Shown: positions 1 to 64,000 of the stretch, piece by piece
Layout: each line of letters begins with the position of its first letter
Position numbering within the stretch: the stretch's first letter is position 1
Assembly (NCBI GenBank): GCA_019913005.1
Contig: JAIOHL010000078.1
Location: 1 to 64,000, forward strand
Length of the DNA stretch: 64,000 bases
Source of the DNA: Anaerolineae bacterium
GTDB lineage: Bacteria; Chloroflexota; Anaerolineae; Aggregatilineales; J027
Direction of reading: 5' to 3'
Notes under the pieces: model-generated
Seen by the model: the letters and a program-made list of their open reading frames with translations, nothing else
The model's database searches: none
What the model was told of the DNA's origin: nothing
Program-made: the position numbers and the translations under genes

Positions 1-56
1 GCCCGCAGTAGGTCGTCAATCACCGTGTAGATGGTTACAATTAGATGCTCGTTCAT
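1..56 (-). CDS. 5' fragment of a probable transposase
   Basis: Only the first 18 codons lie in the window (ATG at 56-54, reading off the left edge). They read MNEHLIVTIYTVIDDLLRA. The short hydrophobic start followed by IDDLL resembles the N-termini of IS982-like DDE transposases, but 18 residues cannot settle the family. The start codon sits inside a long hairpin (51-118), a common feature near insertion-sequence ends. It could also be another protein that happens to begin this way. Confidence 0.35.
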   Translation of the reverse strand, partial: MNEHLIVTIYTVIDDLLR

Positions 57-118
57 GCTGTTCTGCGCTCCGCTCGTGTGTTTGGTGACTACGATTGTGG
101 AGCGTTGCCAGCATGAAC
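51..118 (-). repeat. Long inverted repeat covering the transposase-like start codon
   Basis: Positions 51-60 and 109-118 are a perfect 10-bp inverted repeat (GTTCATGCTG / CAGCATGAAC). Inside it, 66-71 and 99-104 form a second 6-bp stem (CGCTCC / GGAGCG). In an RNA read on the minus strand, the ATG of the partial gene at 1-56 lies in the outer stem. Insertion sequences such as IS10 and IS50 are known to hide their start codon in this way when transcribed from outside. The pairing is seen; the role is inferred. Confidence 0.55.
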
Positions 119-197
119 GTCAACTAGCAATCAAGGTATAAAATAACAAATTGGGGGATGACAATCCTTCAATATTGTGTTATATTAAACATCGCAT

Positions 198-275
198 GGT
201 GGCTGTCGTCTAGCGGTCTAAGACATCTCACTGTGGATGAGAGGAGCGTGGGTTCGAATCCCATCAGCCACCCCA
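198..275 (+). tRNA. tRNA-His (GTG)
   Basis: This is a cloverleaf with acceptor strands GTGGCTG (199-205) and CAGCCAC (265-271). The extra G at 198 faces C272, the G-1:C73 pair typical of bacterial tRNA-His. The anticodon stem TCTCA/TGAGA encloses the loop CTGTGGA with anticodon GTG (233-235). The T-arm GTGGG-TTCGAAT-CCCAT is canonical and CCA is encoded at 273-275. An A+T-rich stretch (TATAAA near 136-141) upstream may be its promoter. Confidence 0.96.
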
Positions 276-280
276 AGAAA

Positions 281-316
281 AAAGACCCTTCTGATCTGAG
301 GGGTCTTTTTATTTTT
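281..316 (+). terminator. Bidirectional terminator between tRNA-His and the convergent gene
   Basis: AAAGACCC (281-288) pairs with GGGTCTTT (301-308) and a T-rich run follows. The A run on the other side gives the same structure on the minus strand, so it probably also ends the gene at 309-1763, whose stop codon lies inside it. Confidence 0.85.
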
Positions 317-1763
317 GTGACTCTGTCTGGCTGTTGTTATTAGTCGCGTCTGGCGCAATGGGTGGTCGTACCTTTAGGCGACGCTGGCGCTGACGCAATC
401 GCAATCCGGCATTTGGACGCTGAGGGGCACGGGCGAAAGTTTTGATCGTGCCGCTGGCACTATGCGGCAGGGGTGGTTCAGTCGCCGCTAACCAAGCATC
501 TAGCGGGGTCGGGCGCGGGGCGGATTGGGTTGGAGGTGCAGCCACAACTGTATCTGTTATAGTTTCTGGCAGGGCAGACGGAATAGGTGGTTCTGATTTT
601 GACGTTTCCGTCGCCGATGGTGATTCGACGGCAGGCCGACTCATGCCAAAGACTTCCCAAATACTCACTTCCCCAGTATCTAGCTTGCCTGTAGGTGGAG
701 GCAAATCGGGTCGTGGCGGGGTCTCGCGTTCGACTTCTTCAGCAATCGGGCGCAGCGGGGGTTTTGAGACTTTGGCAGTGGTAAAAGCCGCTTTCAATTC
801 ATCCGATTTCGCTGGATCAACAGACGGCGTGGTAGGCTTGAGCGGGGGTGTCGGCTCGGCATCCTTTTTCGCGGATGGTTCTTTGGATGCCGGAGGGGTG
901 GGGGACTGCCCAACCACGACTGCTGGATTGGGCCGTGTATCTTCATTCTCTTCCGCAGGCGGCACACTCACGACGGGAATTTCTTGACTCTTGCGAGTGT
1001 TGGGTTTTTCCGTTGGCAGCGGCGTCATCAGGGCTTCAACGATAAATGATGGTGGCGCTACCGGACGGATACTCGGTGTGTCGTCGGGTTTGATAGGCGG
1101 CTCAACAATACCCAAGCTGTTGCTGGTTGTTTGGGCTGGCTGTGTTGGTGTACTCGACTGAGGCGGGATAGACGCTTCGACAATCGGCGTTCCGGGAGGT
1201 GTCTGCTGTTGGGCTATCAATTTTGCGCCGTATTCCTGACGCGAATTGGCATCCGGACTGGGGCGCACACCAACTCTTTCGCGGTACTGGTCGTCAACCT
1301 TGACCCCCATACCCTCAATATAGCGGCGTAATTGACGTAGGCTTTCGGCGGAGGCTTTTTCGAGTTTGCGACGACGACGGCGGTTGCCCAATAATTTCCC
1401 GAATGGGCCGCGCGTCTCAAAGGAAATTGTCCATTGCACGATTGTGCCATCGGGGGTCGGTTGCAAACGCAGGCGGGCCGTGTAACTTTTGAACACATTC
1501 GCCCCATCTATCAGGCGATATTCATACCCAAGCCCATCATACCAAGCGATGGTCTCTTCAATGATGTCTTTACCCTTATTAGGGGTGATGCGGCGGCGCA
1601 TTCCCACACCATCAGCGCGGGTGCTGAGGAGAGACACCGCTTTACAATCCTGCCGCCAGCGAGGGAGTTGACTGTGATTGGCGATGACGCTCCATACAAC
1701 TTGAATGGGCGCGGGGACTAAAATGCGCTGATCAATCAGCGTCACGGGAAAAATCCTATCCAA
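309..1763 (-). CDS. SRPBCC (START-like) domain protein with a long disordered Pro/Thr-rich tail
   Basis: Residues 1-150 look like an SRPBCC / polyketide-cyclase-like ligand-binding domain: an N-terminal strand, then PIQVVWSVIANHSQLPRW, a hydrophobic cavity-type alternation, and a C-terminal helix rich in basic residues (GNRRRRRKLEKA). From about residue 160 to the end the chain is low-complexity, rich in Pro, Thr, Ser and Glu, and predicted disordered, with a basic C-terminus (RLRQRQRRLKVR). The TTG at 1763 is used as start, but a GTG at 1745 preceded by AGGA is an equally good choice. It lies 21 nt behind the DUF3307-type gene and is probably cotranscribed with it. The ligand is unknown. Confidence 0.75.
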   Translation of the reverse strand: MDRIFPVTLIDQRILVPAPIQVVWSVIANHSQLPRWRQDCKAVSLLSTRADGVGMRRRITPNKGKDIIEETIAWYDGLGYEYRLIDGANVFKSYTARLRLQPTPDGTIVQWTISFETRGPFGKLLGNRRRRRKLEKASAESLRQLRRYIEGMGVKVDDQYRERVGVRPSPDANSRQEYGAKLIAQQQTPPGTPIVEASIPPQSSTPTQPAQTTSNSLGIVEPPIKPDDTPSIRPVAPPSFIVEALMTPLPTEKPNTRKSQEIPVVSVPPAEENEDTRPNPAVVVGQSPTPPASKEPSAKKDAEPTPPLKPTTPSVDPAKSDELKAAFTTAKVSKPPLRPIAEEVERETPPRPDLPPPTGKLDTGEVSIWEVFGMSRPAVESPSATETSKSEPPIPSALPETITDTVVAAPPTQSAPRPTPLDAWLAATEPPLPHSASGTIKTFARAPQRPNAGLRLRQRQRRLKVRPPIAPDATNNNSQTESQK

Positions 1764-1784
1764 TAATTTCTTCTAAAACACCAT

Positions 1785-2471
1785 CTAAATATATCCTAAA
1801 ATCTTCCACAATCCCAACCCCAAAACAACACTCAGCAAAAACCCGGCGGCGACCTCGATTATCTGACTGCGATTTTCCCAGATAGGTTGACCTTCTTGTT
1901 TCGATTTCCACAGACGGGGGAGGGGGCATAATAATGCGAGAATGATGGCAAGTGGGCCAAGCCCGCCAACTAGGAGTAAGATAGCCGTGCGCTCAATATA
2001 TCCCCACAAAGCCCAGCGTTTTGTATAGCCTCCTAGACTGGGATAATTGGCGATAAGGGTAATTTCAAAAAATCGCGTCACCATGATAAAAGAACTGGCA
2101 AAAATATAGAGGAACAGTTCAAAATCACTGGGTTTGGGATCAAGCTGACTACCCACGATCAGTTGGACAATCAAAATCCCGGCAAGGTGGAAAAGCTGAT
2201 CCAAAAAATAGAAGGCGACACCATTGGTGGGAAAACGTCGTGTGATGCGGATTTTGCCAGAATCTTGCAGAATATGCTCAATCGAAAGTAGGGTCAGGGC
2301 GATAAATACCACATCCCAATGGCGATAGAGAACGATTAACGATGTGAGCCAAAACGTCCCGCCATGTAGGATGAGACCCGGCCAGCCTTTGGTTTTCATC
2401 CGCACGACCCAATTGGTTTGCAGCACATAATCGGTCAAGAGGTGGGTAAAAATTAGATGGGGAACCAACAC
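1785..2471 (-). CDS. DUF3307-type integral membrane protein
   Basis: The 228-residue protein is almost entirely hydrophobic, with about six or seven membrane segments. The N-terminal pattern (HLIFTHLLTDYVLQTNW, then a Lys/Thr loop and LILHGG) matches the DUF3307 family, whose function is unknown. It starts with GTG at 2471, preceded by GGAG at a suitable distance. It precedes the SRPBCC-protein gene on the same strand by 21 nt, which suggests an operon. Confidence 0.7.
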   Translation of the reverse strand: MLVPHLIFTHLLTDYVLQTNWVVRMKTKGWPGLILHGGTFWLTSLIVLYRHWDVVFIALTLLSIEHILQDSGKIRITRRFPTNGVAFYFLDQLFHLAGILIVQLIVGSQLDPKPSDFELFLYIFASSFIMVTRFFEITLIANYPSLGGYTKRWALWGYIERTAILLLVGGLGPLAIILALLCPLPRLWKSKQEGQPIWENRSQIIEVAAGFLLSVVLGLGLWKILGYI

Positions 2472-2628
2472 ATTCGTTGCTCCAAAAGTGCCATAATAAA
2501 ATTGATCTATCTATTTAGTCGCTGGTGTGGCGGGTCTGTGCTACACTAAATCCGCATTGTACCATTAATTAACTTTCTGAGCCGCAGTCTTTTACAGGAA
2601 TACCCGTTATCAAACAAGAGTCTAACTG

Positions 2629-2877
2629 ATGCCCGGCCCTTCCATTGTTTTTGGTTTTATAATCGCTACCCTCTATGGCTCGATTTTTCACTTTATAACG
2701 GGAGGGGATGCGCGGCGATTGGCGGTGTTTTTGTTAGCCAGTTGGATCGGTTTTGCTTTGGGCCACATCACGGGTGACCTCTTGAATATCAACTTTTTGG
2801 ATATTGGCTCACTCAATATGTTGAATGCGACGCTTGGTTCTGTCGTGGCTCTTGTCGTGGCCCGATTCTTAACCTGA
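2629..2877 (+). CDS. Small integral membrane protein, 82 aa
   Basis: Three hydrophobic segments (residues about 3-22, 29-48 and 60-80) fill the protein, in the general style of small GlsB/YeaQ-like envelope proteins, though there is no close match I can assert. It heads a plus-strand group of three small membrane genes with gaps of 12 and 11 nt, so they are likely one operon. The Shine-Dalgarno is weak. Confidence 0.65.
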   Translation: MPGPSIVFGFIIATLYGSIFHFITGGDARRLAVFLLASWIGFALGHITGDLLNINFLDIGSLNMLNATLGSVVALVVARFLT

Positions 2878-2889
2878 TGGGGACAGTCT

Positions 2890-3453
2890 ATGCCTGAAAA
2901 CAACACTACCGCCACAGCGGATGAGACCAACAATTCGACGCCCAACGGCGCTGATTCTGTATCCGAAGAATCTAAGGGATTTTTCAAGAATCGCGGATGG
3001 CAGTTTTATGTTATTTTGGGAATTGGTGGGATTATTGCCATTTTACTGCTCGTTTTGATCGTCGCAATTGCTATTGGCTGGATTGCTGGCAAAACATCCG
3101 ATACGGCTTCAGTAGTTGCGATTGTCCGCGACCTGTTTATTATCCTGCTGACCCTTGAAGGTATTCTCATTGGCGTGGCGCTCATTGTGTTGATCGTTCA
3201 ACTCGCCAAGCTGGTCAATATTTTGCAAAATGAGATTCAACCGATTGTGGACAGCGCACAGGAAGCCGTCAGCACGGTCAAGGGTACGGCGGAATTTATG
3301 AGTAAAAACGTCACGACCCCAGCCATCAAAGCGAGCAGCTATCTCGCCGGGGCAAGGGCTTTTATACGCGAGATGAGGGCCATTAGCCGTCTGACCAAGC
3401 CAACCTCATCCAAAGCAGCTTCGCGTTCAGAGTCGGATCAGGCCTCAAATTAG
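2890..3453 (+). CDS. Membrane protein with two transmembrane segments and a helical tail, 187 aa
   Basis: The layout is a polar N-terminus of about 35 residues, two strong membrane helices (about 39-65 and 78-110), then a long amphipathic helix (QNEIQPIVDSAQEAVSTVKG) typical of DUF948-like or apolipophorin-like envelope proteins. The C-terminus is basic and disordered. It is followed 11 nt later by a YtxH-domain gene, a pairing common in cell-envelope stress operons of Gram-positive-type bacteria. It ends in TAG. The function is unknown. Confidence 0.7.
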   Translation: MPENNTTATADETNNSTPNGADSVSEESKGFFKNRGWQFYVILGIGGIIAILLLVLIVAIAIGWIAGKTSDTASVVAIVRDLFIILLTLEGILIGVALIVLIVQLAKLVNILQNEIQPIVDSAQEAVSTVKGTAEFMSKNVTTPAIKASSYLAGARAFIREMRAISRLTKPTSSKAASRSESDQASN

Positions 3454-3464
3454 GGGAGGGCCAC

Positions 3465-3773
3465 ATGGAAAATCAAGTACCAGAAAATCAGCCGAATGAT
3501 ACCCCCACTTTTGTGGTGGGCATGATGATGGGATTTGTGGTCGGCAGTGTCCTCGCCGTGTGGATGGCCCCGCGCAGTGGCAAAAAAACCCGCGACGATA
3601 TACGCCATAATGTTATTACTCTGCGTTTACGGGCAGGCAATTCGGTCAAGCAGGTCGTTGAGAAGGTGCAGGGGGAAAGCGTCGAGGATTCGATTGAGCA
3701 AGGCAAAGCCATCGCCCATCAGAAAAGGGCCGTCTTAGCCGAACCGGTTGATGGCAATAATAAAAAAGGGTGA
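3465..3773 (+). CDS. YtxH domain protein
   Basis: A short polar N-terminus is followed by one membrane helix (residues about 16-36, ending in VWMAPRSGKKTRDDI). The APRSGKKTRD segment directly after the helix is the hallmark of the YtxH family, small membrane proteins linked to envelope and general stress. The rest is a charged helix. GGGAGG lies a few bases before the ATG. It is the last gene of the three-gene membrane operon and converges on the carbamoyltransferase-like gene. Confidence 0.8.
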   Translation: MENQVPENQPNDTPTFVVGMMMGFVVGSVLAVWMAPRSGKKTRDDIRHNVITLRLRAGNSVKQVVEKVQGESVEDSIEQGKAIAHQKRAVLAEPVDGNNKKG

Positions 3774-3782
3774 TCCATGCCG

Positions 3783-4694
3783 CTAATTACTTTTTGCTGC
3801 CGCCATTTCCATAATCGCGTTTTGGCTGTGGAGCAGATATTCTTTTGCGGCGTAATTTTGGCATAATGGCGAACGCATGGCCTCGGCAGAGACCTCTTCG
3901 CCGCGTGTGACAGGTGGACAGGGCAGAAATAACGAACTTGCTTTCAGTTGAGAGAGATGACGCTCTGTAATTTGAAAGGGCAAGAACAAGGCACGAATTT
4001 GCTCTTTTGAAATCGAGCCATTAGGTTTGGGCCAACAATCGGTATAGACCAAATCAGCATTGGCAATTACGGATTCTAAATCCGTAGTACAGCTAATTGA
4101 CGCCATTGCTTGGCTGTTCAATTCAGCAATCATACTTGGGTTGGCAAGGAATTTTTCTGGTGCAACCTGTGTCACCTGAATGGGGAAACGGGCGGCGGCC
4201 TCGAACCAACTCATCCCCAGATTGCTGACCTCACCCACGAATACCACCTTTAGCCCATCAAGAGTGCCCCGATGACGCCGAATAAACTGCAAATCCCCCA
4301 TGATTTCGCAGGGATGACTGAAATTAGTGCGAGCATTAATTACAGGGATACGAGTATGTTCGGCAAGATACACCAAGTCTTCATGTCGGGCGGCCCGAAC
4401 AACCAATAGGGTAAACCAATTTTCCAGATAATAACCGATGTCCTCCAGCGGTTCCTGTACGCCCAAGTCGCCGGGAATATAGGCAACCTGTCCACCCATT
4501 GCCCGCGCCCCAATCTCGAAGGCAAGGCGATTTCGAAAACCTTGCCCCAAAAACCACAGACCAATTTGGTGGCTGGACAAGGCAGGAGGCATGTGATTTT
4601 GTTTCCAAAGGATACGCAGCACATCGGCCCGATCCAAAATCTGGACGAGTTCTTGATGGGTATAGTCCAATAGGGAAATAAAATCTTTCAACAT
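3783..4694 (-). CDS. Atypical ornithine/aspartate carbamoyltransferase-family protein
   Basis: The 303-residue protein has the two-domain transcarbamylase layout. HPCE (in FSHPCEIMGDLQFI) and a C-terminal LPCPPVTRGEEVS correspond to the HPCQ and HCLP-RG-E motifs of ornithine carbamoyltransferases. However, the carbamoyl-phosphate loop, normally S-T-R-T-R, reads GQGFRNR here, so only the arginines remain. The catalytic or substrate specificity is therefore uncertain; it may use another amine or be a non-catalytic paralog. The start at 4694 is set by AGGGGG just upstream. Longer reading frames into the preceding gene are unlikely. It sits 20 nt after nnr and is probably its operon partner. Confidence 0.75.
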   Translation of the reverse strand: MLKDFISLLDYTHQELVQILDRADVLRILWKQNHMPPALSSHQIGLWFLGQGFRNRLAFEIGARAMGGQVAYIPGDLGVQEPLEDIGYYLENWFTLLVVRAARHEDLVYLAEHTRIPVINARTNFSHPCEIMGDLQFIRRHRGTLDGLKVVFVGEVSNLGMSWFEAAARFPIQVTQVAPEKFLANPSMIAELNSQAMASISCTTDLESVIANADLVYTDCWPKPNGSISKEQIRALFLPFQITERHLSQLKASSLFLPCPPVTRGEEVSAEAMRSPLCQNYAAKEYLLHSQNAIMEMAAAKSN

Positions 4695-4714
4695 TGACCC
4701 CCTGCGAAAATGAA

Positions 4715-6433
4715 TTACTGAGTGACCGCGGCAAGCGCTTTGGGTAGGGCTTCTAATACGTCGCTGGCAATGACACTGGCTGCGGCAAAATGGCTTCCTT
4801 CGGCAGCTTCCTCGCCTGCATAGCCGTGCAGCCACGCCCCGGCAATTGCGGCTTTGGCGGGTTCAACCCCCTGTGCCAATAGGCTTACGATCACCCCTGC
4901 CAGCACGTCGCCTGTTCCGGCGGTGGCAAGGGCGCTGGTGGCAAAAGGCAGCAGCGTGACATGCCCGTTCGGTTCGGCAACGGCGGTGAATGCACCTTTG
5001 AGTACCACCACTGCGTTCCATGCTTGTGCATACTTTGCAGCAAGACTGACCCGGTTGGCCTGCACCTGTTCGATGGCGCTGGGGCCTTTTTCATCATCCT
5101 TGAGGCCCACTAACCGCGCAAATTCACCGGGGTGGGGGGTCAGAATGGTGTTGGGAGGCAGCAATTGCCACCAATCGGGGATTTCCGCCAGCAAGTTGAG
5201 ACCATCGGCGTCAATCACCATTGGGGGCAATTTGACCTGATCTTTAGCTTCGACGGCTTTGGGTTCTTCCGGTACATTGAAGCGGAAACCGATGTGTTTT
5301 TGTATGGCGGGATGTTGCGGTTTGGCAGATTGCAGCACCAATTCTAGGAACCGCTTGGCACTGTCCTCCGTGCTGAATCCCGGGCCCATCAGCAGGGCGT
5401 CATATTGCTCGATTTCTTCACGCAGAATTGGTACGGCGTTTTCGTGGACTACCCCCATTTCGTGCGGCAGAAGCAGCCATGTCGCTTCTGGCAGCATCGC
5501 GGCAAGGGTGGGGATGATCGCTTGGGGTGCGCCAATTGTCACCAACCCTGCTCCGGCTCGATAGGCAGCTTTGCCCGCAAGATAGGCCGCGCCGATATAA
5601 TTGAGGCTGCCCGCGATAACCATCGCCTTGCCAAATGTGCCTTTGTGTGAATTCCGCTTGCGTACGGGCAGGGCACTTTTGACGAATTCGCTATCCGCCA
5701 AATCGAGACCGACGTTCACCAATTCTGGCAAATCTTGAGGCAGGCCAATATCGGCAATCACCAATTCGCCAACTGCTTCCGCGCCGGGAAAAATGAGCAG
5801 ACCGAGTTTGGCGGCGGCAAAAGTGACGGTGACATCGGCATGGAGGGCCAAAGGATCAAGTTCGCCCGTATCGCAATTCAAACCGCTGGGGCAATCGCAG
5901 GCGATGATGATTGGCTTTTGATTCGGGGCAGCACTTCCGGCGGGATTCACAATGGCAGGGCGTTCAGTAGATTTGTCCATCGCGGCGTGGACTTGGGTTA
6001 ATAATGTGGCAGCATTGCCCTCAATCGGCAGCCGTGCCCCGATACCAAATAGGGCATCCACAATAAAATCAGTATCAGCGATCAACTCATGTAGGCCCTG
6101 AAACTTATTTTTGGCATCACTGGGATAATCCGCTAATGTGACACCTGCTTCTTGGGCTGCTTTAATGAGGGGATCGGTCTTTTTGCGGGTTTCGAGCAGG
6201 TAGGCCGTCACGTTGGCCCCGACCTCACTGGCGAGATATTTGGCAGCGACTAGGCCATCTCCACCATTATTCCCCGGCCCAACCAAAATCAAAATGTTGG
6301 CACCGCTGTAGGGGATTTGTTCAGCTAGGCCATGCCCCGCTAAGTCCATCATTGCAGCATACGAATGCCCTGCTTTGTCGGCGGCTTCTTCAATCGCCCG
6401 CATCTCGGCAACCGATACGATCTTAATTCCCAT
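4715..6433 (-). CDS. nnr: Bifunctional NAD(P)H-hydrate epimerase / ADP-dependent NAD(P)H-hydrate dehydratase
   Basis: This enzyme repairs hydrated NAD(P)H. The N-terminal YjeF_N epimerase (residues about 1-240) contains VGPGNNGGDGLVAAKYL and the CDCPSGLNCDTGE segment. The C-terminal YjeF_C/carbohydrate-kinase-like dehydratase (about 255-570) contains GKAMVIAGS, LMGPGF, LTPHPGEFARL, VVLKG and the ATAGTGDVLAG phosphate-binding motif. At 572 residues it is slightly long because of an insertion near residues 375-400. Its ATG shares one base with the stop codon of the epimerase gene upstream, implying translational coupling. Confidence 0.95.
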   Translation of the reverse strand: MGIKIVSVAEMRAIEEAADKAGHSYAAMMDLAGHGLAEQIPYSGANILILVGPGNNGGDGLVAAKYLASEVGANVTAYLLETRKKTDPLIKAAQEAGVTLADYPSDAKNKFQGLHELIADTDFIVDALFGIGARLPIEGNAATLLTQVHAAMDKSTERPAIVNPAGSAAPNQKPIIIACDCPSGLNCDTGELDPLALHADVTVTFAAAKLGLLIFPGAEAVGELVIADIGLPQDLPELVNVGLDLADSEFVKSALPVRKRNSHKGTFGKAMVIAGSLNYIGAAYLAGKAAYRAGAGLVTIGAPQAIIPTLAAMLPEATWLLLPHEMGVVHENAVPILREEIEQYDALLMGPGFSTEDSAKRFLELVLQSAKPQHPAIQKHIGFRFNVPEEPKAVEAKDQVKLPPMVIDADGLNLLAEIPDWWQLLPPNTILTPHPGEFARLVGLKDDEKGPSAIEQVQANRVSLAAKYAQAWNAVVVLKGAFTAVAEPNGHVTLLPFATSALATAGTGDVLAGVIVSLLAQGVEPAKAAIAGAWLHGYAGEEAAEGSHFAAASVIASDVLEALPKALAAVTQ

Positions 6434-7428
6434 TACTTTTTTGTCTCCTTTGGTTTCCAGACACCAATCTCACGATACCATTCCAGCGTCTCGCGCACGC
6501 CATCCCGAAAAGGGGTTGGCTCAAAACCAAGTTCGCGCTGGGCTTTGGCGGTGGATACGCGCCAGTTATTGAAAATATACGACCTCAAGGTGATTGGGTA
6601 GTAGGGTTCGCGGCCCGTAATATAACCCAGTACGGTTAACAAGCGGGCGAATGGAATCATGATAGAGCCGGGGAAGTATAAACGGAAGGCCGAAATCCCG
6701 GCTTCCTCCGCCAATATCTGATCTACCTCGCGGTGGTGCAAATATTGACTGCAAATATTGTAAATCTCACCGGGGCGGCCCTTCTCAACTGCCAGAATCA
6801 CCGATTTGGCAACATCTTTGATATAGGCTGGAAAGGTAATCAGCTTACCCCCATTGACCCCGACAGGCAATCCGCGCAGGGGGTCTTCAAAAAACAGCCG
6901 ATTAAAGGCATAACGACCATAGGGGCCATAAAACGCACCGGGGCGTAGGATGACGACTGGTAAGCCTTTTTCGGTGTAATGACGCACGGCCAATTGTTCG
7001 GCGGCATATTTGGAGCGTTGATAGGCATCCATCGGATGGGCGGGGTGGGTTTCATCAATTTCATGGCTGGATTCGGGCTTACCGATGACCACAATCGTTG
7101 AAATGTGGACGAATTTTTGCACCCCCACTGCCAGTGCCGCATCCATCACATTGTTGGAGCCTTGCACGTTCGTTTGTTCAAACTGCTCACGCTTGCCCCA
7201 AAATCGGAAACGCCCCGCGGCATGTACTACAAAACGACAACCCTGCGCGGCCTCAAACATCGCAGCCCGATCTGTGACATCGGCGTGGATGATTTCGACA
7301 GGCAGGCCTTTGAGCCAAGTATGTTCATCTGGGTGGCGGGTGACGACCCGTACATGATAACCCGATGCAACCAACATCGGCAGCAGATTGTGACCGAGAA
7401 ATCCAGTCCCCCCTGTGACCAGAATCAT
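6433..7428 (-). CDS. NAD-dependent epimerase/dehydratase (extended SDR, HpnA-like)
   Basis: The 331-residue protein opens with the Rossmann motif TGGTGFLGHNLLP (residues about 5-17), followed by HADVTD and VHAAGRFRFWG. The catalytic YQRSK (Tyr-x-x-x-Lys) is near residues 135-140. Overall it resembles NAD(P)-dependent sugar-nucleotide epimerases and dihydroflavonol-4-reductase-like enzymes, including hopanoid-associated HpnA. The substrate cannot be told. It overlaps nnr by one base, and the gene upstream on the same strand lies 15 nt away. Confidence 0.85.
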   Translation of the reverse strand: MILVTGGTGFLGHNLLPMLVASGYHVRVVTRHPDEHTWLKGLPVEIIHADVTDRAAMFEAAQGCRFVVHAAGRFRFWGKREQFEQTNVQGSNNVMDAALAVGVQKFVHISTIVVIGKPESSHEIDETHPAHPMDAYQRSKYAAEQLAVRHYTEKGLPVVILRPGAFYGPYGRYAFNRLFFEDPLRGLPVGVNGGKLITFPAYIKDVAKSVILAVEKGRPGEIYNICSQYLHHREVDQILAEEAGISAFRLYFPGSIMIPFARLLTVLGYITGREPYYPITLRSYIFNNWRVSTAKAQRELGFEPTPFRDGVRETLEWYREIGVWKPKETKK

Positions 7429-7443
7429 AGATTGTCTATCTTT

Positions 7444-8091
7444 TTAGTCGTCGCGCCCGGAATGGGGTGGCAGGGTAAGATGGAGTTTGTCCAATGGGCC
7501 GTCAATTGCCAATGGGCCATAGTGAGCAGGCAGTTCTTGAATATATTCCGCGATTTTCCAGCGGCGGACATGAGTATCATATTCCATTCTATAGACGATG
7601 ACAGTGTCTTCCAAATGTTGCGTATGCACCCGCCGTTTTGACCAATAATGATAGGTCGCCAAACGGCGTTCGGTTTGATAATCCAACAAAATGCAGGCAA
7701 GGCCGTCATCTGCAAAATAACGTACCCGTACCCGATGATCGGCACGCAAAATATCAATGAGCCGGAGGGTATCCTGACGCAGGCGGGCATCAATCGTCGA
7801 GCGTTGATTTCTTAGATACGCACTGGTCATATATTTATCAAGGTCACGTGCATACGACACATACCCTTTGGGTAGGGTATTGATGGCGTACTGCACCCCT
7901 TCCAGATAATGTTGTACCACTTGATCTATCACTTCCGTTGGGGCAATCCATTCACTCTTATGACGTTTGCCGGGGTTGGCACGCCGCATTTTATCCAGCC
8001 ACGGCGCAAGTTCACTTTGGCTAGAGGCGGCTAAAAAGCCAAGCACCATTGCTATCACGATGAGGCCCATAATAAATAGCGCCCAGATCAT
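7444..8091 (-). CDS. Conserved-looking hypothetical protein with an N-terminal membrane anchor, 215 aa
   Basis: One membrane helix (residues about 2-23) is followed by a soluble domain with alternating strands and a terminal Arg/Tyr-rich sheet (VRVRYFADDGLACILLDYQ, then VYRMEYDTHVRRWKIAEYI). The shape recalls Tim44/NTF2-like domains, in which a cone-shaped sheet ends with a Trp-Lys-Ile strand, but I cannot confirm this. It is part of the minus-strand run between the response regulator and the epimerase. Confidence 0.6.
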   Translation of the reverse strand: MIWALFIMGLIVIAMVLGFLAASSQSELAPWLDKMRRANPGKRHKSEWIAPTEVIDQVVQHYLEGVQYAINTLPKGYVSYARDLDKYMTSAYLRNQRSTIDARLRQDTLRLIDILRADHRVRVRYFADDGLACILLDYQTERRLATYHYWSKRRVHTQHLEDTVIVYRMEYDTHVRRWKIAEYIQELPAHYGPLAIDGPLDKLHLTLPPHSGRDD

Positions 8092-8133
8092 GATTTGTTC
8101 CTATAAAACTAGCGCGTCATCTATTGTAGCGTC

Positions 8134-9141
8134 TTATACCATTAATGTCGTGTACTGGTTCAACACCCGCCAAATTTTCCGCCGAATACGTTCAGGATAA
8201 ATGGGTTTCATGACAAAATCCACCGCATTTGCAACGTTAAAGGCCAATGTCCGGTCTTTATCTGTATCTAGGGTGTTCAGAATCAATATTGGAATGCGCG
8301 AGAGTTCGGGATCATTCCGTACCGCTGCTACTACTTTATAGCCGTGCATGTCCGGCATATCGAGACTGATGAGCAGCAGTGCTGGGTCAACATCTTGGAG
8401 CAGAGCAAGGGCCTCTTGGACGGTGAAGGCCGAAACCATTTCCTGCCCCAATGCCTCAACCACTTCACGGACGGTGGCGTGGGTCTCCATTTCGTGATCT
8501 ACACAAATCACCGTTTGCAGCTTAATCTTGGGTTCCAATTTGCGGACAAGGGGCTGATTTGGGATGTCGCCAAACAGCCGACCCGACACCAGCATGGGTA
8601 GTTCTTGGGAATTAAAACGCACCGCCTCCACCTTGAGTTTTGCCCCCAGATTGGTTAAGGCAGGCATGACCAATGTTTCAGCGTCCTCCGCCGAACCTAA
8701 CCGCGAAAATGGCTCATCATGGGCGTGGATGATAATGACGTTGTTCTGCCGCTCCGAGGCTCGATAGCGGTCGGCAAGCCCAATCTCATCGAGCCGTTCC
8801 TGCACAATTTCTACTTGGCTCATATCCAAGCCTGTTTGCACAAAATAATAAACGGCTATCCCCAATGTTTTTTGCAGGGTGCTAGTGGGGACGACAATCT
8901 CGTTTTGGGGGTCTTCGTGCAGCCAAACAAACGAATCATCGTAACGGTCTATCACTCCCTGTGCCTTGAGGAGTTCAAGCTCCACATCTTCGATTTCAAA
9001 GCTGATGTCAAGACTGCTGTAGGTGCGTTCTGCCCCGGTGAGGAGTTCTTGGACACGATCCATGCCACGCTGTACCACCCATGTGCCATCCTCTAGGGTG
9101 AAAAAATAGTGGCGCGGAATCGGGGCAGAACGAGAATTCAA
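8134..9141 (-). CDS. Response regulator with a C-terminal receiver domain and novel N-terminal region
   Basis: Residues about 210-330 form a CheY-like receiver: acidic pair in CVDHEMETH, phospho-acceptor Asp in SLDMPDMHG, switch position in ILNT, and conserved Lys in VMKPI. No DNA-binding domain follows. The first 200 residues contain an acidic segment and a mixed alpha/beta region that I do not recognise; it may be a PatA-like effector region. The ATG overlaps the stop of the AAA ATPase gene (ATGA, 9138-9141), so the two proteins are probably made together and may work together. Confidence 0.8.
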   Translation of the reverse strand: MNSRSAPIPRHYFFTLEDGTWVVQRGMDRVQELLTGAERTYSSLDISFEIEDVELELLKAQGVIDRYDDSFVWLHEDPQNEIVVPTSTLQKTLGIAVYYFVQTGLDMSQVEIVQERLDEIGLADRYRASERQNNVIIIHAHDEPFSRLGSAEDAETLVMPALTNLGAKLKVEAVRFNSQELPMLVSGRLFGDIPNQPLVRKLEPKIKLQTVICVDHEMETHATVREVVEALGQEMVSAFTVQEALALLQDVDPALLLISLDMPDMHGYKVVAAVRNDPELSRIPILILNTLDTDKDRTLAFNVANAVDFVMKPIYPERIRRKIWRVLNQYTTLMV

Positions 9142-10484
9142 TTACTGCCTCCGGTGGTGACGGGCTTGTATTCACCCGATAGATTCACAAAGTAGGCGTC
9201 GGCGGCTTTATCAATCAAATCTTTAGTCAATTGGGGCGGGCGATTAAGATAACGGGCGATGTCCAGTAATTGGTCAAGGATGTCACGTGGATGGACGGAA
9301 CGCAGCGGGCGATTATATTTCAGATACCACTCTTGGATGAGATAGGCCAGCGCTTTTTCATCATAGGGCACACGCTTGACTTGGCACATACGTTTAAAGA
9401 TTTCACGGAACTGCTCAAAGGTGGGATCACCAATCTCAATCTTGTGCGGAATACGGCGTAGAAAGGCCTCGTCTACCAAATTGGCAGGCGGCAGGTTGGT
9501 GCTAAACACAATCAACACATTAAACGGGATTTCGATTTTCCGTCCGGTGCTGAGGGTCAGGAAGTCAATGCGGCTTTCCAGCGGGACGATCCAGCGGTTC
9601 AACAGGTCTTGGGGGCGCATTTGTTGGCGACCAAAGTCGTCAATGAAGAACATGCCGCAGTTGGCTTTGAGTTGGAAGGGCGCTTCGTAATATTTGTTGA
9701 TGGGGTCGTATACAAGGTCAAGCCCTGCCATCGTCAATTCACCACCGACCATAATGACCGGACGTTTGATCTTGATCCAACGCGGATCACGCCGGACGCC
9801 TGTCTGGGTGCGGTTGATTTCTTCGGGTATTTCGACAATTTCATGGTTGACGTTATCATAGACACGAATCACCTGACCATCTACGTCAATCGCATAAGGA
9901 AGCCACAAATCTTCGCCCAATACAAAACGGGCGGCGCGGGTGGCAAAAGTGGTCTTCCCATTTCCGGGTGGGCCGTGCATAAAAATGGCTTTGCCAGAGT
10001 TGATGGCAGGGCCGATTTTGTCCAGCATGGCGTCCCCGACAACCAAATCCTCAAAGGCTTTGACTAGGCCTTCACGCTGCACCAATGGGCGATTGTACTG
10101 TGCCTTGACTGCATAGACGTATTGGGCCAGCGTAACCGGACACGGGCCAGCATACATATTGCGTTCGGTGGCTTCTTGGGCTTTGGACGAACCTTTTTGG
10201 GAAATGAGGTATTCGTAAGAGGCTTCACTTATACCAGCCGCACCGCGCACCTCAATCCATTTTTCGCGTTTCATAAAATCAATCACGCGATCCACGACGC
10301 CGGTATAGGGCAAACACATTCGATCAGCAAGTTGCTGTCCACTGAGATAACCTGAAAAATAAATCGTCTTAATGGCAAGGTCGGTCAAGATACCCATGTT
10401 GAGTCCGGTATCTTCCACCGTCCGCATGGCTGGCGGATTCCATTGTTTTTTAGCGCCAAGCGAACCTGTTCCGGGTGAATTCAT
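9138..10484 (-). CDS. AAA family ATPase
   Basis: The 448-residue protein has an N-terminal winged-helix-like region (about 30-95: SGYLSGQQLADRM, then VIDFMKREKWIEV) and an AAA core. Walker A is GPPGNGKTT (about residue 170), Walker B is MFFIDDFGRQ, sensor 1 is VLIVFSTNL, and an arginine finger is plausible in EAFLRRIPHKIEIG. The C-terminal lid is helical. AGGAG precedes the ATG. It is translationally coupled to the response regulator downstream. Comparable ATPases in Chloroflexota have no assigned function; a MoxR-like remodelling role or control of motility or secretion is possible. Confidence 0.85.
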   Translation of the reverse strand: MNSPGTGSLGAKKQWNPPAMRTVEDTGLNMGILTDLAIKTIYFSGYLSGQQLADRMCLPYTGVVDRVIDFMKREKWIEVRGAAGISEASYEYLISQKGSSKAQEATERNMYAGPCPVTLAQYVYAVKAQYNRPLVQREGLVKAFEDLVVGDAMLDKIGPAINSGKAIFMHGPPGNGKTTFATRAARFVLGEDLWLPYAIDVDGQVIRVYDNVNHEIVEIPEEINRTQTGVRRDPRWIKIKRPVIMVGGELTMAGLDLVYDPINKYYEAPFQLKANCGMFFIDDFGRQQMRPQDLLNRWIVPLESRIDFLTLSTGRKIEIPFNVLIVFSTNLPPANLVDEAFLRRIPHKIEIGDPTFEQFREIFKRMCQVKRVPYDEKALAYLIQEWYLKYNRPLRSVHPRDILDQLLDIARYLNRPPQLTKDLIDKAADAYFVNLSGEYKPVTTGGSN

Positions 10485-10508
10485 TGGCGGCTCTCCTGTG
10501 TAATGGGT

Positions 10509-11708
10509 TTATGATGGCTGGACAGCAGATGATAAATATTCAAAGAATCGTGCGCTGTCCTGTTGGTTATTATAGCAATGTAGCGACAGACGCAAAAATG
10601 GGTGACCTACCGCATCCAAATGTCTGACAATTGGGATGTCATGGTCGCCTAGATATTTCACAATGCGATCTGTCTCTTCGGTTGTTTCGGCGACCTTAAA
10701 CGTCACAATCGAGCCATGTAGGGCAGGATCGCGGGGGGTGAGGATTTCATAACCGCGTGCATCCAACTCATCCATGAAATACCCCGCTAATTGAGTGGTA
10801 TAGGTATCAATATGGTGAACCCCCAGTTCATTGATAAGCGAGAGGCTACTGACGACAGTGAAAATCCCCGGCACATTAAACGTTCCGGTCATGAACCGTA
10901 ATGCCCCTTGACGCGGGGTCATAGCATATTTCAACCAGTGCTCCCATCCCTCCACGTTATTGCCACCCACAAATGAGGGCTGCATTTGTTCGGCGATGTC
11001 GGGACGGATATATAAAAAGCCAATCCCGGTCAGAGCCAGCAGTGATTTTTGCCCGCCACAGGCCAAAATATCAATATGCATGGCTTGTACGTCAATGGGA
11101 ATATGCCCGATAGATTGGATCGCATCTACTGAAAACAAGATGCCACGTTCCCGACAATACGCGCCGAGGGCTGCCAAATCTGCACGTGCCCCGGTAAAAA
11201 ATTGCATGGAACTGACGGCGACCAAGCGCGTATTTTGATCTACAGCGGCGTCTAGGGCTTCGACGGTTAATGTCCCATGCTGCGGCGGGACAATTTTGCA
11301 GATCACGCCTTGCCGTTCCAGCGCCATCCAAGGGTAGGCATTGGCGGGGAACTCGACATCACAAAAAATGATATTGTCGCCGGGACGCCAATCAATTGCA
11401 CCTGCCACCAGATTGAACGCCAGCGAGTTGCTTTGCACTGGGCAGATGTCCGAGGCATGTTCGGCATTGATATAGGCCTTCAATTCATGGTGAAAACGCT
11501 CTAACATTGGAATGCCGTCCGTCCCGAAAAATTTACTGGCATTGTGGGCCATACGGTCAACCGCATATTGGGTGGCGCGGCGGCTGCGTTCGGGTAGGGG
11601 GGAGATGCCCGCATGATTGAGATAGGTCACGGTCTCAGTTAATGGGAATTCGTCACGGCGGAGGGTGGTAATATCGTAAACGGGGGTTACAGAAGTAGAA
11701 ATCGTCAT
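10509..11708 (-). CDS. PLP-dependent class V aminotransferase (cysteine desulfurase/CsdA-like)
   Basis: The fold-type I enzyme has TYLNHAGISPLPERS at the N-terminus. A PLP-binding segment FSVDAIQSIGHIPIDV supplies the Asp, and CGGQKSLLALTGIGFLYIR supplies the Schiff-base Lys. The catalytic cysteine loop typical of IscS/SufS is not evident, so it is more like isopenicillin-N-epimerase/kynureninase-type members. The start at 11708 is preferred because GAAGGA lies upstream; an in-frame GTG or ATG at 11753 would add 15 residues. It is the first gene of the minus run and divergent from the MBL-fold gene. Confidence 0.88.
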   Translation of the reverse strand: MTISTSVTPVYDITTLRRDEFPLTETVTYLNHAGISPLPERSRRATQYAVDRMAHNASKFFGTDGIPMLERFHHELKAYINAEHASDICPVQSNSLAFNLVAGAIDWRPGDNIIFCDVEFPANAYPWMALERQGVICKIVPPQHGTLTVEALDAAVDQNTRLVAVSSMQFFTGARADLAALGAYCRERGILFSVDAIQSIGHIPIDVQAMHIDILACGGQKSLLALTGIGFLYIRPDIAEQMQPSFVGGNNVEGWEHWLKYAMTPRQGALRFMTGTFNVPGIFTVVSSLSLINELGVHHIDTYTTQLAGYFMDELDARGYEILTPRDPALHGSIVTFKVAETTEETDRIVKYLGDHDIPIVRHLDAVGHPFLRLSLHCYNNQQDSARFFEYLSSAVQPS

Positions 11709-11840
11709 GCAAAATTTTCCTTCGTTGTCAGCCAAGAGTTGAGCTTGCGCCATTGATTTTAACGCGCTGCTCTGATATAACCTAAACCGCCTTTATCCAC
11801 AGGGGGATATTCATCGGTAAATTTATCTTGAGAGGTCATT

Positions 11841-12470
11841 ATGATCGAGCATATCCATTGGTTAGGACATGCCAGTTTTCGGATTGACGGGCCGACCTGT
11901 ATCTACATTGACCCCTTCCGTATTCCTGCTGACTGCCCGCCTGCTGATGTTATTTTGCTCACACATGAACATTACGACCACTGTTCACCTGCTGACATTG
12001 ATCGCATCCTCGCACCCCACACACGTATCATTGGGGGAGAAGGCGTTGCCGAATTTTTGAAAGATGAATTTCCGGTAATGGTGCTGCGGCATTGGCAGAG
12101 TGTGAATGTGGGCCGCGCTAACATCAAAGCTGTTCCCGCTTACACCTATACCAATCATCATCCAGCGGCGCGAGGTGATCTCGGCTTTGTCATTGCGATG
12201 AACTTTCAAGACATCTACTATGCCGGGGATACCGATTTCGTTGCGGAACTCAAGCGGGTACGCTGTGACATTGCGATTTTACCTGTCAGCGGTAAAGATG
12301 GCCTTATGACGATGGATAGCGCCAAAGACCTTGTAAAAACGATGCGCCCCAAATATGTCGTCCCCAGTCATTTTGGCTCGGTGGAAGGTGGCACCCTGTT
12401 GGATGCCAAAGCCCTAGAGACCACCCTCAGCGATGTAGCAAAAGTGGTCTGGTTACAGGCGACTGTTTAG
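11841..12470 (+). CDS. MBL-fold metallo-hydrolase (UlaG-like)
   Basis: The 209-residue metallo-beta-lactamase fold protein carries HEHYDHCS (the HxHxDH metal motif, residues about 41-47). Further ligands are expected at the HHPAARGDLG and YAGDTDFV segments and at VVPSHFGS near the end. The family includes UlaG-like lactonases and many uncharacterised hydrolases of Chloroflexota. AGAGG lies before the ATG. It ends in TAG, and its last 4 bases overlap the convergent phosphoesterase gene. Confidence 0.88.
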   Translation: MIEHIHWLGHASFRIDGPTCIYIDPFRIPADCPPADVILLTHEHYDHCSPADIDRILAPHTRIIGGEGVAEFLKDEFPVMVLRHWQSVNVGRANIKAVPAYTYTNHHPAARGDLGFVIAMNFQDIYYAGDTDFVAELKRVRCDIAILPVSGKDGLMTMDSAKDLVKTMRPKYVVPSHFGSVEGGTLLDAKALETTLSDVAKVVWLQATV

Positions 12471-13009
12471 GCTAGGTCTGCTAGTTGAACTAAACGCCCT
12501 GTGTGTGTGTTGGGGTCATAAATCCCGAAAGATGCCACCCCCGTGCCGGGATTGGTCATTTCCAACAGCGTGCCGGGGTTCATGCTCAAAACGTTCCCCA
12601 CCAACTCGACTTTGGCGATGTGGTTATGACCATAGAAAACCACATCGTAATCCCCACATTTGACCAATGCCTCAACCAATTTGGGGGCTGTGCCGTGATA
12701 GACCGCGATACGTTTGCCATATTCATTGAGGGTCAAGAAAACATCTTCCATTGTCAGGCGTAATCCGGCTGTTCTCACCTGATCGCCTACATTCCGATGT
12801 CCCCATTTCTCCGCATCATTGTTGCCAAAGACCCCATACAGAGGTGCGTTGAGTTTGGTGAAGTAGCGCAGGGTAAAGGGCGCGACCCAATCTCCGCAAT
12901 GGATGACCAAGCCGACCCGCTGCTCATTGAAATAGGCCACCACTTGATCGAGGTAATGCACTTGGTCATGCGAATCGGACAGAACACCAATGAGGGGATA
13001 AGAAGTCAT
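12467..13009 (-). CDS. YfcE/MJ0936-family metallophosphoesterase
   Basis: All motifs of a calcineurin-like dinuclear phosphodiesterase are present: SDSHDQ (about residue 12), HCGDWV (about 37), GNND (about 62) and GHNHIA near residue 126. The length (180) fits the small YfcE group, which hydrolyses phosphodiester bonds of unknown physiological substrate. GGAGA precedes the ATG. It converges on the MBL-fold gene with a 4-nt overlap. Confidence 0.9.
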   Translation of the reverse strand: MTSYPLIGVLSDSHDQVHYLDQVVAYFNEQRVGLVIHCGDWVAPFTLRYFTKLNAPLYGVFGNNDAEKWGHRNVGDQVRTAGLRLTMEDVFLTLNEYGKRIAVYHGTAPKLVEALVKCGDYDVVFYGHNHIAKVELVGNVLSMNPGTLLEMTNPGTGVASFGIYDPNTHTGRLVQLADLA

Positions 13010-13025
13010 TTTAGAGGTCTCCTGA

Positions 13026-13055
13026 AATAAAAAGGACGGTTGTTTAGACCGCCCT
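13026..13055 (-). terminator. Terminator after clpX
   Basis: Read on the minus strand, AGGGCGGT (13055-13048) pairs with ACCGTCCT (13040-13033) around a 7-nt loop, followed by a run of T residues. It lies 20 nt after the clpX stop and ends the tig-clpP-clpX operon. Confidence 0.88.
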
Positions 13056-13074
13056 CTGATAATTTGAGAATGTT

Positions 13075-14361
13075 TTAGGCTGCCGTAGCAGTTTCAAACT
13101 CTAGACCGTTGTCTGTCCACTTTAAGGTCGTGCCTTTGGTGTCCACAATCACAGGGCGGGCTTCATGGCGAACGGCTTCTTCAGTGACGACGACTTTGGC
13201 GATGTTTTTGGTAGAGGGGATTTCAAACATCACATCCAGCAAGACGCTTTCCAAAATCCCGCGTAGGCTACGTGCGCCTGTTTCATACTTCATGGCAAGT
13301 TCGGATGCCGCACGAAGGGCCTCATCCGTGAAAGATAATTCGACGTTATCCAGCGCGAATAGGCTTTGATACTGTTTAATCAGCGCGTTTTTGGGTTCTT
13401 GCAGCACACGAATCAGTGCCTCTACTTCCAGCGGTTCGATATGGCACAATACAGGGAGACGTCCCACCAATTCAGGAATTAAGCCAAATTCCATCAGGTC
13501 ATCGGCCCGAATGTGCTTCAATACATCCGATTTGTTGCCGGAACTGCCGGGGCCGCTGGTCGAGCCAAAACCCATCGCACCCTTCACTCCGATACGATCT
13601 GCAATCACTTCTTCGACGCCGGAGAACGTGCCTCCACAGATGAACAAGATGTTGTCGGTGTTAATCTGGATGAATTCTTGATGGGGATGTTTACGGCCAC
13701 CCTGCGGCGGTACATTCGCCAGCGTCCCCTCAATAATCTTGAGGAGGGCCTGCTGGACACCTTCACCACTTACATCACGGGTGATGGAGGGGTTGTCGCC
13801 ACTCTTGCGGGCAATCTTATCAATTTCGTCAATGTAGATGATGCCTTTTTCGGCTCGGCTGATGTCAAAGTCGGCGGCTTGGATCAGACGCAGTAGGATA
13901 TTTTCTACGTCCTCACCTACGTAGCCCGCTTCCGTGAGGGCAGTGGCATCGGCGATGCAGAAAGGTACATCCAACAGACGGGCTAAGGTTTGAGCCAGCA
14001 GTGTTTTTCCGCAGCCCGTTGGCCCCACAATCAAGATGTTGCTTTTTTCGATCTCAACATCATTGAAATTGCCACCAGAGTTGATGCGTTTGTAATGATT
14101 ATAGACCGCTACACTGAGAATGCGTTTGGCACGGTTCTGCCCAATGACATAATCATCCAGATATTTTTGAATCTCACGTGGAGTCGGAATAGACTCGATG
14201 TGAAATTCGCTGGTGGTTACTTCCTGACTGAGGATGTGTTCACATAGACGCACACATTCATCACAAATGAATACGCCGTCTGGCCCTGCAATCAGGCGAT
14301 TAACTTCATCAGGCGATTTGCCGCAAAACGAGCAACGCGGCGGCCCACTTTCCTTGTTCAT
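13075..14361 (-). CDS. clpX: ATP-dependent Clp protease ATP-binding subunit ClpX
   Basis: ClpX unfolds substrates and feeds them to ClpP. The N-terminal zinc-binding domain has the four cysteines of CSFCG and CDEC (residues about 9-38). The AAA core has Walker A GPTGCGKT (about 112), Walker [10 protein letters not shown], and the IGF-type loop that contacts ClpP (here MGFGST). Length is 428, normal for the family. It follows clpP by 9 nt in the standard tig-clpP-clpX order. Confidence 0.98.
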
Positions 14362-14370
14362 GATCTCGTC

Positions 14371-14994
14371 TTATTTATGATTATTCTTGGTTGGCGGTTC
14401 GAGAATGGTGTCAATCAAGCCATATTCCAGAGCTTGTTGAGCAGTCAGATACACGTCACGATCCGTATCTTGTTCGATACGTTCCAATGGCTGACCCGTC
14501 GTTTCCACAAAGATGCGGTTCAGCAAATCGCGCTGACGCAGGATTTCGCGGGCCTGAATTTCAATGTCAGTTGCCTGACCACCACCACCGGACTGCCATG
14601 GCTGGTGCATATGGATGGTCGCGTTGGGCAGGGCCATACGGCGGCCTTTGGTGCCACCCGTTAGCAGGACGGTACCAAAGCTGGCGGTCAACCCGACGGC
14701 CACGGTACGGATGGGGTTGGTGATGGAGCGCATGGTATCCAGAATTGCCAGACCGGAATAGATCACGCCGCCGGGGCAGTTGATATAAATCTGGATTTCT
14801 TTTTCGGGGTCTTGCTGATTCAGATAGAGCAGTTGGGCCACAATCAAGTTGGCGATTTGGTCGTGGATTGCGGAGCCAAGAATGATGATGCGTTCCTTCA
14901 AGAGCAGTGAGTAAATATCGTAGGCACGTTCACCACGTCCACTCTGCTCGATGACCATCGGAATAACACCACTATAGATTTGCGTTGGGTTCAT
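14371..14994 (-). CDS. clpP: ATP-dependent Clp protease proteolytic subunit ClpP
   Basis: This is a 207-residue serine peptidase that forms the tetradecameric proteolytic chamber. The catalytic triad is visible: Ser in TASFGTVLL, His in IHMHQPW, and Asp in [10 protein letters not shown]. The [10 protein letters not shown] segment forms the oxyanion and substrate strand. The ATG at 14994 is preferred because the family starts shortly before [19 protein letters not shown]. It lies between tig and clpX. Confidence 0.97.
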
Positions 14995-15097
14995 ATGTCG
15001 TCTACTGCGTCGTTGTTGCCGTAATCAAACAGGCAAACTTCGACGCTTTTCTCCCTTTCTTGTTGATACCCTATAGACACTCTAACGTTACATCACC

Positions 15098-16573
15098 TTA
15101 CTCAGTGGCTTCGCTGGCGGCCCTCTCAGCAACTTCGGAGGTTTCTTCAGCCAGCCCGGTGGTAGATTCATTTTGGCCCGCGTCGGCCTCATCTGGGCCA
15201 GTTGCAGGATTTAACCCTTTAGCAATGTCAATCAGGCGGCGGATAGTGCGCTGCGACACGAGGTCAATAGCAAGATTGCGCCGATTTTCGTCTTGGTACA
15301 GAAATTGACGGAACATCTCGCTTTGTGCGCCAAATTGCTCAAGGCGTTTTTCAATTTCGGCATCCACAGCGGCGTCATCCACCGTCAAGCCTTCTTGGTT
15401 TGCCAATTCGCTCATGATAAGAGAGCGGCGCAACCGATCAACGGCTCGTTCGCTATAGTCTTGGCGAAATTCATGTTCAGGCTTATTGATGAGTTTGAGA
15501 TAATCGGTCAATGGCACACCCACCCGTTGACGCAGGCTTTGATCTACATCGTTGAGCATGTCGTCAATGTAGTCTTCCAACATCAAATTGGGGTAGGTGA
15601 TTTCGGCAGTTTCCAATAGTTTATCAACAGCCTTGACGAAATATTCTTCATCGGCCATGCTGACCATTGCTTCGCGCAGATCTACGCGCAATTTATCACG
15701 CAGTCCGTCCAACGTTTTCACTTCGCCGTTGGTGGCAAGTTCCGCCAGAAAATCGTCCTTACCGGGCAGCGTCATGCTTTCGACTTTGTTAACGGTGATT
15801 TCAAAATTGACAGGTCGGCCTGCTAGTTCCTTATTTTCTTCATCTTCAGGGATGCTGAGGGAGAATGATTTTGTTTCTTCTTCCGCCAGACCCACCAACT
15901 GTGCCGAAAATTCGGGCAACAAATCGCGCTTGGGGTCTTCACGCAAAATCACTTCATAATTGGCCTCATCCATAAACACTTCGGCATGGTCATGTTCTTC
16001 GCCTTCAGCGTGTTCATGGTCGTGCTCATGTTCATGGCCTTCGCTGTCGGCAAAGACCCCACGAATCTTGAGCATCACCTTATCCCCCATTTGAGCGGGG
16101 CGTCCGGCGGCTTCGGCCACAGCCAAAGTTTCACGGGTGCGATCTACTGCATTTTCAACCGCTTCTTCCGTGACATCGGGTTCGTTGTAATCGAGACGCA
16201 GCGCACGATAATCGCCTAATTTAACTTCGGGGCGCTTGGGGACGATGAAGGTCAGGGTTAGCCCATCTTCCACGTTGAGGTCGGTAATCTCACCTGCTGC
16301 ATACGGTTGAATACCACTTTCGTCGAGGGCTTTGCCATAAATATCGTCGCCAATATCTTCAATGGCTTCACGAATCAATCCCTCGCGGCCCACCAAATTG
16401 AGTACCACATGATAAGGGGCTTTGCCGGGACGGAAACCGGGAATGCGTAACTCTTTTGAGACTTTGCGGGCGGCCCCACGCATGGCCTGTTCGACCCGTT
16501 CGGGGTCAACCTTCACCTTGAGTTGCGCGGTATGATCAGCGAGGTGTTCGACTTGCAGTTCCAACGTTTGCAA
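15098..16573 (-). CDS. tig: Trigger factor with a His/Asp/Glu-rich insertion
   Basis: Trigger factor is the ribosome-bound chaperone and prolyl isomerase. The N-terminal ribosome-binding domain has the signature GFRPGKAPYHVV (residues about 46-57). The FKBP-like domain and helical C-terminal arms follow, and the C-terminus is an acidic disordered tail. At 491 residues it is longer than usual because the FKBP domain carries a His-rich acidic insertion (about residues 180-200, repeats of H-E and H-D) that could bind metal. It is the first gene of the operon with clpP and clpX. Confidence 0.96.
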   Translation of the reverse strand: MQTLELQVEHLADHTAQLKVKVDPERVEQAMRGAARKVSKELRIPGFRPGKAPYHVVLNLVGREGLIREAIEDIGDDIYGKALDESGIQPYAAGEITDLNVEDGLTLTFIVPKRPEVKLGDYRALRLDYNEPDVTEEAVENAVDRTRETLAVAEAAGRPAQMGDKVMLKIRGVFADSEGHEHEHDHEHAEGEEHDHAEVFMDEANYEVILREDPKRDLLPEFSAQLVGLAEEETKSFSLSIPEDEENKELAGRPVNFEITVNKVESMTLPGKDDFLAELATNGEVKTLDGLRDKLRVDLREAMVSMADEEYFVKAVDKLLETAEITYPNLMLEDYIDDMLNDVDQSLRQRVGVPLTDYLKLINKPEHEFRQDYSERAVDRLRRSLIMSELANQEGLTVDDAAVDAEIEKRLEQFGAQSEMFRQFLYQDENRRNLAIDLVSQRTIRRLIDIAKGLNPATGPDEADAGQNESTTGLAEETSEVAERAASEATE

Positions 16574-16723
16574 TCCTTAAAAATGGGGTCTATTGACTGT
16601 TAATGGATTCAGTATTATACACGCCCTGTAAAGGGGTATCTAGCGCGATTTTGCGTTCTGATAAACTTTTTATATTGAGGTGAATAGAGCAACAAGAGGG
16701 CCTAAATGGAGTAGAAAAAAGTA

Positions 16724-16808
16724 TGGTGCGGAAGGTGGGACTCGAACCCACACGGATTACTCCACATGATCCTAAGTCATGCGCGTCTGCCAATTCCGCC
16801 ACTCCCGC
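16724..16808 (-). tRNA. tRNA-Leu (TAG)
   Basis: Read on the minus strand, the 85-nt RNA begins GCGGGAG and ends CTTCCGC-A-CCA, with a long variable arm as expected for Leu. The anticodon loop CTTAGGA gives anticodon TAG. The D-arm AATTGGCAGAC and T-loop TTCGAGT are canonical, and CCA is encoded. It stands between tig and the sensor-kinase gene. Confidence 0.95.
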
Positions 16809-16860
16809 GTGGTTGTGTAACACTATAGCAGAAAGCCCTGTCCCTGTCTAGGCTGACAGC

Positions 16861-18093
16861 CTAGATACCGTCGGAATCAAGATCGGCGATTGGCAACAGC
16901 AATGAAAATATACTGCCTTGTTTGGGGCGACTTTTCAGTTCAATATCACTACCCATCCCGCGTGCCAACATGCGGGCCAATGCCAAGCCAACCCCTGCAC
17001 CGTTATAGCGTTTGGCCGTGCCGCTGTCCACTTGAAAGAACGGCTCAAAGATTCTTTCTTGATATTGTTTGGGAACGCCAATACCCTCATCTTTGACACT
17101 GACGCGCACAAACGAATGTCCTAGATGATTTTCAAGACTTGTAAAGATATAGACCGGGGTATCATGTGGGCTGAATTTGAGGGCATTATCCAGCAGCAAG
17201 ATTAAAATGCGTGAGACGGCTCGGCGATCTGCAAATACGGGCAAGATTTCTTCTGGCACAAACTGAACGCGCCTAAAATCGTCGCGGTGGGACCAACTGC
17301 GGCGCAGATTGTTGATCGCTTGATGAATCGCGTCATTGAGCATGGTCGGGCTGGGTTTTAGATTTTCGACCAGATGCAGTTCCGAAATGTTACTTACCAG
17401 TTCCTCCATGCGCGTGACTGCCCCGGTTGCCATGCGGGCGATGGTTTGGTCGCGCTCAAAACTTGATACTTCTTTAATCACTTCTACAAGCATGGAGACA
17501 GCGGTTTTAATTTGCAGCATGGGCGTCCGTAATTCATGATTGACGCTTTCCATGATGTGATTTTTTAAGACCTCGGCTTGTTGGGCCATCTCAAGGGCAC
17601 GTTCCAATTCAAGGTTTCGTTTGCGTAGGTCTTCGGTTAGATCTTCATTTTTCTGGATGAGATCATCCAATTGAAATTTGGTTCGCAACAGGGCCTGTAC
17701 CCGCAATAGGAGGTCTTTTTCGACAACAGGTTTACGCAAATAATCGTCTGCACCGGAGAGCATCCCAGCCAGTCGTTGTCGTTCGGCCTCCACTTCTGTG
17801 ACAACAATGACTGGTAAATAACCAAGCGAGGCATCGCCGCGAATCCGTTGACAGACGTCTAGACCATCTAAATCGGGCATCGAGAGGTCAAGGATTACCA
17901 AATCGGGGCGCAGGTGAAAGATGATTTCGAGCGCGTTGCTACCACTATAGGCCACGCTGACTTTATATCCCATGCGTTCCATATACGCCTGTAGGTTGTG
18001 AGCTTCTTTGGGGTCATCATCCACAATGACAAGATGAGGCGGCTCATCACGAATTACAGCATCCTCTAGGCTTGTGGCAACTACTTGTACCAT
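16861..18093 (-). CDS. Receiver-histidine kinase hybrid signalling protein
   Basis: The domain order is receiver (residues about 20-140), coiled coil (145-190), HisKA and HATPase. The receiver has acidic DDDPKE, phospho-acceptor in VILDLSMPDLDG and Lys in RKPV. The H box is ESVNHELRTPM (about 208). The ATPase domain has N box LLLDNALKFSP, G1 DEGIGVP, and G2 GAGVGLALARM. There is no membrane segment, so it is a cytosolic kinase whose receiver is placed at the N-terminus. A partner regulator is not adjacent. The stop codon lies 52 nt from the tRNA-Leu gene. Confidence 0.92.
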   Translation of the reverse strand: MVQVVATSLEDAVIRDEPPHLVIVDDDPKEAHNLQAYMERMGYKVSVAYSGSNALEIIFHLRPDLVILDLSMPDLDGLDVCQRIRGDASLGYLPVIVVTEVEAERQRLAGMLSGADDYLRKPVVEKDLLLRVQALLRTKFQLDDLIQKNEDLTEDLRKRNLELERALEMAQQAEVLKNHIMESVNHELRTPMLQIKTAVSMLVEVIKEVSSFERDQTIARMATGAVTRMEELVSNISELHLVENLKPSPTMLNDAIHQAINNLRRSWSHRDDFRRVQFVPEEILPVFADRRAVSRILILLLDNALKFSPHDTPVYIFTSLENHLGHSFVRVSVKDEGIGVPKQYQERIFEPFFQVDSGTAKRYNGAGVGLALARMLARGMGSDIELKSRPKQGSIFSLLLPIADLDSDGI

Positions 18094-18200
18094 GTCATTA
18101 ACCTTGTAACCATGCGCGAATTTAGAGCGTGTATTGTATGCCGAAAATTTTTCGTTGGAAAACGATACCCCTAGCGTACTCCTTTTCGTTTGAAAATGGC

Positions 18201-19436
18201 TTATTCACACTTACCAAGTGTTTGGCAAAGTTGGTTAATATGCAGGCGATCATGTCGGGCGGTAAAGGATGCCATCTCCAAAAAGTTGGTTGGGCCGAAC
18301 ACACTATGCCGCGCTGGACGACCCCACGCCTCGGCAGATAGGCCATTGAGCAATTCCAGTGTGATGGCCCGCTCGGCTGCAAATTCGAGGGCAACATTTG
18401 TTCCGTCCAACCCGTGTAATTGCTGTTCACCGGGGCGGGGCGGGGACGGCGGTGGCACAAGGAAGGGATCATCTTCGCGCAAAATCCGTTCCAGACGGGG
18501 CCTCTGCACGCGGGATTCGCTGTCGCGTAGATGCACCACAATTTCCATTGGAGACCATTCGTTCGGGTCAGGTCGCTGATGCCAATAGCGAGTCGGAATT
18601 TCGCTGACCATGCCCAACAAGGCACTGATATTGCCCATCATGCGGGGGGCGATTTGGTTTGGTACAAGCGGCTTGGGGGTCATGCCTTGCAGCCAATTTC
18701 CCTCGGTGATGAGTCGGAAAAAGTCGGCGAGTGTGCCTTCACCATCCGGTTGTACAGATTCTTGGTGAATATCTAGGCCTTCATTATGAGTATTGCGAAT
18801 CCAAAAGGTGTTGAGACCCGCTTGCGACGCCCCTACCATATCATTGACCCAATCATCCCCAACCATAACTGCTTCATCGGGTTCAAAACCGAGCCGCGTC
18901 AAAATCTCCTCGTAGTAATGGGGCCATGGCTTGGAATAGTGCATATTGTCCAGCGAGGTCACAAACCAAAAGCCCGTTTCCGGTATTGGCAGACAGGCCC
19001 ATTCGAGGCGTTGTTCAACCGCCCGATGCTGAAATAGGGGATTGGTGGCGACGGCGACGGCAAACCGATGATCCAATAGCCATTTGACAACTAGCGGTGC
19101 TGTCTCAATAGGAGTCGTTACCTGCTTCAGTGATGGATGCACTTTTTCAAAAAAGGTTTTCATTAAGTCTTGATGGTCGGCAAGGGAAAGCCCAGTGACC
19201 TCTTGGAAGGCTGAGTAAAAAACCTCTGAATTCAGCCGCAACGGGTCGCAATTTTTAATGACATTGCGAATTCCGTTAATAATTCCAGCTTCCAATTTAT
19301 CCACCGTCAAAGCAGGAAAGGCCTCTGTCAACAAAGGCAGCAAGGCTTTTTTGTAGTGTTGGACAAATTCATTGGCAGGATTAGTCAGCAGGGTGTCATC
19401 CAAGTCAAACAGGATGGCTTTAATCATCATTTTCAT
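18201..19436 (-). CDS. Fusion of a HAD hydrolase and a DinB-like domain
   Basis: The N-terminal half (1-240) is a HAD-superfamily phosphatase: motif I LFDLDDTLL, and motif IV in MVGDDWVNDMVGA. From about residue 265 a DinB/YfiT-like four-helix metal-binding domain follows, with His in EIVVHLRDSE and the HxxxH pair in TARHDRLHINQL. The two folds usually occur as separate proteins. Both halves look intact and no stop or frame break separates them. ATGs at 19430 and 19427 are alternative starts. It overlaps the preceding gene by up to 17 nt. Confidence 0.85.
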   Translation of the reverse strand: MKMMIKAILFDLDDTLLTNPANEFVQHYKKALLPLLTEAFPALTVDKLEAGIINGIRNVIKNCDPLRLNSEVFYSAFQEVTGLSLADHQDLMKTFFEKVHPSLKQVTTPIETAPLVVKWLLDHRFAVAVATNPLFQHRAVEQRLEWACLPIPETGFWFVTSLDNMHYSKPWPHYYEEILTRLGFEPDEAVMVGDDWVNDMVGASQAGLNTFWIRNTHNEGLDIHQESVQPDGEGTLADFFRLITEGNWLQGMTPKPLVPNQIAPRMMGNISALLGMVSEIPTRYWHQRPDPNEWSPMEIVVHLRDSESRVQRPRLERILREDDPFLVPPPSPPRPGEQQLHGLDGTNVALEFAAERAITLELLNGLSAEAWGRPARHSVFGPTNFLEMASFTARHDRLHINQLCQTLGKCE

Positions 19437-19779
19437 CCTGTTCTAACGCCTGTGCGAACAATTTTAACCCCGGACGCTCCTCGTTACATTTTAGACAGCC
19501 GATGTAGGGGTCTTCAATTGGAATATCATGCCGATCGCACCATGCCCGCACCAGCATTTTGCGTCCAAATCCGAGAAAGGTCTGTTTAATCGTCAGTTCC
19601 AGCTTGAGATAGGGACTGGCATTGGCTCGCAAAATCTCTGGCACAGGGCACTTGACACAGTATTCAGGTTTCCAGTGGGCCGAGGCTTCACTTTTAGGAA
19701 TACGGCATTCTTCCACCTCACGCCCACGAAAATAGTCACTGTAGTAAAAGGCACATTCACGGCCATCGGGTGTTCTCAT
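19420..19779 (-). CDS. Cys-rich hypothetical protein, 119 aa
   Basis: The small protein contains paired cysteines in YCVKCPVPEIL and GCLKCNEE plus CDRHDIP and EECRIPKSE, suggesting one or two zinc-binding knuckles. The middle is a hydrophobic-basic strand-helix region. I do not recognise a named family. It overlaps the start of the HAD-DinB gene, so the two are probably translated from one message. Confidence 0.7.
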   Translation of the reverse strand: MRTPDGRECAFYYSDYFRGREVEECRIPKSEASAHWKPEYCVKCPVPEILRANASPYLKLELTIKQTFLGFGRKMLVRAWCDRHDIPIEDPYIGCLKCNEERPGLKLFAQALEQDENDD

Positions 19780-19845
19780 AGCAGCTTTTTATCCTCCCCG
19801 AAAAATTAGCTCGTACCAATATAACGAATCACCGCGTCTCTAAGC

Positions 19846-19875
19846 AAAAACAAAGAGGCATTGACTGCCCCTTTG
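19846..19875 (-). terminator. Terminator after efp
   Basis: Read on the minus strand, CAAAGGGGCA (19875-19866) pairs with TGCCTCTTTG (19860-19851) with one G-T pair and a 5-nt loop, followed by five T residues. It sits 37 nt after the efp stop. Confidence 0.88.
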
Positions 19876-19911
19876 CTTACATTTCTATACACTGAAAGTG
19901 GAATATTGGAT

Positions 19912-20469
19912 TTAGACGCGGGTGACGTAGCTACCGTCTTCAGTCTTGATGCGGATTTTGTCGCCGACATTCACGAACAGCGGCACCATCACTTCAAGGC
20001 CTGTCTGCGTTTTTACCTTTTTGTTGGCGTTGGTGGCCGTATCGCCAGCTATCGCCATTTCCGCATCTACAATTTGGTGCTCGACAGTGCTGGGCAGTGA
20101 GTAGTCAATGATTTCATCCTGCCATTGGTTCAAGACCAACTTCAGGCCTTCGATGAGATAGAGGTAGTCGTCGCCAAAAATATCGCGGCGGAGATGGGGT
20201 TGGTCGTAGGTTTCCAAGTCCATGAAGGTCAGAAACTCATCGTCGGCATATAGATATTCGACCTCACGGCCTTCTACCCGAATATCTTCTACCCGGTCAC
20301 CAGAGCCAAAGGTCATGGTCGTTACCGAGCCGCTGCGGAGATTGCGGACAGTCGTGCGAATAGTCGCATTACCACGCCCCGGTTTGTGATGGTGATAGTC
20401 AAGCACTTTATAAATTTCGTCATCCAAAGTAAAGGTCGTGCCCTTACGCAGTTGATTCACGTCAATCAT
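19912..20469 (-). CDS. efp: Elongation factor P
   Basis: EF-P relieves ribosome stalling at proline runs. The 185-residue, three-domain protein has the usual KOW-like N-terminal domain and a C-terminal OB domain ending VNVGDKIRIKTEDGSYVTRV. The tip of the domain I loop reads KPGRGNA, so the residue that contacts the P-site CCA end is arginine (R32), not the lysine of PGKG-type EF-Ps. No EarP or EpmA/B modification gene is visible nearby. It is preceded by a usable Shine-Dalgarno and followed by a terminator, so it is probably monocistronic. Confidence 0.97.
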   Translation of the reverse strand: MIDVNQLRKGTTFTLDDEIYKVLDYHHHKPGRGNATIRTTVRNLRSGSVTTMTFGSGDRVEDIRVEGREVEYLYADDEFLTFMDLETYDQPHLRRDIFGDDYLYLIEGLKLVLNQWQDEIIDYSLPSTVEHQIVDAEMAIAGDTATNANKKVKTQTGLEVMVPLFVNVGDKIRIKTEDGSYVTRV

Positions 20470-20563
20470 GGGATTTTCAATTATGCCCTTAGGTTTTGAT
20501 TTTTGCGTTGCGGATTTTATTATAGCAAAAGGGAAGTCAGGAGCGTCAAGGCCGATTTGTGCG

Positions 20564-20616
20564 AAAAAACAAGGAGCCGGGGGGAATTTGCATCAAGTGA
20601 GTCCCCGTCCCCCGGC
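20564..20616 (-). terminator. Terminator after the DinG-helicase/membrane-protein pair
   Basis: On the minus strand, GCCGGGGG (20616-20609) pairs with CCCCCGGC (20583-20576), with a further internal GGGGA/TCCCC pairing, and is followed by a T-rich run (20569-20564). It ends the transcript of the genes at 20678-23978. Confidence 0.75.
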
Positions 20617-20677
20617 CCTACGTTATATATACCTAGTTATGGATTAAAAGGTTCAACCGCTTGGGAAAATGCCTTTC

Positions 20678-21175
20678 CTAACGTCGCGTTCCTTCGAGTG
20701 GAGGGCGATCATAGGCCGCCAATAGACCATCCAATAGTAGCCGATAGATGCGCCGTTCGATGACAAAGAACGTTGCACCCACCACTGGAACTACCGCACA
20801 GGCCACGATGATGAGCAGTGTCCATGTAAAATGAGGCGGGGGCCAACGCGGGATTTGCATAGCGACCCAATAGGGAAACAGCAATGAGATAAACGTCAGA
20901 GGCCAGCCGATACCGCGTGAAACAAAGACCACCCGTGATAGCTGTTCGTGCCCCTCGACTTTTTCGAAGTGCCCTTCAAGCCGTGTTAAGAAGGGCCGAA
21001 TCCACTCGTTTTTTTCCCAGCCCTGAATCGCTAGAACAAAACGACGACGGGCATCGGCTTTTCCGGCTAGGTTCGTTTCAAGCCCGACACTGCCGGGGCC
21101 ACGTTTGACAAATTCTGCTACATACCGATCACGGGTTGCTTCAATTGGCATTTCAACCACGAAACTATTACGCAC
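20678..21175 (-). CDS. Hypothetical membrane protein, 165 aa
   Basis: A soluble N-terminal part of about 90 residues is followed by two membrane helices (about 91-108 and 118-138) and a basic tail. The N-terminal part resembles a small START-like fold, but I cannot name it. Its start overlaps the last 8 bases of the helicase gene, so it is probably translated by coupling. Confidence 0.65.
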   Translation of the reverse strand: MRNSFVVEMPIEATRDRYVAEFVKRGPGSVGLETNLAGKADARRRFVLAIQGWEKNEWIRPFLTRLEGHFEKVEGHEQLSRVVFVSRGIGWPLTFISLLFPYWVAMQIPRWPPPHFTWTLLIIVACAVVPVVGATFFVIERRIYRLLLDGLLAAYDRPPLEGTRR

Positions 21176-23978
21176 GTTTCATCCAGTCCTTTGCTGCCAG
21201 TGGTAGTTTTGCCAATGGGCCGCGTTGAATGGTGCATTCGGGCAAACTCTCAATGAAATGTTTGCCATAGCGTTTGCTGGTGATACGGCTGTCAAAAATC
21301 GCCACCACCCCCCGATCTGTTTTGCGCCGGATTAGCCGTCCAAAGCCTTGTCGGAAGCGCAGGATAGCTTCGGGTAGGGCATATTCCAAGAAGCTGTTTT
21401 CAAACGTCTCGGAGCGGGCCGCAAAAATCGGGTCGGTAGGGACATTAAAGGGTAGGCGGGAAATCACGAGGGCCTGCAAATCGTCTCCCGGTAGGTCAAT
21501 ACCTTCCCAGAACGAGCGTGTTCCCAACAACACAGCTTTTTCGGTAGATTTGAAGCTGTCAATGAGCAGTTGGCGGCTGCTGCCGCTGGTCTGGTCAAAT
21601 ACGGTGATGCCTCCCAACGCAAGACGAGCGGTAATGGCTTGGGCGGTTTGGCGCAGTTGGGTATAGCTGGTAAACAACCCCAGTAAGCGGCCATCCAGTG
21701 CGCTGGCAAGTTCGATAATGCCACGCTCAACCATCAGTTGATAGTCGTTGCGCCCGTTAATCGGGTCGGGCATGTCGGTAGGGATATAGAGCAGTGTCGA
21801 GCTTTTATAGTCAAAGGGGGATTCGACAGTCAACTCATCCACTTCCGACGGGGCGGCGTCCAAGCGTTCGCGCAAGTAGTCGAATGACCCGGCGGTACTC
21901 AGGGTGGCGCTGGTCAAAACCACACATTCTTTTGGCTCCCACAGATGCTGTTGAATCAGTGGCCCAACATGCAGTGGGGCAGCGTTGATAGATACGTAAT
22001 CATCACTGGGGTTAACTTCGCACCAATAAATGGTATTGGGCAGGGGGTTATCGGTGAATTGCTCAAGTTGTTGATGGATATTTTGCAGATGGCGGGCAGC
22101 GGTTTGGGTGCTGCTGAGGATGTCCTCGTAATCTATGATTTCATACTCCTCAAGGGTTGCCAATGCTCGTGCAATATTTTCCATCGCTTTGCTGATGACG
22201 CTGGTAAACTCACTTAGATTTGACCAGACCTGCTGCACTTCGCCCCAATCCTCGCGGTCACGCGATTGTTCCGTGATACGGACATTGACGAAATACTCAC
22301 TGCCTTGAAATTCGTCATTACTGCGTAGGAACAGCACCAGTGTATAGAAATATTGGTCAACATGATGGCTCATGACCTTGACCGCGTCCGCCACGACCCG
22401 CACATAATCCTTAATTTGGGTGTTTTTGCGCTCCGGGATTTTGTCTTTGATGGCGTTGAGAATATCCGACAGCAGACCCTTTTTCATATCGCCCAGATCA
22501 GCAAAACGGCGGCGCAGGCCATTTCGATCTAATTGCGATGACAAGCCATCGGTGGTGGCGGCTTCCAAATGATGCCCTTCATCAATCACCAGATAGCGAT
22601 AATCCGGCAAGACACGGTTGCCAATGTTGACATCGCTCAACAGTAGGGCATGGTTGACGACCAATACATGCGCGGCTTCGGCCTGTTGGCGGGCTTTATA
22701 AAATGGACAAGCTCCACCCATTTGTGATTCGCAGCGATTCAGTGTGCAGCCTTCATCTTGGGCGGAGAGTCTTGCCCATGTTTTTTCTTCGGCAGGCCCC
22801 CGCAGCGTGATTTCGCCACGATCCCCGGTATCTGATTCCAAGAGCCACACCAAGATTTTCGCCACCATGCGCAGTTCTTCGGTAGAGGTTGGCGAACGAC
22901 GGCGCACAGTATGAAGGCGGCGGGGACACAGATAATTGCTGCGCCCTTTGACCACCGACATCTCGAACGGTACATCCAAGACATTTTGCAAGGTCGGCAG
23001 GTCTTTGTTGACCAATTGATCTTGAAGGGCAATTGTCGCGGTTGAAATCACGACCCGTTCGTTATTGGTGAAAGCCCAATAGATGGCAGGAATCGAATAC
23101 GCGATGCTTTTGCCTGTGCCTGTAGGGGCTTCGATCATCAGATGATTGCCCTTGTTGAAGGCCTGTGTAATGGCACGCAGCATATCCACTTGGGGTCTGC
23201 GGCTTTCGTACCCGTCAATTTTTTGTGAGAGCAGTCCACCGGGTTCGATGAGCGAACCTAATGTTTGGGGGTTTATGTCAGTGCGATCATCGTTGGGCTT
23301 GAGCCGCTTCCAGCCTTTTTCGGCTTTTTTGAATGGCCCTGTGTCCAATTCAGATTCATTCTGCTGGTCAACCATCGAGGTTTTGATACGCAGATTAAGC
23401 GCCTCAATAAACGGAGCTTTGGCGTTCCACTGCAAATCCTGTGATGCTTGCACAATCTCTTTGAGGGTCGCCAGCGGGAGGGTAAGTAATTTTTCCCACA
23501 AATGCTGATACAGATTGACCGTCGCTATCGCATCATCTAAGGCGCGGTGGGCATTGGTCAGGTCTTGAAGATTCAGATACTCGGTCAGACTGGTGAGATT
23601 GTAACGGGGCGCAGTTGGAAACAGCACCGCGGCCAATTCATAGGTATCAATGGCTGTGTTGGTCTCGGCAAGGCGATACCGCTTTAGGAAACCCAGATCA
23701 AATTCGACACGGTGGCCCATCACCGGGCTAGTACCAATAAATTGGCCTAACTTATCCAGAATTTCGCGGATGGTTGGCGCACCATGTAAATCATCATCGT
23801 TGATGCCTGTAATCGCCGTGACACGTGGCGGAATTGGGATACCGGGGTCTACGAGTGAGCTAAAGGTTTCAAGGATTTTGCCATCAACTGATCGGACTGC
23901 TCCCACCTCAATGATTAGGTCGGTTGTGGGGTCTAGTCCTGTGGTTTCAAGGTCGAGCGTGACGATCTCACCACGCAT
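21168..23978 (-). CDS. dinG: DinG-type ATP-dependent helicase with an N-terminal DEDDh exonuclease domain
   Basis: Residues 1-165 form a DnaQ-like 3'-5' exonuclease: Exo I DLETTG, Exo II with HRVEFDLGFL, and Exo III with HRALDDAIAT. The remainder is an XPD/DinG-type superfamily 2 helicase: Walker A EAPTGTGKS, Walker B DEGHH, and motif VI QGFGRLIRRKTD. Four cysteines around residues 410-450 (CTLNRCESQMGGACPF) may hold an iron-sulfur cluster. The ATG at 23978 is preferred because GGAG lies 6 nt before it; the frame opens further upstream. This fusion is known in Gram-positive-type bacteria. Confidence 0.92.
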   Translation of the reverse strand: MRGEIVTLDLETTGLDPTTDLIIEVGAVRSVDGKILETFSSLVDPGIPIPPRVTAITGINDDDLHGAPTIREILDKLGQFIGTSPVMGHRVEFDLGFLKRYRLAETNTAIDTYELAAVLFPTAPRYNLTSLTEYLNLQDLTNAHRALDDAIATVNLYQHLWEKLLTLPLATLKEIVQASQDLQWNAKAPFIEALNLRIKTSMVDQQNESELDTGPFKKAEKGWKRLKPNDDRTDINPQTLGSLIEPGGLLSQKIDGYESRRPQVDMLRAITQAFNKGNHLMIEAPTGTGKSIAYSIPAIYWAFTNNERVVISTATIALQDQLVNKDLPTLQNVLDVPFEMSVVKGRSNYLCPRRLHTVRRRSPTSTEELRMVAKILVWLLESDTGDRGEITLRGPAEEKTWARLSAQDEGCTLNRCESQMGGACPFYKARQQAEAAHVLVVNHALLLSDVNIGNRVLPDYRYLVIDEGHHLEAATTDGLSSQLDRNGLRRRFADLGDMKKGLLSDILNAIKDKIPERKNTQIKDYVRVVADAVKVMSHHVDQYFYTLVLFLRSNDEFQGSEYFVNVRITEQSRDREDWGEVQQVWSNLSEFTSVISKAMENIARALATLEEYEIIDYEDILSSTQTAARHLQNIHQQLEQFTDNPLPNTIYWCEVNPSDDYVSINAAPLHVGPLIQQHLWEPKECVVLTSATLSTAGSFDYLRERLDAAPSEVDELTVESPFDYKSSTLLYIPTDMPDPINGRNDYQLMVERGIIELASALDGRLLGLFTSYTQLRQTAQAITARLALGGITVFDQTSGSSRQLLIDSFKSTEKAVLLGTRSFWEGIDLPGDDLQALVISRLPFNVPTDPIFAARSETFENSFLEYALPEAILRFRQGFGRLIRRKTDRGVVAIFDSRITSKRYGKHFIESLPECTIQRGPLAKLPLAAKDWMKRA

Positions 23979-24137
23979 CCAATGCTCCATTCTAGTGTAA
24001 TGAGAGGCGCAGAGTGATATTATAGCACAGTTGGTCGGATGCTTGTACTGTGTCTCGGTTGATGCTATCCTGCTAAATAGGACACCAAAACACAGCCTCA
24101 TTGACTATGGATAATCTCCCATATTAGGAGTTTCTAT

Positions 24138-27100
24138 ATGAGCGACTTAACAGGGCGTACTCTCGGAAAATATGAACTGGTGGAGCGCCTCGGACGTGGT
24201 GGCATGGCCGATGTTTATAAAGCCATTCAGCGCGGCATGGAGCGTTTTGTCGCCGTAAAGGTGATGCATGGACACCTTGCTGAATCAGAAGATTTTGTTG
24301 TGCGCTTCAAACGCGAGGCCCAGAGCGTTGGCAATTTGCGTCACCCGCACATCGTCCAAGTGATTGACTTTGATGTCGAAGGTGATGTGTATTACATGGT
24401 GATGGAATATATCAAGGGCGGCACGCTGAAAACCTATATTCAGCAAAAAGGCGCGTTGCCTGTTGATGAAGCCCTGCGCGTGACCGGACAGCTATCGGAC
24501 GCACTAGCTTATGCCCATCAGCATGGCATGATTCACCGTGATATCAAACCTGCCAATGTCATGTTTACCGACAACAGTTTTACCCATCCAGTTCTGACCG
24601 ATTTTGGCATTGCGCGGATATTAGGGCAGTCAGGCATTACCATGAGTGGGGCATTTATCGGAACACCCGCCTATATGAGTCCCGAAGCGGGGCGGGGGAC
24701 AAAGGTGGATGAGCGCTCCGACATCTACAGCATGGGGATTATGTTGTATGAAATGGTGACAGGCACAGTTCCCTACGATGCCGATACGCCCTTTGCCATC
24801 GTGATGAAGCATATCAATGACCCCCTGCCTTCACCGCGCCGCTTTAATGTGAACTTGCCCAATGCGGTGGAAGTCGTCGTATTAAAGGCCTTATCCAAAG
24901 ACCCTGAAGATCGTTATCAGACAGCGGGTGATCTGCGCAAAGCCGTCCAAAAAGCCCGCGAAGATGCCAAAGCCGAAGCTCCAACGGCAGACAGCCACAA
25001 ATTATCTACGGCAGTTGGTGGCAAATCCCCCACTGAAATGCCGACTTATATACCCGACACTACTAGTAACAAAGAACTGCCGACCATCAGTCCACAACAT
25101 GCCGCCGCTGTACCAGATACGTTCGCCAAAGAGAAAACACAACCTCCGGCAGCAGCAGCCAGACCTAAGATTCCCTATGTCCTTTGGGGTGGGGTAGCCT
25201 TGATCTTGGTAGTGGTGGCGATTGCCGCGATATTGGTGTTTGGCGGTGGGGAGGATGGCGACGACGATGAAGTAGTTTCTGCTCCTACCGCAACTCTTAC
25301 AGTTGGGGCAGAAATGTTTACTCCCCTTCCCACAACTCCCGAAACCGCTGAGGCTGTAACTGAGGTGCCGACAGAATTGGCTACAGAACCAGCCGTCGTC
25401 ACTGAAATCCCGACTGAGGAGAGGCCACAGCCAACGGTATTTGCGGGTGTGATGACCACCGAGGCTCCCCCGCTACCCACCGTTCCAGCTTCACAGACTC
25501 AGGTTGGGATCGTCCCAACGGTTGATTTGGATGCGTCCAGCGGTACAGGTGGCAACCCTGACAACCCTCCATCCGCAACCGAACCTGTGATGGCCCCGCC
25601 TGCCAATGCAGAGAGCGAAGGCCGTTATACTCAGTTCGTGCCGGATGACGACCCGGCAGTGATTGAGCTTGCCAACACCATTGACACGTTGGATTTTACG
25701 CAAGGGCTAGATGCGGCTTTTGCGCTGACGGAAACGGCCTTGCAGACCTACCCCGGCAACCCAATCTTGCTGGGGCTGCGTTCGGGTTTCTTGCTGCGAT
25801 TGGATCGAGACTCTGAAGCCCTAGCCGATGCTGAACAGGCCGTTGCAGATTTTCCAGAGCACCCAGCAGGCTATTTGGCCCTCGCCAATTACTACTATAG
25901 TTCAGATGACTATGACTATGAGGTAGCTTTTCAGAATGTTGAAACGGCTTTGAGTCTTGCTCCTGACAATCGCACGACAGTATTCACCTATGGACTGGCT
26001 CTACTGGGTCAATCTCGACAGGACGAAGCCATTGAGCAATTTAACCGTGCTGAGGAGTTGGGCGCTCCGTTAATTGAAGTCCTTTCACGGCGAACTGATG
26101 CCTACTGGCAAAAGGGGGATTACGCCTCAGCAAGTGTTGACCTTGAACGCTTGTTAGAAATCCAAGAGACCCCTGAAATTCGATACAATTTGGCTGGCGC
26201 ATACTTATTGACAGGCCGACCAGAGGATGCCATGCAAGTGATTGAAGGGGGCTTCGAGTTTTATGATACCGAGCCACGTTATTATGCCAATGCCGCCTAT
26301 GTCGCGCATTCGGCTGGTGATGGGGAGCAAGCTGAAGAATGGGCAAACACGGCCCTCGCTTTGGATGGTGACATGACCACTGCCCGCTATGTGTTGGGGC
26401 TATTAGCGTTTAGTCGCGGTGAGTTTGAAGTGGCTGAGGCCCGTTTCCAAGAAGTGGCCGACGCCGAAAATCAAAATTATGGATATCCCTATTTGAATCC
26501 AACGTTTGATCGCCTTTTACCGCTTGATCAAGCCCGTACGGCCCGTGAATTAGGTAAGGTTGATGAGGCACTTGAGTTCTATCAAATGACAATAGATGAT
26601 ACGGGTTGGTGGTGGGAGATACCCTATTTGGAGCAGGCTAGCCTGTTTGTAGAACAAGAGAATTGGGATGCTGCCGCTAGGGATTTCCGCGAGGCTTATC
26701 GGATAACGGAAGGCTTTGATTCACACGCAAAAGTGGTTGAAGCACTGATGAACCAACCGGTGGAGGTCATTCGAACCGTCATCCGGCAGTGGCTTGAGGA
26801 GGATGGTAACTACGATTTGGCCCATGATTTTGCCGCCGAAGCCGAGGCCAAGTTTACAGATGACCATTTCTTGCTTTTCTACATGGCCGAAGTACACGTG
26901 CTGCGCGAGGAATATGATGCTGCGCTGGAAGAAGGTCAGTATCTAGTCGAAACTGCCCCTGACAGTCCGCTCGGTTATTTGGTGATGGCACATTACTACC
27001 GTCGGACGGAACAGGACAGCGATGAACAGATGTTGGCCTATGCACAGCAGGCGATTGACCGTGCGCCTGAAGACCCCATTATTGCCCTTGAGTATGCTCG

Positions 27101-27890
27101 TATCCTTAATGATGCTGATTTGGGTGACGCGGTGATTGAGGCCTATTATGATGCTGAGGAACTTGGGGCAGATCGGGCGGTAGTGCTGGATGAGCGCTCC
27201 AATTATGCGGCTCAGATTGGTGATCTTGATCAGGCTATCGAAGATGTCTTGGCGCTTATGCAAATTTGGACGGACGATCCATATCTTGTGACACGCTTGG
27301 CGGGATACTATCTGCGAGATGATGACCTTGAATCCGCCGTAGCGTTAGCCATCCAATACCAAAACATCGAGATGAGTGAAGACACCACCAGCAACTATTA
27401 CCCTGATCTGACTTTCATCGCATGGTTGGATGAAGACCCCGATCTCGCAAGGTCTTTCCTCAATCGGGTGAATGTGGGCTATCGGGAAGAGCCAAAGGTC
27501 ATTCTGATGAACGGGTTGCTGCTGCAACTAGATGGGCAATATGAGGAGTCGAATGCCCTGTTGGAGTCGCTCCTAGAGGTTGAAGTGTGGCAGTATGACT
27601 ATCCATTCTTCAATCCCGAATTTAATCACTCGCTTGACCTTGAAATCGCACGGAATTATATTGAACTCGAACAGCCCGATGCGGCGATTGCTGCGTACCG
27701 CCGGGCGATTGAGCGTTATTATGGTTGGCTGACCCCTCGCCTCGAATTGGCCGATGTATTGATTGCGACGGGTGATAATGAGGGGGCACGGGCTGAACTG
27801 CTCATCGCATTAGACTTGGCCGAAGAAGAGGAAATTCGGGAGAGTATTCGACAGAAAATTGTTGAACTCGGCCCTGCGCCTGCAAATTAA
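24138..27890 (+). CDS. Membrane-anchored PknB-like Ser/Thr protein kinase with an extracellular TPR domain
   Basis: Residues 10-275 form a Hanks-type kinase: GRGGMADVYKA, AVKVM, catalytic HRDIKPANVMF and DFGIA. A disordered linker is followed by a membrane helix (about 345-368) and a long Thr/Pro-rich spacer. Residues about 490-1250 are helical TPR repeats with Ala/Asp/Glu-rich composition. The repeats should lie outside the cell and may sense a ligand or bind a protein. It is divergent from dinG, and a Shine-Dalgarno TTAGGAG precedes the ATG. A lipoprotein gene follows 20 nt later and is a likely partner. Confidence 0.93.
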   Translation: MSDLTGRTLGKYELVERLGRGGMADVYKAIQRGMERFVAVKVMHGHLAESEDFVVRFKREAQSVGNLRHPHIVQVIDFDVEGDVYYMVMEYIKGGTLKTYIQQKGALPVDEALRVTGQLSDALAYAHQHGMIHRDIKPANVMFTDNSFTHPVLTDFGIARILGQSGITMSGAFIGTPAYMSPEAGRGTKVDERSDIYSMGIMLYEMVTGTVPYDADTPFAIVMKHINDPLPSPRRFNVNLPNAVEVVVLKALSKDPEDRYQTAGDLRKAVQKAREDAKAEAPTADSHKLSTAVGGKSPTEMPTYIPDTTSNKELPTISPQHAAAVPDTFAKEKTQPPAAAARPKIPYVLWGGVALILVVVAIAAILVFGGGEDGDDDEVVSAPTATLTVGAEMFTPLPTTPETAEAVTEVPTELATEPAVVTEIPTEERPQPTVFAGVMTTEAPPLPTVPASQTQVGIVPTVDLDASSGTGGNPDNPPSATEPVMAPPANAESEGRYTQFVPDDDPAVIELANTIDTLDFTQGLDAAFALTETALQTYPGNPILLGLRSGFLLRLDRDSEALADAEQAVADFPEHPAGYLALANYYYSSDDYDYEVAFQNVETALSLAPDNRTTVFTYGLALLGQSRQDEAIEQFNRAEELGAPLIEVLSRRTDAYWQKGDYASASVDLERLLEIQETPEIRYNLAGAYLLTGRPEDAMQVIEGGFEFYDTEPRYYANAAYVAHSAGDGEQAEEWANTALALDGDMTTARYVLGLLAFSRGEFEVAEARFQEVADAENQNYGYPYLNPTFDRLLPLDQARTARELGKVDEALEFYQMTIDDTGWWWEIPYLEQASLFVEQENWDAAARDFREAYRITEGFDSHAKVVEALMNQPVEVIRTVIRQWLEEDGNYDLAHDFAAEAEAKFTDDHFLLFYMAEVHVLREEYDAALEEGQYLVETAPDSPLGYLVMAHYYRRTEQDSDEQMLAYAQQAIDRAPEDPIIALEYARILNDADLGDAVIEAYYDAEELGADRAVVLDERSNYAAQIGDLDQAIEDVLALMQIWTDDPYLVTRLAGYYLRDDDLESAVALAIQYQNIEMSEDTTSNYYPDLTFIAWLDEDPDLARSFLNRVNVGYREEPKVILMNGLLLQLDGQYEESNALLESLLEVEVWQYDYPFFNPEFNHSLDLEIARNYIELEQPDAAIAAYRRAIERYYGWLTPRLELADVLIATGDNEGARAELLIALDLAEEEEIRESIRQKIVELGPAPAN

Positions 27891-27910
27891 TTACGGAAAG
27901 GGACATCTAC

Positions 27911-28642
27911 TTGAAAGGGAATTATTATCGGCTTTCAGTGGCCTTTTGGGTGATGGTGCTGTTGTTGGCGGGATTGACCGCGTGTAAAGAGGATAAGCCG
28001 AATAACGAAGATGATGTGTCGGGGGTACAGGTGGCAACACCTATACCAGATACCCCGCAGCAGGTCATTACCGTCGTGGTGACGCGCACGCCCACGCCCA
28101 TGATTACTCCCAGCATCACCCCTACGCTCGATTTCCCAGCCTATCGGGTAGCGGGTACTTGGTATTTGTATATCCGCTTTGACCTTAATAACACGGCTAT
28201 CGTGCAGCAGTTGGGTTATTCGGCAAGTGCCACCCTTGAGGTCACGGATTATGCGGTAGTGACAGGATCGGGCATGTTGATGCCAACTCCCTTTGATCCC
28301 GCCTGCGAAATTCGCTCGATAGACGCCGAAGGACTTGCTTTTAAAATGCACGGCTCATTGCGGCCTGATGGCGAACGGATTTTAATGGATGTGGAGATCA
28401 CTCCAACCAACTATTCGGCAGTGGAAAATTATGAGGTGCGCTGCCCATCCGACAATGGTGAATGGCGCACGGTTTCCCAACCCAACCTGATTTGGCCTGT
28501 GTTATCCCAGACGGAACGGACAAAATATACCTTTGATCTAACCCAGTCGAGTTATACCGTCACTTTTACGGAGGACATCGCCGCGCGAACAGGCAACGTG
28601 ATTAAAGGACTGCTGTCGGCGGAATTGATTAGTTTGCAGTAG
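27911..28642 (+). CDS. Lipoprotein, 243 aa
   Basis: The TTG at 27911 is used as start, with AAAGGGA just before it. A signal peptide with lipobox LTAC (Cys at residue 25) anchors the protein outside the membrane. A Thr/Pro spacer and a beta-rich domain with no recognised family follow. It ends in TAG. It lies directly behind the kinase-TPR gene and is probably cotranscribed, so a role as ligand or partner of the TPR region is possible (inference). Confidence 0.78.
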   Translation: MKGNYYRLSVAFWVMVLLLAGLTACKEDKPNNEDDVSGVQVATPIPDTPQQVITVVVTRTPTPMITPSITPTLDFPAYRVAGTWYLYIRFDLNNTAIVQQLGYSASATLEVTDYAVVTGSGMLMPTPFDPACEIRSIDAEGLAFKMHGSLRPDGERILMDVEITPTNYSAVENYEVRCPSDNGEWRTVSQPNLIWPVLSQTERTKYTFDLTQSSYTVTFTEDIAARTGNVIKGLLSAELISLQ

Positions 28643-28677
28643 GGCAAGAAATGGGGCGAGAGGGCAGTTCTTCGCCC

Positions 28678-30276
28678 CTACCAGCTAATTTGGTTGATGG
28701 GGTCTTCCCGCCCAACGTTAGCCCGACGTTCGGCTCCCAACTTATCATTGATCATATAGCCCTGATATTCGGCATTTGGATAGCCCAGCACTGTCCAGCC
28801 ACTAAGCACCAGCGGGGGAACAGATACGCCTTTGGGACATTTATCACACGTCACCGGAATCCATTCGCCGTTATAGCGCCGCCCAAAATGCAGATGGGTA
28901 CCTGTTGAATAACCCCCTTCACAGGAGGGATGGCCGAGTTTATCGCCTGTTTCTACCCGTGTGCCCGGTTTGACGACCTCTTGACTTGAGATATGTAAGT
29001 AGACGACTGTCCACCCGGTGTGTTCATTTCCATCACCATCGAGATCGAGGATAACATAGCCTTCCCCGCTTCGGGCAACGACGCCGGGGGCGACAGCAGT
29101 TACCCAATTGACAGAAATGTAACAATAGCCTTGCTGTGCTACCAATTCATCGGAGGGGGTGGGGGGCGCGAAGTCAACTGAGGCCCATGCGCTGCCAGAG
29201 TTATAACCGCCATGTGGCCCACCTGTAAAATACCATGTTTCGCCTTGTCCAAACGGGAACATGAGGGTGGGTTGTTGCAAATTATCGGGCACGAGCGGCT
29301 CTACTGCGGTGCGGAACGGGTCGCCGAACAGCGCTAAATACGTCTGGAAAAAGCCCTGTTCGCTGATGTCTATCTGATATTGGGCCGGGGTGCTGAATTG
29401 CGAGAAAAAAAATTGAACGGCGACGGTTCCCGCGTTTAATTCTGGGGCGAAGGTCACAAGCGTGCCGTCCGCAAAATTACTGGTCTCTAGCCCGCGATAT
29501 TTCCAGCTATAGTAGCCAGCGTTCAGCGCATTTGCCGCCGCCAACAACTGCCGCCATAGGCCGACGCGATCCAGCGAGACGATGCCCATCGGATAATTTT
29601 GTCTGTCTTCGGGCGGGTTGGGATCGGATAACCAGCCACTTTGATATTCGATGAGGGCCAATAACAAACGTGGATTGACACTATAGTCCAGCGCGACCTG
29701 ATTCACGAGTTCGACCCCACTCCACAGCTCTCCGCTGATTTCTTCGGAATAGACCCGCAGAAAACCGGGTTTCAATTTGACATAGGCCGCGACATCGAAA
29801 TCCTTTACGGCAGGACTGTAGACCAATTCACTGTCGGGGATAGTCTTGAAGTTGGAACTTGGCGGGGGTGGGGCACTGGTATTGGCCGGAATCCGCAAGA
29901 CCTGACCGACTTCCAAGATGTCGGGATTCGTCAGCCCATTCAGTGACATAATAGCTTGGGCGGTTGTGCCGAAGCGGGCTGCAATGACATTCAGGGTGTC
30001 ACCGGATTGCACAGTGTAGCTTTGTTCACCGCCGCCACCGGAAGCCGCTACCGCCACCGGAGTATCAAATCGGGCCGGATTGGGCGTCGGCTTGATGGGG
30101 GTATCGGTTGGCGCACTGGATGTCTCAGTTGGCAGCAGCACCCCACCGGGAAAGGTTGCCGTAACATACACTACCTTCTCCGAACCGGGTCGAGTGCAAG
30201 CCAAGATTGCGGCTACCAGACCAAGCCCCGCCAGTAAGATGTAAAATGATCGTTTTCCCACTATCCCACTACTCAC
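28678..30276 (-). CDS. LysM-M23 lipoprotein (cell-wall endopeptidase or lytic factor)
   Basis: A signal peptide with lipobox ILAC (Cys 27) is followed by a Thr/Pro spacer. A LysM domain comes next (about 86-133: YTVQSGDTLNVIAARFGTT, NPDILEVGQVLRIP), then a middle domain of about 170 residues. The C-terminal M23/LytM-like domain has THLHFGRRY and an HIS segment matching the HxH part of the zinc site. The first zinc ligand (usual HxGxD) reads WASVDF, so catalytic activity is uncertain. Its start overlaps the esterase gene upstream by 8 nt. Confidence 0.85.
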   Translation of the reverse strand: MSSGIVGKRSFYILLAGLGLVAAILACTRPGSEKVVYVTATFPGGVLLPTETSSAPTDTPIKPTPNPARFDTPVAVAASGGGGEQSYTVQSGDTLNVIAARFGTTAQAIMSLNGLTNPDILEVGQVLRIPANTSAPPPPSSNFKTIPDSELVYSPAVKDFDVAAYVKLKPGFLRVYSEEISGELWSGVELVNQVALDYSVNPRLLLALIEYQSGWLSDPNPPEDRQNYPMGIVSLDRVGLWRQLLAAANALNAGYYSWKYRGLETSNFADGTLVTFAPELNAGTVAVQFFFSQFSTPAQYQIDISEQGFFQTYLALFGDPFRTAVEPLVPDNLQQPTLMFPFGQGETWYFTGGPHGGYNSGSAWASVDFAPPTPSDELVAQQGYCYISVNWVTAVAPGVVARSGEGYVILDLDGDGNEHTGWTVVYLHISSQEVVKPGTRVETGDKLGHPSCEGGYSTGTHLHFGRRYNGEWIPVTCDKCPKGVSVPPLVLSGWTVLGYPNAEYQGYMINDKLGAERRANVGREDPINQISW

Positions 30277-31276
30277 TCAATGCTTTGACTATCTTCGGAA
30301 ACGCCACATCATACCGATAACTTGTATCGCGGTGGCCGTCTGGGAATTCTTCATATGTATGGATGATGCCATACTGATCAAGTTTACGATGCAGCAGGCG
30401 TGAACCAACCTGCAATTGATATTCATCGAAGCGCCCGACCTCGATAAAAATGCTTTTCATGGTTTTCAACGCGGCCTGATATTCTGGGCGGTCAATCATA
30501 CGTACTGGGTCGAATTGCAACCAGTGTTCCCATACCTCTGGGATTATTGCTCCCGTTTCAAGATCAATGGGCGGGTCAAAGCCCAATGGTGAGGCTGGAT
30601 TGGTCGTATAGGCCATTGACTGCATCACGGTATGAATCGCTTCCCAAAATGCCCCGCTCTTGGGTTGAATTTCGGGGATACGGGCGATAAATTCCTCAAT
30701 CCCGCCCCATTTTTCAAGTTGTTGATGGAAATGCGACAGTCCGGGTATCGCGGTGTATTCCCAATACATATCGCCGGCCCGACAGCCAATCGCCCCAAAC
30801 ACCTCCGGGTGCTGCATGGCATTGACCAACGCCCCGTAACCCCCGCTGCTGTGGCCCAAAATACCGCGATGTTCCCGGCTTGCCAGTGTACGATAGGTGG
30901 CATCCACCAGCGGCACAAGTTCGTTAATCAGATAGCTGGAATAGCTCCCAATGGCCGAATCTAAATACTGCGATCCTCCAAACCGTGTCCAAGCATCTGG
31001 CAGGGCCACGATGATCGGCGGCATTTGTCCAGTTCGGATGAGGCGGTCAAGGCGCTGTGGCAGGGTCTCATCCCATTGATTCCAGCTAATATGATAATAA
31101 CTTGTCCGTCCATGACTGCTCAACAGAAAACAGACGGGATACCGCCGTTCGGTCTGCTCATCATAACCAGCCGGAAGATAGACCATCAAGTCACGTTGGT
31201 GAGGATCGCCAAGCCGATTACCTTTGAGGGCAGCACTTTCAATCGGCAGCAAATCAATTCGGCTGGGACTTGTCAT
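30269..31276 (-). CDS. Alpha/beta hydrolase, esterase D / enterochelin-esterase-like
   Basis: The 335-residue protein has the nucleophile elbow GHSSGGYGAL (about residue 140) and the pattern GDPHQRDLMVYLPAGYD, typical of putative esterases of the COG0627/COG2382 type. The catalytic acid and His are probably in EVGRFDEYQ and PDGHRDTSY near the C-terminus. No signal peptide is seen, so it acts in the cytosol. Its ends overlap both neighbours (4 and 8 nt), so the three genes are one operon. Confidence 0.85.
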   Translation of the reverse strand: MTSPSRIDLLPIESAALKGNRLGDPHQRDLMVYLPAGYDEQTERRYPVCFLLSSHGRTSYYHISWNQWDETLPQRLDRLIRTGQMPPIIVALPDAWTRFGGSQYLDSAIGSYSSYLINELVPLVDATYRTLASREHRGILGHSSGGYGALVNAMQHPEVFGAIGCRAGDMYWEYTAIPGLSHFHQQLEKWGGIEEFIARIPEIQPKSGAFWEAIHTVMQSMAYTTNPASPLGFDPPIDLETGAIIPEVWEHWLQFDPVRMIDRPEYQAALKTMKSIFIEVGRFDEYQLQVGSRLLHRKLDQYGIIHTYEEFPDGHRDTSYRYDVAFPKIVKALSE

Positions 31277-31638
31277 AGATGAGTTTTATCCTTGTAGGTG
31301 CGCAAAAAATTCCAGCACAGGATGAGCAAAATGACGATTCCTAGCAACGTGACAACTAACATCACACTACTATAACCATCCACTGTGATGTCTGGTATAA
31401 GCGCCGCTAGAAACGCCGCGATCACAATCACCACGCCATAGACCAGCAGCAATCGTCCTGAATAGGCATTGGCATCATACCACAAATCAGCATTGTGCAG
31501 GGTGCTTGGGGTACGGAAGCCATACCATCCATTGGGTTTGATGCGTCGCTGCATTAACGGAATCGCCAGCGCAACTAACAAAAGGCCCGTTCCCACAAAC
31601 ATCACCATAAGGAGGGTCATCAAAGGCGCTCCATCCAC
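31273..31638 (-). CDS. SdpI-family membrane protein
   Basis: The 121-residue protein has three hydrophobic segments and the motif IKPNGWYGFRTPSTL followed by ADLWYDANAYSGR. This is characteristic of the SdpI/YhfL C-terminal domain (immunity-type membrane proteins in Bacillus, function elsewhere unknown). ATG at position 7 (31620) is an alternative start. It overlaps the esterase gene by 4 nt. Confidence 0.8.
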   Translation of the reverse strand: MDGAPLMTLLMVMFVGTGLLLVALAIPLMQRRIKPNGWYGFRTPSTLHNADLWYDANAYSGRLLLVYGVVIVIAAFLAALIPDITVDGYSSVMLVVTLLGIVILLILCWNFLRTYKDKTHL

Positions 31639-31675
31639 TACGACGTTCTCTTAATTATTGGATTTGGGTTGTACC

Positions 31676-31704
31676 TTGTCAATGCTATCCCTTTACGGTA
31701 AGAT
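31676..31704 (+). promoter_or_regulatory. Promoter of the rpsF-ssb-rpsR operon
   Basis: TTGTCA (31676-31681) and TAAGAT (31699-31704) are separated by 17 bp, close to the sigma-70 consensus. A leader of about 90 nt separates them from the rpsF ATG. Confidence 0.6.
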
Positions 31705-31741
31705 GTTGCCCGCCGAATTTAGTGATAACTCATCACTTTCC

Positions 31742-31777
31742 GTCTGGTACCCAAAGCCTCTTTTGCTTAAACCGGAC
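31742..31777 (+). promoter_or_regulatory. Possible S6:S18-binding hairpin in the rpsF leader
   Basis: GTCTGG (31742-31747) can pair with CCGGAC (31772-31777) in the leader of rpsF, with a CCG at the base. Many bacteria control this operon by an S6:S18-binding leader structure with a conserved CCG. The match here is short, so this is a suggestion only. Confidence 0.3.
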
Positions 31778-31799
31778 AAACCCAAGGGAAGGAAAACCT

Positions 31800-32090
31800 A
31801 TGAAACGATCTTACGAAATACCGTATATTGTGCCGACTGGTATCCCTGATGCCGAACAAAAAGGCCTCATCGAAAAGGTTGCGCATTGGCTGACGGATGC
31901 GGGTGGTGAAATCAAAAACACCAACCACTGGGGCCGCCGCCGCTTGGCCTATCCGATTGGCACCAACCGCGAAGGTTATTATCTGCTGCTTGAGGTTGAG
32001 ATTGAACCCAAAGCAGTGGATGAATTCCAACGCAAGATGAACATTGAAGCCAATATCCTGCGTTATTTGGTGGTACGCAAGGATGAATGA
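31800..32090 (+). CDS. rpsF: 30S ribosomal protein S6
   Basis: The 96-residue protein matches S6 throughout (YEIPYIVP, then WGRRRLAYPIGTNREGYY), the ferredoxin-like protein that pairs with S18 on the 30S platform. The ATG at 31800 follows AAGGGAAGG and gives normal length; the upstream open frame is leader. It is first in the classic rpsF-ssb-rpsR operon. Confidence 0.97.
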   Translation: MKRSYEIPYIVPTGIPDAEQKGLIEKVAHWLTDAGGEIKNTNHWGRRRLAYPIGTNREGYYLLLEVEIEPKAVDEFQRKMNIEANILRYLVVRKDE

Positions 32091-32173
32091 TCGGGTTGGT
32101 GGTTGAAAGAACCCAGTCCGTGAATTTGTAGAGTGCATCTCGTCCAAGTGTATGAGTTGAAGCGGTGAATGAC

Positions 32174-32575
32174 ATGGCCCGAGGACTCAATAAAGTCATG
32201 ATTATAGGCCATTTGGGGCGCGACCCGGAAATGCGTTACACCCCCAGTGGTCGTCCCGTCACCAGTTTTAATGTTGCGACCACCCGCACGTGGACTTCGT
32301 TTGAAGGCGAACGGCGTGAGGAAACCGAATGGTTTAATGTGGTGGCATGGGGGCCTCTCGCCGAAATCTGCAATACCCATCTTAGCAAGAATCAGCAGGT
32401 CTACATTGAAGGTCGTCTACAAACACGCGGGTGGGAAGATGAAGAAGGCAAGCGGCACTATCGCACGGAATTGGTGGCCCAAGAAATGATCATACTCGGT
32501 GACCGTGTTGGCCCCCGTTTTACCCAACATCAGGAAGATTATCCTGAAGGGGATGACGAAAGCTATGGCTTTTAA
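32174..32575 (+). CDS. ssb: Single-stranded DNA-binding protein
   Basis: The OB-fold SSB begins MARGLNKVMIIGHLGRDPEMRY, with the usual TSFNVATTRTW and TEWFNVVAWG segments and the EGRLQTRGWEDEEGKRHYRTEL sheet. The C-terminus is acidic and ends in DDESYGF rather than the common DDDIPF tip, but the terminal Phe that recruits repair proteins is kept. An ATG at 32165 is also possible. It lies between rpsF and rpsR. Confidence 0.95.
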   Translation: MARGLNKVMIIGHLGRDPEMRYTPSGRPVTSFNVATTRTWTSFEGERREETEWFNVVAWGPLAEICNTHLSKNQQVYIEGRLQTRGWEDEEGKRHYRTELVAQEMIILGDRVGPRFTQHQEDYPEGDDESYGF

Positions 32576-32647
32576 GCCGTAGTCCCAAGAAAGCACTAAG
32601 CCCGCATCGCAGCGGTCAATCAATAAACACTAGAGGAGTGTATTCAC

Positions 32648-33013
32648 ATGAGTGACGATCCACGTCAACGTGACGATATGGATGATTTTGCGGAAGAGCG
32701 CCGTCGCCCGCGTCGGCCTGATTTTGATGATATGGATGATGGTGATGATGATGTCCGCGAACCAAGTCGGTTTTCGGGTGGCGCACGCCGTCGCAAGGGT
32801 TGCCCATTCCTTGCGGATGGTAAATGCAACATTGATTACAAAGACGTCGAGACGCTGCGCCGTTATCTGACTGATTCGGGCAAGATTCGTCCGCGCCGTC
32901 AAACCGGGGCCTGTGCCAAGTGTCAACGGGCGTTGGCGCTGGCGATTAAGCGTGCCCGTCATTTGGCCCTGCTGCCCTATGCACCGCAGCATGTCAACAG
33001 TGGTCGTGGTTAA
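32648..33013 (+). CDS. rpsR: 30S ribosomal protein S18 with an acidic N-terminal extension
   Basis: Residues about 46-121 match S18, including [16 protein letters not shown] and [23 protein letters not shown]. The four cysteines suggest a zinc-binding (C+) S18. About 45 residues rich in Asp, Arg and Met precede it, which is long for the family. TAGAGGAG sits before the ATG, so the extension appears real. It is the last gene of the rpsF operon. Confidence 0.96.
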
Positions 33014-33029
33014 GTGGTAAAAATTCTTT

Positions 33030-33057
33030 GGGGATAGAGTGACTGTCCCCCTTTTTT
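33030..33057 (+). terminator. Terminator after rpsR
   Basis: GGGGA (33030-33034) pairs with TCCCC (33046-33050), followed by a run of six T residues. It lies 17 nt after the rpsR stop and 17 nt before the PpiC-type gene, so it may also act as an attenuator for that gene. Confidence 0.8.
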
Positions 33058-33073
33058 GTGCCTACGAGGAATT

Positions 33074-34504
33074 ATGAGCAAAAAGGATACAACAGCTCGT
33101 GCCCGTAAGGTGCGCGAACAAGAGCTAAAGGCCCGCCGTTCAAGGGCCGAGCAAGAGCATTACATTCAGCGCATTGTGTTGATTGTCGCGGCGGTTGGTT
33201 TTGGGATCGCGGCATTAATTCTGGTCTACGCGCTGACCAACGACTACGTGTTCGTGCCTAGACAAACCATTACGACGGTGAATGGGACTGAGATCAAAAC
33301 CAAAGACTTCCAAGAACGGGTGAAGACCGAACGTTGGTTTATTGCCAATGAAATTCGGAGCTACGCTTCGGTTGTTGGCGTAGATCAAGCTGTCGAACAG
33401 TATGGCAATGACATTTTGGCCCTGCGCGAACCCTCGTTGTTTGGTGGGCAGGTGCTGGATGATATGGAATTGCAGGTATTGTTAGAGAAAGAAGCCGAGG
33501 CACGTGGAATTGAAATTGACCGTGCGGCGATTGATGCATCAGTGGATCAATATGTGGCGTCGTTTTTGGTGAATCAACTGACTCCTACGCCTAGCCCGTC
33601 CGCGACGGAGCCAACGACACCCACTTCGACGCCGATTATTACCTCAACGGCTTCAAACACACCCACCATTACCAACACGCCGACTGAGACCCTTCAGCCG
33701 ACAGCGGAGGGCTGTGCAGAGGGCCAAACGGATTGCCCGACGGTGACACCCCTGCCAACTAATACCCTGACCCTGACGCCAACCCCTACATTGGAGCAGA
33801 CCTATACGCCGACGCCTAGCGACACCCCCGTTGCCCCTGATGACATCCGTTCAACGGTGACCAAACTTGAAGACGGTTTCTATGATGATGCTGAAGAAGT
33901 TGCCAGCATTGATCGAGATGCAGTGCGTGACATTTTCACATTGCGTGCTTTACGAACAGCCTTGCTCGAAGATGTGACCAAAGACCAGCCTACCCAAGAA
34001 GTGTGGGTCAATGCCCGTCATATCCTGATTCAAGTTCCTGAAGACCCAGCCCGTGTATTTACAGCGGAAACCTGCGATTCTGAAGAATGGGCACCCTACA
34101 AACAAGAAGCCGAACAAGTGTTGGCGGCTTTGAATGCGGGCGAACCCTTCGCAGCGTTGGCGCAGGCGGTTTCGGATGATGGCAGCGGCGCAAATGGTGG
34201 TGGTCTGGGTTGGAGTGCCAGCAGTGGTTATGTGCCCGAATTCAAAACGGCGGTTGATACTGCTGACATCGGTGCCATCGTTGGCCCAGTCTGCTCACAA
34301 TTTGGCTTCCATGTGATTCAGGTCATGGAACGTGAACTGCGCGACATTACGAGCAGTCAGTTGCAGCAAAATCGCAGCACGGCCTATCAAGAATGGGAAA
34401 CTGATCTGGTTGCCAATGCTGATATTCAGCGCCGTGACGATTGGGAAGACCGCACACCCAGTGACCCCAGCTATAACGATCTGTTGGGTAATGTCTTCCA
34501 ATAA
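33074..34504 (+). CDS. Membrane-anchored PpiC/SurA-like peptidyl-prolyl isomerase
   Basis: The protein has a basic cytoplasmic N-terminus, one membrane helix (about 32-54), and a SurA-like chaperone region interrupted by a Thr/Pro/Ser-rich stretch (about 170-255). A parvulin domain follows (about 315-440: NARHILIQVP, LAQAVSDDGSGANGGGLGW, then GPVCSQFGFHVIQV). It probably helps fold exported proteins at the outer face of the membrane, as PrsA does. The ATG at 33074 follows ACGAGGA. It has its own terminator downstream. Confidence 0.9.
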   Translation: MSKKDTTARARKVREQELKARRSRAEQEHYIQRIVLIVAAVGFGIAALILVYALTNDYVFVPRQTITTVNGTEIKTKDFQERVKTERWFIANEIRSYASVVGVDQAVEQYGNDILALREPSLFGGQVLDDMELQVLLEKEAEARGIEIDRAAIDASVDQYVASFLVNQLTPTPSPSATEPTTPTSTPIITSTASNTPTITNTPTETLQPTAEGCAEGQTDCPTVTPLPTNTLTLTPTPTLEQTYTPTPSDTPVAPDDIRSTVTKLEDGFYDDAEEVASIDRDAVRDIFTLRALRTALLEDVTKDQPTQEVWVNARHILIQVPEDPARVFTAETCDSEEWAPYKQEAEQVLAALNAGEPFAALAQAVSDDGSGANGGGLGWSASSGYVPEFKTAVDTADIGAIVGPVCSQFGFHVIQVMERELRDITSSQLQQNRSTAYQEWETDLVANADIQRRDDWEDRTPSDPSYNDLLGNVFQ

Positions 34505-34531
34505 ATCTTGACCCACTAGGGTAAAAATCAG

Positions 34532-34565
34532 CAGCGTACATTCGATGTGCGCTGTTTTTATTTTT
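34532..34565 (+). terminator. Terminator after the PpiC-type gene
   Basis: CAGCGTACA (34532-34540) pairs with TGTGCGCTG (34546-34554) through a 5-nt loop, followed by a T-rich tract. Confidence 0.88.
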
Positions 34566-34640
34566 GCGGGTAGGCGGCACGCGCTATAATTGCCCGCTGT
34601 TATCCATTTTAAAATTTCACCTTAGGAGTTGGACGGAAAA

Positions 34641-35342
34641 ATGAGTCCACAAGAGACACGCGAAGGTCTTGCTGAAGCACTGGGCACATTTATGCTGGTT
34701 TTCGTCGGGGCAGGGACACTGGCAATGTCCTCCGGCAATGTGGTTGCCATAGCATTGGCCCATGGCCTGATTTTAGCCGCTATCGTAGCGACCTATGGGC
34801 ATATTTCTGGCGCACACGTCAATCCCGCTGTGACACTTGGCCTGCTAGTGGGGGGCAAAATTGGCCCACGCAAAGCTGTCATCTATTGGGTAGCCCAGAT
34901 TGCGGGTGGGTTGTTGGCGGCGGTTGTACTGCGGATTGCACTGCCCAGTGGCCAGGCGGGTGTAGGCACGCTGGGACAAACAGCACCGGGTTCAGGCGTG
35001 ACCACCGGACAGTTAATCTTGATTGAAGCCATTATCACCTTCTTCTTGGTCGGAACGATCTATCAGGCATCAGTCTATAACAAGGGCGGTGCTGCGACCC
35101 CGGTTTTAATCGGTTTCACCCTTGCAGCGGCGATCCTCCTTGCTGGCCCATTGACCGGTGGTTCGGCCAATTTTGCGCGGACACTTGGCCCTGCTTTGGT
35201 CGCAAAAGATACCCAAGACCTCGGCGAAGTGCTGCAATATGCGATTGGGATTTTAGGCGGTGGTGCGCTGGCGGGGTTGCTGCACGGTGATCTGTTTGCG
35301 CTGCGTGAAGAACCCAAGACCCCTGCTGCCAAGAAGCGCTGA
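34641..35342 (+). CDS. MIP-family aquaporin with an altered second NPA motif
   Basis: Six membrane helices and two re-entrant loops fill the protein. The first pore motif is intact (SGAHVNPAVTLG). The second, normally NPAR, reads SANFARTLGPAL, so the proline is replaced by phenylalanine while Asn, Ala and Arg are kept. The ATG at 34641 lies after AGGAG. A good -10 element (TATAAT, 34585-34590) stands upstream. Substrate (water, glycerol or other) cannot be told. It is followed 12 nt later by a PanE-like gene. Confidence 0.92.
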   Translation: MSPQETREGLAEALGTFMLVFVGAGTLAMSSGNVVAIALAHGLILAAIVATYGHISGAHVNPAVTLGLLVGGKIGPRKAVIYWVAQIAGGLLAAVVLRIALPSGQAGVGTLGQTAPGSGVTTGQLILIEAIITFFLVGTIYQASVYNKGGAATPVLIGFTLAAAILLAGPLTGGSANFARTLGPALVAKDTQDLGEVLQYAIGILGGGALAGLLHGDLFALREEPKTPAAKKR

Positions 35343-35354
35343 TTCCTATCTATT

Positions 35355-36374
35355 ATGCGATTACTGATCTGGGGCGCGAGTCCACTAGGGGGATGGCTCG
35401 CGTCCCGATTGCATCAAGCCCAATATGACGTTATCTGGTTAGCCGATACACTGCTCCCATTTCCATTGATAGATGGGTTGGAGTTGGTGTCGGGTCAATC
35501 ACGCCAGAAAATAACCGGACTGCGTGTATGGACTGAGCCGCAAGAGGCGCTGACACCATTGCCCGAATGGGTGATTTTTGCTATGCCGGGGTGGGGTCTA
35601 AGCCGTGCTTTGACCACGCTTGCCATGACCGCCGCTCCCGAAAAATTACCCCATGCCTTATCCTTGCAGCCCGGAATTGGTAGCCTCGAAAAATTAACCA
35701 GCCTCTTAGGGGCGGAGAAATCCCTACATGCGGTCATCACCCGCGAATTTGTGTGGACGGATACTTCCATTGTGACAGATGGGGCGGGTGGTTTTGTCGT
35801 CAGTGAGCATCCCCAAGCCGCGTTTATCGGTGAATTGCTGCAACAGGCGGGATTGGGGAAACCGCGAACCGCTCCTGCTGATTCATTAGGGTGGAGCGAT
35901 GTCTTTTGGCGACTCCATGCCAATGCTCTTCCCACTTTGCTGAATATCTCCCCCGCCAGTGTTTATGATGACCCCAATATTTGGCAACTTGAATATCGCC
36001 AACTTCGTGAGGCGATCATGGTGATTGACCGCCGAAACATCAATTTGGTGAATCTGCCGGGGATTCATGTGCCGCTTTTGGCATGGCTGGTGCGATTATT
36101 GCCCCCGCATTGGTTAGCCAAAATTTTGAAACGGCGAATTCGTCCACCAAGCCTGCGTGCTGACCTTGAACAACAATCGGGGCATAGTGATGCCGCCTAT
36201 CTCAATGGAGCAGTAGCTCAGGTAGCCTATGGATTGCAACTCCCTGCACCCGTTAATCACGTCTTGGCGCTAAGTGTGACCGATGTGGCGGAGGGGCGAA
36301 TCCAATGGTCGCATTTCCACAATAATTTGGACTACCTACAAACCCTTATTCGAGTAGCTTCTCGCCATGTTTAG
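35355..36374 (+). CDS. Ketopantoate reductase-like (ApbA/PanE) oxidoreductase
   Basis: The 339-residue protein has a Rossmann N-terminus (LLIWGASPLGGWLASRL), in which the usual GxGxxG is GASPLGG. It has a helical C-terminal domain with NALPTLLNIS and LREAIMVIDRRNIN corresponding to the PanE substrate-binding helices. The conserved catalytic Lys of PanE is not obvious, so it may act on another 2-oxo acid. It ends in TAG and is probably cotranscribed with the aquaporin gene. Confidence 0.72.
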   Translation: MRLLIWGASPLGGWLASRLHQAQYDVIWLADTLLPFPLIDGLELVSGQSRQKITGLRVWTEPQEALTPLPEWVIFAMPGWGLSRALTTLAMTAAPEKLPHALSLQPGIGSLEKLTSLLGAEKSLHAVITREFVWTDTSIVTDGAGGFVVSEHPQAAFIGELLQQAGLGKPRTAPADSLGWSDVFWRLHANALPTLLNISPASVYDDPNIWQLEYRQLREAIMVIDRRNINLVNLPGIHVPLLAWLVRLLPPHWLAKILKRRIRPPSLRADLEQQSGHSDAAYLNGAVAQVAYGLQLPAPVNHVLALSVTDVAEGRIQWSHFHNNLDYLQTLIRVASRHV

Positions 36375-36471
36375 TTCCTCACAGTGTGTTAAACGGTATG
36401 GCATGACACCTAAGTATCGTCTATACTTAATCAAATTGTGATTTGAATAGTTTAGGAGAATTTCAACACTC

Positions 36472-36804
36472 ATGGAAAAAGCGACCTCGATTCAGCAGGT
36501 TTTTGACGCAATGCCCAGCCGTTTTAACGCCAATGCTGCTTCTGGCGTAGATGCCATTTTTCAGTTTGATCTGACAGGTGACAACGCAGCGAAGTATTGG
36601 GTTAAGATTGCCAATCAGCAGATGGAACTGCACGAAGGTGAAACCAGCAGCCCAACAATTACCGTGATTTCAAGCGCCGATGACTATCTCAAGATGGTGA
36701 ACGGTGAACTTTCAGCCATGTCCGCTTTTATGGCTGGCAAAATCAAGGTCAAGGGCAATATGGGCTTGGCGATGAAACTGCAAAGCATTTTTGGCTTGGG
36801 TTGA
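36472..36804 (+). CDS. SCP2 sterol-binding domain protein
   Basis: The 110-residue protein is a single SCP2 fold: FQFDLTGDNAAKYWVKI, then TVISSADDYLKMVNGELS and KIKVKGNMGLAMKLQSIF. Such stand-alone proteins bind lipids or acyl-CoA in a tunnel. AGGAGAA precedes the ATG. It stands alone between the PanE-like gene and a convergent lipoprotein gene. Confidence 0.92.
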   Translation: MEKATSIQQVFDAMPSRFNANAASGVDAIFQFDLTGDNAAKYWVKIANQQMELHEGETSSPTITVISSADDYLKMVNGELSAMSAFMAGKIKVKGNMGLAMKLQSIFGLG

Positions 36805-36857
36805 TTCAAATCATGACCGGGGCGGCCCCCGAGGTCGCCCAAGCAGTCAAAACCATT

Positions 36858-37718
36858 TTATTGAGGTGTAACCTCTTCCGTTGCCTCTGTTTCATCTCCA
36901 CCCTCTACTTCCGGGTTGGCTTGGTCACTGTAAAACACAATCACATCCCGCAGGCGACTGCTAATTAGCATTCCCTCTTCAGCCGCTGTGTGCCCTTGTC
37001 CCTTTGTGTCAACGATGAGTATTGGCGTGCGCTGTAAGTTTAACGCACTGCCGCCAAATGCCGCGTTGAGGGCTGTCACCAATTCGGGTGAGGCCTTACC
37101 AGTGATCCACATAAACTGTTCGGTGGATTCAAATCCCTGCCCCTCGGCCCATGCTGTAAGGTCATCGAGTTCGTCCAACGGACTGACATTGAGATTAAGG
37201 TAGACCACTTCATATGCCACACTATCAAGGCGGAACTGGCGATCAGTGTCACGGGCAAAGGCTAACTGCTCTTGACAGGGTATACAGCCCAACGACATTG
37301 GCAGCAGAACGATAATCTTGCCCTCAAAACTGCTCAACGATTCCTCCTGTCCCTCAATGGTAGTGAAGGGCAGTTCCAACCAATTCCCCGGATAAATGAT
37401 GTTGCCAAGAATATCATTCTCTGGGGCATCAGTGGCCGTTGGGGGTGGTTGAGGGCTGCGCAGGCGGATAGGGGCTTGCGTCGGTGGGGCGATGGAGGTT
37501 TGGTATGCGCTTAAGGTTTGTTCAAAGGATTGGGTGGCATTAGAAACAGCGTTACGGGTCGCGGCTTGTTGGGTTTCACCCAATTGCACAGCGTTATCAA
37601 GAACATTGAGGGTGCGACGTGGGCCGGGGGTTGGATCATCGTCCCCCAAACATGCGACCAATGTCAGCATCAACAGGGTGATGACGGCCCCAATTGAAAG
37701 AAATCTGGTTATCCGCAT
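36858..37718 (-). CDS. Thioredoxin-like (peroxiredoxin/TlpA) lipoprotein
   Basis: The signal peptide ends in lipobox LVAC. A spacer of about 90 residues is followed by a thioredoxin-like domain with LPMSLGCIPCQEQLAFARDTD, where the CxxC is C-I-P-C. It resembles AhpC/TSA-like proteins that reduce peroxide or disulfides at the cell surface. The start at 37718 follows GGGAGA; the longer frame reaches into the upstream gene. It lies 22 nt behind the glycosyltransferase-like gene. Confidence 0.8.
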   Translation of the reverse strand: MRITRFLSIGAVITLLMLTLVACLGDDDPTPGPRRTLNVLDNAVQLGETQQAATRNAVSNATQSFEQTLSAYQTSIAPPTQAPIRLRSPQPPPTATDAPENDILGNIIYPGNWLELPFTTIEGQEESLSSFEGKIIVLLPMSLGCIPCQEQLAFARDTDRQFRLDSVAYEVVYLNLNVSPLDELDDLTAWAEGQGFESTEQFMWITGKASPELVTALNAAFGGSALNLQRTPILIVDTKGQGHTAAEEGMLISSRLRDVIVFYSDQANPEVEGGDETEATEEVTPQ

Positions 37719-37740
37719 GGTTGTCTCCCGCAAATTGTGG

Positions 37741-39597
37741 TCAGCGCACCTGCACCGTCCCGATAATGAGATACTCTTGTGATATAGCACTATCTGTCAG
37801 AATATGCAAGATTTGCCCATCGGCAGAGTTATACACTTTGACGGCCAATGAATAGTCGCCATGTGGCAAATCTTTGGGAATTTTTAGTGCATGGCTGTCC
37901 AGCACCACCTGATTGGGCGTCCAAGAATTGGTGGTGGATTGTCCATTTTGTGGGGCACTGTCGTGTTGAGCGCGAAGGACATCATTGCCATCGAGCAAGA
38001 ATACGGAGATGCTGTAACTAATGGTGAGCTTTTCGGCGGCGCTCCACCACAAACTGACGGTTAATGGTTCTCCTCGCCTAACCTCAAAGGCCGTTTTCAC
38101 GCGATGTAAACGGATGGAATCGCCAAAAATCCCCAGAACCTCATCACTCGTCGGCAGGCGATCATAATGATACCAGTCAATCGGTGACCCAAGATGATAA
38201 AAGCGGCGTATGGCGGTTTGGGTATATCCGTAATTTTGATAGATGCTGTCCATTTCGTATGGCCCATCACCCCAATAGGCGACCCAGAAACCGTTATTGG
38301 CCTGAAGCAAATCTTGTACAGGCCCTTGAAAATAGATGCCGTAGTCAATACGCCATTGATTCAGCGAAATGATCTGCGTGTCAGGGGGTAAATAGCGCCG
38401 AAGATAATAACCGAGGGCTTTGTCGCCGCCTCGCACGTCCATCAAAACCGGCTCACCTGCTGGGTAATTTTGGGCGACATAGCGGGCCATTGTGCGCCAA
38501 TCGGGTTGAACATAGCGCGAATCGGTGCTGGCAAGCCCATTCACCAAGACCAGTGCCGCAAGGATAACACGTCCGGGTGGACGAAAAGACACGATGCCAT
38601 GCCCCGCGAGAATGGCAATGGGCAGCAGCAGCAGGGCCAAATTACGATCTGTCAGCACCGTCACCAGCGGATAGACCACAATCGAGATGGCAATCGGCAC
38701 CCCCAACCATAACACCGGATACCACACAGCGGGGGATTGATTCCATTGCAGGCGATTTTTGAATGATAGGCTTCCGACCAATATCAATCCAATTCCCAAG
38801 ATGACGGGCCTGCCTAAGTAATCAATGGTCAGGGCGTCAGCGGTATCCCACGATAAGGCCATAGAATGGAGGATGCCTTCGGGTCGAATCAATAATTGAT
38901 GTACTGCAACGAAGGCCCAAGGCGTGAAGGCCAGCAGTGATAGACCCATGATGCTGAGTAAGTGCCGGATGCGCCTTCGTGGAGACAGTACCAGCGTGGC
39001 GTAGATGACCTGAACCGGCAAGATGAGGGTGGTGTAATAATGGGTATAGACACCCGCGATGATGAGCGCGGCATAAAGCAAAGTGCGTCGGCGGGCCGGG
39101 TTTTCCAGCCATAATAGAAATACGAAACTGCTGGCGGCCATCCACATAAAGGCGAGGGGGTAATGCCGTACTTCTTGCGAGAGCAAAATGTGTTTATCGG
39201 CAATCGCCAAAACTAGCCCTGCTGCGATTCCGGCAGATGGCGAGAATAGCTTGCGCCCAATACGATCTACCAGCGCGATGGTCAAAAGGGCCGGACAGAC
39301 CGCCCAAAAGCGCATCGGAATTTCGGTGTCCCCCGCGACCTGCCGCCATGCACTGAGCGTTACGAAATATAATGGGGGGTGTAGATCATCTACTAAATTA
39401 CGGGTGACAAGTGCTGGGCTACTGGGTTCGGTGAATTCAACCGACCACCCCTCATCGCCCCATAAGCCATTCGCGTCGAGGTGGTGTATACGCGGGTACG
39501 CTGCCAATAGCAAAACAAGCACGGAACCAAGCAGGGCCAGTCGTGATGGTAGTTTTTCTGAGTCTAGTTTTTTGGAATTTCGCTTAAACTTTAACAT
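37741..39597 (-). CDS. GT-C glycosyltransferase-like membrane protein (GT39/ArnT-like)
   Basis: The protein has about ten membrane helices. The first periplasmic loop carries LWGDEGWSVEFTEPS, the acidic catalytic segment of GT-C lipid-linked mannosyltransferases. A soluble beta domain of about 180 residues closes the chain. It probably transfers a sugar from a polyprenyl phosphate donor on the outer face of the membrane. The start is uncertain: ATG at 39597, or GTG at 39633, which would overlap the divergent gene. Confidence 0.8.
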   Translation of the reverse strand: MLKFKRNSKKLDSEKLPSRLALLGSVLVLLLAAYPRIHHLDANGLWGDEGWSVEFTEPSSPALVTRNLVDDLHPPLYFVTLSAWRQVAGDTEIPMRFWAVCPALLTIALVDRIGRKLFSPSAGIAAGLVLAIADKHILLSQEVRHYPLAFMWMAASSFVFLLWLENPARRRTLLYAALIIAGVYTHYYTTLILPVQVIYATLVLSPRRRIRHLLSIMGLSLLAFTPWAFVAVHQLLIRPEGILHSMALSWDTADALTIDYLGRPVILGIGLILVGSLSFKNRLQWNQSPAVWYPVLWLGVPIAISIVVYPLVTVLTDRNLALLLLPIAILAGHGIVSFRPPGRVILAALVLVNGLASTDSRYVQPDWRTMARYVAQNYPAGEPVLMDVRGGDKALGYYLRRYLPPDTQIISLNQWRIDYGIYFQGPVQDLLQANNGFWVAYWGDGPYEMDSIYQNYGYTQTAIRRFYHLGSPIDWYHYDRLPTSDEVLGIFGDSIRLHRVKTAFEVRRGEPLTVSLWWSAAEKLTISYSISVFLLDGNDVLRAQHDSAPQNGQSTTNSWTPNQVVLDSHALKIPKDLPHGDYSLAVKVYNSADGQILHILTDSAISQEYLIIGTVQVR

Positions 39598-39623
39598 ATC
39601 GAGTTGTGATGGAAAGGAATATT

Positions 39624-40955
39624 GTGGTGACACCTGAATCTTATCGTAACCCTGCTCATCAACGCCGCCTTATCATACCAGCACTTCTGACGGTATGGGG
39701 ATTGTTATTCTCTGTACTGCTGGTGGTTAATTTGACCGCATCTGCACAAGGAGGCATAACCACGACCCCTACACCGTTTGGTGATGATTGGTATACGCAA
39801 ACCACACAATGGGATTTGCCCTACTATTTGCCCGGCACCAGTGAGGGTGATGCCACATGGATGGTCAGCGAAAGCGAATTTGAAAGCTACTATCCTAACG
39901 GGTTTACTTTTTCAACGGTTGCCACCAGTGATAAAGGTCAGACCGTCCAAGCCTCAGTGATTTGGTCACATGTCCCCGGTAAACTGACTCGACGCGATGC
40001 CGAGATTGACACTCGAACGGGTTATGTCTCGATGCGCTGGCGTCCGGATGAATCTTTGCCGCCATGGGTCGCCGTCAATTTCTATTGGAGCTTCGCCGAT
40101 AGTCAGGGCAATCGCTATCGCACCGACTGGATTTTGGGCAATGAGTATGCCGATTCTGGCGATGAATGGGAGCGCATTGAATCCGACGACGTGATTGTTT
40201 ATATTCAATCGGGCTTGTCTGAAGAAATCTTGGATTTGACTGTGGCGGCAGTCGCAGAACAACATGAGACCTTTATCGCGGCATGGGGGGAACCTCTGCC
40301 CTATATTCCGCGCGTCATTCTCTTTTCCAACCAAACGGATTTCCAGCGGTGGCGGGATGCGTTCGGTGGCAGTAGTGTGATAGGGCAGACTTCCGATGAC
40401 TGGGGTGCGACGGTGCAGGTTATTTCAGATGAAGATTCCCATCGCCTCGCCTATGGCACAGTGTTGCACGAAATTGGGCATCTCTATCAATTTCATATGG
40501 CCCCGGATGCTTTCCCGGCTGGTTCATGGTTTACGGAAGGCAATGCGACTTTTTTTGAACTCGATCAGCAATACGGCTATGTCCGGCGCGTGCGGAATCT
40601 GGCTCGATATGACGAATTGCCCATTTTGTTGGAAGGTGACGGCCCGATTTCTTTTGAAACAGGGCCAGACGGACAAGGGCGCTTGGGGTATGATATTGGC
40701 TACACGTTTTTTGTGTGGCTGACCGATACTTTTGGATTGGAAGCTCATCATCAACTTATCCATGAATTGGGGGCAGGCACACCCCGTAATGATGCCTTGC
40801 AGATTGTTACGGGCATGTCGCTGGTGGATATGGAAACGGCGTGGCGTGAATCGTTGGGAGCGGATGGCCCTCCGCCGACGCTGATTCCAACGCAACCTTA
40901 TCGCTTTCCACCGACGGTGACGCCCTTCCAATATTCGACCAGTACGGCCCAGTAA
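39624..40955 (+). CDS. Secreted gluzincin metalloprotease (peptidase MA-like)
   Basis: An N-terminal membrane/signal segment is followed by a beta-rich domain and a catalytic domain. The catalytic domain has the zinc motif HEIGHLYQFH (about residue 285) and a downstream WFTEGNATFFE giving the third ligand Glu, as in the peptidase MA (gluzincin) group. The C-terminus is Thr/Pro-rich. The GTG at 39624 is chosen because AAGGA lies 5 nt before it; ATG at 39609 has no such site. It is divergent from the glycosyltransferase-like gene with almost no gap. Confidence 0.82.
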   Translation: MVTPESYRNPAHQRRLIIPALLTVWGLLFSVLLVVNLTASAQGGITTTPTPFGDDWYTQTTQWDLPYYLPGTSEGDATWMVSESEFESYYPNGFTFSTVATSDKGQTVQASVIWSHVPGKLTRRDAEIDTRTGYVSMRWRPDESLPPWVAVNFYWSFADSQGNRYRTDWILGNEYADSGDEWERIESDDVIVYIQSGLSEEILDLTVAAVAEQHETFIAAWGEPLPYIPRVILFSNQTDFQRWRDAFGGSSVIGQTSDDWGATVQVISDEDSHRLAYGTVLHEIGHLYQFHMAPDAFPAGSWFTEGNATFFELDQQYGYVRRVRNLARYDELPILLEGDGPISFETGPDGQGRLGYDIGYTFFVWLTDTFGLEAHHQLIHELGAGTPRNDALQIVTGMSLVDMETAWRESLGADGPPPTLIPTQPYRFPPTVTPFQYSTSTAQ

Positions 40956-41021
40956 ATCTTTACCCATGTGGTTAGTGTGGGGTGGTTGGTTCAATCAATC
41001 GCCCCTTATGAAAGACAAGCC

Positions 41022-42059
41022 ATGCCTCAAGCCATTTTGACCTGTGACCCGGATTCCGTTGACCTTGCCCGACATGAATTAAAGGAAGCTGCCGCAAATG
41101 CCCATATTGAAGAAATTTTGTCCCCCGGCGTACTGCTGGTTGAACTAGGGGATTCCTTTTGGGAGTTTGCCGAAAAATGGCATCAACAGCCGCCCATTTT
41201 TGTGCGCCATCTTTGCCCCGTCCAAGTGACCGTATCATTACATTCCAACCCGCAGGATTTAGACGACCTATTGCAGGCTGTCGCGGTGGAATTTAATGAA
41301 TTAATTGACCCTGAACTGTCGTTTTCGGTGCAAACCCGTATTTTGACCAAAGACTATCCCCTTAAGCCTTTTGATGTGAACACCGCCCTTGCCAATCTGA
41401 TTCATGAGTCTACCGATGCCCCACTAGATGTCCGTAAGCCCCTACAAATTTTGTCAGTAGTGGTCGCCCAAAACCCACCCGTTGCCTATCTTGGCCTTTC
41501 GCCAACGCTGCTGAATATCTCGGATTGGGCCGGGGGGATGCGCCGTTTTATGCACGAAGACGAACAAATCAGCCGCGCCGAGTTTAAGTTATTAGAAGCA
41601 CTAGAGGTCTTTAAAATTGAACTACCTGTGCGTGGGTTGGCCCTCGATCTGGGTGCTGCGCCGGGTGGGTGGACACGCATTTTGCGACAAAAAGAGCAGT
41701 ATGTCACCGCGATTGACCCGGCCCGCTTGGATATTCGGCTCAAGGGGGACGATGGGATTCGGTATTTACGCATGACCGCCCAAGCCTATCTCAAAGATGA
41801 GCCAGATTTTTATGACCTGATTGTCAACGATATGCGCATGGATGCTCGTGATTCAGCCCGTATCATGGTTTCCTATGCCACATTTCTCTATCCACACGGG
41901 GCAGGGTTGATGACGCTCAAATTGCCCGAAGAAGATCGGCAGCCTGTTCTTAAACAGACCTTCGATATTTTGCGCAAAGCCTATGTCATTGCCGGGGCAC
42001 GTCAGTTGTTTCATAATCGCAGTGAAATTACGGTCTATCTGAAACCCACAAAACGCTAA
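41022..42059 (+). CDS. FtsJ/RlmM-like RNA 2'-O-methyltransferase
   Basis: An N-terminal THUMP-like region (1-150) precedes an RrmJ/FtsJ Rossmann domain with SRAEFKLLEAL, SAM motif LDLGAAPGGWTRIL, VNDMRMD, LKLPEEDRQ and SEITVYLK. Together these give the K-D-K-E tetrad of 2'-O-methyltransferases. This order resembles RlmM (23S C2498), although membership of that exact family is inference. ATG at 41022 gives the natural start MPQAILTCD; no strong ribosome-binding site is seen. Confidence 0.87.
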   Translation: MPQAILTCDPDSVDLARHELKEAAANAHIEEILSPGVLLVELGDSFWEFAEKWHQQPPIFVRHLCPVQVTVSLHSNPQDLDDLLQAVAVEFNELIDPELSFSVQTRILTKDYPLKPFDVNTALANLIHESTDAPLDVRKPLQILSVVVAQNPPVAYLGLSPTLLNISDWAGGMRRFMHEDEQISRAEFKLLEALEVFKIELPVRGLALDLGAAPGGWTRILRQKEQYVTAIDPARLDIRLKGDDGIRYLRMTAQAYLKDEPDFYDLIVNDMRMDARDSARIMVSYATFLYPHGAGLMTLKLPEEDRQPVLKQTFDILRKAYVIAGARQLFHNRSEITVYLKPTKR

Positions 42060-42126
42060 TGTTATTTGTTTGTAATCTATTCCATGCTAGAATATTGGGC
42101 CATGGTTACGTCAAGGTGGTAACACC

Positions 42127-42675
42127 ATGAGTCAGCTAACACCTGATGAAGTGCTGTTGGGGTTGTTAGCAGTTCAACCGAGTCATGGCTATCAATTATT
42201 GGAGCATTTTCGTGACCCGGCTCGATTGGGGCAGGTCTGGAATTTAAGCACCAGTCAGTTGTATGCCGTCCTCAAGCGCCTTGAACAGCAGGGCCTAATT
42301 GTGGGGCAGGCGATTGAGGTCATTAATGCGCCAACGCGCACCGAATACACACTCACCGCAGCGGGGCGGGATCGTTTTGAAACATGGCTGCACAATCCAT
42401 CTCCCTCCTCAAGTGTCCGGCGCGTGCGGGTCGAATTTCTGAGCCGATTGTATATTGCCCGTTTGCAGAATAGGCCGACAGCCGCATTGGTGTGGTATCA
42501 AAAAACGGCATGTATTACAGCTCATCGTCATTTACTGGCTCAATGTGACCAAACAGCACCGGGGATTGGCTATTTGGCAGTGGAATTGCAGATTGCCCAA
42601 CTCGGTGCCATTTTGCAGTGGATTGACCGCTGCGAGCTTGTCCCGTTCCATGAGGAGAAATTAGATGAAACGTAA
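42127..42675 (+). CDS. PadR-family transcriptional regulator
   Basis: Residues 1-80 form the PadR winged helix (LLGLLAVQPSHGYQLLEHF, then LSTSQLYAVLKRLEQQGLI and TEYTLTAAGRDRFETWL), and a helical dimerisation domain follows. The ligand is unknown. Its last 11 bases overlap the ModA-like gene, so it is probably cotranscribed with the molybdate transporter and may control it in place of ModE. Confidence 0.9.
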   Translation: MSQLTPDEVLLGLLAVQPSHGYQLLEHFRDPARLGQVWNLSTSQLYAVLKRLEQQGLIVGQAIEVINAPTRTEYTLTAAGRDRFETWLHNPSPSSSVRRVRVEFLSRLYIARLQNRPTAALVWYQKTACITAHRHLLAQCDQTAPGIGYLAVELQIAQLGAILQWIDRCELVPFHEEKLDET

Positions 42676-43921
42676 TGCTTTGTCCATGATTTTGGCAGTT
42701 GCATTGGTGGCGCTTTTTGCTCCCCGTCATGCCCTCGCCCAAGACACAACCCTAACAGTTTTTGCAGCCGCGTCACTGACCGATTCCTTTGAAGAAATTG
42801 GTGAATCATTTGAGGCCGCCAATCCCGGAGTAAAAGTCGAATTTCAATTTGGGGCATCATCCGATCTCGCCGCCCAGTTAGCCGAGGGTGCGCCTGCCGA
42901 TATTTTTGCGAGTGCCAATAATCGGCAAATGCAAGTAGCGAAAGATGCGGGTCGGATTGAAGGCAAAACATACACGTTCGTCAAAAATCGTTTGGTAGTG
43001 ATTGTACCTGCCGATAATCCTGCTGGAATTGAATCCTTGCATGATTTGGCGAATGATGGGGTGCTACTGGTAGTCGTAGCGGAAGGCGCTCCGATACGCG
43101 ATTACACTAATGCGATGGTGGAAAAATTGGTGAATGTGTCGGGCTATGGCGAAGAGTTTAAGACCACCTTTTTTAATAATGTCGTTTCTGAAGAGGACAC
43201 CGTGCGGCAAGTTACGGCAAAGGTCGCATTAGGGGAAGCCGATGCAGGTTTGGTCTATGTTTCGGATGTCACCCCCGATATTGCTGAGGACGTTAAAACG
43301 ATTGCTGTGCCCGACGCGTACAACACACTGGCGACCTATCCAATTGGCATCACCAACGATTCTACCAATAAAGAGTTAGCCCAAGCTTTCATTGATTATG
43401 TGCTCTCCGATGCGGGTCAGGATACCTTAGTGGCTTGGAATTTTATCTCAGTGCGAATTCCAGAAATCCCGAATACCGTCAGCCTACCTGCCGATGGCGC
43501 CCTGCATGTGGGGGGGCAGGTTTATAATCCACTCATTTTGACTATGGATAATCTACGGGCTTATCCCTCACAAACCGTCGAAGTGACGTATCTCAGCGGT
43601 GAGGATACTGTTAATGCAAGTTTCACAGGGGTGCTGTTGTGGGATATTTTGAGCAGCGCACAGGTCAATTTTAATGCCGACGTAGGCAATGATAAATTAG
43701 GCTTCTATATCGTGGTGACAGGCAGCAATGGCTTTGAAGCTGTCATTGCATGGGGTGAGATTGATCCTGAATTTGGCAATCAACCGATCTTGGTGGCCTA
43801 TGAAAAAGATGGAACGGCTTTGGACTCTGCCCAATTGGTGGTTCCCGGTGATAGTCGGGGTGGCCGTTATGTAAGTGGTTTGGTCAGCCTAGAAGTGCGC
43901 GACGCCCCTTCTGTAGAATAG
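42665..43921 (+). CDS. modA: Molybdate-binding ModA fused to a sulfite-oxidase-like molybdopterin domain
   Basis: A signal peptide (about 1-25) is followed by the ModA periplasmic-binding protein fold (26-260: TVFAAASLTDSFEEIG, GASSDLAAQLAEGAPADIFAS). From about residue 275 to the end, a beta-rich domain (LILTMDNLRAYPSQTVEVTYL, GVLLWDILSSA) matches the Oxidored_molyb fold. This looks like a substrate-binding protein joined to a molybdopterin-binding-like domain. No lipobox is seen. It ends in TAG and is followed 6 nt later by modB. Confidence 0.82.
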   Translation: MKRNALSMILAVALVALFAPRHALAQDTTLTVFAAASLTDSFEEIGESFEAANPGVKVEFQFGASSDLAAQLAEGAPADIFASANNRQMQVAKDAGRIEGKTYTFVKNRLVVIVPADNPAGIESLHDLANDGVLLVVVAEGAPIRDYTNAMVEKLVNVSGYGEEFKTTFFNNVVSEEDTVRQVTAKVALGEADAGLVYVSDVTPDIAEDVKTIAVPDAYNTLATYPIGITNDSTNKELAQAFIDYVLSDAGQDTLVAWNFISVRIPEIPNTVSLPADGALHVGGQVYNPLILTMDNLRAYPSQTVEVTYLSGEDTVNASFTGVLLWDILSSAQVNFNADVGNDKLGFYIVVTGSNGFEAVIAWGEIDPEFGNQPILVAYEKDGTALDSAQLVVPGDSRGGRYVSGLVSLEVRDAPSVE

Positions 43922-43927
43922 GATTCA

Positions 43928-44821
43928 ATGGATATCCAAGAGACGAACGTGAGCCGGGGTGATGTGCGTGTCACCCCTTTTCACAAAATGCCCCATGTTT
44001 TGCAGGGTTTCCGATGGCTAATCAACCTATTGGGGAAAAGCGGCCTTGCCCTGTTGTTTCTGTTGGCGATTCTGTTGATCGCCTTGCCTTTAGGTTCTCT
44101 CATTTACCGCGTCTACCAAGAACAGGCATGGGAAGCGGGCGCCGACCCACTGTTGCCCCAAGCCATATCCCTGACTTTCCAGACCACTGCCGTAAGTCTC
44201 GCCCTGATTTTGCTGCTTGGCACGCCATTAGCCTATGTCCTGTCGCGGGGTCGCTTTTGGGGTCGGCGATTGCTGAATGTCCTAGTCGAATTGCCCATTG
44301 TGTTGCCCCCGGCGGTGGCTGGCTTCGCACTGTTGGTCACATTCGGCAGGCGTGGGTTACTTGGCCCGACGCTTATGGATGTGGGCATTCGATTGACCTT
44401 TACCCGCTATGCTGTCATTTTGGCCCAAACCTTTGTGGCAATGCCGTTTTATGTGCGTTCGGCCCAAGTCGGGTTTAATCATGTGGATCGTGAAATCGAG
44501 GCCGCTGCTTTAGTGGATGGCGCTTCACGCTGGCGTCGTTTCTGGTTGGTCACCCTACCTCTTTCCAGCCGGGCCTTGCTGACAGGGGCTTTGATGAGTT
44601 GGGCAAGGGCACTGGGTGAATTTGGGGCGACTATTTTGTTCGCGGGCAGTGCGCCGGGACGTACCCAAACCATGACGCTGTTGATTTATAAGACCTATCA
44701 GCAGAATATTCCAGCCGCCCTTTGGACAGCCCTGATTTTGATTGGTATTGCCGCCAGTGTCTTGTTTGTGGTACAGCTATTGAGCCGGGAAGACCGTGAG
44801 GATTCTGCTACGTCTCGTTAA
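43928..44821 (+). CDS. modB: Molybdate ABC transporter permease ModB
   Basis: The protein has six membrane helices and the EAA loop that contacts the ATPase (IEAAALVDGASRWRRFWLVTLP). LPPAVAGFALLVTFGRRG and RALGEFGATILFAGS are typical of ModB. No ModC ATPase gene follows; the next gene is on the opposite strand. The ATPase must therefore be encoded elsewhere. Its 3' end overlaps the flavodoxin-like gene by 14 nt. Confidence 0.93.
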   Translation: MDIQETNVSRGDVRVTPFHKMPHVLQGFRWLINLLGKSGLALLFLLAILLIALPLGSLIYRVYQEQAWEAGADPLLPQAISLTFQTTAVSLALILLLGTPLAYVLSRGRFWGRRLLNVLVELPIVLPPAVAGFALLVTFGRRGLLGPTLMDVGIRLTFTRYAVILAQTFVAMPFYVRSAQVGFNHVDREIEAAALVDGASRWRRFWLVTLPLSSRALLTGALMSWARALGEFGATILFAGSAPGRTQTMTLLIYKTYQQNIPAALWTALILIGIAASVLFVVQLLSREDREDSATSR

Positions 44822-45344
44822 TCAACTGGAGATAGAGTTGGTTGACCCAAGTGTGAACGGCGTTTAAATCCCGCCAATCCCCCCGTTCCCCAAAGGTAAT
44901 AATCAGTAGTACACGCCATAATACATTCAGTCGTCTAAATGCAACCGCCCCGGCGAAATGCTCCATTGCAATGGGTTCAATGTTGGGGTAGGGCCTCAAG
45001 CCTCCACGAACCCACTTCTCAACAAGGGCATGATTTTTGGGAGTGGGCTTTCTCATTTGGGCGCCAACACTGAATACTGCGACTGGGCAAGACTCCAAAA
45101 TGCTCGTGTTTTGTTGGATAAAACGAACAGCGGATGGCATCATGCGCCGGAAGTAAATTGCGCTACCCAACACAATCACGTCATAGCCGCCTGCGTTTGA
45201 CACCTTTTTTACTGCGGCGGTTTCTACCCCTATTCCCTTAAGGCGGAGAGTCTCGGCTATCTGCTCGGCTATTTCGCGGGTTGTGCCGCCGCGTGAGGCA
45301 TAGACAACCAAAATACGCTTCGTTTTGGGTAATTCGCTCATCAA
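44808..45344 (-). CDS. Flavodoxin-like protein (HemG/protoporphyrinogen oxidase type)
   Basis: The 178-residue protein begins KRILVVYASRGGTTREIAEQIAE, the FMN phosphate loop of the flavodoxin fold, and contains DVIVLGSAIYFRRMMPSAVRFI. This resembles HemG and menaquinone-dependent protoporphyrinogen oxidases rather than electron-carrier flavodoxins. The C-terminal part is basic and hydrophobic. It converges on modB with a 14-nt overlap. Confidence 0.85.
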   Translation of the reverse strand: MMSELPKTKRILVVYASRGGTTREIAEQIAETLRLKGIGVETAAVKKVSNAGGYDVIVLGSAIYFRRMMPSAVRFIQQNTSILESCPVAVFSVGAQMRKPTPKNHALVEKWVRGGLRPYPNIEPIAMEHFAGAVAFRRLNVLWRVLLIITFGERGDWRDLNAVHTWVNQLYLQLINET

Positions 45345-45418
45345 GGGTCATTTCCCTAATTTCGAGTTTTGACTCTAAAAATGACTGTAGATGAAATGTT
45401 TTGGGGCGGCAAGCGAGT

Positions 45419-45440
45419 AAGTCACTGGTTTAGGTGACTT
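45419..45440. repeat. Short inverted repeat upstream of gntR-type gene
   Basis: AAGTCAC (45419-45425) and GTGACTT (45434-45440) form a perfect 7-bp repeat 14 bp before the -35 element. It may be a regulator site or a weak terminator. Confidence 0.35.
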
Positions 45441-45453
45441 TGTTCTGTATATC

Positions 45454-45483
45454 TTGACAGAAAATCGTATACGATTATACAAT
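45454..45483 (+). promoter_or_regulatory. Promoter with a GntR/FCD-type operator between -35 and -10
   Basis: TTGACA (45454-45459) is a perfect -35 element, and TACAAT (45478-45483, 18-bp spacer) or TATACA (16-bp spacer) serves as -10. The 12-bp perfect palindrome ATCGTATACGAT (45464-45475) sits inside the spacer and fits the GT-AC core recognised by FCD-type GntR regulators. A bound regulator would block this promoter, so autorepression by the gene at 45517 is likely. Confidence 0.7.
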
Positions 45484-45516
45484 TATACGAATGATGCGGA
45501 TTATTGGAGGGGATGA

Positions 45517-46158
45517 TTGGTACTAGCCAAAAACACTGCCGAGCATGTGGCGGAATATCTTCGGATGGCAATTCTACACGGAGAGATCAAAAGTAATGAA
45601 CCCCTGCGCCAAGACAAAATCGCTGAAGAACTAGGCATCAGCAAGATTCCTATCCGCGAGGCTTTGGTACAACTCAAAGCCGAAGGGTTGGTAACACTGC
45701 ACCCCAATCGCGGCGCTTTTGTTTCGAGCTTAAATGCAGCAGAGGCAGGTGAGATTTATACCATCCGCATCGCCCTAGAAACCGTCGCCCTTGAATCGGC
45801 GACTCCACATCATACACCAGCCCAATTGATGCAGGCCGAAAATACACTGCGGGTGATGGATGTCGAGACCGATGTGGCCCGCTGGGCAGAACTGAATTGG
45901 CAGTTTCACGCCCAACTGTACCAAGCCGCCCAACTGCCCCGGTTGATAAGCATCTTGGAACCCCTACATGTCAATGTGGCGCGTTATCTGGTGTTATATC
46001 TCAATAACCTCGGCTACCAAGCCACTTCACAGGGCGAACATTACGCGATTTTGCAAGCCTGCCGTGCTGGAAATGTGACTGAAGCGGTTCAATTACTCCA
46101 GCAGCACCTCCAATCGGCCTCCACTACCTTAGCGGCTTTTTTAATGTCAGAAATGTAA
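45517..46158 (+). CDS. GntR-family (FCD/FadR subfamily) transcriptional regulator
   Basis: The winged helix (residues about 5-70: EYLRMAILHGEIKSNEPLRQ, ELGISKIPIREALVQLKAEGLV) is followed by an all-helical FCD ligand-binding domain, with likely metal-binding Asp/His positions (ELNWQFHAQLYQ, HYAILQACRAGN). The TTG at 45517 is the start because GGAGG lies 6 nt before it. The palindrome in its own promoter and the 11-nt gap to the SHMT-like gene indicate that it controls that gene. Confidence 0.93.
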   Translation: MVLAKNTAEHVAEYLRMAILHGEIKSNEPLRQDKIAEELGISKIPIREALVQLKAEGLVTLHPNRGAFVSSLNAAEAGEIYTIRIALETVALESATPHHTPAQLMQAENTLRVMDVETDVARWAELNWQFHAQLYQAAQLPRLISILEPLHVNVARYLVLYLNNLGYQATSQGEHYAILQACRAGNVTEAVQLLQQHLQSASTTLAAFLMSEM

Positions 46159-46169
46159 AGGAATAGGGC

Positions 46170-47531
46170 ATGGGTAATTCATCTCAATTTGAAGTCCACG
46201 ATGCGAGTATTTTGGAGAATGCGCGGGCTATCCTCGAAAAAGCGGGTTCGGCCAAAGATATGGCGGATGCGGTCATACGGGCGGTGCAGCGCAACGAGGA
46301 ATGGCGTGGCAAACGCTGTATCAATCTCTTAGCTCCCGAAGCTCCCACGAGTCCCACTGTACGTCAGCTATTGGCATCCGAAATCGGGACACGCGCCGCC
46401 GAAGGGCATATCGGACGGGTCAATCGCTGGTTTGCGGGGACACAGTACATTGATGAAGTCGAGTCATTGTGTGTCGAGTTGCTCAAAAAGGCCTTCCGCT
46501 GCAACTATGCGGATCATCGCCTGATGGGGAGCATGTTAGGCAATATGGCGGTTTATCATGCCCTTGTTCAGCCGGGTGATCGCGTGATGAGCGCGTCGCA
46601 GCCGTTTGGAGGGCATTCCAGCAACCGCCCCGATGGGCCAGCCGGTACACGTGGCCTCGAAATCTACGATATTCCCTATGACCCGGATGAACTTGAAGTA
46701 GATTTAGATAAATTTACCGAAGAAGCCCAACGCATTCGCCCCAAATTGGTGGTGATGGGCATGTCTATGACCCTCTTTCCCCTGCCTGTGCGCGAAATGA
46801 CCTCGATTATTACGGAGTGGGGCGGTAAGTTTGTGTTTGATGGGGCGCACCAAGCCGGGTTAATCGCTGGTGGTCAATTCCAAGACCCCCTCAATGAAGG
46901 TGCGGCAATTTTGACAGGCTCGGCAGGCAAAACCTTCAGTGGCCCACAAAGCGGCATGATCATGTGGAACGACCCATCGTTGACCAAACCCATTACCGAA
47001 GCTATTTTCCCGGTACTGGTGGCGACGCATCAGGTCAATCGTGTGGCAGCGCTGGCCGTCGCTGCCGCAGAGATCCTTGAATTTGGGCGGGTTTATATGG
47101 CCCAGATTGTCAAAAACGCTCAAGCCCTCGGCCAAGCATTGGATTCACGCGGTGTTCCAGTTCTTGCGGCCCATCGCGGCTATACCCGTACCCATCAAGT
47201 GATCGCCAATGTGCGCCAGTTCGGGGGTGGGCTAGAAGTGGCTCATCGTTTGGCGGAGGCCAATATCATTTCGAACAAAAACCTGATTCCCGGTGATACC
47301 CCCGCCGATTGGGATCGTCCCAGCGGCTTGCGGATGGGCACGATTGAAGTGACGCGCTTGGGTATGATGGAACAAGAGATGGAAACGATAGCCGAATTTA
47401 TGGCGCGAGTGTTGGTGAATGGCGAAGACCCAGAATTGGTGCGCCGCGATGTCGAAGATTTCCGCCTCCCCATGCAGGATTTTTACTATAACTTTGATAA
47501 TGGCTGGCCCACTGCTCAAGAGGGAGGCTAA
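46170..47531 (+). CDS. Serine hydroxymethyltransferase-like PLP enzyme
   Basis: The fold-type I PLP enzyme has SHMT-like landmarks: NLLAPEAPTSP (for LIASEN), FAGTQYIDEVE (for GCEYVDEVE), FDGAHQAGLIAGGQF (PLP-binding Asp and His), and GSAGKTFSGPQSG (Schiff-base Lys). The match is distant, so it is likely a paralog acting on another beta-hydroxy or alpha-methyl amino acid rather than the folate-cycle GlyA. It is cotranscribed with a GntR regulator, consistent with an inducible catabolic enzyme. Confidence 0.82.
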   Translation: MGNSSQFEVHDASILENARAILEKAGSAKDMADAVIRAVQRNEEWRGKRCINLLAPEAPTSPTVRQLLASEIGTRAAEGHIGRVNRWFAGTQYIDEVESLCVELLKKAFRCNYADHRLMGSMLGNMAVYHALVQPGDRVMSASQPFGGHSSNRPDGPAGTRGLEIYDIPYDPDELEVDLDKFTEEAQRIRPKLVVMGMSMTLFPLPVREMTSIITEWGGKFVFDGAHQAGLIAGGQFQDPLNEGAAILTGSAGKTFSGPQSGMIMWNDPSLTKPITEAIFPVLVATHQVNRVAALAVAAAEILEFGRVYMAQIVKNAQALGQALDSRGVPVLAAHRGYTRTHQVIANVRQFGGGLEVAHRLAEANIISNKNLIPGDTPADWDRPSGLRMGTIEVTRLGMMEQEMETIAEFMARVLVNGEDPELVRRDVEDFRLPMQDFYYNFDNGWPTAQEGG

Positions 47532-47596
47532 ATTTCAGATCGAAATCACCTGATCCTATCTTGGTTTCCAATAGTGACAGGTACGCTTGGGTCGGA

Positions 47597-48169
47597 TCAG
47601 TGGTCGAGCGGTGGCTTGGTGGGGTCTTGGATATAACGGCCCAGTATAAGCGAACGGACGACTTCCTCCCATGCGGCCTCGTATTTCGCCGCTTCGTCCA
47701 CCCAAAAATCGAAGGTAATCAGTATTTGAACATTCCACCCCCGTGCGACTAGGATACGGGTAAAGGCCTCACGATTGTCATTTTCGGTATCTTCAAAACG
47801 GTGTTCGACCCAAACGATTTCAACACCCGGACGGCTGACCCGGAATAGCTCACTTTTAGCTAGGACTTTCATTTTGCTGTCATTAGTGGAATCAATCAGC
47901 ATTTTATCGAGGGGTAGCCCACTCCAATCCACTCCCACAGGCAGCCGCCAAAAGGAGGTGGTGAGGCGTGCATTGTCGTTGGGTGGGTCGGCGTCATGCA
48001 GTTCAAACGGCTCTAGTTTTGCCACAATCCATGTATCCGGCACATTGAAGCTCACCAAGCCGCGCTCCAATACCACGATTTTGTAGCCTTCGGGTGCTTT
48101 CCATGTGTGGTTCGCTGGCAACGGTATAGTGGTTGCTTTGGGGTTCTGCTTATGTTTAGGCCGTTTCAT
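47597..48169 (-). CDS. Hypothetical protein, 190 aa
   Basis: The protein has a basic N-terminus followed by mixed strands and helices (YKIVVLERGLVSFNVPDTW, VEIVWVEHRFEDTENDNREAF). The composition suggests a single cytosolic domain. I do not recognise the family. ATG at 48169 follows GGAGG at 5 nt; the GTG at 48181 lies on that site and is less likely. It converges on the SHMT-like gene. Confidence 0.65.
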   Translation of the reverse strand: MKRPKHKQNPKATTIPLPANHTWKAPEGYKIVVLERGLVSFNVPDTWIVAKLEPFELHDADPPNDNARLTTSFWRLPVGVDWSGLPLDKMLIDSTNDSKMKVLAKSELFRVSRPGVEIVWVEHRFEDTENDNREAFTRILVARGWNVQILITFDFWVDEAAKYEAAWEEVVRSLILGRYIQDPTKPPLDH

Positions 48170-48254
48170 GAATGCCTCCACGTATAGTTGAATCCGTCAT
48201 ATCCATTCTAACGCATTTTAAAAATCCAAAATGTCAAGCGAAACTCTTGTGGAT

Positions 48255-48304
48255 TACCCCCAAAGTGAGGGGGTAAAAAATTGACCCTTGTGTAAATTCA
48301 CAAA
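48255..48304 (+). promoter_or_regulatory. Palindromes and promoter elements upstream of glnA
   Basis: TTACCCCC (48255-48262) and GGGGGTAA (48270-48277) form a perfect 8-bp inverted repeat 4 nt before a -35-like TTGACC (48282-48287). TTGTG (48289-48293) and CACAA (48300-48304) make a second palindrome just after it. Together they look like regulator sites around the glnA promoter; the regulator is unknown. The sites do not fit the GlnR/TnrA consensus. Confidence 0.45.
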
Positions 48305-48398
48305 ATAGGCTTCAGAAACTTGAGAAGTGAATACAATTTGCCCGATATTATTCCAACGCCATGTCGTTCGTCAAAAACATATAGAAGGTTAGGTAGTT

Positions 48399-49820
48399 AT
48401 GTCTGAATCACTCCGCAACTTCCTCGAAATTCCCTATGAACAGCTAGAAGAGCTGAATCTTGAGGCAAAAACAAAACGCCAAAATCGTGTTTCAGCCGAT
48501 ACTATCCGTGAAGAACGGATGCGTTATTTGACGGATGAAAAGCGTATTAAGGCCGTGACGGTTTGCTTCACCGATCTCGAAGGCCGCTTCCACATGCTAG
48601 ATTATGACAAGAAATTCTTGTTAAAAGCTGCCGATAATCTTACCTTCGATGGTTCGTCAGTACGCGGCTTCAGCCAACAGTCCGAATCTGACCTACGCTT
48701 GGGCATTGACTGGTCGGCGTTCTATTGGCTACCCTCCGATGTGTTTGGCCCCGGTAAAGTCTTGGTCTTCGGTGAAGTTTTGGAACGTGAGGGCGGTCCC
48801 TATCCTGCCGACATGCGTTCGGCGCTGAAGCTGTATACCGCCGACCAATATCAAAAGAACGGTTATACTTTCAACTTATCCAATGAAATTGAGGGCTTCA
48901 TCTTCCGAGGTCGTCATGCTGAACAGCGTTACGTTGAAACGGGCCAATTTGAGTTCGTTTCGACAGGTGGTTACTATCACTCACTCCCCGGCGATACACT
49001 GCGCACATTCATTGACAAGGCTGCGGAAGTGCAGCGTGCGATGGGGTTTGCGAATGAAAAAGATCATCCTGAAGTCGCCCCGTCGCAATTTGAGATGAAC
49101 TACTCCTATTCGGAAGCCGTGATTGCCGCCGATCAGATTCAACTGTATAAACTGGTGGCCCGCCAAGTCGCGCAGCAAATGGATTTGACCGCCAGCTTCC
49201 TGCCAAAACCTGTAACTGGGGTAAACGGCAGCGGGATGCACACCAATATGTCCATCTCCAAAGGCGACACCAACTTGTTTTATCAAAAAGATGGTCAAGA
49301 TGGCATCTCTAGCCTCGCATGGGATTTTGTGAAACGTATTTTGAGCGTTGGCCGCGAAATCTGCTTGGTCTTGAACCCCAGCGTCAATGCATATCGCCGT
49401 CTCGATCCCCACTATGAGGCGCCCAATCAAATCAAGGCCTCGCCGATTGACCGGGGCAGCATGGTGCGTATTCCAATTGGTAACTCACGGTCAGCCCGTA
49501 TTGAAGTCCGCTCCATTGCGCCTGACGCCAATCCTTACCTCGCGGTTTATACCCTGTTCCGCACGGGGTTGGAAGGGAAAATCAGCACCCATCTCTCGCC
49601 CGACGCGATCCTGCCCGACAACATCTATGACGCTATCTCCGATTTCTGCGGTGGGGTGTTTGTCCGACAAGTATTGGGAGACGAGATTTGCGAACGCTAT
49701 GCGGCATTGAAGCAGGCCTCGGCTGATCGCTGCCCACGCCTGTTGGGTTCACAGATCAAGCCCGCCGAAATTCAATTCCACCACGAAGTCACCAATCAAT
49801 ACTACTGGAATCAGTTCTAG
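48399..49820 (+). CDS. glnA: Glutamine synthetase type I
   Basis: Glutamine synthetase makes glutamine from glutamate and ammonia. The beta-grasp N-terminal domain and catalytic domain are intact: DLEGRFHMLDYDKKF, FDGSSVRGF, NEIEGFIFRGR (metal-binding Glu), GSGMHTNMS (metal-binding His), NPSVNAYRRL and RIEVRSIAPDANPYL. The length (473) is normal. The usual adenylylation segment (NLYDLPP-like) is not evident; the nearest is DNIYDAISDF. It ends in TAG and is followed by a strong terminator. Confidence 0.96.
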   Translation: MSESLRNFLEIPYEQLEELNLEAKTKRQNRVSADTIREERMRYLTDEKRIKAVTVCFTDLEGRFHMLDYDKKFLLKAADNLTFDGSSVRGFSQQSESDLRLGIDWSAFYWLPSDVFGPGKVLVFGEVLEREGGPYPADMRSALKLYTADQYQKNGYTFNLSNEIEGFIFRGRHAEQRYVETGQFEFVSTGGYYHSLPGDTLRTFIDKAAEVQRAMGFANEKDHPEVAPSQFEMNYSYSEAVIAADQIQLYKLVARQVAQQMDLTASFLPKPVTGVNGSGMHTNMSISKGDTNLFYQKDGQDGISSLAWDFVKRILSVGREICLVLNPSVNAYRRLDPHYEAPNQIKASPIDRGSMVRIPIGNSRSARIEVRSIAPDANPYLAVYTLFRTGLEGKISTHLSPDAILPDNIYDAISDFCGGVFVRQVLGDEICERYAALKQASADRCPRLLGSQIKPAEIQFHHEVTNQYYWNQF

Positions 49821-49831
49821 TCGAAATGGGG

Positions 49832-49866
49832 GAGGGACATCTGCAAGGGTGTCCCTCATTTTTTGT
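49832..49866 (+). terminator. Terminator after glnA
   Basis: GAGGGACA (49832-49839) pairs with TGTCCCTC (49850-49857), followed by a T-rich tract. It separates glnA from the amber-tRNA cassette. Confidence 0.9.
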
Positions 49867-49873
49867 TGCTCGA

Positions 49874-49903
49874 TTGAAACTGCGGTATCATCTTTTTTAT
49901 GCT
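49874..49903 (+). promoter_or_regulatory. Candidate promoter of the amber-tRNA cassette
   Basis: TTGAAA (49874-49879) and TATGCT (49898-49903) are separated by 18 bp and lie just after the glnA terminator. Transcription would start about 5-8 nt before the tRNA 5' end. No other promoter stands out before the next two genes, so they may share this one. Confidence 0.45.
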
Positions 49904-49914
49904 TTTGCGAGTTT

Positions 49915-49986
49915 GGGTCATATGCTCGTTGGATGGGCGGCGGACTCTAAACCCGCTAGAAGCGAGTTCGATTCTCGCATGACCCA
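49915..49986 (+). tRNA. tRNA-like gene with amber-reading CUA anticodon
   Basis: The 72-nt sequence folds as a cloverleaf: acceptor GGGTCAT (49915-49921) with ATGACCC (49979-49985), discriminator A49986, D-stem GCTC/GGGC, anticodon stem GCGGA/CCCGC, variable loop TAGAA, and T-arm GCGAG-TTCGATT-CTCGC. The loop is CTCTAAA (49945-49951). With U33 at 49946, the anticodon is CUA (49947-49949), complementary to UAG. Oddities: position 8 is A and 14 is G, so the U8-A14 pair is absent; 31-39 is an A-C mismatch; and CCA is not encoded, unlike the other two tRNAs here. It could be a suppressor tRNA or a tRNA-like regulator. The amino acid cannot be read from the sequence. Confidence 0.8.
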
Positions 49987-49999
49987 TTTTGGAGGAAAT

Positions 50000-50062
50000 A
50001 TGTTGTAGGTTCATTATTCCAAAACTCGAGACCCCCCAAACTGTATCTCCCTCTCTACCTGA
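50000..50062 (+). CDS. Leader ORF with in-frame amber at codon 3 (or two-codon minigene)
   Basis: GGAGG (49991-49995) is followed by ATG-TTG-TAG (50000-50008). Read strictly this is a two-codon minigene. If the TAG is decoded, the frame continues for 17 more codons to TGA at 50060-50062, giving a 20-residue peptide. It starts 14 nt after the CUA tRNA. Its stop lies just beyond the left arm of the hairpin that covers the next gene's ribosome-binding site. Either reading would be a regulatory leader rather than a functional protein. Confidence 0.5.
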
Positions 50063-50095
50063 AATGATATTTATGCAAATCAAGAGGAGATACAG
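50041..50095 (+). promoter_or_regulatory. Hairpin sequestering the ribosome-binding site of the next gene
   Basis: Positions 50041-50050 pair perfectly with 50086-50095 (10 bp), and after a one-base bulge 50052-50054 pair with 50083-50085. The right arm contains AGAGGAG (50083-50089), the Shine-Dalgarno of the gene starting at 50098. A ribosome terminating at the leader TGA (50060-50062) would cover the left arm and free this site, whereas one stopped at TAG 50006-50008 would not. The pairing is seen; the switch is inferred. Confidence 0.65.
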
Positions 50096-50097
50096 AC

Positions 50098-50520
50098 ATG
50101 AATACCCTTCCAAAAGCGATCACCGCTCAAATAATAGCTGACATTTCTACCTACCAGAGTATCCGCAGCCACTGGAGTGATTTGATGCGCTCCACACGCA
50201 GGCATGAGTTACGGACCGCCCATCATCTCCTGTACCTAGCATTGTTAGGTAAGGATTGGCGCAAGGCTTTTCGCTGTCTTTTTAATTCAAACAAGCTCAA
50301 TAATGGCGCGTTTCCCGGATGGGGACTCTTTCGCGCGGTAGCCATGCTGCACATGACATCGTGTGAAGAGGAAGTGCTTGCCCCATTCGATGGCCTTGTT
50401 ACCCCGGTTATGCTTCAACAGATACGGCAATTGATCCCTATTCCGAATGCCTACAAACTCAAGCCCGAACAATTCGCAACAGGGAAATTTCCCTTTGATG
50501 CTTATATTGTGCCCGCTTGA
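50098..50520 (+). CDS. Unknown protein of the amber-tRNA cassette, 140 aa
   Basis: I do not recognise this protein. It appears mostly helical. Notable segments are SHWSDLMRSTRRHELRTAHH (charged helix with His pair), LLYLALLGKDWRKAFRCLFN, GAFPGWGLFRAV, and a C-terminal PFDAYIVPA. It has no signal or membrane segment. Its strong Shine-Dalgarno AGAGGAG lies 8 nt before the ATG inside a hairpin. It ends in TGA, 38 nt before the Pth2-like gene, so the two are likely translated from one message. Its place between a CUA tRNA and a Pth2-like gene suggests a tRNA- or translation-related role (inference). Confidence 0.85.
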   Translation: MNTLPKAITAQIIADISTYQSIRSHWSDLMRSTRRHELRTAHHLLYLALLGKDWRKAFRCLFNSNKLNNGAFPGWGLFRAVAMLHMTSCEEEVLAPFDGLVTPVMLQQIRQLIPIPNAYKLKPEQFATGKFPFDAYIVPA

Positions 50521-50547
50521 GTCAAGACCCAAGCCTAAGTACGCAAC

Positions 50548-50573
50548 AGGAGGAAACTATGCCAGAACATTAG
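50548..50573 (+). promoter_or_regulatory. Strong Shine-Dalgarno, start codon and in-frame TAG of the Pth2-like gene
   Basis: AGGAGG (50548-50553) lies 5 nt before ATG 50559-50561. The codons are ATG-CCA-GAA-CAT-TAG, with TAG at 50571-50573 in the same frame as the Pth2-like protein. An alternative start, TTG 50583, has no Shine-Dalgarno, so this site decides the start. It could also act as a four-codon minigene with reinitiation at the TTG. Confidence 0.8.
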
Positions 50574-50987
50574 ACTACAAACTTGTATGCCTATGTGCTT
50601 GTCCGAACCGATATTGCACTTGAACAGCAAATTGTGCAGGTTGGACATGCCTGTTTGGAAGCAGGACGTAGATTTGACTGGCCGGATACCCCCTGTAATC
50701 TCGTTGTCCTCGGTGTCGCCAATGTATCTGATTTACGGGCTGCGATTGAACGGGTGCAACTGGCCGAAGTGCGTGTCGCGCTTTTCTATGAACCAGACCA
50801 TCAGCTTGGTTTAACAGCCGCCTGTACAGAACCCATCTCCGGTGCATTTAGGCGACTCTTTCGGCGTTTTGCTCTTTGGAATGGGCAAGATGTAATCTTT
50901 ATTCGCGGGCCACCGCACCCCGTTTTCCGGAAATCGCAGTTAACGAACGTATGTTCTATGGATTGGAGTTATATGCGCCGAAGTTGA
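50559..50987 (+). CDS. Pth2-like (peptidyl-tRNA hydrolase fold) protein with in-frame amber codon 5
   Basis: From codon 9 the frame encodes LYAYVLVRTDIALEQQ, then VQVGHACLEAGR, NLVVLGVANVSDL, and FYEPDHQLGLTAACTEP. This pattern fits the Pth2/PTRHD1-like fold seen in phage and bacterial proteins, whose best-known members hydrolyse peptidyl-tRNA. The family core begins at about YAYVLVR, so the N-terminal MPEH-X-TTNL is an extension containing the TAG. The frame ends in TGA at 50985-50987. Production could need UAG decoding by the upstream CUA tRNA, reinitiation at TTG 50583, or could be lost by mutation. The rest of the frame is intact, which argues against decay. Confidence 0.78.
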
Positions 50988-51009
50988 ATCCGTAACCACG
51001 GTTACGGAT
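50988..51009. repeat. Perfect inverted repeat directly after the Pth2-like stop codon
   Basis: ATCCGTAACC (50988-50997) and GGTTACGGAT (51000-51009) form a 10-bp perfect palindrome with a two-base centre, starting at the base after TGA. No T-run follows, so it is a poor intrinsic terminator. It could be a protein-binding, RNA-processing or recombination site marking the end of the cassette. Confidence 0.7.
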
Positions 51010-51120
51010 GAGTTAGAATGGCAACAGTATTATTAATAATATTATTGGCTTGGATAAGCGATTTTGAGACTAAGCAAGGTGAAAGTTTAACTGTTTTCCA
51101 ATGGAAGCAAAACTTGGTTC

Positions 51121-51153
51121 GACACCCACGCAGCATGACCTGTTGTGGGTGTC
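51121..51153 (-). terminator. Possible terminator after the EamA transporter gene
   Basis: GACACCCAC (51121-51129) and GTGGGTGTC (51145-51153) are a perfect 9-bp inverted repeat 15 nt beyond the stop codon of the minus-strand transporter gene. The following sequence on that strand is only modestly T-rich. The rest of 51010-51168 holds no gene that I can support. Confidence 0.45.
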
Positions 51154-51168
51154 CGGTGGAAGATGATT

Positions 51169-52059
51169 TTAAGCTGACTTATCCAGTGACAGCAGGAAAA
51201 TACTCGTCATCAACATGCCTGCTCCAATAATCCCTGTTGCTGCCAGCGTTTCCCCAAATAACGCCCACGCCAAAAGTGCTGCTACGAGGGGGTCAAGCAT
51301 CCCGATGATGCTGGCAGCGGTTGCCGAGACCGAACGCAGCCCTGTTTGGAACATCCAATAGGCGAAGGCGGTTGGGATAAGGCCGAGATAGAGTACCAGA
51401 ATCCAGCCCTGCACAGTATGGACGACTACTACGCCATTTACTAGGTTCACCGCGATCAACACGATTGTCCCGACGCCAAACGTGATGGTTGTGACCTGCA
51501 AAGGGTGATGGTTATTGGCGAGAAATCGCCCACAGACAATCATGCTGGCATAACCGACAGCGGAGATCAGCGAGAGGATCGTGCCGAGCAGCAAATTGTA
51601 ATCTGTGCCTTCGGGGGAATGTAGGCCGACGAGTAGCACGCTCCCCATCATGGCACTCATCAAAGCCAACACGATGCGCCCGTTCAGTGTTTCAAATTTC
51701 AGTAGGACGGAGACGCATGTTACCACCAACGGCGCGAGGCAGATCGTCAGCAGGGTGGCAATGGTGACCCCAGTTGCTTGAATCGCCGCGAAATAGGCCG
51801 CGTGGGAAATCGCCAAAAATGTGCCACTCAGCAACAGAATGCCGAAGTCACGCCGCTGAATCTGGAACATCTGCGGCCCGACGATAAACCAGCACGCCGC
51901 CAACAGCACTGGTGTGGCAATCAGCATTCGAGCGAGGTTGATAAATAGCGAGGTCGTGGTGTCCACATTGTAGATGGCTTGGGTGGCGACCCCGATCGTG
52001 CCCCAAGTGATGGCTGTACCTGTGACCAGCCAGAGACCGCCGTGTTGAAATTTCCGCAT
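51169..52059 (-). CDS. EamA/DMT-superfamily transporter
   Basis: The protein has ten membrane helices in two EamA repeats (residues about 10-140 and 150-290). The N-terminal WLVTGTAITWGTIGV and the C-terminal GLIPTAFAYWMFQTGL, MLDPLVAALLAWALFGE and AATGIIGAGMLM are typical. It likely exports a metabolite or amino acid; the substrate cannot be told. It is preceded by a Shine-Dalgarno-like AGAGA and is divergent from the luciferase-like gene. Confidence 0.9.
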   Translation of the reverse strand: MRKFQHGGLWLVTGTAITWGTIGVATQAIYNVDTTTSLFINLARMLIATPVLLAACWFIVGPQMFQIQRRDFGILLLSGTFLAISHAAYFAAIQATGVTIATLLTICLAPLVVTCVSVLLKFETLNGRIVLALMSAMMGSVLLVGLHSPEGTDYNLLLGTILSLISAVGYASMIVCGRFLANNHHPLQVTTITFGVGTIVLIAVNLVNGVVVVHTVQGWILVLYLGLIPTAFAYWMFQTGLRSVSATAASIIGMLDPLVAALLAWALFGETLAATGIIGAGMLMTSIFLLSLDKSA

Positions 52060-52362
52060 GATAGAGATGCCCTTTGATCGTTATGAAATGGATGAAATGG
52101 GGGAAGCCGAAAACTTCCACTGCGCTTAACGATGGGTGGGCAAGGCACGAATCAAATTAAACCGCAGCAGATGTCTCTACTGGGGATAAATGGGAGGATT
52201 TGCCGCTTGCCCGGTGCTAGGCAGCGACGGGGGGTGGGTTGGTGATATGGAGAGGCAAGGACATTAGTCTATTCCCTTTTGGAAATTTGAATCTTTGTAG
52301 ATGGTATGATAGAGCCGTGTGGATGTCAATCAGTCTTAGGGAGGATGACCAAAAGAGCAGTT
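52060..52362. other. Intergenic region between divergent transporter and oxidoreductase genes
   Basis: About 300 bases without a supportable gene. I see no tRNA, riboswitch or strong repeat. It should hold the two divergent promoters, but no convincing -35/-10 pair stands out. AGGGAGG at 52339-52344 lies against an in-frame ATG at 52345, which is too close to be the natural start. Confidence 0.5.
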
Positions 52363-53343
52363 ATGACGGCATTAGGCTTGATGTTCCAACGTGAGTATCC
52401 GCCGGAAGAGTTAATCGCATTTACCAAAGAAGTTGAAAAGTCGGGTTTAGATGAATTGTGGGTCGTTGAAGATTGTTTTTATGCGGGTGGGATTGCCCAA
52501 GCCGCGACAGCCTTAGCGCACAGCGAAAAACTGCAAGTCGGGTTGGGGATTATTCCGGCGGTGTCGCGTAATCCAGCGTTTACTGCGCTTGAAATCGCCA
52601 GCCTTGCCCGAATCGCCCCGGCTCGATTTTTGGCAGGCATCGGGCATGGGGTGACGGAGTGGATGCAGCAGATTGGCGCGTTCCCCAAATCGCAGTTGGC
52701 GGCGATTGAAGAAGCCACCCGTGCGGTCAAAGGCATACTGAGCGGCGAAAACTTCAGCATTGAGGGGGAGTGGGCACGGCTTCGAGATGTTCAACTGGTA
52801 CATCCGCCACAGGTTGTACCGCCAGTTTATTTGGGGGTACGGAGCGCCAAATCACTGCAAATTTCGGGGCGGGTCGCGGATGGGAGCATTTTGGCGGAAG
52901 GCTGCTCGCCTGCCTATATTCGCTGGGCACGCGAACAGATTGAGATTGGCCGCCAAGCAGAAGGCCGCACTGAGCATCATCACATTACCCTGTATATTTA
53001 TTGGTCAATGGATGAGGATGAAAATGTCACTGAGGGGCGTGTTCGAGAGCGTGTGGCGGCAAACATGGCAGGTGGACACAAAGATCCCTATCAAGAGGCG
53101 TTGGGGATTGTGGACGATGTGAAAGCCCTTTTAATGGCAGGTGGGGTGGATGCCCTGCGCGACAAAATGCCGATTGAGTGGCTGCATGATCTGGCGGTTT
53201 ATGGCACACCCGAAACCTGCGCCCGAACTTTGGATAATCTAGCGGCGGCAGGGGCGGATAGTATCACCCTTGTTCCGCTGATGGACAAAACCATTGCTCT
53301 CAAAACCTATTTGCCGCGCCTTCTGCACCATTTGGGGCAGTAG
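52363..53343 (+). CDS. LLM-class (luciferase-like) F420/FMN-dependent oxidoreductase
   Basis: The TIM-barrel protein of the luciferase-like monooxygenase family has TALGLMFQREYPPEEL at the N-terminus, DELWVVEDCFYAGGI, RFLAGIGHGVTEWM, and a C-terminal GTPETCARTLDNLAAAGAD. Use of F420 or FMN cannot be decided. The start is uncertain: ATG 52363 matches the family N-terminus, and ATG 52345 lies against AGGGAGG. It ends in TAG. It is a distant relative of the second LLM gene at 57721-58818. Confidence 0.88.
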   Translation: MTALGLMFQREYPPEELIAFTKEVEKSGLDELWVVEDCFYAGGIAQAATALAHSEKLQVGLGIIPAVSRNPAFTALEIASLARIAPARFLAGIGHGVTEWMQQIGAFPKSQLAAIEEATRAVKGILSGENFSIEGEWARLRDVQLVHPPQVVPPVYLGVRSAKSLQISGRVADGSILAEGCSPAYIRWAREQIEIGRQAEGRTEHHHITLYIYWSMDEDENVTEGRVRERVAANMAGGHKDPYQEALGIVDDVKALLMAGGVDALRDKMPIEWLHDLAVYGTPETCARTLDNLAAAGADSITLVPLMDKTIALKTYLPRLLHHLGQ

Positions 53344-53355
53344 AGAGCGAGAAAA

Positions 53356-53386
53356 ATCCCCTCAGTCATATTTGGCTGGGGGGAAT
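53356..53386 (+). terminator. Hairpin after the LLM oxidoreductase gene
   Basis: ATCCCCTCAG (53356 onward) pairs imperfectly with CTGGGGGGAAT (53376-53386). It stands 12 nt after the stop codon, but only a few T residues follow, so it is a weak terminator candidate. Confidence 0.4.
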
Positions 53387-53439
53387 ATTGTATGTGGGAT
53401 GATTGAACCTTATCAAAATGTCAAATCGCAGGTGTTTGC

Positions 53440-54075
53440 CTAATCAAGTAAAAACTTTAAATCGTCAGGAACATCTATTTGAGCCTTTAATTCCGGCCAA
53501 AAATAGATGTGCTGATAGAATGTTGCCCTTAGTTCTTCTATTTGATCGTCTAATTTATCACTCGTAATAAATGCGAGGCCATTCTTCTTGGCAATGATCA
53601 AATGAATATAGTCTTGGACATTTTTTCTTATTGGGAATTCTAAAGCCAAGTTAGACAATTCATGGTCAATTCCGAAATCCAGCTCAGTTTTTTGATAATT
53701 ATTCATCAAGAATTGGAATGCACCCCACCAATCCGTTATCTCTGTTTTAGACCTTTCTCCATGAGCTTTGCGAAGGGATCGGTAAACTTCTGCCCTCGTG
53801 AGTTCGGAGTAGTAGAAATTTAAGCCATAAGCCATCTGTAGAAGACGAAGATGATTAACCGTTCCAGTTAATAAAAAAGCGTATCGCTTGCCTTCACGAA
53901 ACACCGGTACGTAAACTCCACTTTTATTCCCTCTGATATGCAAGATTGTACTTCCGTCATGATGCTCTGCATTATCAAATCCTATTCGGATATTCCGCTC
54001 TACAAAATCGTGGAACGTTGAAGTATCGAGATACCAGCCCAATCTCGTGATCGTAGAACTAGTTGATGGTGTCAT
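53440..54075 (-). CDS. PIN-domain-like nuclease without an adjacent antitoxin
   Basis: The 211-residue protein has PIN-like acidic positions: YLDTSTFHDF near the N-terminus, YSELTRAEVYRSLRK, and a C-terminal DYIHLIIAKKNGLAFITSDKLDD. These match the D...E...D...D pattern of VapC-type RNases. It is longer than usual because of a beta-rich N-terminal insertion (about 35-80). No antitoxin gene is found on either side. It is clearly more A+T-rich than its neighbours, suggesting transfer. The start at 54075 lacks a strong ribosome-binding site. Confidence 0.7.
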   Translation of the reverse strand: MTPSTSSTITRLGWYLDTSTFHDFVERNIRIGFDNAEHHDGSTILHIRGNKSGVYVPVFREGKRYAFLLTGTVNHLRLLQMAYGLNFYYSELTRAEVYRSLRKAHGERSKTEITDWWGAFQFLMNNYQKTELDFGIDHELSNLALEFPIRKNVQDYIHLIIAKKNGLAFITSDKLDDQIEELRATFYQHIYFWPELKAQIDVPDDLKFLLD

Positions 54076-54323
54076 AATGTTTTCTCAAGTCTTGAGTTTA
54101 GCGAAATACTATTCAACTTTGCCTCTCACCGTAAATTAGCAAGAAATGTACAATTAAGAGGAAACAGAGATATTGCTTGAGCCTCCTCCTATTTTTCCAA
54201 AACATATAGTTGTAAATTACGTTCAACGAATTCTGTAATAGAAACTCTAGAAAAATCTGCCATCGCTTATGAGATAATTTTATGTGAACTTGTACTCCTA
54301 TCAAGCCCAATAATTTTGGAACG

Positions 54324-56846
54324 ATGAAACAAACGATGCACCACATCAAGCCTGAAATCATGAGTCCTGCCGGATATTGGCCCCAACTGAATGCCGCAAT
54401 TGAGGCAGGGGCGGATGCCGTCTATTTTGGACTCAAACACTTTACTGCCCGTGCTAAAGTCGGCTTTACCCTGACGGAACTGCCGGATGTCATGCAAACT
54501 CTCCATCTTCGGGGTGTCAAGGGTTATGTTACATTTAATACCCTCATTTTTGACCATGAACTGCGCGAGGCGTGTAGGATGCTTGAACAAATTGCTCTTG
54601 CCGGGGCGGATGCGGTGATTGTACAAGATGTGGGTATGGCCCAATTGGTGCAACAAATCGCGCCGAATTTGGATGTACATGGTAGCACACAAATGAGCAT
54701 CACCAGTGCGGAGGGAGTGGCATTAGCCCAGCGATTTGGGGTCAGCCGGGTGGTGCTGGCGCGGGAACTCTCGCTTAAAGAAATCCGGGCCATCCGTGAG
54801 CAGGCCGATTGTGAACTGGAAATTTTTGTACACGGGGCATTGTGTGTGTCCTATTCGGGCCAGTGTTTTTCATCGGAGGCGTGGGGTGGACGGAGTGCCA
54901 ATCGGGGTCAGTGTGCCCAAGCCTGTCGTTTGCCGTATGAACTGATGGTGGATGACCAATTGAGGCCGTTGGGGGATGCACGGTATCTGCTGTCGCCCGG
55001 TGATTTGTACGCGCTGCATCAAATCCCCGAAATCATAGATATTGGGATTTCGACGCTCAAGATTGAAGGGCGCTATAAAGATGAAAATTATGTGGCCCTA
55101 ACTACGAATGCCTATCGTCAAGCGGTGGATGCGGCGTGGGCGAACCGTCCCATATCCATCACACCACAACATGAGGTAGCCATCGAGCAAGTTTATTCGC
55201 GGGGATTGGGGCCGCATTTCCTGACAGGCACGAATCACCAAACGGTTGTATTAGGGCGCTCGCCACGTCATCGGGGGGTGTTGTGTGGCAGGGTGGTGCG
55301 GATAAGTCAAGATACTGTCGTGGTTGAGCCAACCGAGATTCAACGTGTCGCGCCGCTAAAGGCCGGGGACGGAATTGTTTTTGACGCTGCCGATTGGCGC
55401 AGTCCCGAAATTGAGGAAGAGGGCGGACGGCTGTATGAGGTCAAGCCGCTTGGCAAAAATCTCGAACTACGTTTCGGGAAGGGGGCGATTCATTTTGCGC
55501 GTATCCACGTCGGGGATTGGGTGTGGCGCACGCATGATGTGACGGTTGACAAAGCGGCGAAACCCTTCACCCAAGCGAATACCCCCGTCTATCGTCAACC
55601 CATTGATGTACAGGTTGTGGCACGGGAGGGACAACCGCTTGAACTGATATGGGTGCTGACGAAAAATCCTGAAATTCGAGTCACTATTCAATCCGATGAA
55701 CCCCTGACTCGCGCTAACAACCGCAGTGTCACCGCCGATTATTTGCATCAGCAGCTAGGCCGCCTGGGAAATACGGCGTATCGGCTGGAAAATCTGACAG
55801 CGGATATTGAGGGCGATCCATTTATTCCCAGTTCGCTGCTGAATCGGTTGCGCCAAGACGCGGTTGAGACACTCATTCAACAGCAGGCCGATGCACCGGA
55901 AATTATTACGGCTGATCCTATCGGCGTTTTGGACGATGCCCTGTTCGCGCTGGAATATCATTCGGAGGAGGTGTCGCTGGATGCCCCCCGACTGCATGTG
56001 TTGGTACGGACATCGGAACAGTTGGAGGCCGCGCTGGAAATCCAGTCCGCCAGCATTACACTCGATTATTTGGATTTGTATGGCCTAAGTCCGGCGGTTG
56101 AGCGCATTAAGGCGGCTGGAATTACACCGCGTGTCGCCAGCCCACGCATTTTGAAACCGGATGAACAGCGGGTGGTGAATTTTCTGCTGCGGTTGGATTG
56201 CGAACTGGTGGTGCGTTCCGGTGGATTGTTGGAAGCCTTGCAGGGACGGCATCAACATCCATTAATCGGCGACTTCAGTCTGAATGTTGCTAATCAGCTT
56301 TCGGCGGATACCTATCTTAGGCTTGGCCTCGCCAAAATTACGCCGACGCATGACTTAAATGCCGACCAGATTGGCAAATTGGCGCAGTCTATCGGGGGCG
56401 AGCGTTTTGAAGTGATCGCCTATCACCATCTGCCCGTTTTTCATACCGAACATTGTGTTTTTTGCCGATTCCTGTCCAGTGGAACAAGCTATGTGGATTG
56501 TGGTCAACCCTGCGAAAGCCACAAGGTTGCCCTCCGCGATGTGCAAGGCCGCAGTCATCCGGTCATGGCAGATGTCGGCTGTCGCAATACCGTCTTTGGC
56601 GCGGAGGCACAGGTCGCCAGTCGTCACCTTGACCAGTTATTGCGAAGTGGCATTCGTGATTATCGGCTGGAATTTGTCCACGAGTCACCGGAGCAGGTGC
56701 GAAAAGTCACGGTGGCATTTAAAGCCTATTTCGCACAGGAAATCACAGCGGTGGAACTCGACCAGCGATTGCGAAAAATCATCCCGACGACGGAAGGCTC
56801 ATTTTTTGTGCCGGATGATTATCTGCGGCTACCGGTCATTCAATAG
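54324..56846 (+). CDS. Large U32-family peptidase (collagenase-like, RlhA-type)
   Basis: The 840-residue U32 protein begins PEIMSPAGYWPQLNAAIEAGADAVYFG. The U32 signature is present: LEIFVHGALCVSYSGQCFSS, and cysteines near RGQCAQACR. A C-terminal DUF3656-like extension and a Cys cluster (HCVFCRFLSSGTSYVDCGQPCE) complete it. Family members such as E. coli RlhA modify 23S rRNA. The A+T-rich stretch 54076-54323 before it holds nothing else I can support. It ends in TAG and overlaps the creatininase gene by 11 nt at the 3' end. Confidence 0.92.
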   Translation: MKQTMHHIKPEIMSPAGYWPQLNAAIEAGADAVYFGLKHFTARAKVGFTLTELPDVMQTLHLRGVKGYVTFNTLIFDHELREACRMLEQIALAGADAVIVQDVGMAQLVQQIAPNLDVHGSTQMSITSAEGVALAQRFGVSRVVLARELSLKEIRAIREQADCELEIFVHGALCVSYSGQCFSSEAWGGRSANRGQCAQACRLPYELMVDDQLRPLGDARYLLSPGDLYALHQIPEIIDIGISTLKIEGRYKDENYVALTTNAYRQAVDAAWANRPISITPQHEVAIEQVYSRGLGPHFLTGTNHQTVVLGRSPRHRGVLCGRVVRISQDTVVVEPTEIQRVAPLKAGDGIVFDAADWRSPEIEEEGGRLYEVKPLGKNLELRFGKGAIHFARIHVGDWVWRTHDVTVDKAAKPFTQANTPVYRQPIDVQVVAREGQPLELIWVLTKNPEIRVTIQSDEPLTRANNRSVTADYLHQQLGRLGNTAYRLENLTADIEGDPFIPSSLLNRLRQDAVETLIQQQADAPEIITADPIGVLDDALFALEYHSEEVSLDAPRLHVLVRTSEQLEAALEIQSASITLDYLDLYGLSPAVERIKAAGITPRVASPRILKPDEQRVVNFLLRLDCELVVRSGGLLEALQGRHQHPLIGDFSLNVANQLSADTYLRLGLAKITPTHDLNADQIGKLAQSIGGERFEVIAYHHLPVFHTEHCVFCRFLSSGTSYVDCGQPCESHKVALRDVQGRSHPVMADVGCRNTVFGAEAQVASRHLDQLLRSGIRDYRLEFVHESPEQVRKVTVAFKAYFAQEITAVELDQRLRKIIPTTEGSFFVPDDYLRLPVIQ

Positions 56847-57642
56847 GTTTCTGGGACGCCGCAAAAAATTCGGCTTGTAGTTGAGGTGTCACCGTGTCGT
56901 CCTTAATCAAGCGAATCGCTTGTGCTAAGACCTTCGCCAGTGCAGTCAGCCAACGTTCCCCTTTTTCGGCGGTTGCCACACTGCCATCGCCCCGATAATG
57001 GGTGGGGTGATCGGCATACCACCATGTCCCGGTGCTAATCCCTGCATCCCGTAAGGCTTTCATGCGTTCCAATGGCATCCCTTCGCCATCACTACGGAGT
57101 TGGTCAGGGTGAACCAAATCGGGACAGATCACCATAATCGCACTGGTTTCGACTTCACCTGCGTGCCCATCCACGCTGGATACCCATTGTTTTTGCATAG
57201 CCGCTTCATCATCAGGCTGCAAACGTGGTTGGGCTACATAGACCACATAATCACGCGGACTTTCCAACTGTATCTGTAGAAAAAAATGGATCAGGTTTTC
57301 ATTGCCGCCATGTGCATTGACGAGGATGATTTTCTTGAGACCATTGTGAGCGATTTCACGACATACGTTGTCCATCAGGCGAACAATCAAATCGGCATCA
57401 ATCGCTATCGTCCCTGCGCAGTGACGGGCCTCTAAAATTTGGGTGAAGATAAAATCAGGAAAGATGATGGCAGGTTCAATTGCAACGGCACGACGGCAAA
57501 TTTCGCGCCCGATATACATATCCGTCCCGAGTGGTAAATGGTGGGCGTGGCGTTCGATACAGGATAATGGCAGCAGACAAACGCCCTGTGCTGTTGCTAC
57601 GGCTTGTGGAAATTCATCGCCGGTGAGTTCTTCCCAACGCAT
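56836..57642 (-). CDS. Creatininase-family amidohydrolase
   Basis: The 268-residue protein has the family motifs LSCIERHAHHLPLGTDMYIG (metal-binding Glu, His and Asp), VNAHGGNEN, and VDGHAGEVETS. Relatives include creatininase and MftE-like peptidases; the substrate is unknown. It is convergent with the U32 gene and lies near the second luciferase-like gene. Confidence 0.92.
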   Translation of the reverse strand: MRWEELTGDEFPQAVATAQGVCLLPLSCIERHAHHLPLGTDMYIGREICRRAVAIEPAIIFPDFIFTQILEARHCAGTIAIDADLIVRLMDNVCREIAHNGLKKIILVNAHGGNENLIHFFLQIQLESPRDYVVYVAQPRLQPDDEAAMQKQWVSSVDGHAGEVETSAIMVICPDLVHPDQLRSDGEGMPLERMKALRDAGISTGTWWYADHPTHYRGDGSVATAEKGERWLTALAKVLAQAIRLIKDDTVTPQLQAEFFAASQKPIE

Positions 57643-57720
57643 GGATTTGACTCCTTGAGTGACAAAAATACTGGAATCAATACTACCATCGTTGGGATAA
57701 ACTCACAGGGTTTGGCGTGA

Positions 57721-58818
57721 TTATTTTGGCATGGCTACCGCATTACGACGGGCAATTTCTTGCCGGACGACGGGGGCGACTTTAGTACCAAAAAGCTCGA
57801 TAGCGTGCATCATCTTCTTGTGCTCGATGGTGTTGTAGCCCATGTAGAGGGAGAAACGCTGATGGTTGAACTTCTCGTGCTGGAACAGGATTTTCTCGAT
57901 GATTTCATCGGGTGTGCCGACAAAATCCGCTCCATGCAGATGACGACCTGTTTCCATCTGTTGGCGACTGGTTGGCGACCAGCCCCGCTCTCGTCCAATC
58001 TGGCTGAACAGCATATGGGCCGTCGGATAATATTCGTCTACCGCTTCCTGCGTCGTATCGGCAATAAAGCCATGTGAGTTGACACTCAATGGGATTTGAT
58101 CGGGATCATGCCCGGTTTGTTTGGAGGCATCCCGATAGAGATGGAAAAATGGGGCAAATCGCTCTGGCATCCCGCCAATAATCGCCAATGCCATTGGCAG
58201 GCCCAATGATGCCGCGCGGACGACGGATTCCGGCGTACCACCCACCGCGACCCATATCGGTATTTCTGCTTGGACGGGTCGGGGATAGATGCCAAGATTC
58301 TCAATGGGGGAGCGGAATTGGCCCGCCCATGTAATCTGGTCGGATTCACGGAGTCTCACCAGTAGCTCCAATTTTTCGGCGAAAAGCTCATTGTAATCAT
58401 CGAGGTCGTAGCCAAACAATGGAAACGATTCGATAAACGAGCCGCGCCCCGCCATAATTTCCGCCCGTCCATTGGAGAGTAAGTCAAGGGTGGCGAAATC
58501 TTGAAAGACGCGCACCGGGTCATCCGAACTCAGCACTGTGACCGCCGTTGATAAACGAATGGATTTGGTGCGTGCAGCGGCGGATCCCAAAATTACCAGT
58601 GGGGATGAGGCCAGATATTCTTCCCGATGATGTTCCCCAATGGCAAAGACATCTAGGCCCACTTGGTCAGCCAATTCAATCGTTTCCAGTAGATTTTGCA
58701 TCCGCTCCACTGGGCTGATTTTCGCGCCTGTTGTCGGATGTGCCATCAATTCGACAAAGGTATGCAGCCCTAGCTCAAACGGGCGTTCATGATTGGGCGT
58801 GGTTGCTACAACTGCCAT
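57721..58818 (-). CDS. LLM-class flavin-dependent oxidoreductase
   Basis: This luciferase-like monooxygenase has FELGLHTFVELMAHPTTG, DVFAIGEHHREEYLASSP, and GGTPESVVRAASLGLPMALAIIGG. It is of the type related to alkanal monooxygenase alpha chains. The ATG at 58818 is chosen because it directly precedes the family start MAVVATTP. ATG 58839 and an upstream in-frame codon at 58932 are possible but have no better ribosome-binding site. Confidence 0.86.
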   Translation of the reverse strand: MAVVATTPNHERPFELGLHTFVELMAHPTTGAKISPVERMQNLLETIELADQVGLDVFAIGEHHREEYLASSPLVILGSAAARTKSIRLSTAVTVLSSDDPVRVFQDFATLDLLSNGRAEIMAGRGSFIESFPLFGYDLDDYNELFAEKLELLVRLRESDQITWAGQFRSPIENLGIYPRPVQAEIPIWVAVGGTPESVVRAASLGLPMALAIIGGMPERFAPFFHLYRDASKQTGHDPDQIPLSVNSHGFIADTTQEAVDEYYPTAHMLFSQIGRERGWSPTSRQQMETGRHLHGADFVGTPDEIIEKILFQHEKFNHQRFSLYMGYNTIEHKKMMHAIELFGTKVAPVVRQEIARRNAVAMPK

Positions 58819-58958
58819 GTTTTTCTCGTTTTTGTGCATCTCAGATACCAATACTTTTGAAGAGACAGCTTTAGATGAGCTTATCTTACGTAGTGTTAGA
58901 GAAGAGATAGCCCAAAGAGATATTTCCTGCAAAAATACTTCGTCACCGGAAAAATCAA

Positions 58959-59222
58959 TTAGATCAACTTTTTTGCTTTGACTTGATGTTTTAGGAATTC
59001 TTCTAATCTGTCTGTCGCATTAAACACATTTGAAGGCCATAGACCTAATATTTTAGCTATAACAAACTCAGTAAGGTGGATGAAAAGAACAGCATGGCCC
59101 TGAATTGAAGGGTCGTTCTCAAATCTTCCAAAATGAATCAATTTGTTCCTCACTGTCACCAGTGTTTTAATACGGTTTCTCGAAACCTCATCGATATCGC
59201 CTTTCAGTGCGTATTCGGTCAT
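58959..59222 (-). CDS. C-terminal part of a HEPN-like protein (possible frameshift product)
   Basis: The 87-residue frame carries TLVTVRNKLIHFGRF, the R-x(4-6)-H motif of HEPN RNase or tRNA-cleaving domains, followed by a helical end. Its ATG overlaps the stop of the upstream 225-aa frame by 4 nt. The N-terminal half of the HEPN helix bundle is in that upstream frame, so the two probably were or are one gene. It is A+T-rich relative to its neighbours. Confidence 0.6.
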   Translation of the reverse strand: MTEYALKGDIDEVSRNRIKTLVTVRNKLIHFGRFENDPSIQGHAVLFIHLTEFVIAKILGLWPSNVFNATDRLEEFLKHQVKAKKLI

Positions 59223-59896
59223 AATAAAGAGATTTTTTCAACTGCTTCGAGTTGATGAATCTGATTCCGAGACAACCAACGTCTATTATGGACTGTAAAT
59301 AGATGCTCCCAAATTGTCCAACATTGACTAAATGCCGATTCTAAACTCTGACGGCGGAAAGCTTGATTCGCCAAAAACAGAAAGTATCCGCCTTCGTATT
59401 TCTTTTGCCATTCTTCAACTCGTATTAACGAATATATTTGATTTAACCCTTCTTCAAACCCAATGTTGTAACCAAATGGTTCCATTGCTTTTAGTGGTTG
59501 TTCTTTGTATGGAATCGAGCAACGAAGCGTTCCTCCCCATTCATATTCTCTTGGGTCAGCGATGATAACACCTACATCATCATTGTTTTGGTCAATTCCA
59601 AAAACGTCGCGCCCAATAAATAAGGAAAGTAGTAAGAGAATATCACTTAAAGCCGTGCTGTTCTGATTTGACCATTCAAGTACGGCTTTGTCTTCGTTTT
59701 CGAGAATGTCCGCAACTGCTGTAATTGCATGTTGACCTGTATTTGCTGGGACTTTAAATTCGCCATGAACAGTAACTAAATGCTGTAGTTGATTGAGCCT
59801 ATTTTGATAATCCTCAGCCCTGATAAATTTGTATCCAAATATTGTTAGAACTGAACACCAATCTGGAAATTCGAGGTTGTATACCCACTTTCGCAT
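59219..59896 (-). CDS. N-terminal part of a HEPN-like protein, ApeA-like (possible frameshift)
   Basis: The 225-residue frame has a beta-rich N-terminal region and a helical end that reads SAFSQCWTIWEHLFTVHN, the typical first HEPN helix (W-x-x-L) of ApeA-like abortive-infection proteins. It stops at TGA exactly where the second frame begins. A run of six A residues shortly before the end could be a frameshift or assembly-indel site; a -1 shift there joins both frames without loss. It could be a pseudogene, programmed frameshift, or two coupled genes. Confidence 0.62.
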   Translation of the reverse strand: MRKWVYNLEFPDWCSVLTIFGYKFIRAEDYQNRLNQLQHLVTVHGEFKVPANTGQHAITAVADILENEDKAVLEWSNQNSTALSDILLLLSLFIGRDVFGIDQNNDDVGVIIADPREYEWGGTLRCSIPYKEQPLKAMEPFGYNIGFEEGLNQIYSLIRVEEWQKKYEGGYFLFLANQAFRRQSLESAFSQCWTIWEHLFTVHNRRWLSRNQIHQLEAVEKISLL

Positions 59897-59991
59897 TTAA
59901 TTAGGTCCTTAGCATTTTTGGTTTGGTTGGAATAAGGCGTCATCACTAAGTATATAGCCGTTATCTTAAGCACCAAATACAAATTCTGCTA

Positions 59992-60040
59992 CAAAAATGA
60001 AGTGAAGAAGACGCCACTTGATGCTCCTCTCCACTTCATT
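59992..60040 (-). terminator. Terminator after copA
   Basis: AATGAAGTG (59996-60004) and CACTTCATT (60032-60040) form a perfect 9-bp stem; on the minus strand it is followed by T residues. It lies 16 nt beyond the copA stop. Confidence 0.72.
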
Positions 60041-60056
60041 ATGCAACCCGAAGTCG

Positions 60057-62381
60057 TTATGCTGATTGGGATGCTACTGAATGAGGCTTGGGCGATTCTC
60101 GTTTTTCCAAAGACACTCCCTCGAAGGTCTTACCCCGGAGGCGCAGACTATTGGAAACTACACTGACGCTGCTAAAGGCCATAGCAAAAGCAGCGAGCAT
60201 TGGGTTGAGTTCACGCAGCATCATCGGGCCAAATTCCAGCATCGCCAATACGCCAGCGGCAACCGGAATCAGAATGACGTTGTACCCAAAAGCCCAAAAC
60301 AGATTTTGGTAAATGACCTGCATGGTTTGGTGTGAAAGTCGGATGGCAGTCGGGACGGTTCGCAAATCACCACGCATCAAGGTGACATCGGCGGTTTCCA
60401 TCGCTACGTCCGTGCCTGTGCCAATCGCCATACCAACGTCGGCTTGGGCAAGGGCAGGGGCATCATTGATACCATCCCCGACCATTGCCACTGTCAGTCC
60501 CTCAGCTTGCAGTTTTTGAATTTGAGCGGCTTTTTCGCCGGGTTGCACTTCAGCCAACACGCGGTCAATGCCTGCTTCGGCGGCAATTGCTTGGGCAGTG
60601 GCTTGATTATCCCCAGTCAGCATAATGACCTGTAGGCCCATTGCGTGCATAGCGGCAACCGCATCACGTGAGCCTTCTTTGATGGTATCGGCGACGGCAA
60701 TCACCCCGACGATTTGGTTATCTACGGCAACCCACATGGCCGTTTTGCCCTGCGATTGCAGTTTTTCAGCTTCGACCCCAAGATTGGCAAGGGCGATATG
60801 TTGCTCTTTCATCAACTTACGATTGCCGATCAAGACCCGCTGGCCTTCCACTTGGGCTGAAACCCCGTGCCCAGTGATGGCCTCAAACTGCTGTGGGTCA
60901 ATCAGGGCAAGTCCTAGATATTGGGCGGCTTGGACAATGGCCTCACCCAATGGATGTTCACTGCCCCGTTCGGCACTGGCGGCAAGGGCGAGCAACCGAT
61001 TTTTGTCCATCTGGGCAGTATCGCTAAGGATAATATCAGTGACGGTGGGTTCGCCTTTGGTAATCGTGCCTGTTTTGTCTAAAACGATCGCCTGCAATTT
61101 ATGGGCGCTTTCGAGTGAACGGCTGTTTTTGAACAAAATGCCATTTTCCGCACCTTTGCCGACGCCTACCATAATCGCGGTAGGGGTGGCGAGACCCATT
61201 GCACACGGGCAGGCGATCACTAGCACCGCGATAGTACGAATCAAAGCGTGGGTGAAATCGCCATCTACAGCATACCACACGCCAAAGGTCAGCAAGGCAA
61301 GGGCGATCACCGCAGGCACAAACACCGCCGCGACCTGATCTACAATCGCTTGGATGGGGGCTTTGCTACCTTGTGCCTGTTCCACCAATTTGATAATTTG
61401 GGCGAGCGCGGTCTGTTTGCCGATGCGGGTGGCTTCAAATTTCAATAGGCCGTTTTTGTTGAGGGTCGCACCGATGACCATCTCGCCGGGGGATTTGCTG
61501 ACGGGGAGGGATTCACCTGTGAGCATACTTTCGTCTACGGAACTACTACCCTCTTTGACGACACCATCTACTGGGATTTTTTCGCCGGGGCGCACAATTA
61601 CTAAGTCACCCAAGCAGACTTCGCTGATGGGTACATCTAATTCGACCCCCCCGCGAACAACACGGGCAGTTTTAGGCTGTAGACCAATCAGTTTCTTGAT
61701 GGCTTCGCTCGTCCGGCCTTTGGCGCGTGCTTCGAGCAGCTTGCCGAGGACAATCAAGGTAATGATGATGGCGGCGGTTTCAAAATAGACGTGTTCACCG
61801 AGACCTTCAATCCCCAACGCAATTGGGATGCTATAGAAATAGGCGACAGATGACCCCATTGCCACCAATACATCCATATTGGCGGCCCCGTTGCGGAGCG
61901 CTTTGTATGCGCCAACGTAATAATCTTTGCCGACATAAAATTGGACGGGGGTGGCAATAATCCAGAAGAGGATATTGACCCAACTTTCCATCGCCCACAT
62001 GCCCAACAAATCTAAATCGCGGGCCATGCTAAAGGCTAGGAGTGGGAAAGCAAAAACCGCCCCAACTAAAAATCGGCGTTGCTGATGTTTCAATTCTGCG
62101 GCACGGGCCTCGGCTTCTTTGTCCTGTAAATCTTCTTCTTCGGCAGCCACGACCACGCCATAACCAGCATTTTCCACCGCCGTCACGAGGGTGTTGGTAG
62201 AAACGGTAGGCGCAATCTTTACAACCGCCCGCTCGGTGGCAAAGTTGACATCAGCTTCAACTACGCCTTCCACTTTGCGTAGGGCACGGTTGACAGCTTT
62301 TGAACAATTGGTGCAAGTCATCCCGGTGATGGGAAGTTCGATGGTAATGAAGTTGTTGGGTGCGACAGTGGCGTCTGACAT
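60057..62381 (-). CDS. copA: Copper-translocating P1B-type ATPase
   Basis: CopA exports Cu(I). It has one N-terminal heavy-metal domain ([11 protein letters not shown], residues about 20-30), TGES in the actuator, the membrane metal site ACPCAMG, phosphorylation motif [13 protein letters not shown] and hinge [10 protein letters not shown]. The length, 774, is normal. It is third in the csoR-copZ-copA operon, but a terminator lies between it and copZ. Confidence 0.96.
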
Positions 62382-62415
62382 CTATGATCCTTTCTGAATG
62401 TCGTTTCATGCACCG

Positions 62416-62443
62416 AAAAAAAAGCCCTGTTGAGAGTCAGGGC
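62416..62443 (-). terminator. Terminator between copZ and copA
   Basis: On the minus strand GCCCTG (62443-62438) pairs with CAGGGC (62429-62424), followed by eight T residues. It is placed after copZ and before copA, so it should lower copA expression relative to copZ, or separate them with partial readthrough. Confidence 0.85.
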
Positions 62444-62453
62444 AGGGAGTGCG

Positions 62454-62669
62454 TTAGGCCTTTACTTCTTCTGGAGGGTATTCAATTTCGACAAGCGCGT
62501 TTTTGATTTGTTCCCATGTCGCTGGGTTGTCCCATTCGACAACGACCTGCTTGGTTTTTTCGTCGGCGTGGGCCGATTTTACGCCTGCAATGCTTTTGAT
62601 TTCACGCTCGACGGTGTGGACACAGTGACCGCAGCTAATGGCTGGAACGTTGAAGGTTTTGGTAGACAT
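62454..62669 (-). CDS. copZ: Copper chaperone CopZ-like heavy-metal domain protein
   Basis: The 71-residue single HMA domain has the metal-binding SCGHC (residues about 12-16), VHTVEREIKSIAGV and EIEYPPEEV. It delivers Cu(I) to CopA or to CsoR. AGGAGA precedes the ATG. It lies between csoR and copA. Confidence 0.93.
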   Translation of the reverse strand: MSTKTFNVPAISCGHCVHTVEREIKSIAGVKSAHADEKTKQVVVEWDNPATWEQIKNALVEIEYPPEEVKA

Positions 62670-62691
62670 TGAAATTTCTCCTATGATTGGG

Positions 62692-62973
62692 TTACTTTGT
62701 CCGATTCTCGGTACGGAATACTTCCATGACTTCGGCTAGGACACGCTCTCGTTCATTCGGGTCGTCGCCGCGAATGGCGGTGGTGAGGCAGGTGTCTAGG
62801 TGATTTTCCAAGATGATTTCACTAACACGGGCTAGTGCGGCTTGGGTCGCCTGTATTTGTTTGATGATGTCAATACAATAGCGATCTTCCTCTAACATGG
62901 TGATGATGCCATTGATATGACCCGAAACGCTTTTGAGGCGGTTGACGACATTGGTGTGATTGTGATGTTCCAT
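62692..62973 (-). CDS. csoR: CsoR-family copper-sensing repressor
   Basis: The 93-residue helical repressor has the CsoR pattern RLKSVSGHINGIITMLEEDRYCIDII and NHLDTCL, giving the Cys-His-Cys Cu(I) ligands. Apo-CsoR binds the operator, and Cu(I) releases it. It is the first gene of csoR-copZ-copA and carries a GC-rich operator just upstream, so autorepression is expected. Confidence 0.92.
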   Translation of the reverse strand: MEHHNHTNVVNRLKSVSGHINGIITMLEEDRYCIDIIKQIQATQAALARVSEIILENHLDTCLTTAIRGDDPNERERVLAEVMEVFRTENRTK

Positions 62974-62987
62974 AGACCCTCAATTTT

Positions 62988-63012
62988 ATCCCTCCCCCCT
63001 CTGGGGTGGGAT
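62988..63012. promoter_or_regulatory. GC-rich palindrome, probable CsoR operator
   Basis: ATCCCTCCCC (62988-62997) and GGGGTGGGAT (63003-63012) are inverted repeats with one mismatch and a 5-bp centre. The run of C/G bases flanked by AT-TA fits CsoR-type operators. It lies between the csoR promoter and start codon, where binding would block transcription. Confidence 0.72.
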
Positions 63013-63027
63013 ATGCTATACTTCCCT

Positions 63028-63055
63028 ATTGTAGTAAATAGTAGCAGGGTGTCAA
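63028..63055 (-). promoter_or_regulatory. csoR-copZ-copA promoter
   Basis: On the minus strand TTGACA (63055-63050) and TACAAT (63033-63028) are separated by 16 bp, a near-consensus sigma-70 promoter. The operator lies just downstream of the expected start. Confidence 0.75.
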
Positions 63056-63193
63056 GCCGTTTTTGAAAATTCACGCGCAATGTCATATAAAAAATGTGCC
63101 AGACGCGATGTATCAGGAGACAAACGTCACCGATAATAAAACTATTGACCCAAACTTGGCCGTTACGTTTCATCGCAATGAAGGATCGCTACA

Positions 63194-64000
63194 ATGAACT
63201 TATGGGTAATTTTTCTGACAGGCCTTACCACTGGTGGTTTATCTTGCTTGGCGGTACAGGGTGGTCTACTAGCAACCGCTATCACGGGACAGAGCCACAC
63301 CGGACGCCAAAAAAAGCTACATGATGAAGTGTTGCAGATGCAAGTAGCTGCCAATCCATGGCCTGTAGTCTATTTTCTGGGTGCAAAATTATTGGCCTAT
63401 ACAGCATTGGGATTTTTGCTGGGCATGGTAGGGTCAGCCCTCCAAATCTCCCCCAAGACCCAAGCAGTCATGCAACTTCTCGCCGCATTTTATATGCTGG
63501 CGACGGCTCTCAATATGTTAGAAGTCCATCCCATTTTTCGCTATTTTGTGATTCAACCCCCCAAATCATTTACCAAACGGGTGCGGAATCAGGCCCGTCA
63601 GCAAAGTTTCTACACGCCTGCGATTTTAGGCGCGATGACCGTCCTAATTCCCTGCGGCACAACCCAAGCCATGATGGTTTTGGCGATTAGCGAAGGGCAG
63701 CCGGTTTTGGGCGCGGCGATCTTAGCGATTTTTGTGCTTGGTACATCCCCGACCTTTTTTGTCCTCGGTTTTCTGGCGACCCAATTACAGCATCGGGTCA
63801 AACGAGCATTCAACTACACCGCTGCCACTTTGATTATTTTGGTGGGTATGCTATCCGCCGACAGTGCGCTCAAAGTGCTTAATTCGCCATTTGTGCCCAG
63901 CTATACGGTGACATCGGCCCTTGAGTCGTTGGGGATTTTGACGCCGAAGCCTGTCTATGCCGAAGATGTAGACGGGGTTGAGGAGATGACGATTCATGTG
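63194..64000 (+). CDS. Sulfite exporter TauE/SafE-like membrane protein (3' end outside the window)
   Basis: The frame opens with ATG at 63194 after AAGGA and stays open to the edge (269 codons). The N-terminus has GLTTGGLSCLAVQGGLLATA, the COG2836-type membrane protein start. Several membrane helices follow, with MTVLIPCGTTQAMMVLAIS and TSPTFFVLGFLATQ. After residue 240 an extracytoplasmic region begins, possibly a copper-binding domain. Divergence from csoR-copZ-copA supports a role in copper handling or metalloenzyme assembly (inference). Confidence 0.85.
   Translation, partial: MNLWVIFLTGLTTGGLSCLAVQGGLLATAITGQSHTGRQKKLHDEVLQMQVAANPWPVVYFLGAKLLAYTALGFLLGMVGSALQISPKTQAVMQLLAAFYMLATALNMLEVHPIFRYFVIQPPKSFTKRVRNQARQQSFYTPAILGAMTVLIPCGTTQAMMVLAISEGQPVLGAAILAIFVLGTSPTFFVLGFLATQLQHRVKRAFNYTAATLIILVGMLSADSALKVLNSPFVPSYTVTSALESLGILTPKPVYAEDVDGVEEMTIHV

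Follow-up and report, generated by a model that had tools for sequence, protein, structure and literature searches.

Amber (UAG) codons are known to be read as amino acids in phages with stop-codon recoding (code 15 phages and crAss-like phages), where a phage-encoded tRNA with the anticodon CUA (tRNA-CUA) serves as a suppressor and UAG is a sense codon in many genes. The reason why phages carry such tRNAs has been raised repeatedly: the authors of the XacN1 study read through 18 amber stops and could not identify targets (PMC5852040), those of RsoM2USA supposed several targets (PMC8504454), and a 2025 paper asks why zeta crAss-like phages keep such tRNAs (PMC12386605). In the RAPP-type regulatory arrest peptides (ApdA, ApdP, and SecM kin), a short upstream ORF carries an RxPP motif placed before a hairpin that hides the next Shine-Dalgarno (SD) sequence. 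RAPP peptides stall ribosomes (PMC10951233), RDPP and RSPP are reported as partly permissive variants of the RAPP arrest motif, and such motifs are reported to be rare in proteomes (PMC12992588). Here we describe a small gene cassette, found in Chloroflexota and in part in jumbo phages, that appears to combine a tRNA-CUA with UAG codons at the start of its own genes, so that these genes should be made only when the suppressor tRNA is at work.

The cassette was found in a 64,000-nucleotide stretch of an Anaerolineae bacterium (GenBank assembly GCA_019913005.1, contig JAIOHL010000078.1, positions 1 to 64,000), referred to below as the window. The original prediction was that a gene similar to Pth2 peptidyl-tRNA hydrolases carries an in-frame amber codon at codon 5, behind an ATG with a well-placed SD sequence. 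This observation is confirmed: AGGAGG at 50548-50553 stands 5 nt before ATG 50559-50561, the frame ATG CCA GAA CAT TAG has its TAG at 50571-50573, and it is then open to TGA 50985-50987 (137 aa after the TAG). The prediction named TTG 50583 as the only other start, without a ribosome-binding site. Between the TAG and the conserved R-x-D motif, the only ATG, GTG or TTG codons are this TTG and a GTG four codons later, both without any SD match. Two further elements were overlooked in the prediction, namely a tRNA-CUA gene 570 bp upstream and a second conserved early TAG behind it. The features are as follows.

49832-49857, forward strand: intrinsic-terminator-like hairpin with a T run behind the upstream glutamine-synthetase-like gene, the likely left boundary of the cassette
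49874-49903, forward strand: sigma-70-like promoter match TTGAAA-18-TATGCT, ending about 10 nt before the tRNA
49914-49987, forward strand: tRNA gene with anticodon CUA, which reads UAG
49991-49995, forward strand: Shine-Dalgarno GGAGG of the leader ORF
50000-50062, forward strand: leader ORF ATG-TTG-TAG...TGA, M-L-(UAG)-VHYSKTRDPPNCISLST
50006-50008, forward strand: conserved amber codon 3 of the leader
50027-50038, forward strand: RDPP codons, a RAPP-like ribosome-arrest motif
50041-50050, forward strand: 5' arm CTGTATCTCC of the hairpin, starting 2 nt after the second Pro codon
50086-50095, forward strand: 3' arm GGAGATACAG of the hairpin, containing the Shine-Dalgarno of ORF140
50098-50520, forward strand: ORF140, a 140-aa protein of no known family, helical in a low-confidence model
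50548-50553, forward strand: Shine-Dalgarno AGGAGG of the Pth2-like gene
50559-50987, forward strand: Pth2-like gene as read through its amber codon 5, MPEH-(UAG)-TTNLYAYVLVRTD...
50571-50573, forward strand: in-frame amber codon 5

The tRNA was called by ARAGORN, which labels it 'Pyl' on the basis of the anticodon only, and was also matched by Rfam RF00005 (42 bits, 49915-49986). It is the weakest of 48 RF00005 matches in the genome, and by eye has an unusual A8 and an A31-C39 mismatch, but it folds as a tRNA-like cloverleaf (z -3.2) and is near-identical in 5 genomes. Among 29 of the genome's own tRNAs, the nearest by alignment are Tyr(GUA) and Lys(CUU), both weakly, which leaves the identity of the charged amino acid ambiguous. 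The terminator-like and promoter-like sites rest on their placement: 2 terminator-like sites were found against a mean of 1.4 in shuffled sequences, weak on its own, and 2 promoter matches against a mean of 2.2, not above expectation. Upstream of the cassette (46170-49820) are SHMT-like and glutamine-synthetase-like genes, the latter ending in TAG.

To examine whether the cassette is conserved, we searched 61 genomes (the source genome included) with the Pth2-like protein and found the gene in 5, which we label G000, G002, G003 and G004 (one genus) and G043 (another family). All 5 have a tRNA-CUA and an early TAG, preceded by MPEH, MPEH, MPEQ, MPES and MVSER. A DNA search with the tRNA in 396 genomes of the class gave 11 matches, of which 7 are tRNA-CUA by ARAGORN (G000, G002, G003, G004, G080, G385, and G402), whereas those in G309 and G350 lie in tRNA-Lys(CUU), that in G391 lies in tRNA-Cys, and no tRNA was called in G121. 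G080, G385 and G402 contain the whole cassette, with MPHQ, MVKG and MIKG before the TAG. Thus tRNA-CUA, leader TAG at codon 3, ORF140 and the early TAG of the Pth2-like gene (codon 5, in G043 codon 6 of the nearest ATG) are present in 8 of 8 Chloroflexota loci, from four families as labelled. G001, of the same genus as G000, has no match to the protein or the tRNA, and a search for ORF140 in 400 genomes drawn from the phylum found 1, the source genome itself. At the position of TTG 50583, G003 has GTG and the other six Chloroflexota relatives have no start codon. The G043 cassette shares its short contig with an array of 11 tRNA genes of unusual sequence (L012:173-1663; L numbers are our labels for individual contigs or stretches), and dense arrays of 15 and 20 tRNA genes in under 3 kb, perhaps phage or mobile, occur in assemblies G350 and G309 (L049 and L051).

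Directly behind the tRNA lies GGAGG-AAAT-ATG-TTG-TAG, and an SD-like sequence precedes the leader ATG in the 8 Chloroflexota loci. ORF140 is present in twelve loci, the 8 Chloroflexota and the IMG/VR contigs L054 to L057. In 11 of these an early TAG is followed in frame by RDPP (5), RSPP (1), RAPP (3), KSPP (1, L055) or RPP (1, L057), so that 9 of 11 leaders, including all 8 Chloroflexota, contain RxPP with x = A, G, S, D or P, while L054 has neither an RxPP leader nor a tRNA. In the Chloroflexota, the 5' arm of a hairpin begins 0-2 nt after the second Pro codon and its 3' arm holds the GGAG of the ORF140 ribosome-binding site. Across these 8 leaders, 85 of 88 cells are paired, 3 pairs are changed on both sides, and the covariation score is 0.256 against 0.146 +- 0.025 in shuffles (0/500 reach it), while slid versions pair at only 28-58%. 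However, two of the five covariation measures do not exceed the shuffles (pairs changed on both sides, 98/500; further pair types, 500/500), and because the sequences are related these values are not a probability. Single-sequence folds of 5 leaders are modest (z -1.5 to -2.8). In the three phage leaders the hairpin is only a minimum-energy fold, and in L055 its arm overlaps the motif. No RxPP leader was seen upstream of the genes in the GenBank phages. A different conserved mini-leader, MM-(TAG)-(V/I)YF(D/N)SS-stop, lies about 430-470 nt upstream of the Pth2-like gene in three related IMG/VR phages (L065, L067, and L069). In addition, L057 (3937-4104), a 378.8-kb phage contig, has two different adjacent tRNA-CUA genes and a tmRNA, the leader and ORF140, but no Pth2-like gene was seen next to them.

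Scans of IMG/VR with the alignments gave 15 distinct contigs with a Pth2-like domain, besides L057 with ORF140 only. An N-terminal TAG is present in 9 of the 15 (L055, L056, L066, L068, L071, L072, L073, L074, and L076), an internal TAG only in L067, L069 and L075 (L067 and L075 read the same), and none in L054, L064 and L065. Within the stretches examined, a tRNA-CUA was found in 13 of 15, including 8 of the 9 with an N-terminal TAG. It was not found in L073, nor in L054, whose contig has 0 RF00005 matches in 75 kb. Conversely, L064 has a tRNA-CUA but no TAG in its Pth2-like gene, as does L065, although the mini-leader of the latter, MM-(TAG)-VYFDSS, lies 432 nt upstream.

We further opened 19 GenBank phage records, 18 of which have a Pth2-like domain. 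Of these, 14 have the N-terminal TAG, preceded by MT in ME3, MTH in BF, ML in Arash, MAH in XbC2, MAQ in GAP32, MAQ in CBB, MAH in Kaldavass, MTH in LR756511, MS in LR756501, MK in LR756500, MT in LR756504, and MK in pT24, XacN1 and RAS14. The nineteenth record, LR745206, has an HD-like gene alone, with MNT before its TAG. A tRNA-CUA was found for 13 of the 14, that is, for 21 of the 23 phage loci with an N-terminal TAG in both collections. No tRNA-CUA was called for LR756504, LR745206 or L073, by ARAGORN in about 10 kb and by a whole-record pattern that would miss some, with one undetermined anticodon ('tcta') in LR756504. The records are not independent, as BF, XbC2, GAP32, CBB and Kaldavass are 88-100% alike, and 17 of the 31 records listed in that comparison, mostly near-copies of opened ones, were not included. 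The four records without the TAG are RaK2, RCIP0023, Hallingskeid and LR745208. The complete genome of RaK2 has 8 RF00005 matches, and none of the 8 tRNAs called in the stretch examined is CUA; Hallingskeid has 8 matches, of which 7 were identified, none CUA; and in RCIP0023 and LR745208 no tRNA-CUA was found in the stretch examined or by the same pattern search of the record. LR745208 instead has a tRNA with the ochre anticodon UUA right behind its TAG-free Pth2-like gene, where an ATG-TAA version was looked for and not found, and RAS14 has a UUA tRNA besides its CUA tRNA (L177:5399-5475 and L122:17428-17502). A control scan with the canonical phage Pth2 gave only 2 loci, too few for a background rate of tRNA-CUA, so no association statistic is given. 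Searches of phage records with two ORF140 proteins and of plasmids with the Pth2-like protein found nothing at their limits.

The alignment of homologs, which had been put forward beforehand as a test, bears on whether readthrough is needed. Of 34 loci tabulated, 27 have an N-terminal TAG, and 16 of the 27 have no ATG, GTG or TTG between the TAG and the R-x-D motif. The other 11 have such codons, in L056 and L076 an ATG, with at most a 3-nt or badly spaced SD match. Before the TAG, an ATG with an SD match of 4 nt or more is present in 21 of the 27 (badly spaced in G043), and 6 have less (L068, L071, L073, L074, ME3, and pT24). XacN1, not in that table, has an ATG after the TAG, which is the annotated start of its ORF364, but the frame continues upstream through the TAG to an SD-led ATG two codons before it. 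In none of 9 loci without an N-terminal TAG does an SD-led ATG stand directly before an in-frame TAA or TGA.

TAG is an ordinary stop codon in the Chloroflexota. In 393 kb of G004, 100 of 303 mechanically picked ORFs end in TAG, and of 150 ortholog pairs with G003, 45 are TAG/TAG and 18 swap TAG for TAA or TGA. The sequence after shared TAGs is not better conserved than after TAA or TGA (0.71 against 0.85 and 0.77). RF1 (prfA) is over its cut-off in 8 of 8 Chloroflexota genomes. A second, weaker hit of the RF1 model, probably RF2, contains one in-frame TAG in G080 (C701:6288-7295) and one TAA in G043. A comparison of G004 and G003 for other conserved read-through TAGs was swamped by antisense and shadow frames in near-identical DNA and is not used, and since the ortholog comparison asks a narrower question, other UAG targets elsewhere in these genomes are not excluded. 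The phage codes were checked only by mechanical ORF counts.

The designation 'Pth2-like' in the original prediction is right at the level of the predicted fold. The window protein falls below the Pfam PTH2 cut-off (14 bits against 23, E 0.058) and has no NCBIfam hit, although the XacN1 relative (25.3) and Hallingskeid (23.5) exceed 23. The AlphaFold2 model (pLDDT 83) matches solved Pth2 structures far above other folds (Foldseek 3erj_A, E 1.2e-5; VIA-align Z 15.9, rmsd 1.8 over 103 residues). In alignment with the canonical phage Pth2 CBB_392, the R-x-D, Q and H positions are kept but the lysine loop is not, so hydrolase activity is uncertain. An HD-like region is fused to the Pth2-like domain in XacN1 and RAS14 (HD-like first) and in pT24 (Pth2 first), and similar sequence lies in separate ORFs near the Pth2-like gene in ME3, CBB, GAP32 and others (fusions and the HD-like gene of LR745206: L081:5443-6303, L085:5443-6303, L088:5926-6891, and L174:4842-5435). 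The HD-like assignment rests on sub-threshold Pfam matches (RAS14, E 0.011; pT24, E 0.05) and on the 67% identity of XacN1 to RAS14. ORF140 has no match in PHROGs, PDB sequences, PADLOC or NCBIfam, one sub-threshold Pfam hit (Rrn11, E 0.043), and a poor model (pLDDT 61), and no fold is claimed.

Taken together, we interpret the cassette, with good confidence, as an operon that depends on its own suppressor tRNA. In this view, a promoter just before the tRNA would transcribe tRNA-CUA, leader, ORF140 and the Pth2-like gene, and the tRNA, charged by a host synthetase, would compete with RF1 at UAG. If suppression is low, ribosomes would stop at codon 3 of the leader and the hairpin would mask the SD of ORF140. 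If it is high, a ribosome would pass the UAG, reach RxPP and stall, and its footprint would cover the 5' arm and free the ORF140 start. The Pth2-like gene would require a second UAG readthrough at codon 5, and its product would hydrolyze peptidyl- or aminoacyl-tRNA, most simply that of tRNA-CUA or of stalled or dropped-off chains, thereby capping suppression by negative feedback. In jumbo phages, the pair of tRNA-CUA and UAG-locked Pth2-like gene is kept, mostly without ORF140. Of these steps, the tRNA and RF1 genes, the leader anatomy with its covariation, and the predicted fold are shown by our analysis, and readthrough at codon 5 is strongly supported by sequence, though without protein data, whereas the single transcript, the charging and UAG decoding of the tRNA, the stalling (by analogy with RAPP peptides), and the activity, substrate and feedback of the hydrolase are inferred, the feedback or antidote role being a guess. 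Because the inserted residue lies in a variable tail and the tRNAs differ widely between phages, what seems conserved is suppression itself, not a residue.

The interpretation in the original prediction is partly supported. Its main point, that the TAG sits in a functional gene and is not a recent disabling mutation, is supported, as the TAG is conserved in 8 of 8 Chloroflexota loci and a tRNA-CUA lies in the same cassette. Its alternative, a minigene as feedback sensor for a hydrolase, is not excluded. In the form considered here, ATG-x-TAG units are terminating minigenes whose peptidyl-tRNA drop-off reports low peptidyl-tRNA hydrolase, and the hydrolase itself starts downstream of the TAG. 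In favor of this, two minigenes with good SDs exist (ATG-TTG-TAG and ATG-CCA-GAA-CAT-TAG), the product has the predicted Pth2 fold, and possible starts follow the TAG in the window (TTG 50583) and in L056, L076 and XacN1 (ATG). We nevertheless consider it very unlikely, given the co-occurring suppressor tRNA, the lack of any other start in 16 of 27 loci, and the leader anatomy; a start at TTG 50583, which has no SD and is not conserved, finds no support in the alignment, though this is evidence from sequence alone. An addiction-like pair, in which the suppressor tRNA harms a host through readthrough and the UAG-locked Pth2-like protein is the antidote made in proportion, would use the same circuit as the proposed feedback, is compatible with the retention of the pair in phage and chromosomal settings, and draws on the toxicity of foreign suppressor tRNAs mentioned in PMC12386605. 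This remains hypothetical and doubtful, since the window copy sits beside ordinary metabolic genes and PADLOC gives no hit for the two window proteins.

Genome-wide reassignment of UAG is suggested by the tRNA-CUA and by internal TAGs in L067, L069 and L075 and, besides the N-terminal one, in LR756501, where drift or recoding is possible, but it is refuted for the Chloroflexota by the use of TAG as a terminator and the presence of RF1, and we regard it as most improbable overall. Equally improbable is the insertion of pyrrolysine or another special residue for catalysis, which has only the anticodon and the ARAGORN label in its favor: the PylS model (TIGR02367) is over its cut-off in 0 of 8 genomes (7 of 8 have only weak matches of 20-28 bits against a cut-off of 178) and in 1 of 14 control genomes, the tRNA lacks the tRNA-Pyl shape, the residue lies in a non-conserved N-terminal tail, and the CUA tRNAs differ widely between phages.

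Searches of open-licence papers, which do not cover subscription journals, showed no description of this pairing. It is somewhat more likely than not that the cassette represents a previously undescribed class of regulatory operon, shared by bacterial chromosomes and jumbo phages of many hosts, in which a cis-encoded nonsense-suppressor tRNA is both the signal and the key. UAG codons in an arrest-peptide leader and at the start of a putative tRNA-hydrolase gene would make the operon a sensor of UAG decoding (charged tRNA-CUA against RF1), with the hydrolase closing a feedback loop, and this would be the reason why many standard-code phages carry amber suppressor tRNAs. XacN1 itself offers a target in ORF364, and as the pairing recurs in distant phages and in Chloroflexota chromosomes, the question of what these tRNAs are for becomes testable. 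On this reading, the cassette also shows genes whose annotated start lies behind a TAG or that were missed, and a natural gene switch based on stop-codon suppression.

Compared with the recoded phages, the cassette likewise encodes a tRNA-CUA expected to read UAG as an amino acid, but the Chloroflexota keep UAG as a stop, and the UAG is placed at the start of one or two genes beside or near the tRNA (the codes of the single phages being less rigorously established). The leader resembles the RAPP-type arrest peptides in its RxPP motif and its conserved SD-masking hairpin, but entry into the ORF is gated by an early amber codon, the ORFs are short (8 to about 58 codons), and the downstream genes are not Sec or YidC. 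The Pth2-like protein shares the predicted fold and the R-x-D...Q..H positions of Pth2 (PF01981) hydrolases, but differs in the lysine loop, in the Pfam score of the window protein, and in the early UAG of its gene. The protein family is already known from phages, as the window protein matches PHROG 34073 and PHROG 1866, both of unknown function, at E 6.9e-6 and 3.2e-4 (the G080 relative at 5.9e-5 and 6.5e-6), where no function, TAG or tRNA link is given. Finally, as in the programmed recoding of RF2 (prfB), an in-frame stop near the gene start could make expression report the stop-decoding machinery, here through proposed readthrough by a cis-encoded tRNA, at UAG instead of UGA, and without a frameshift.
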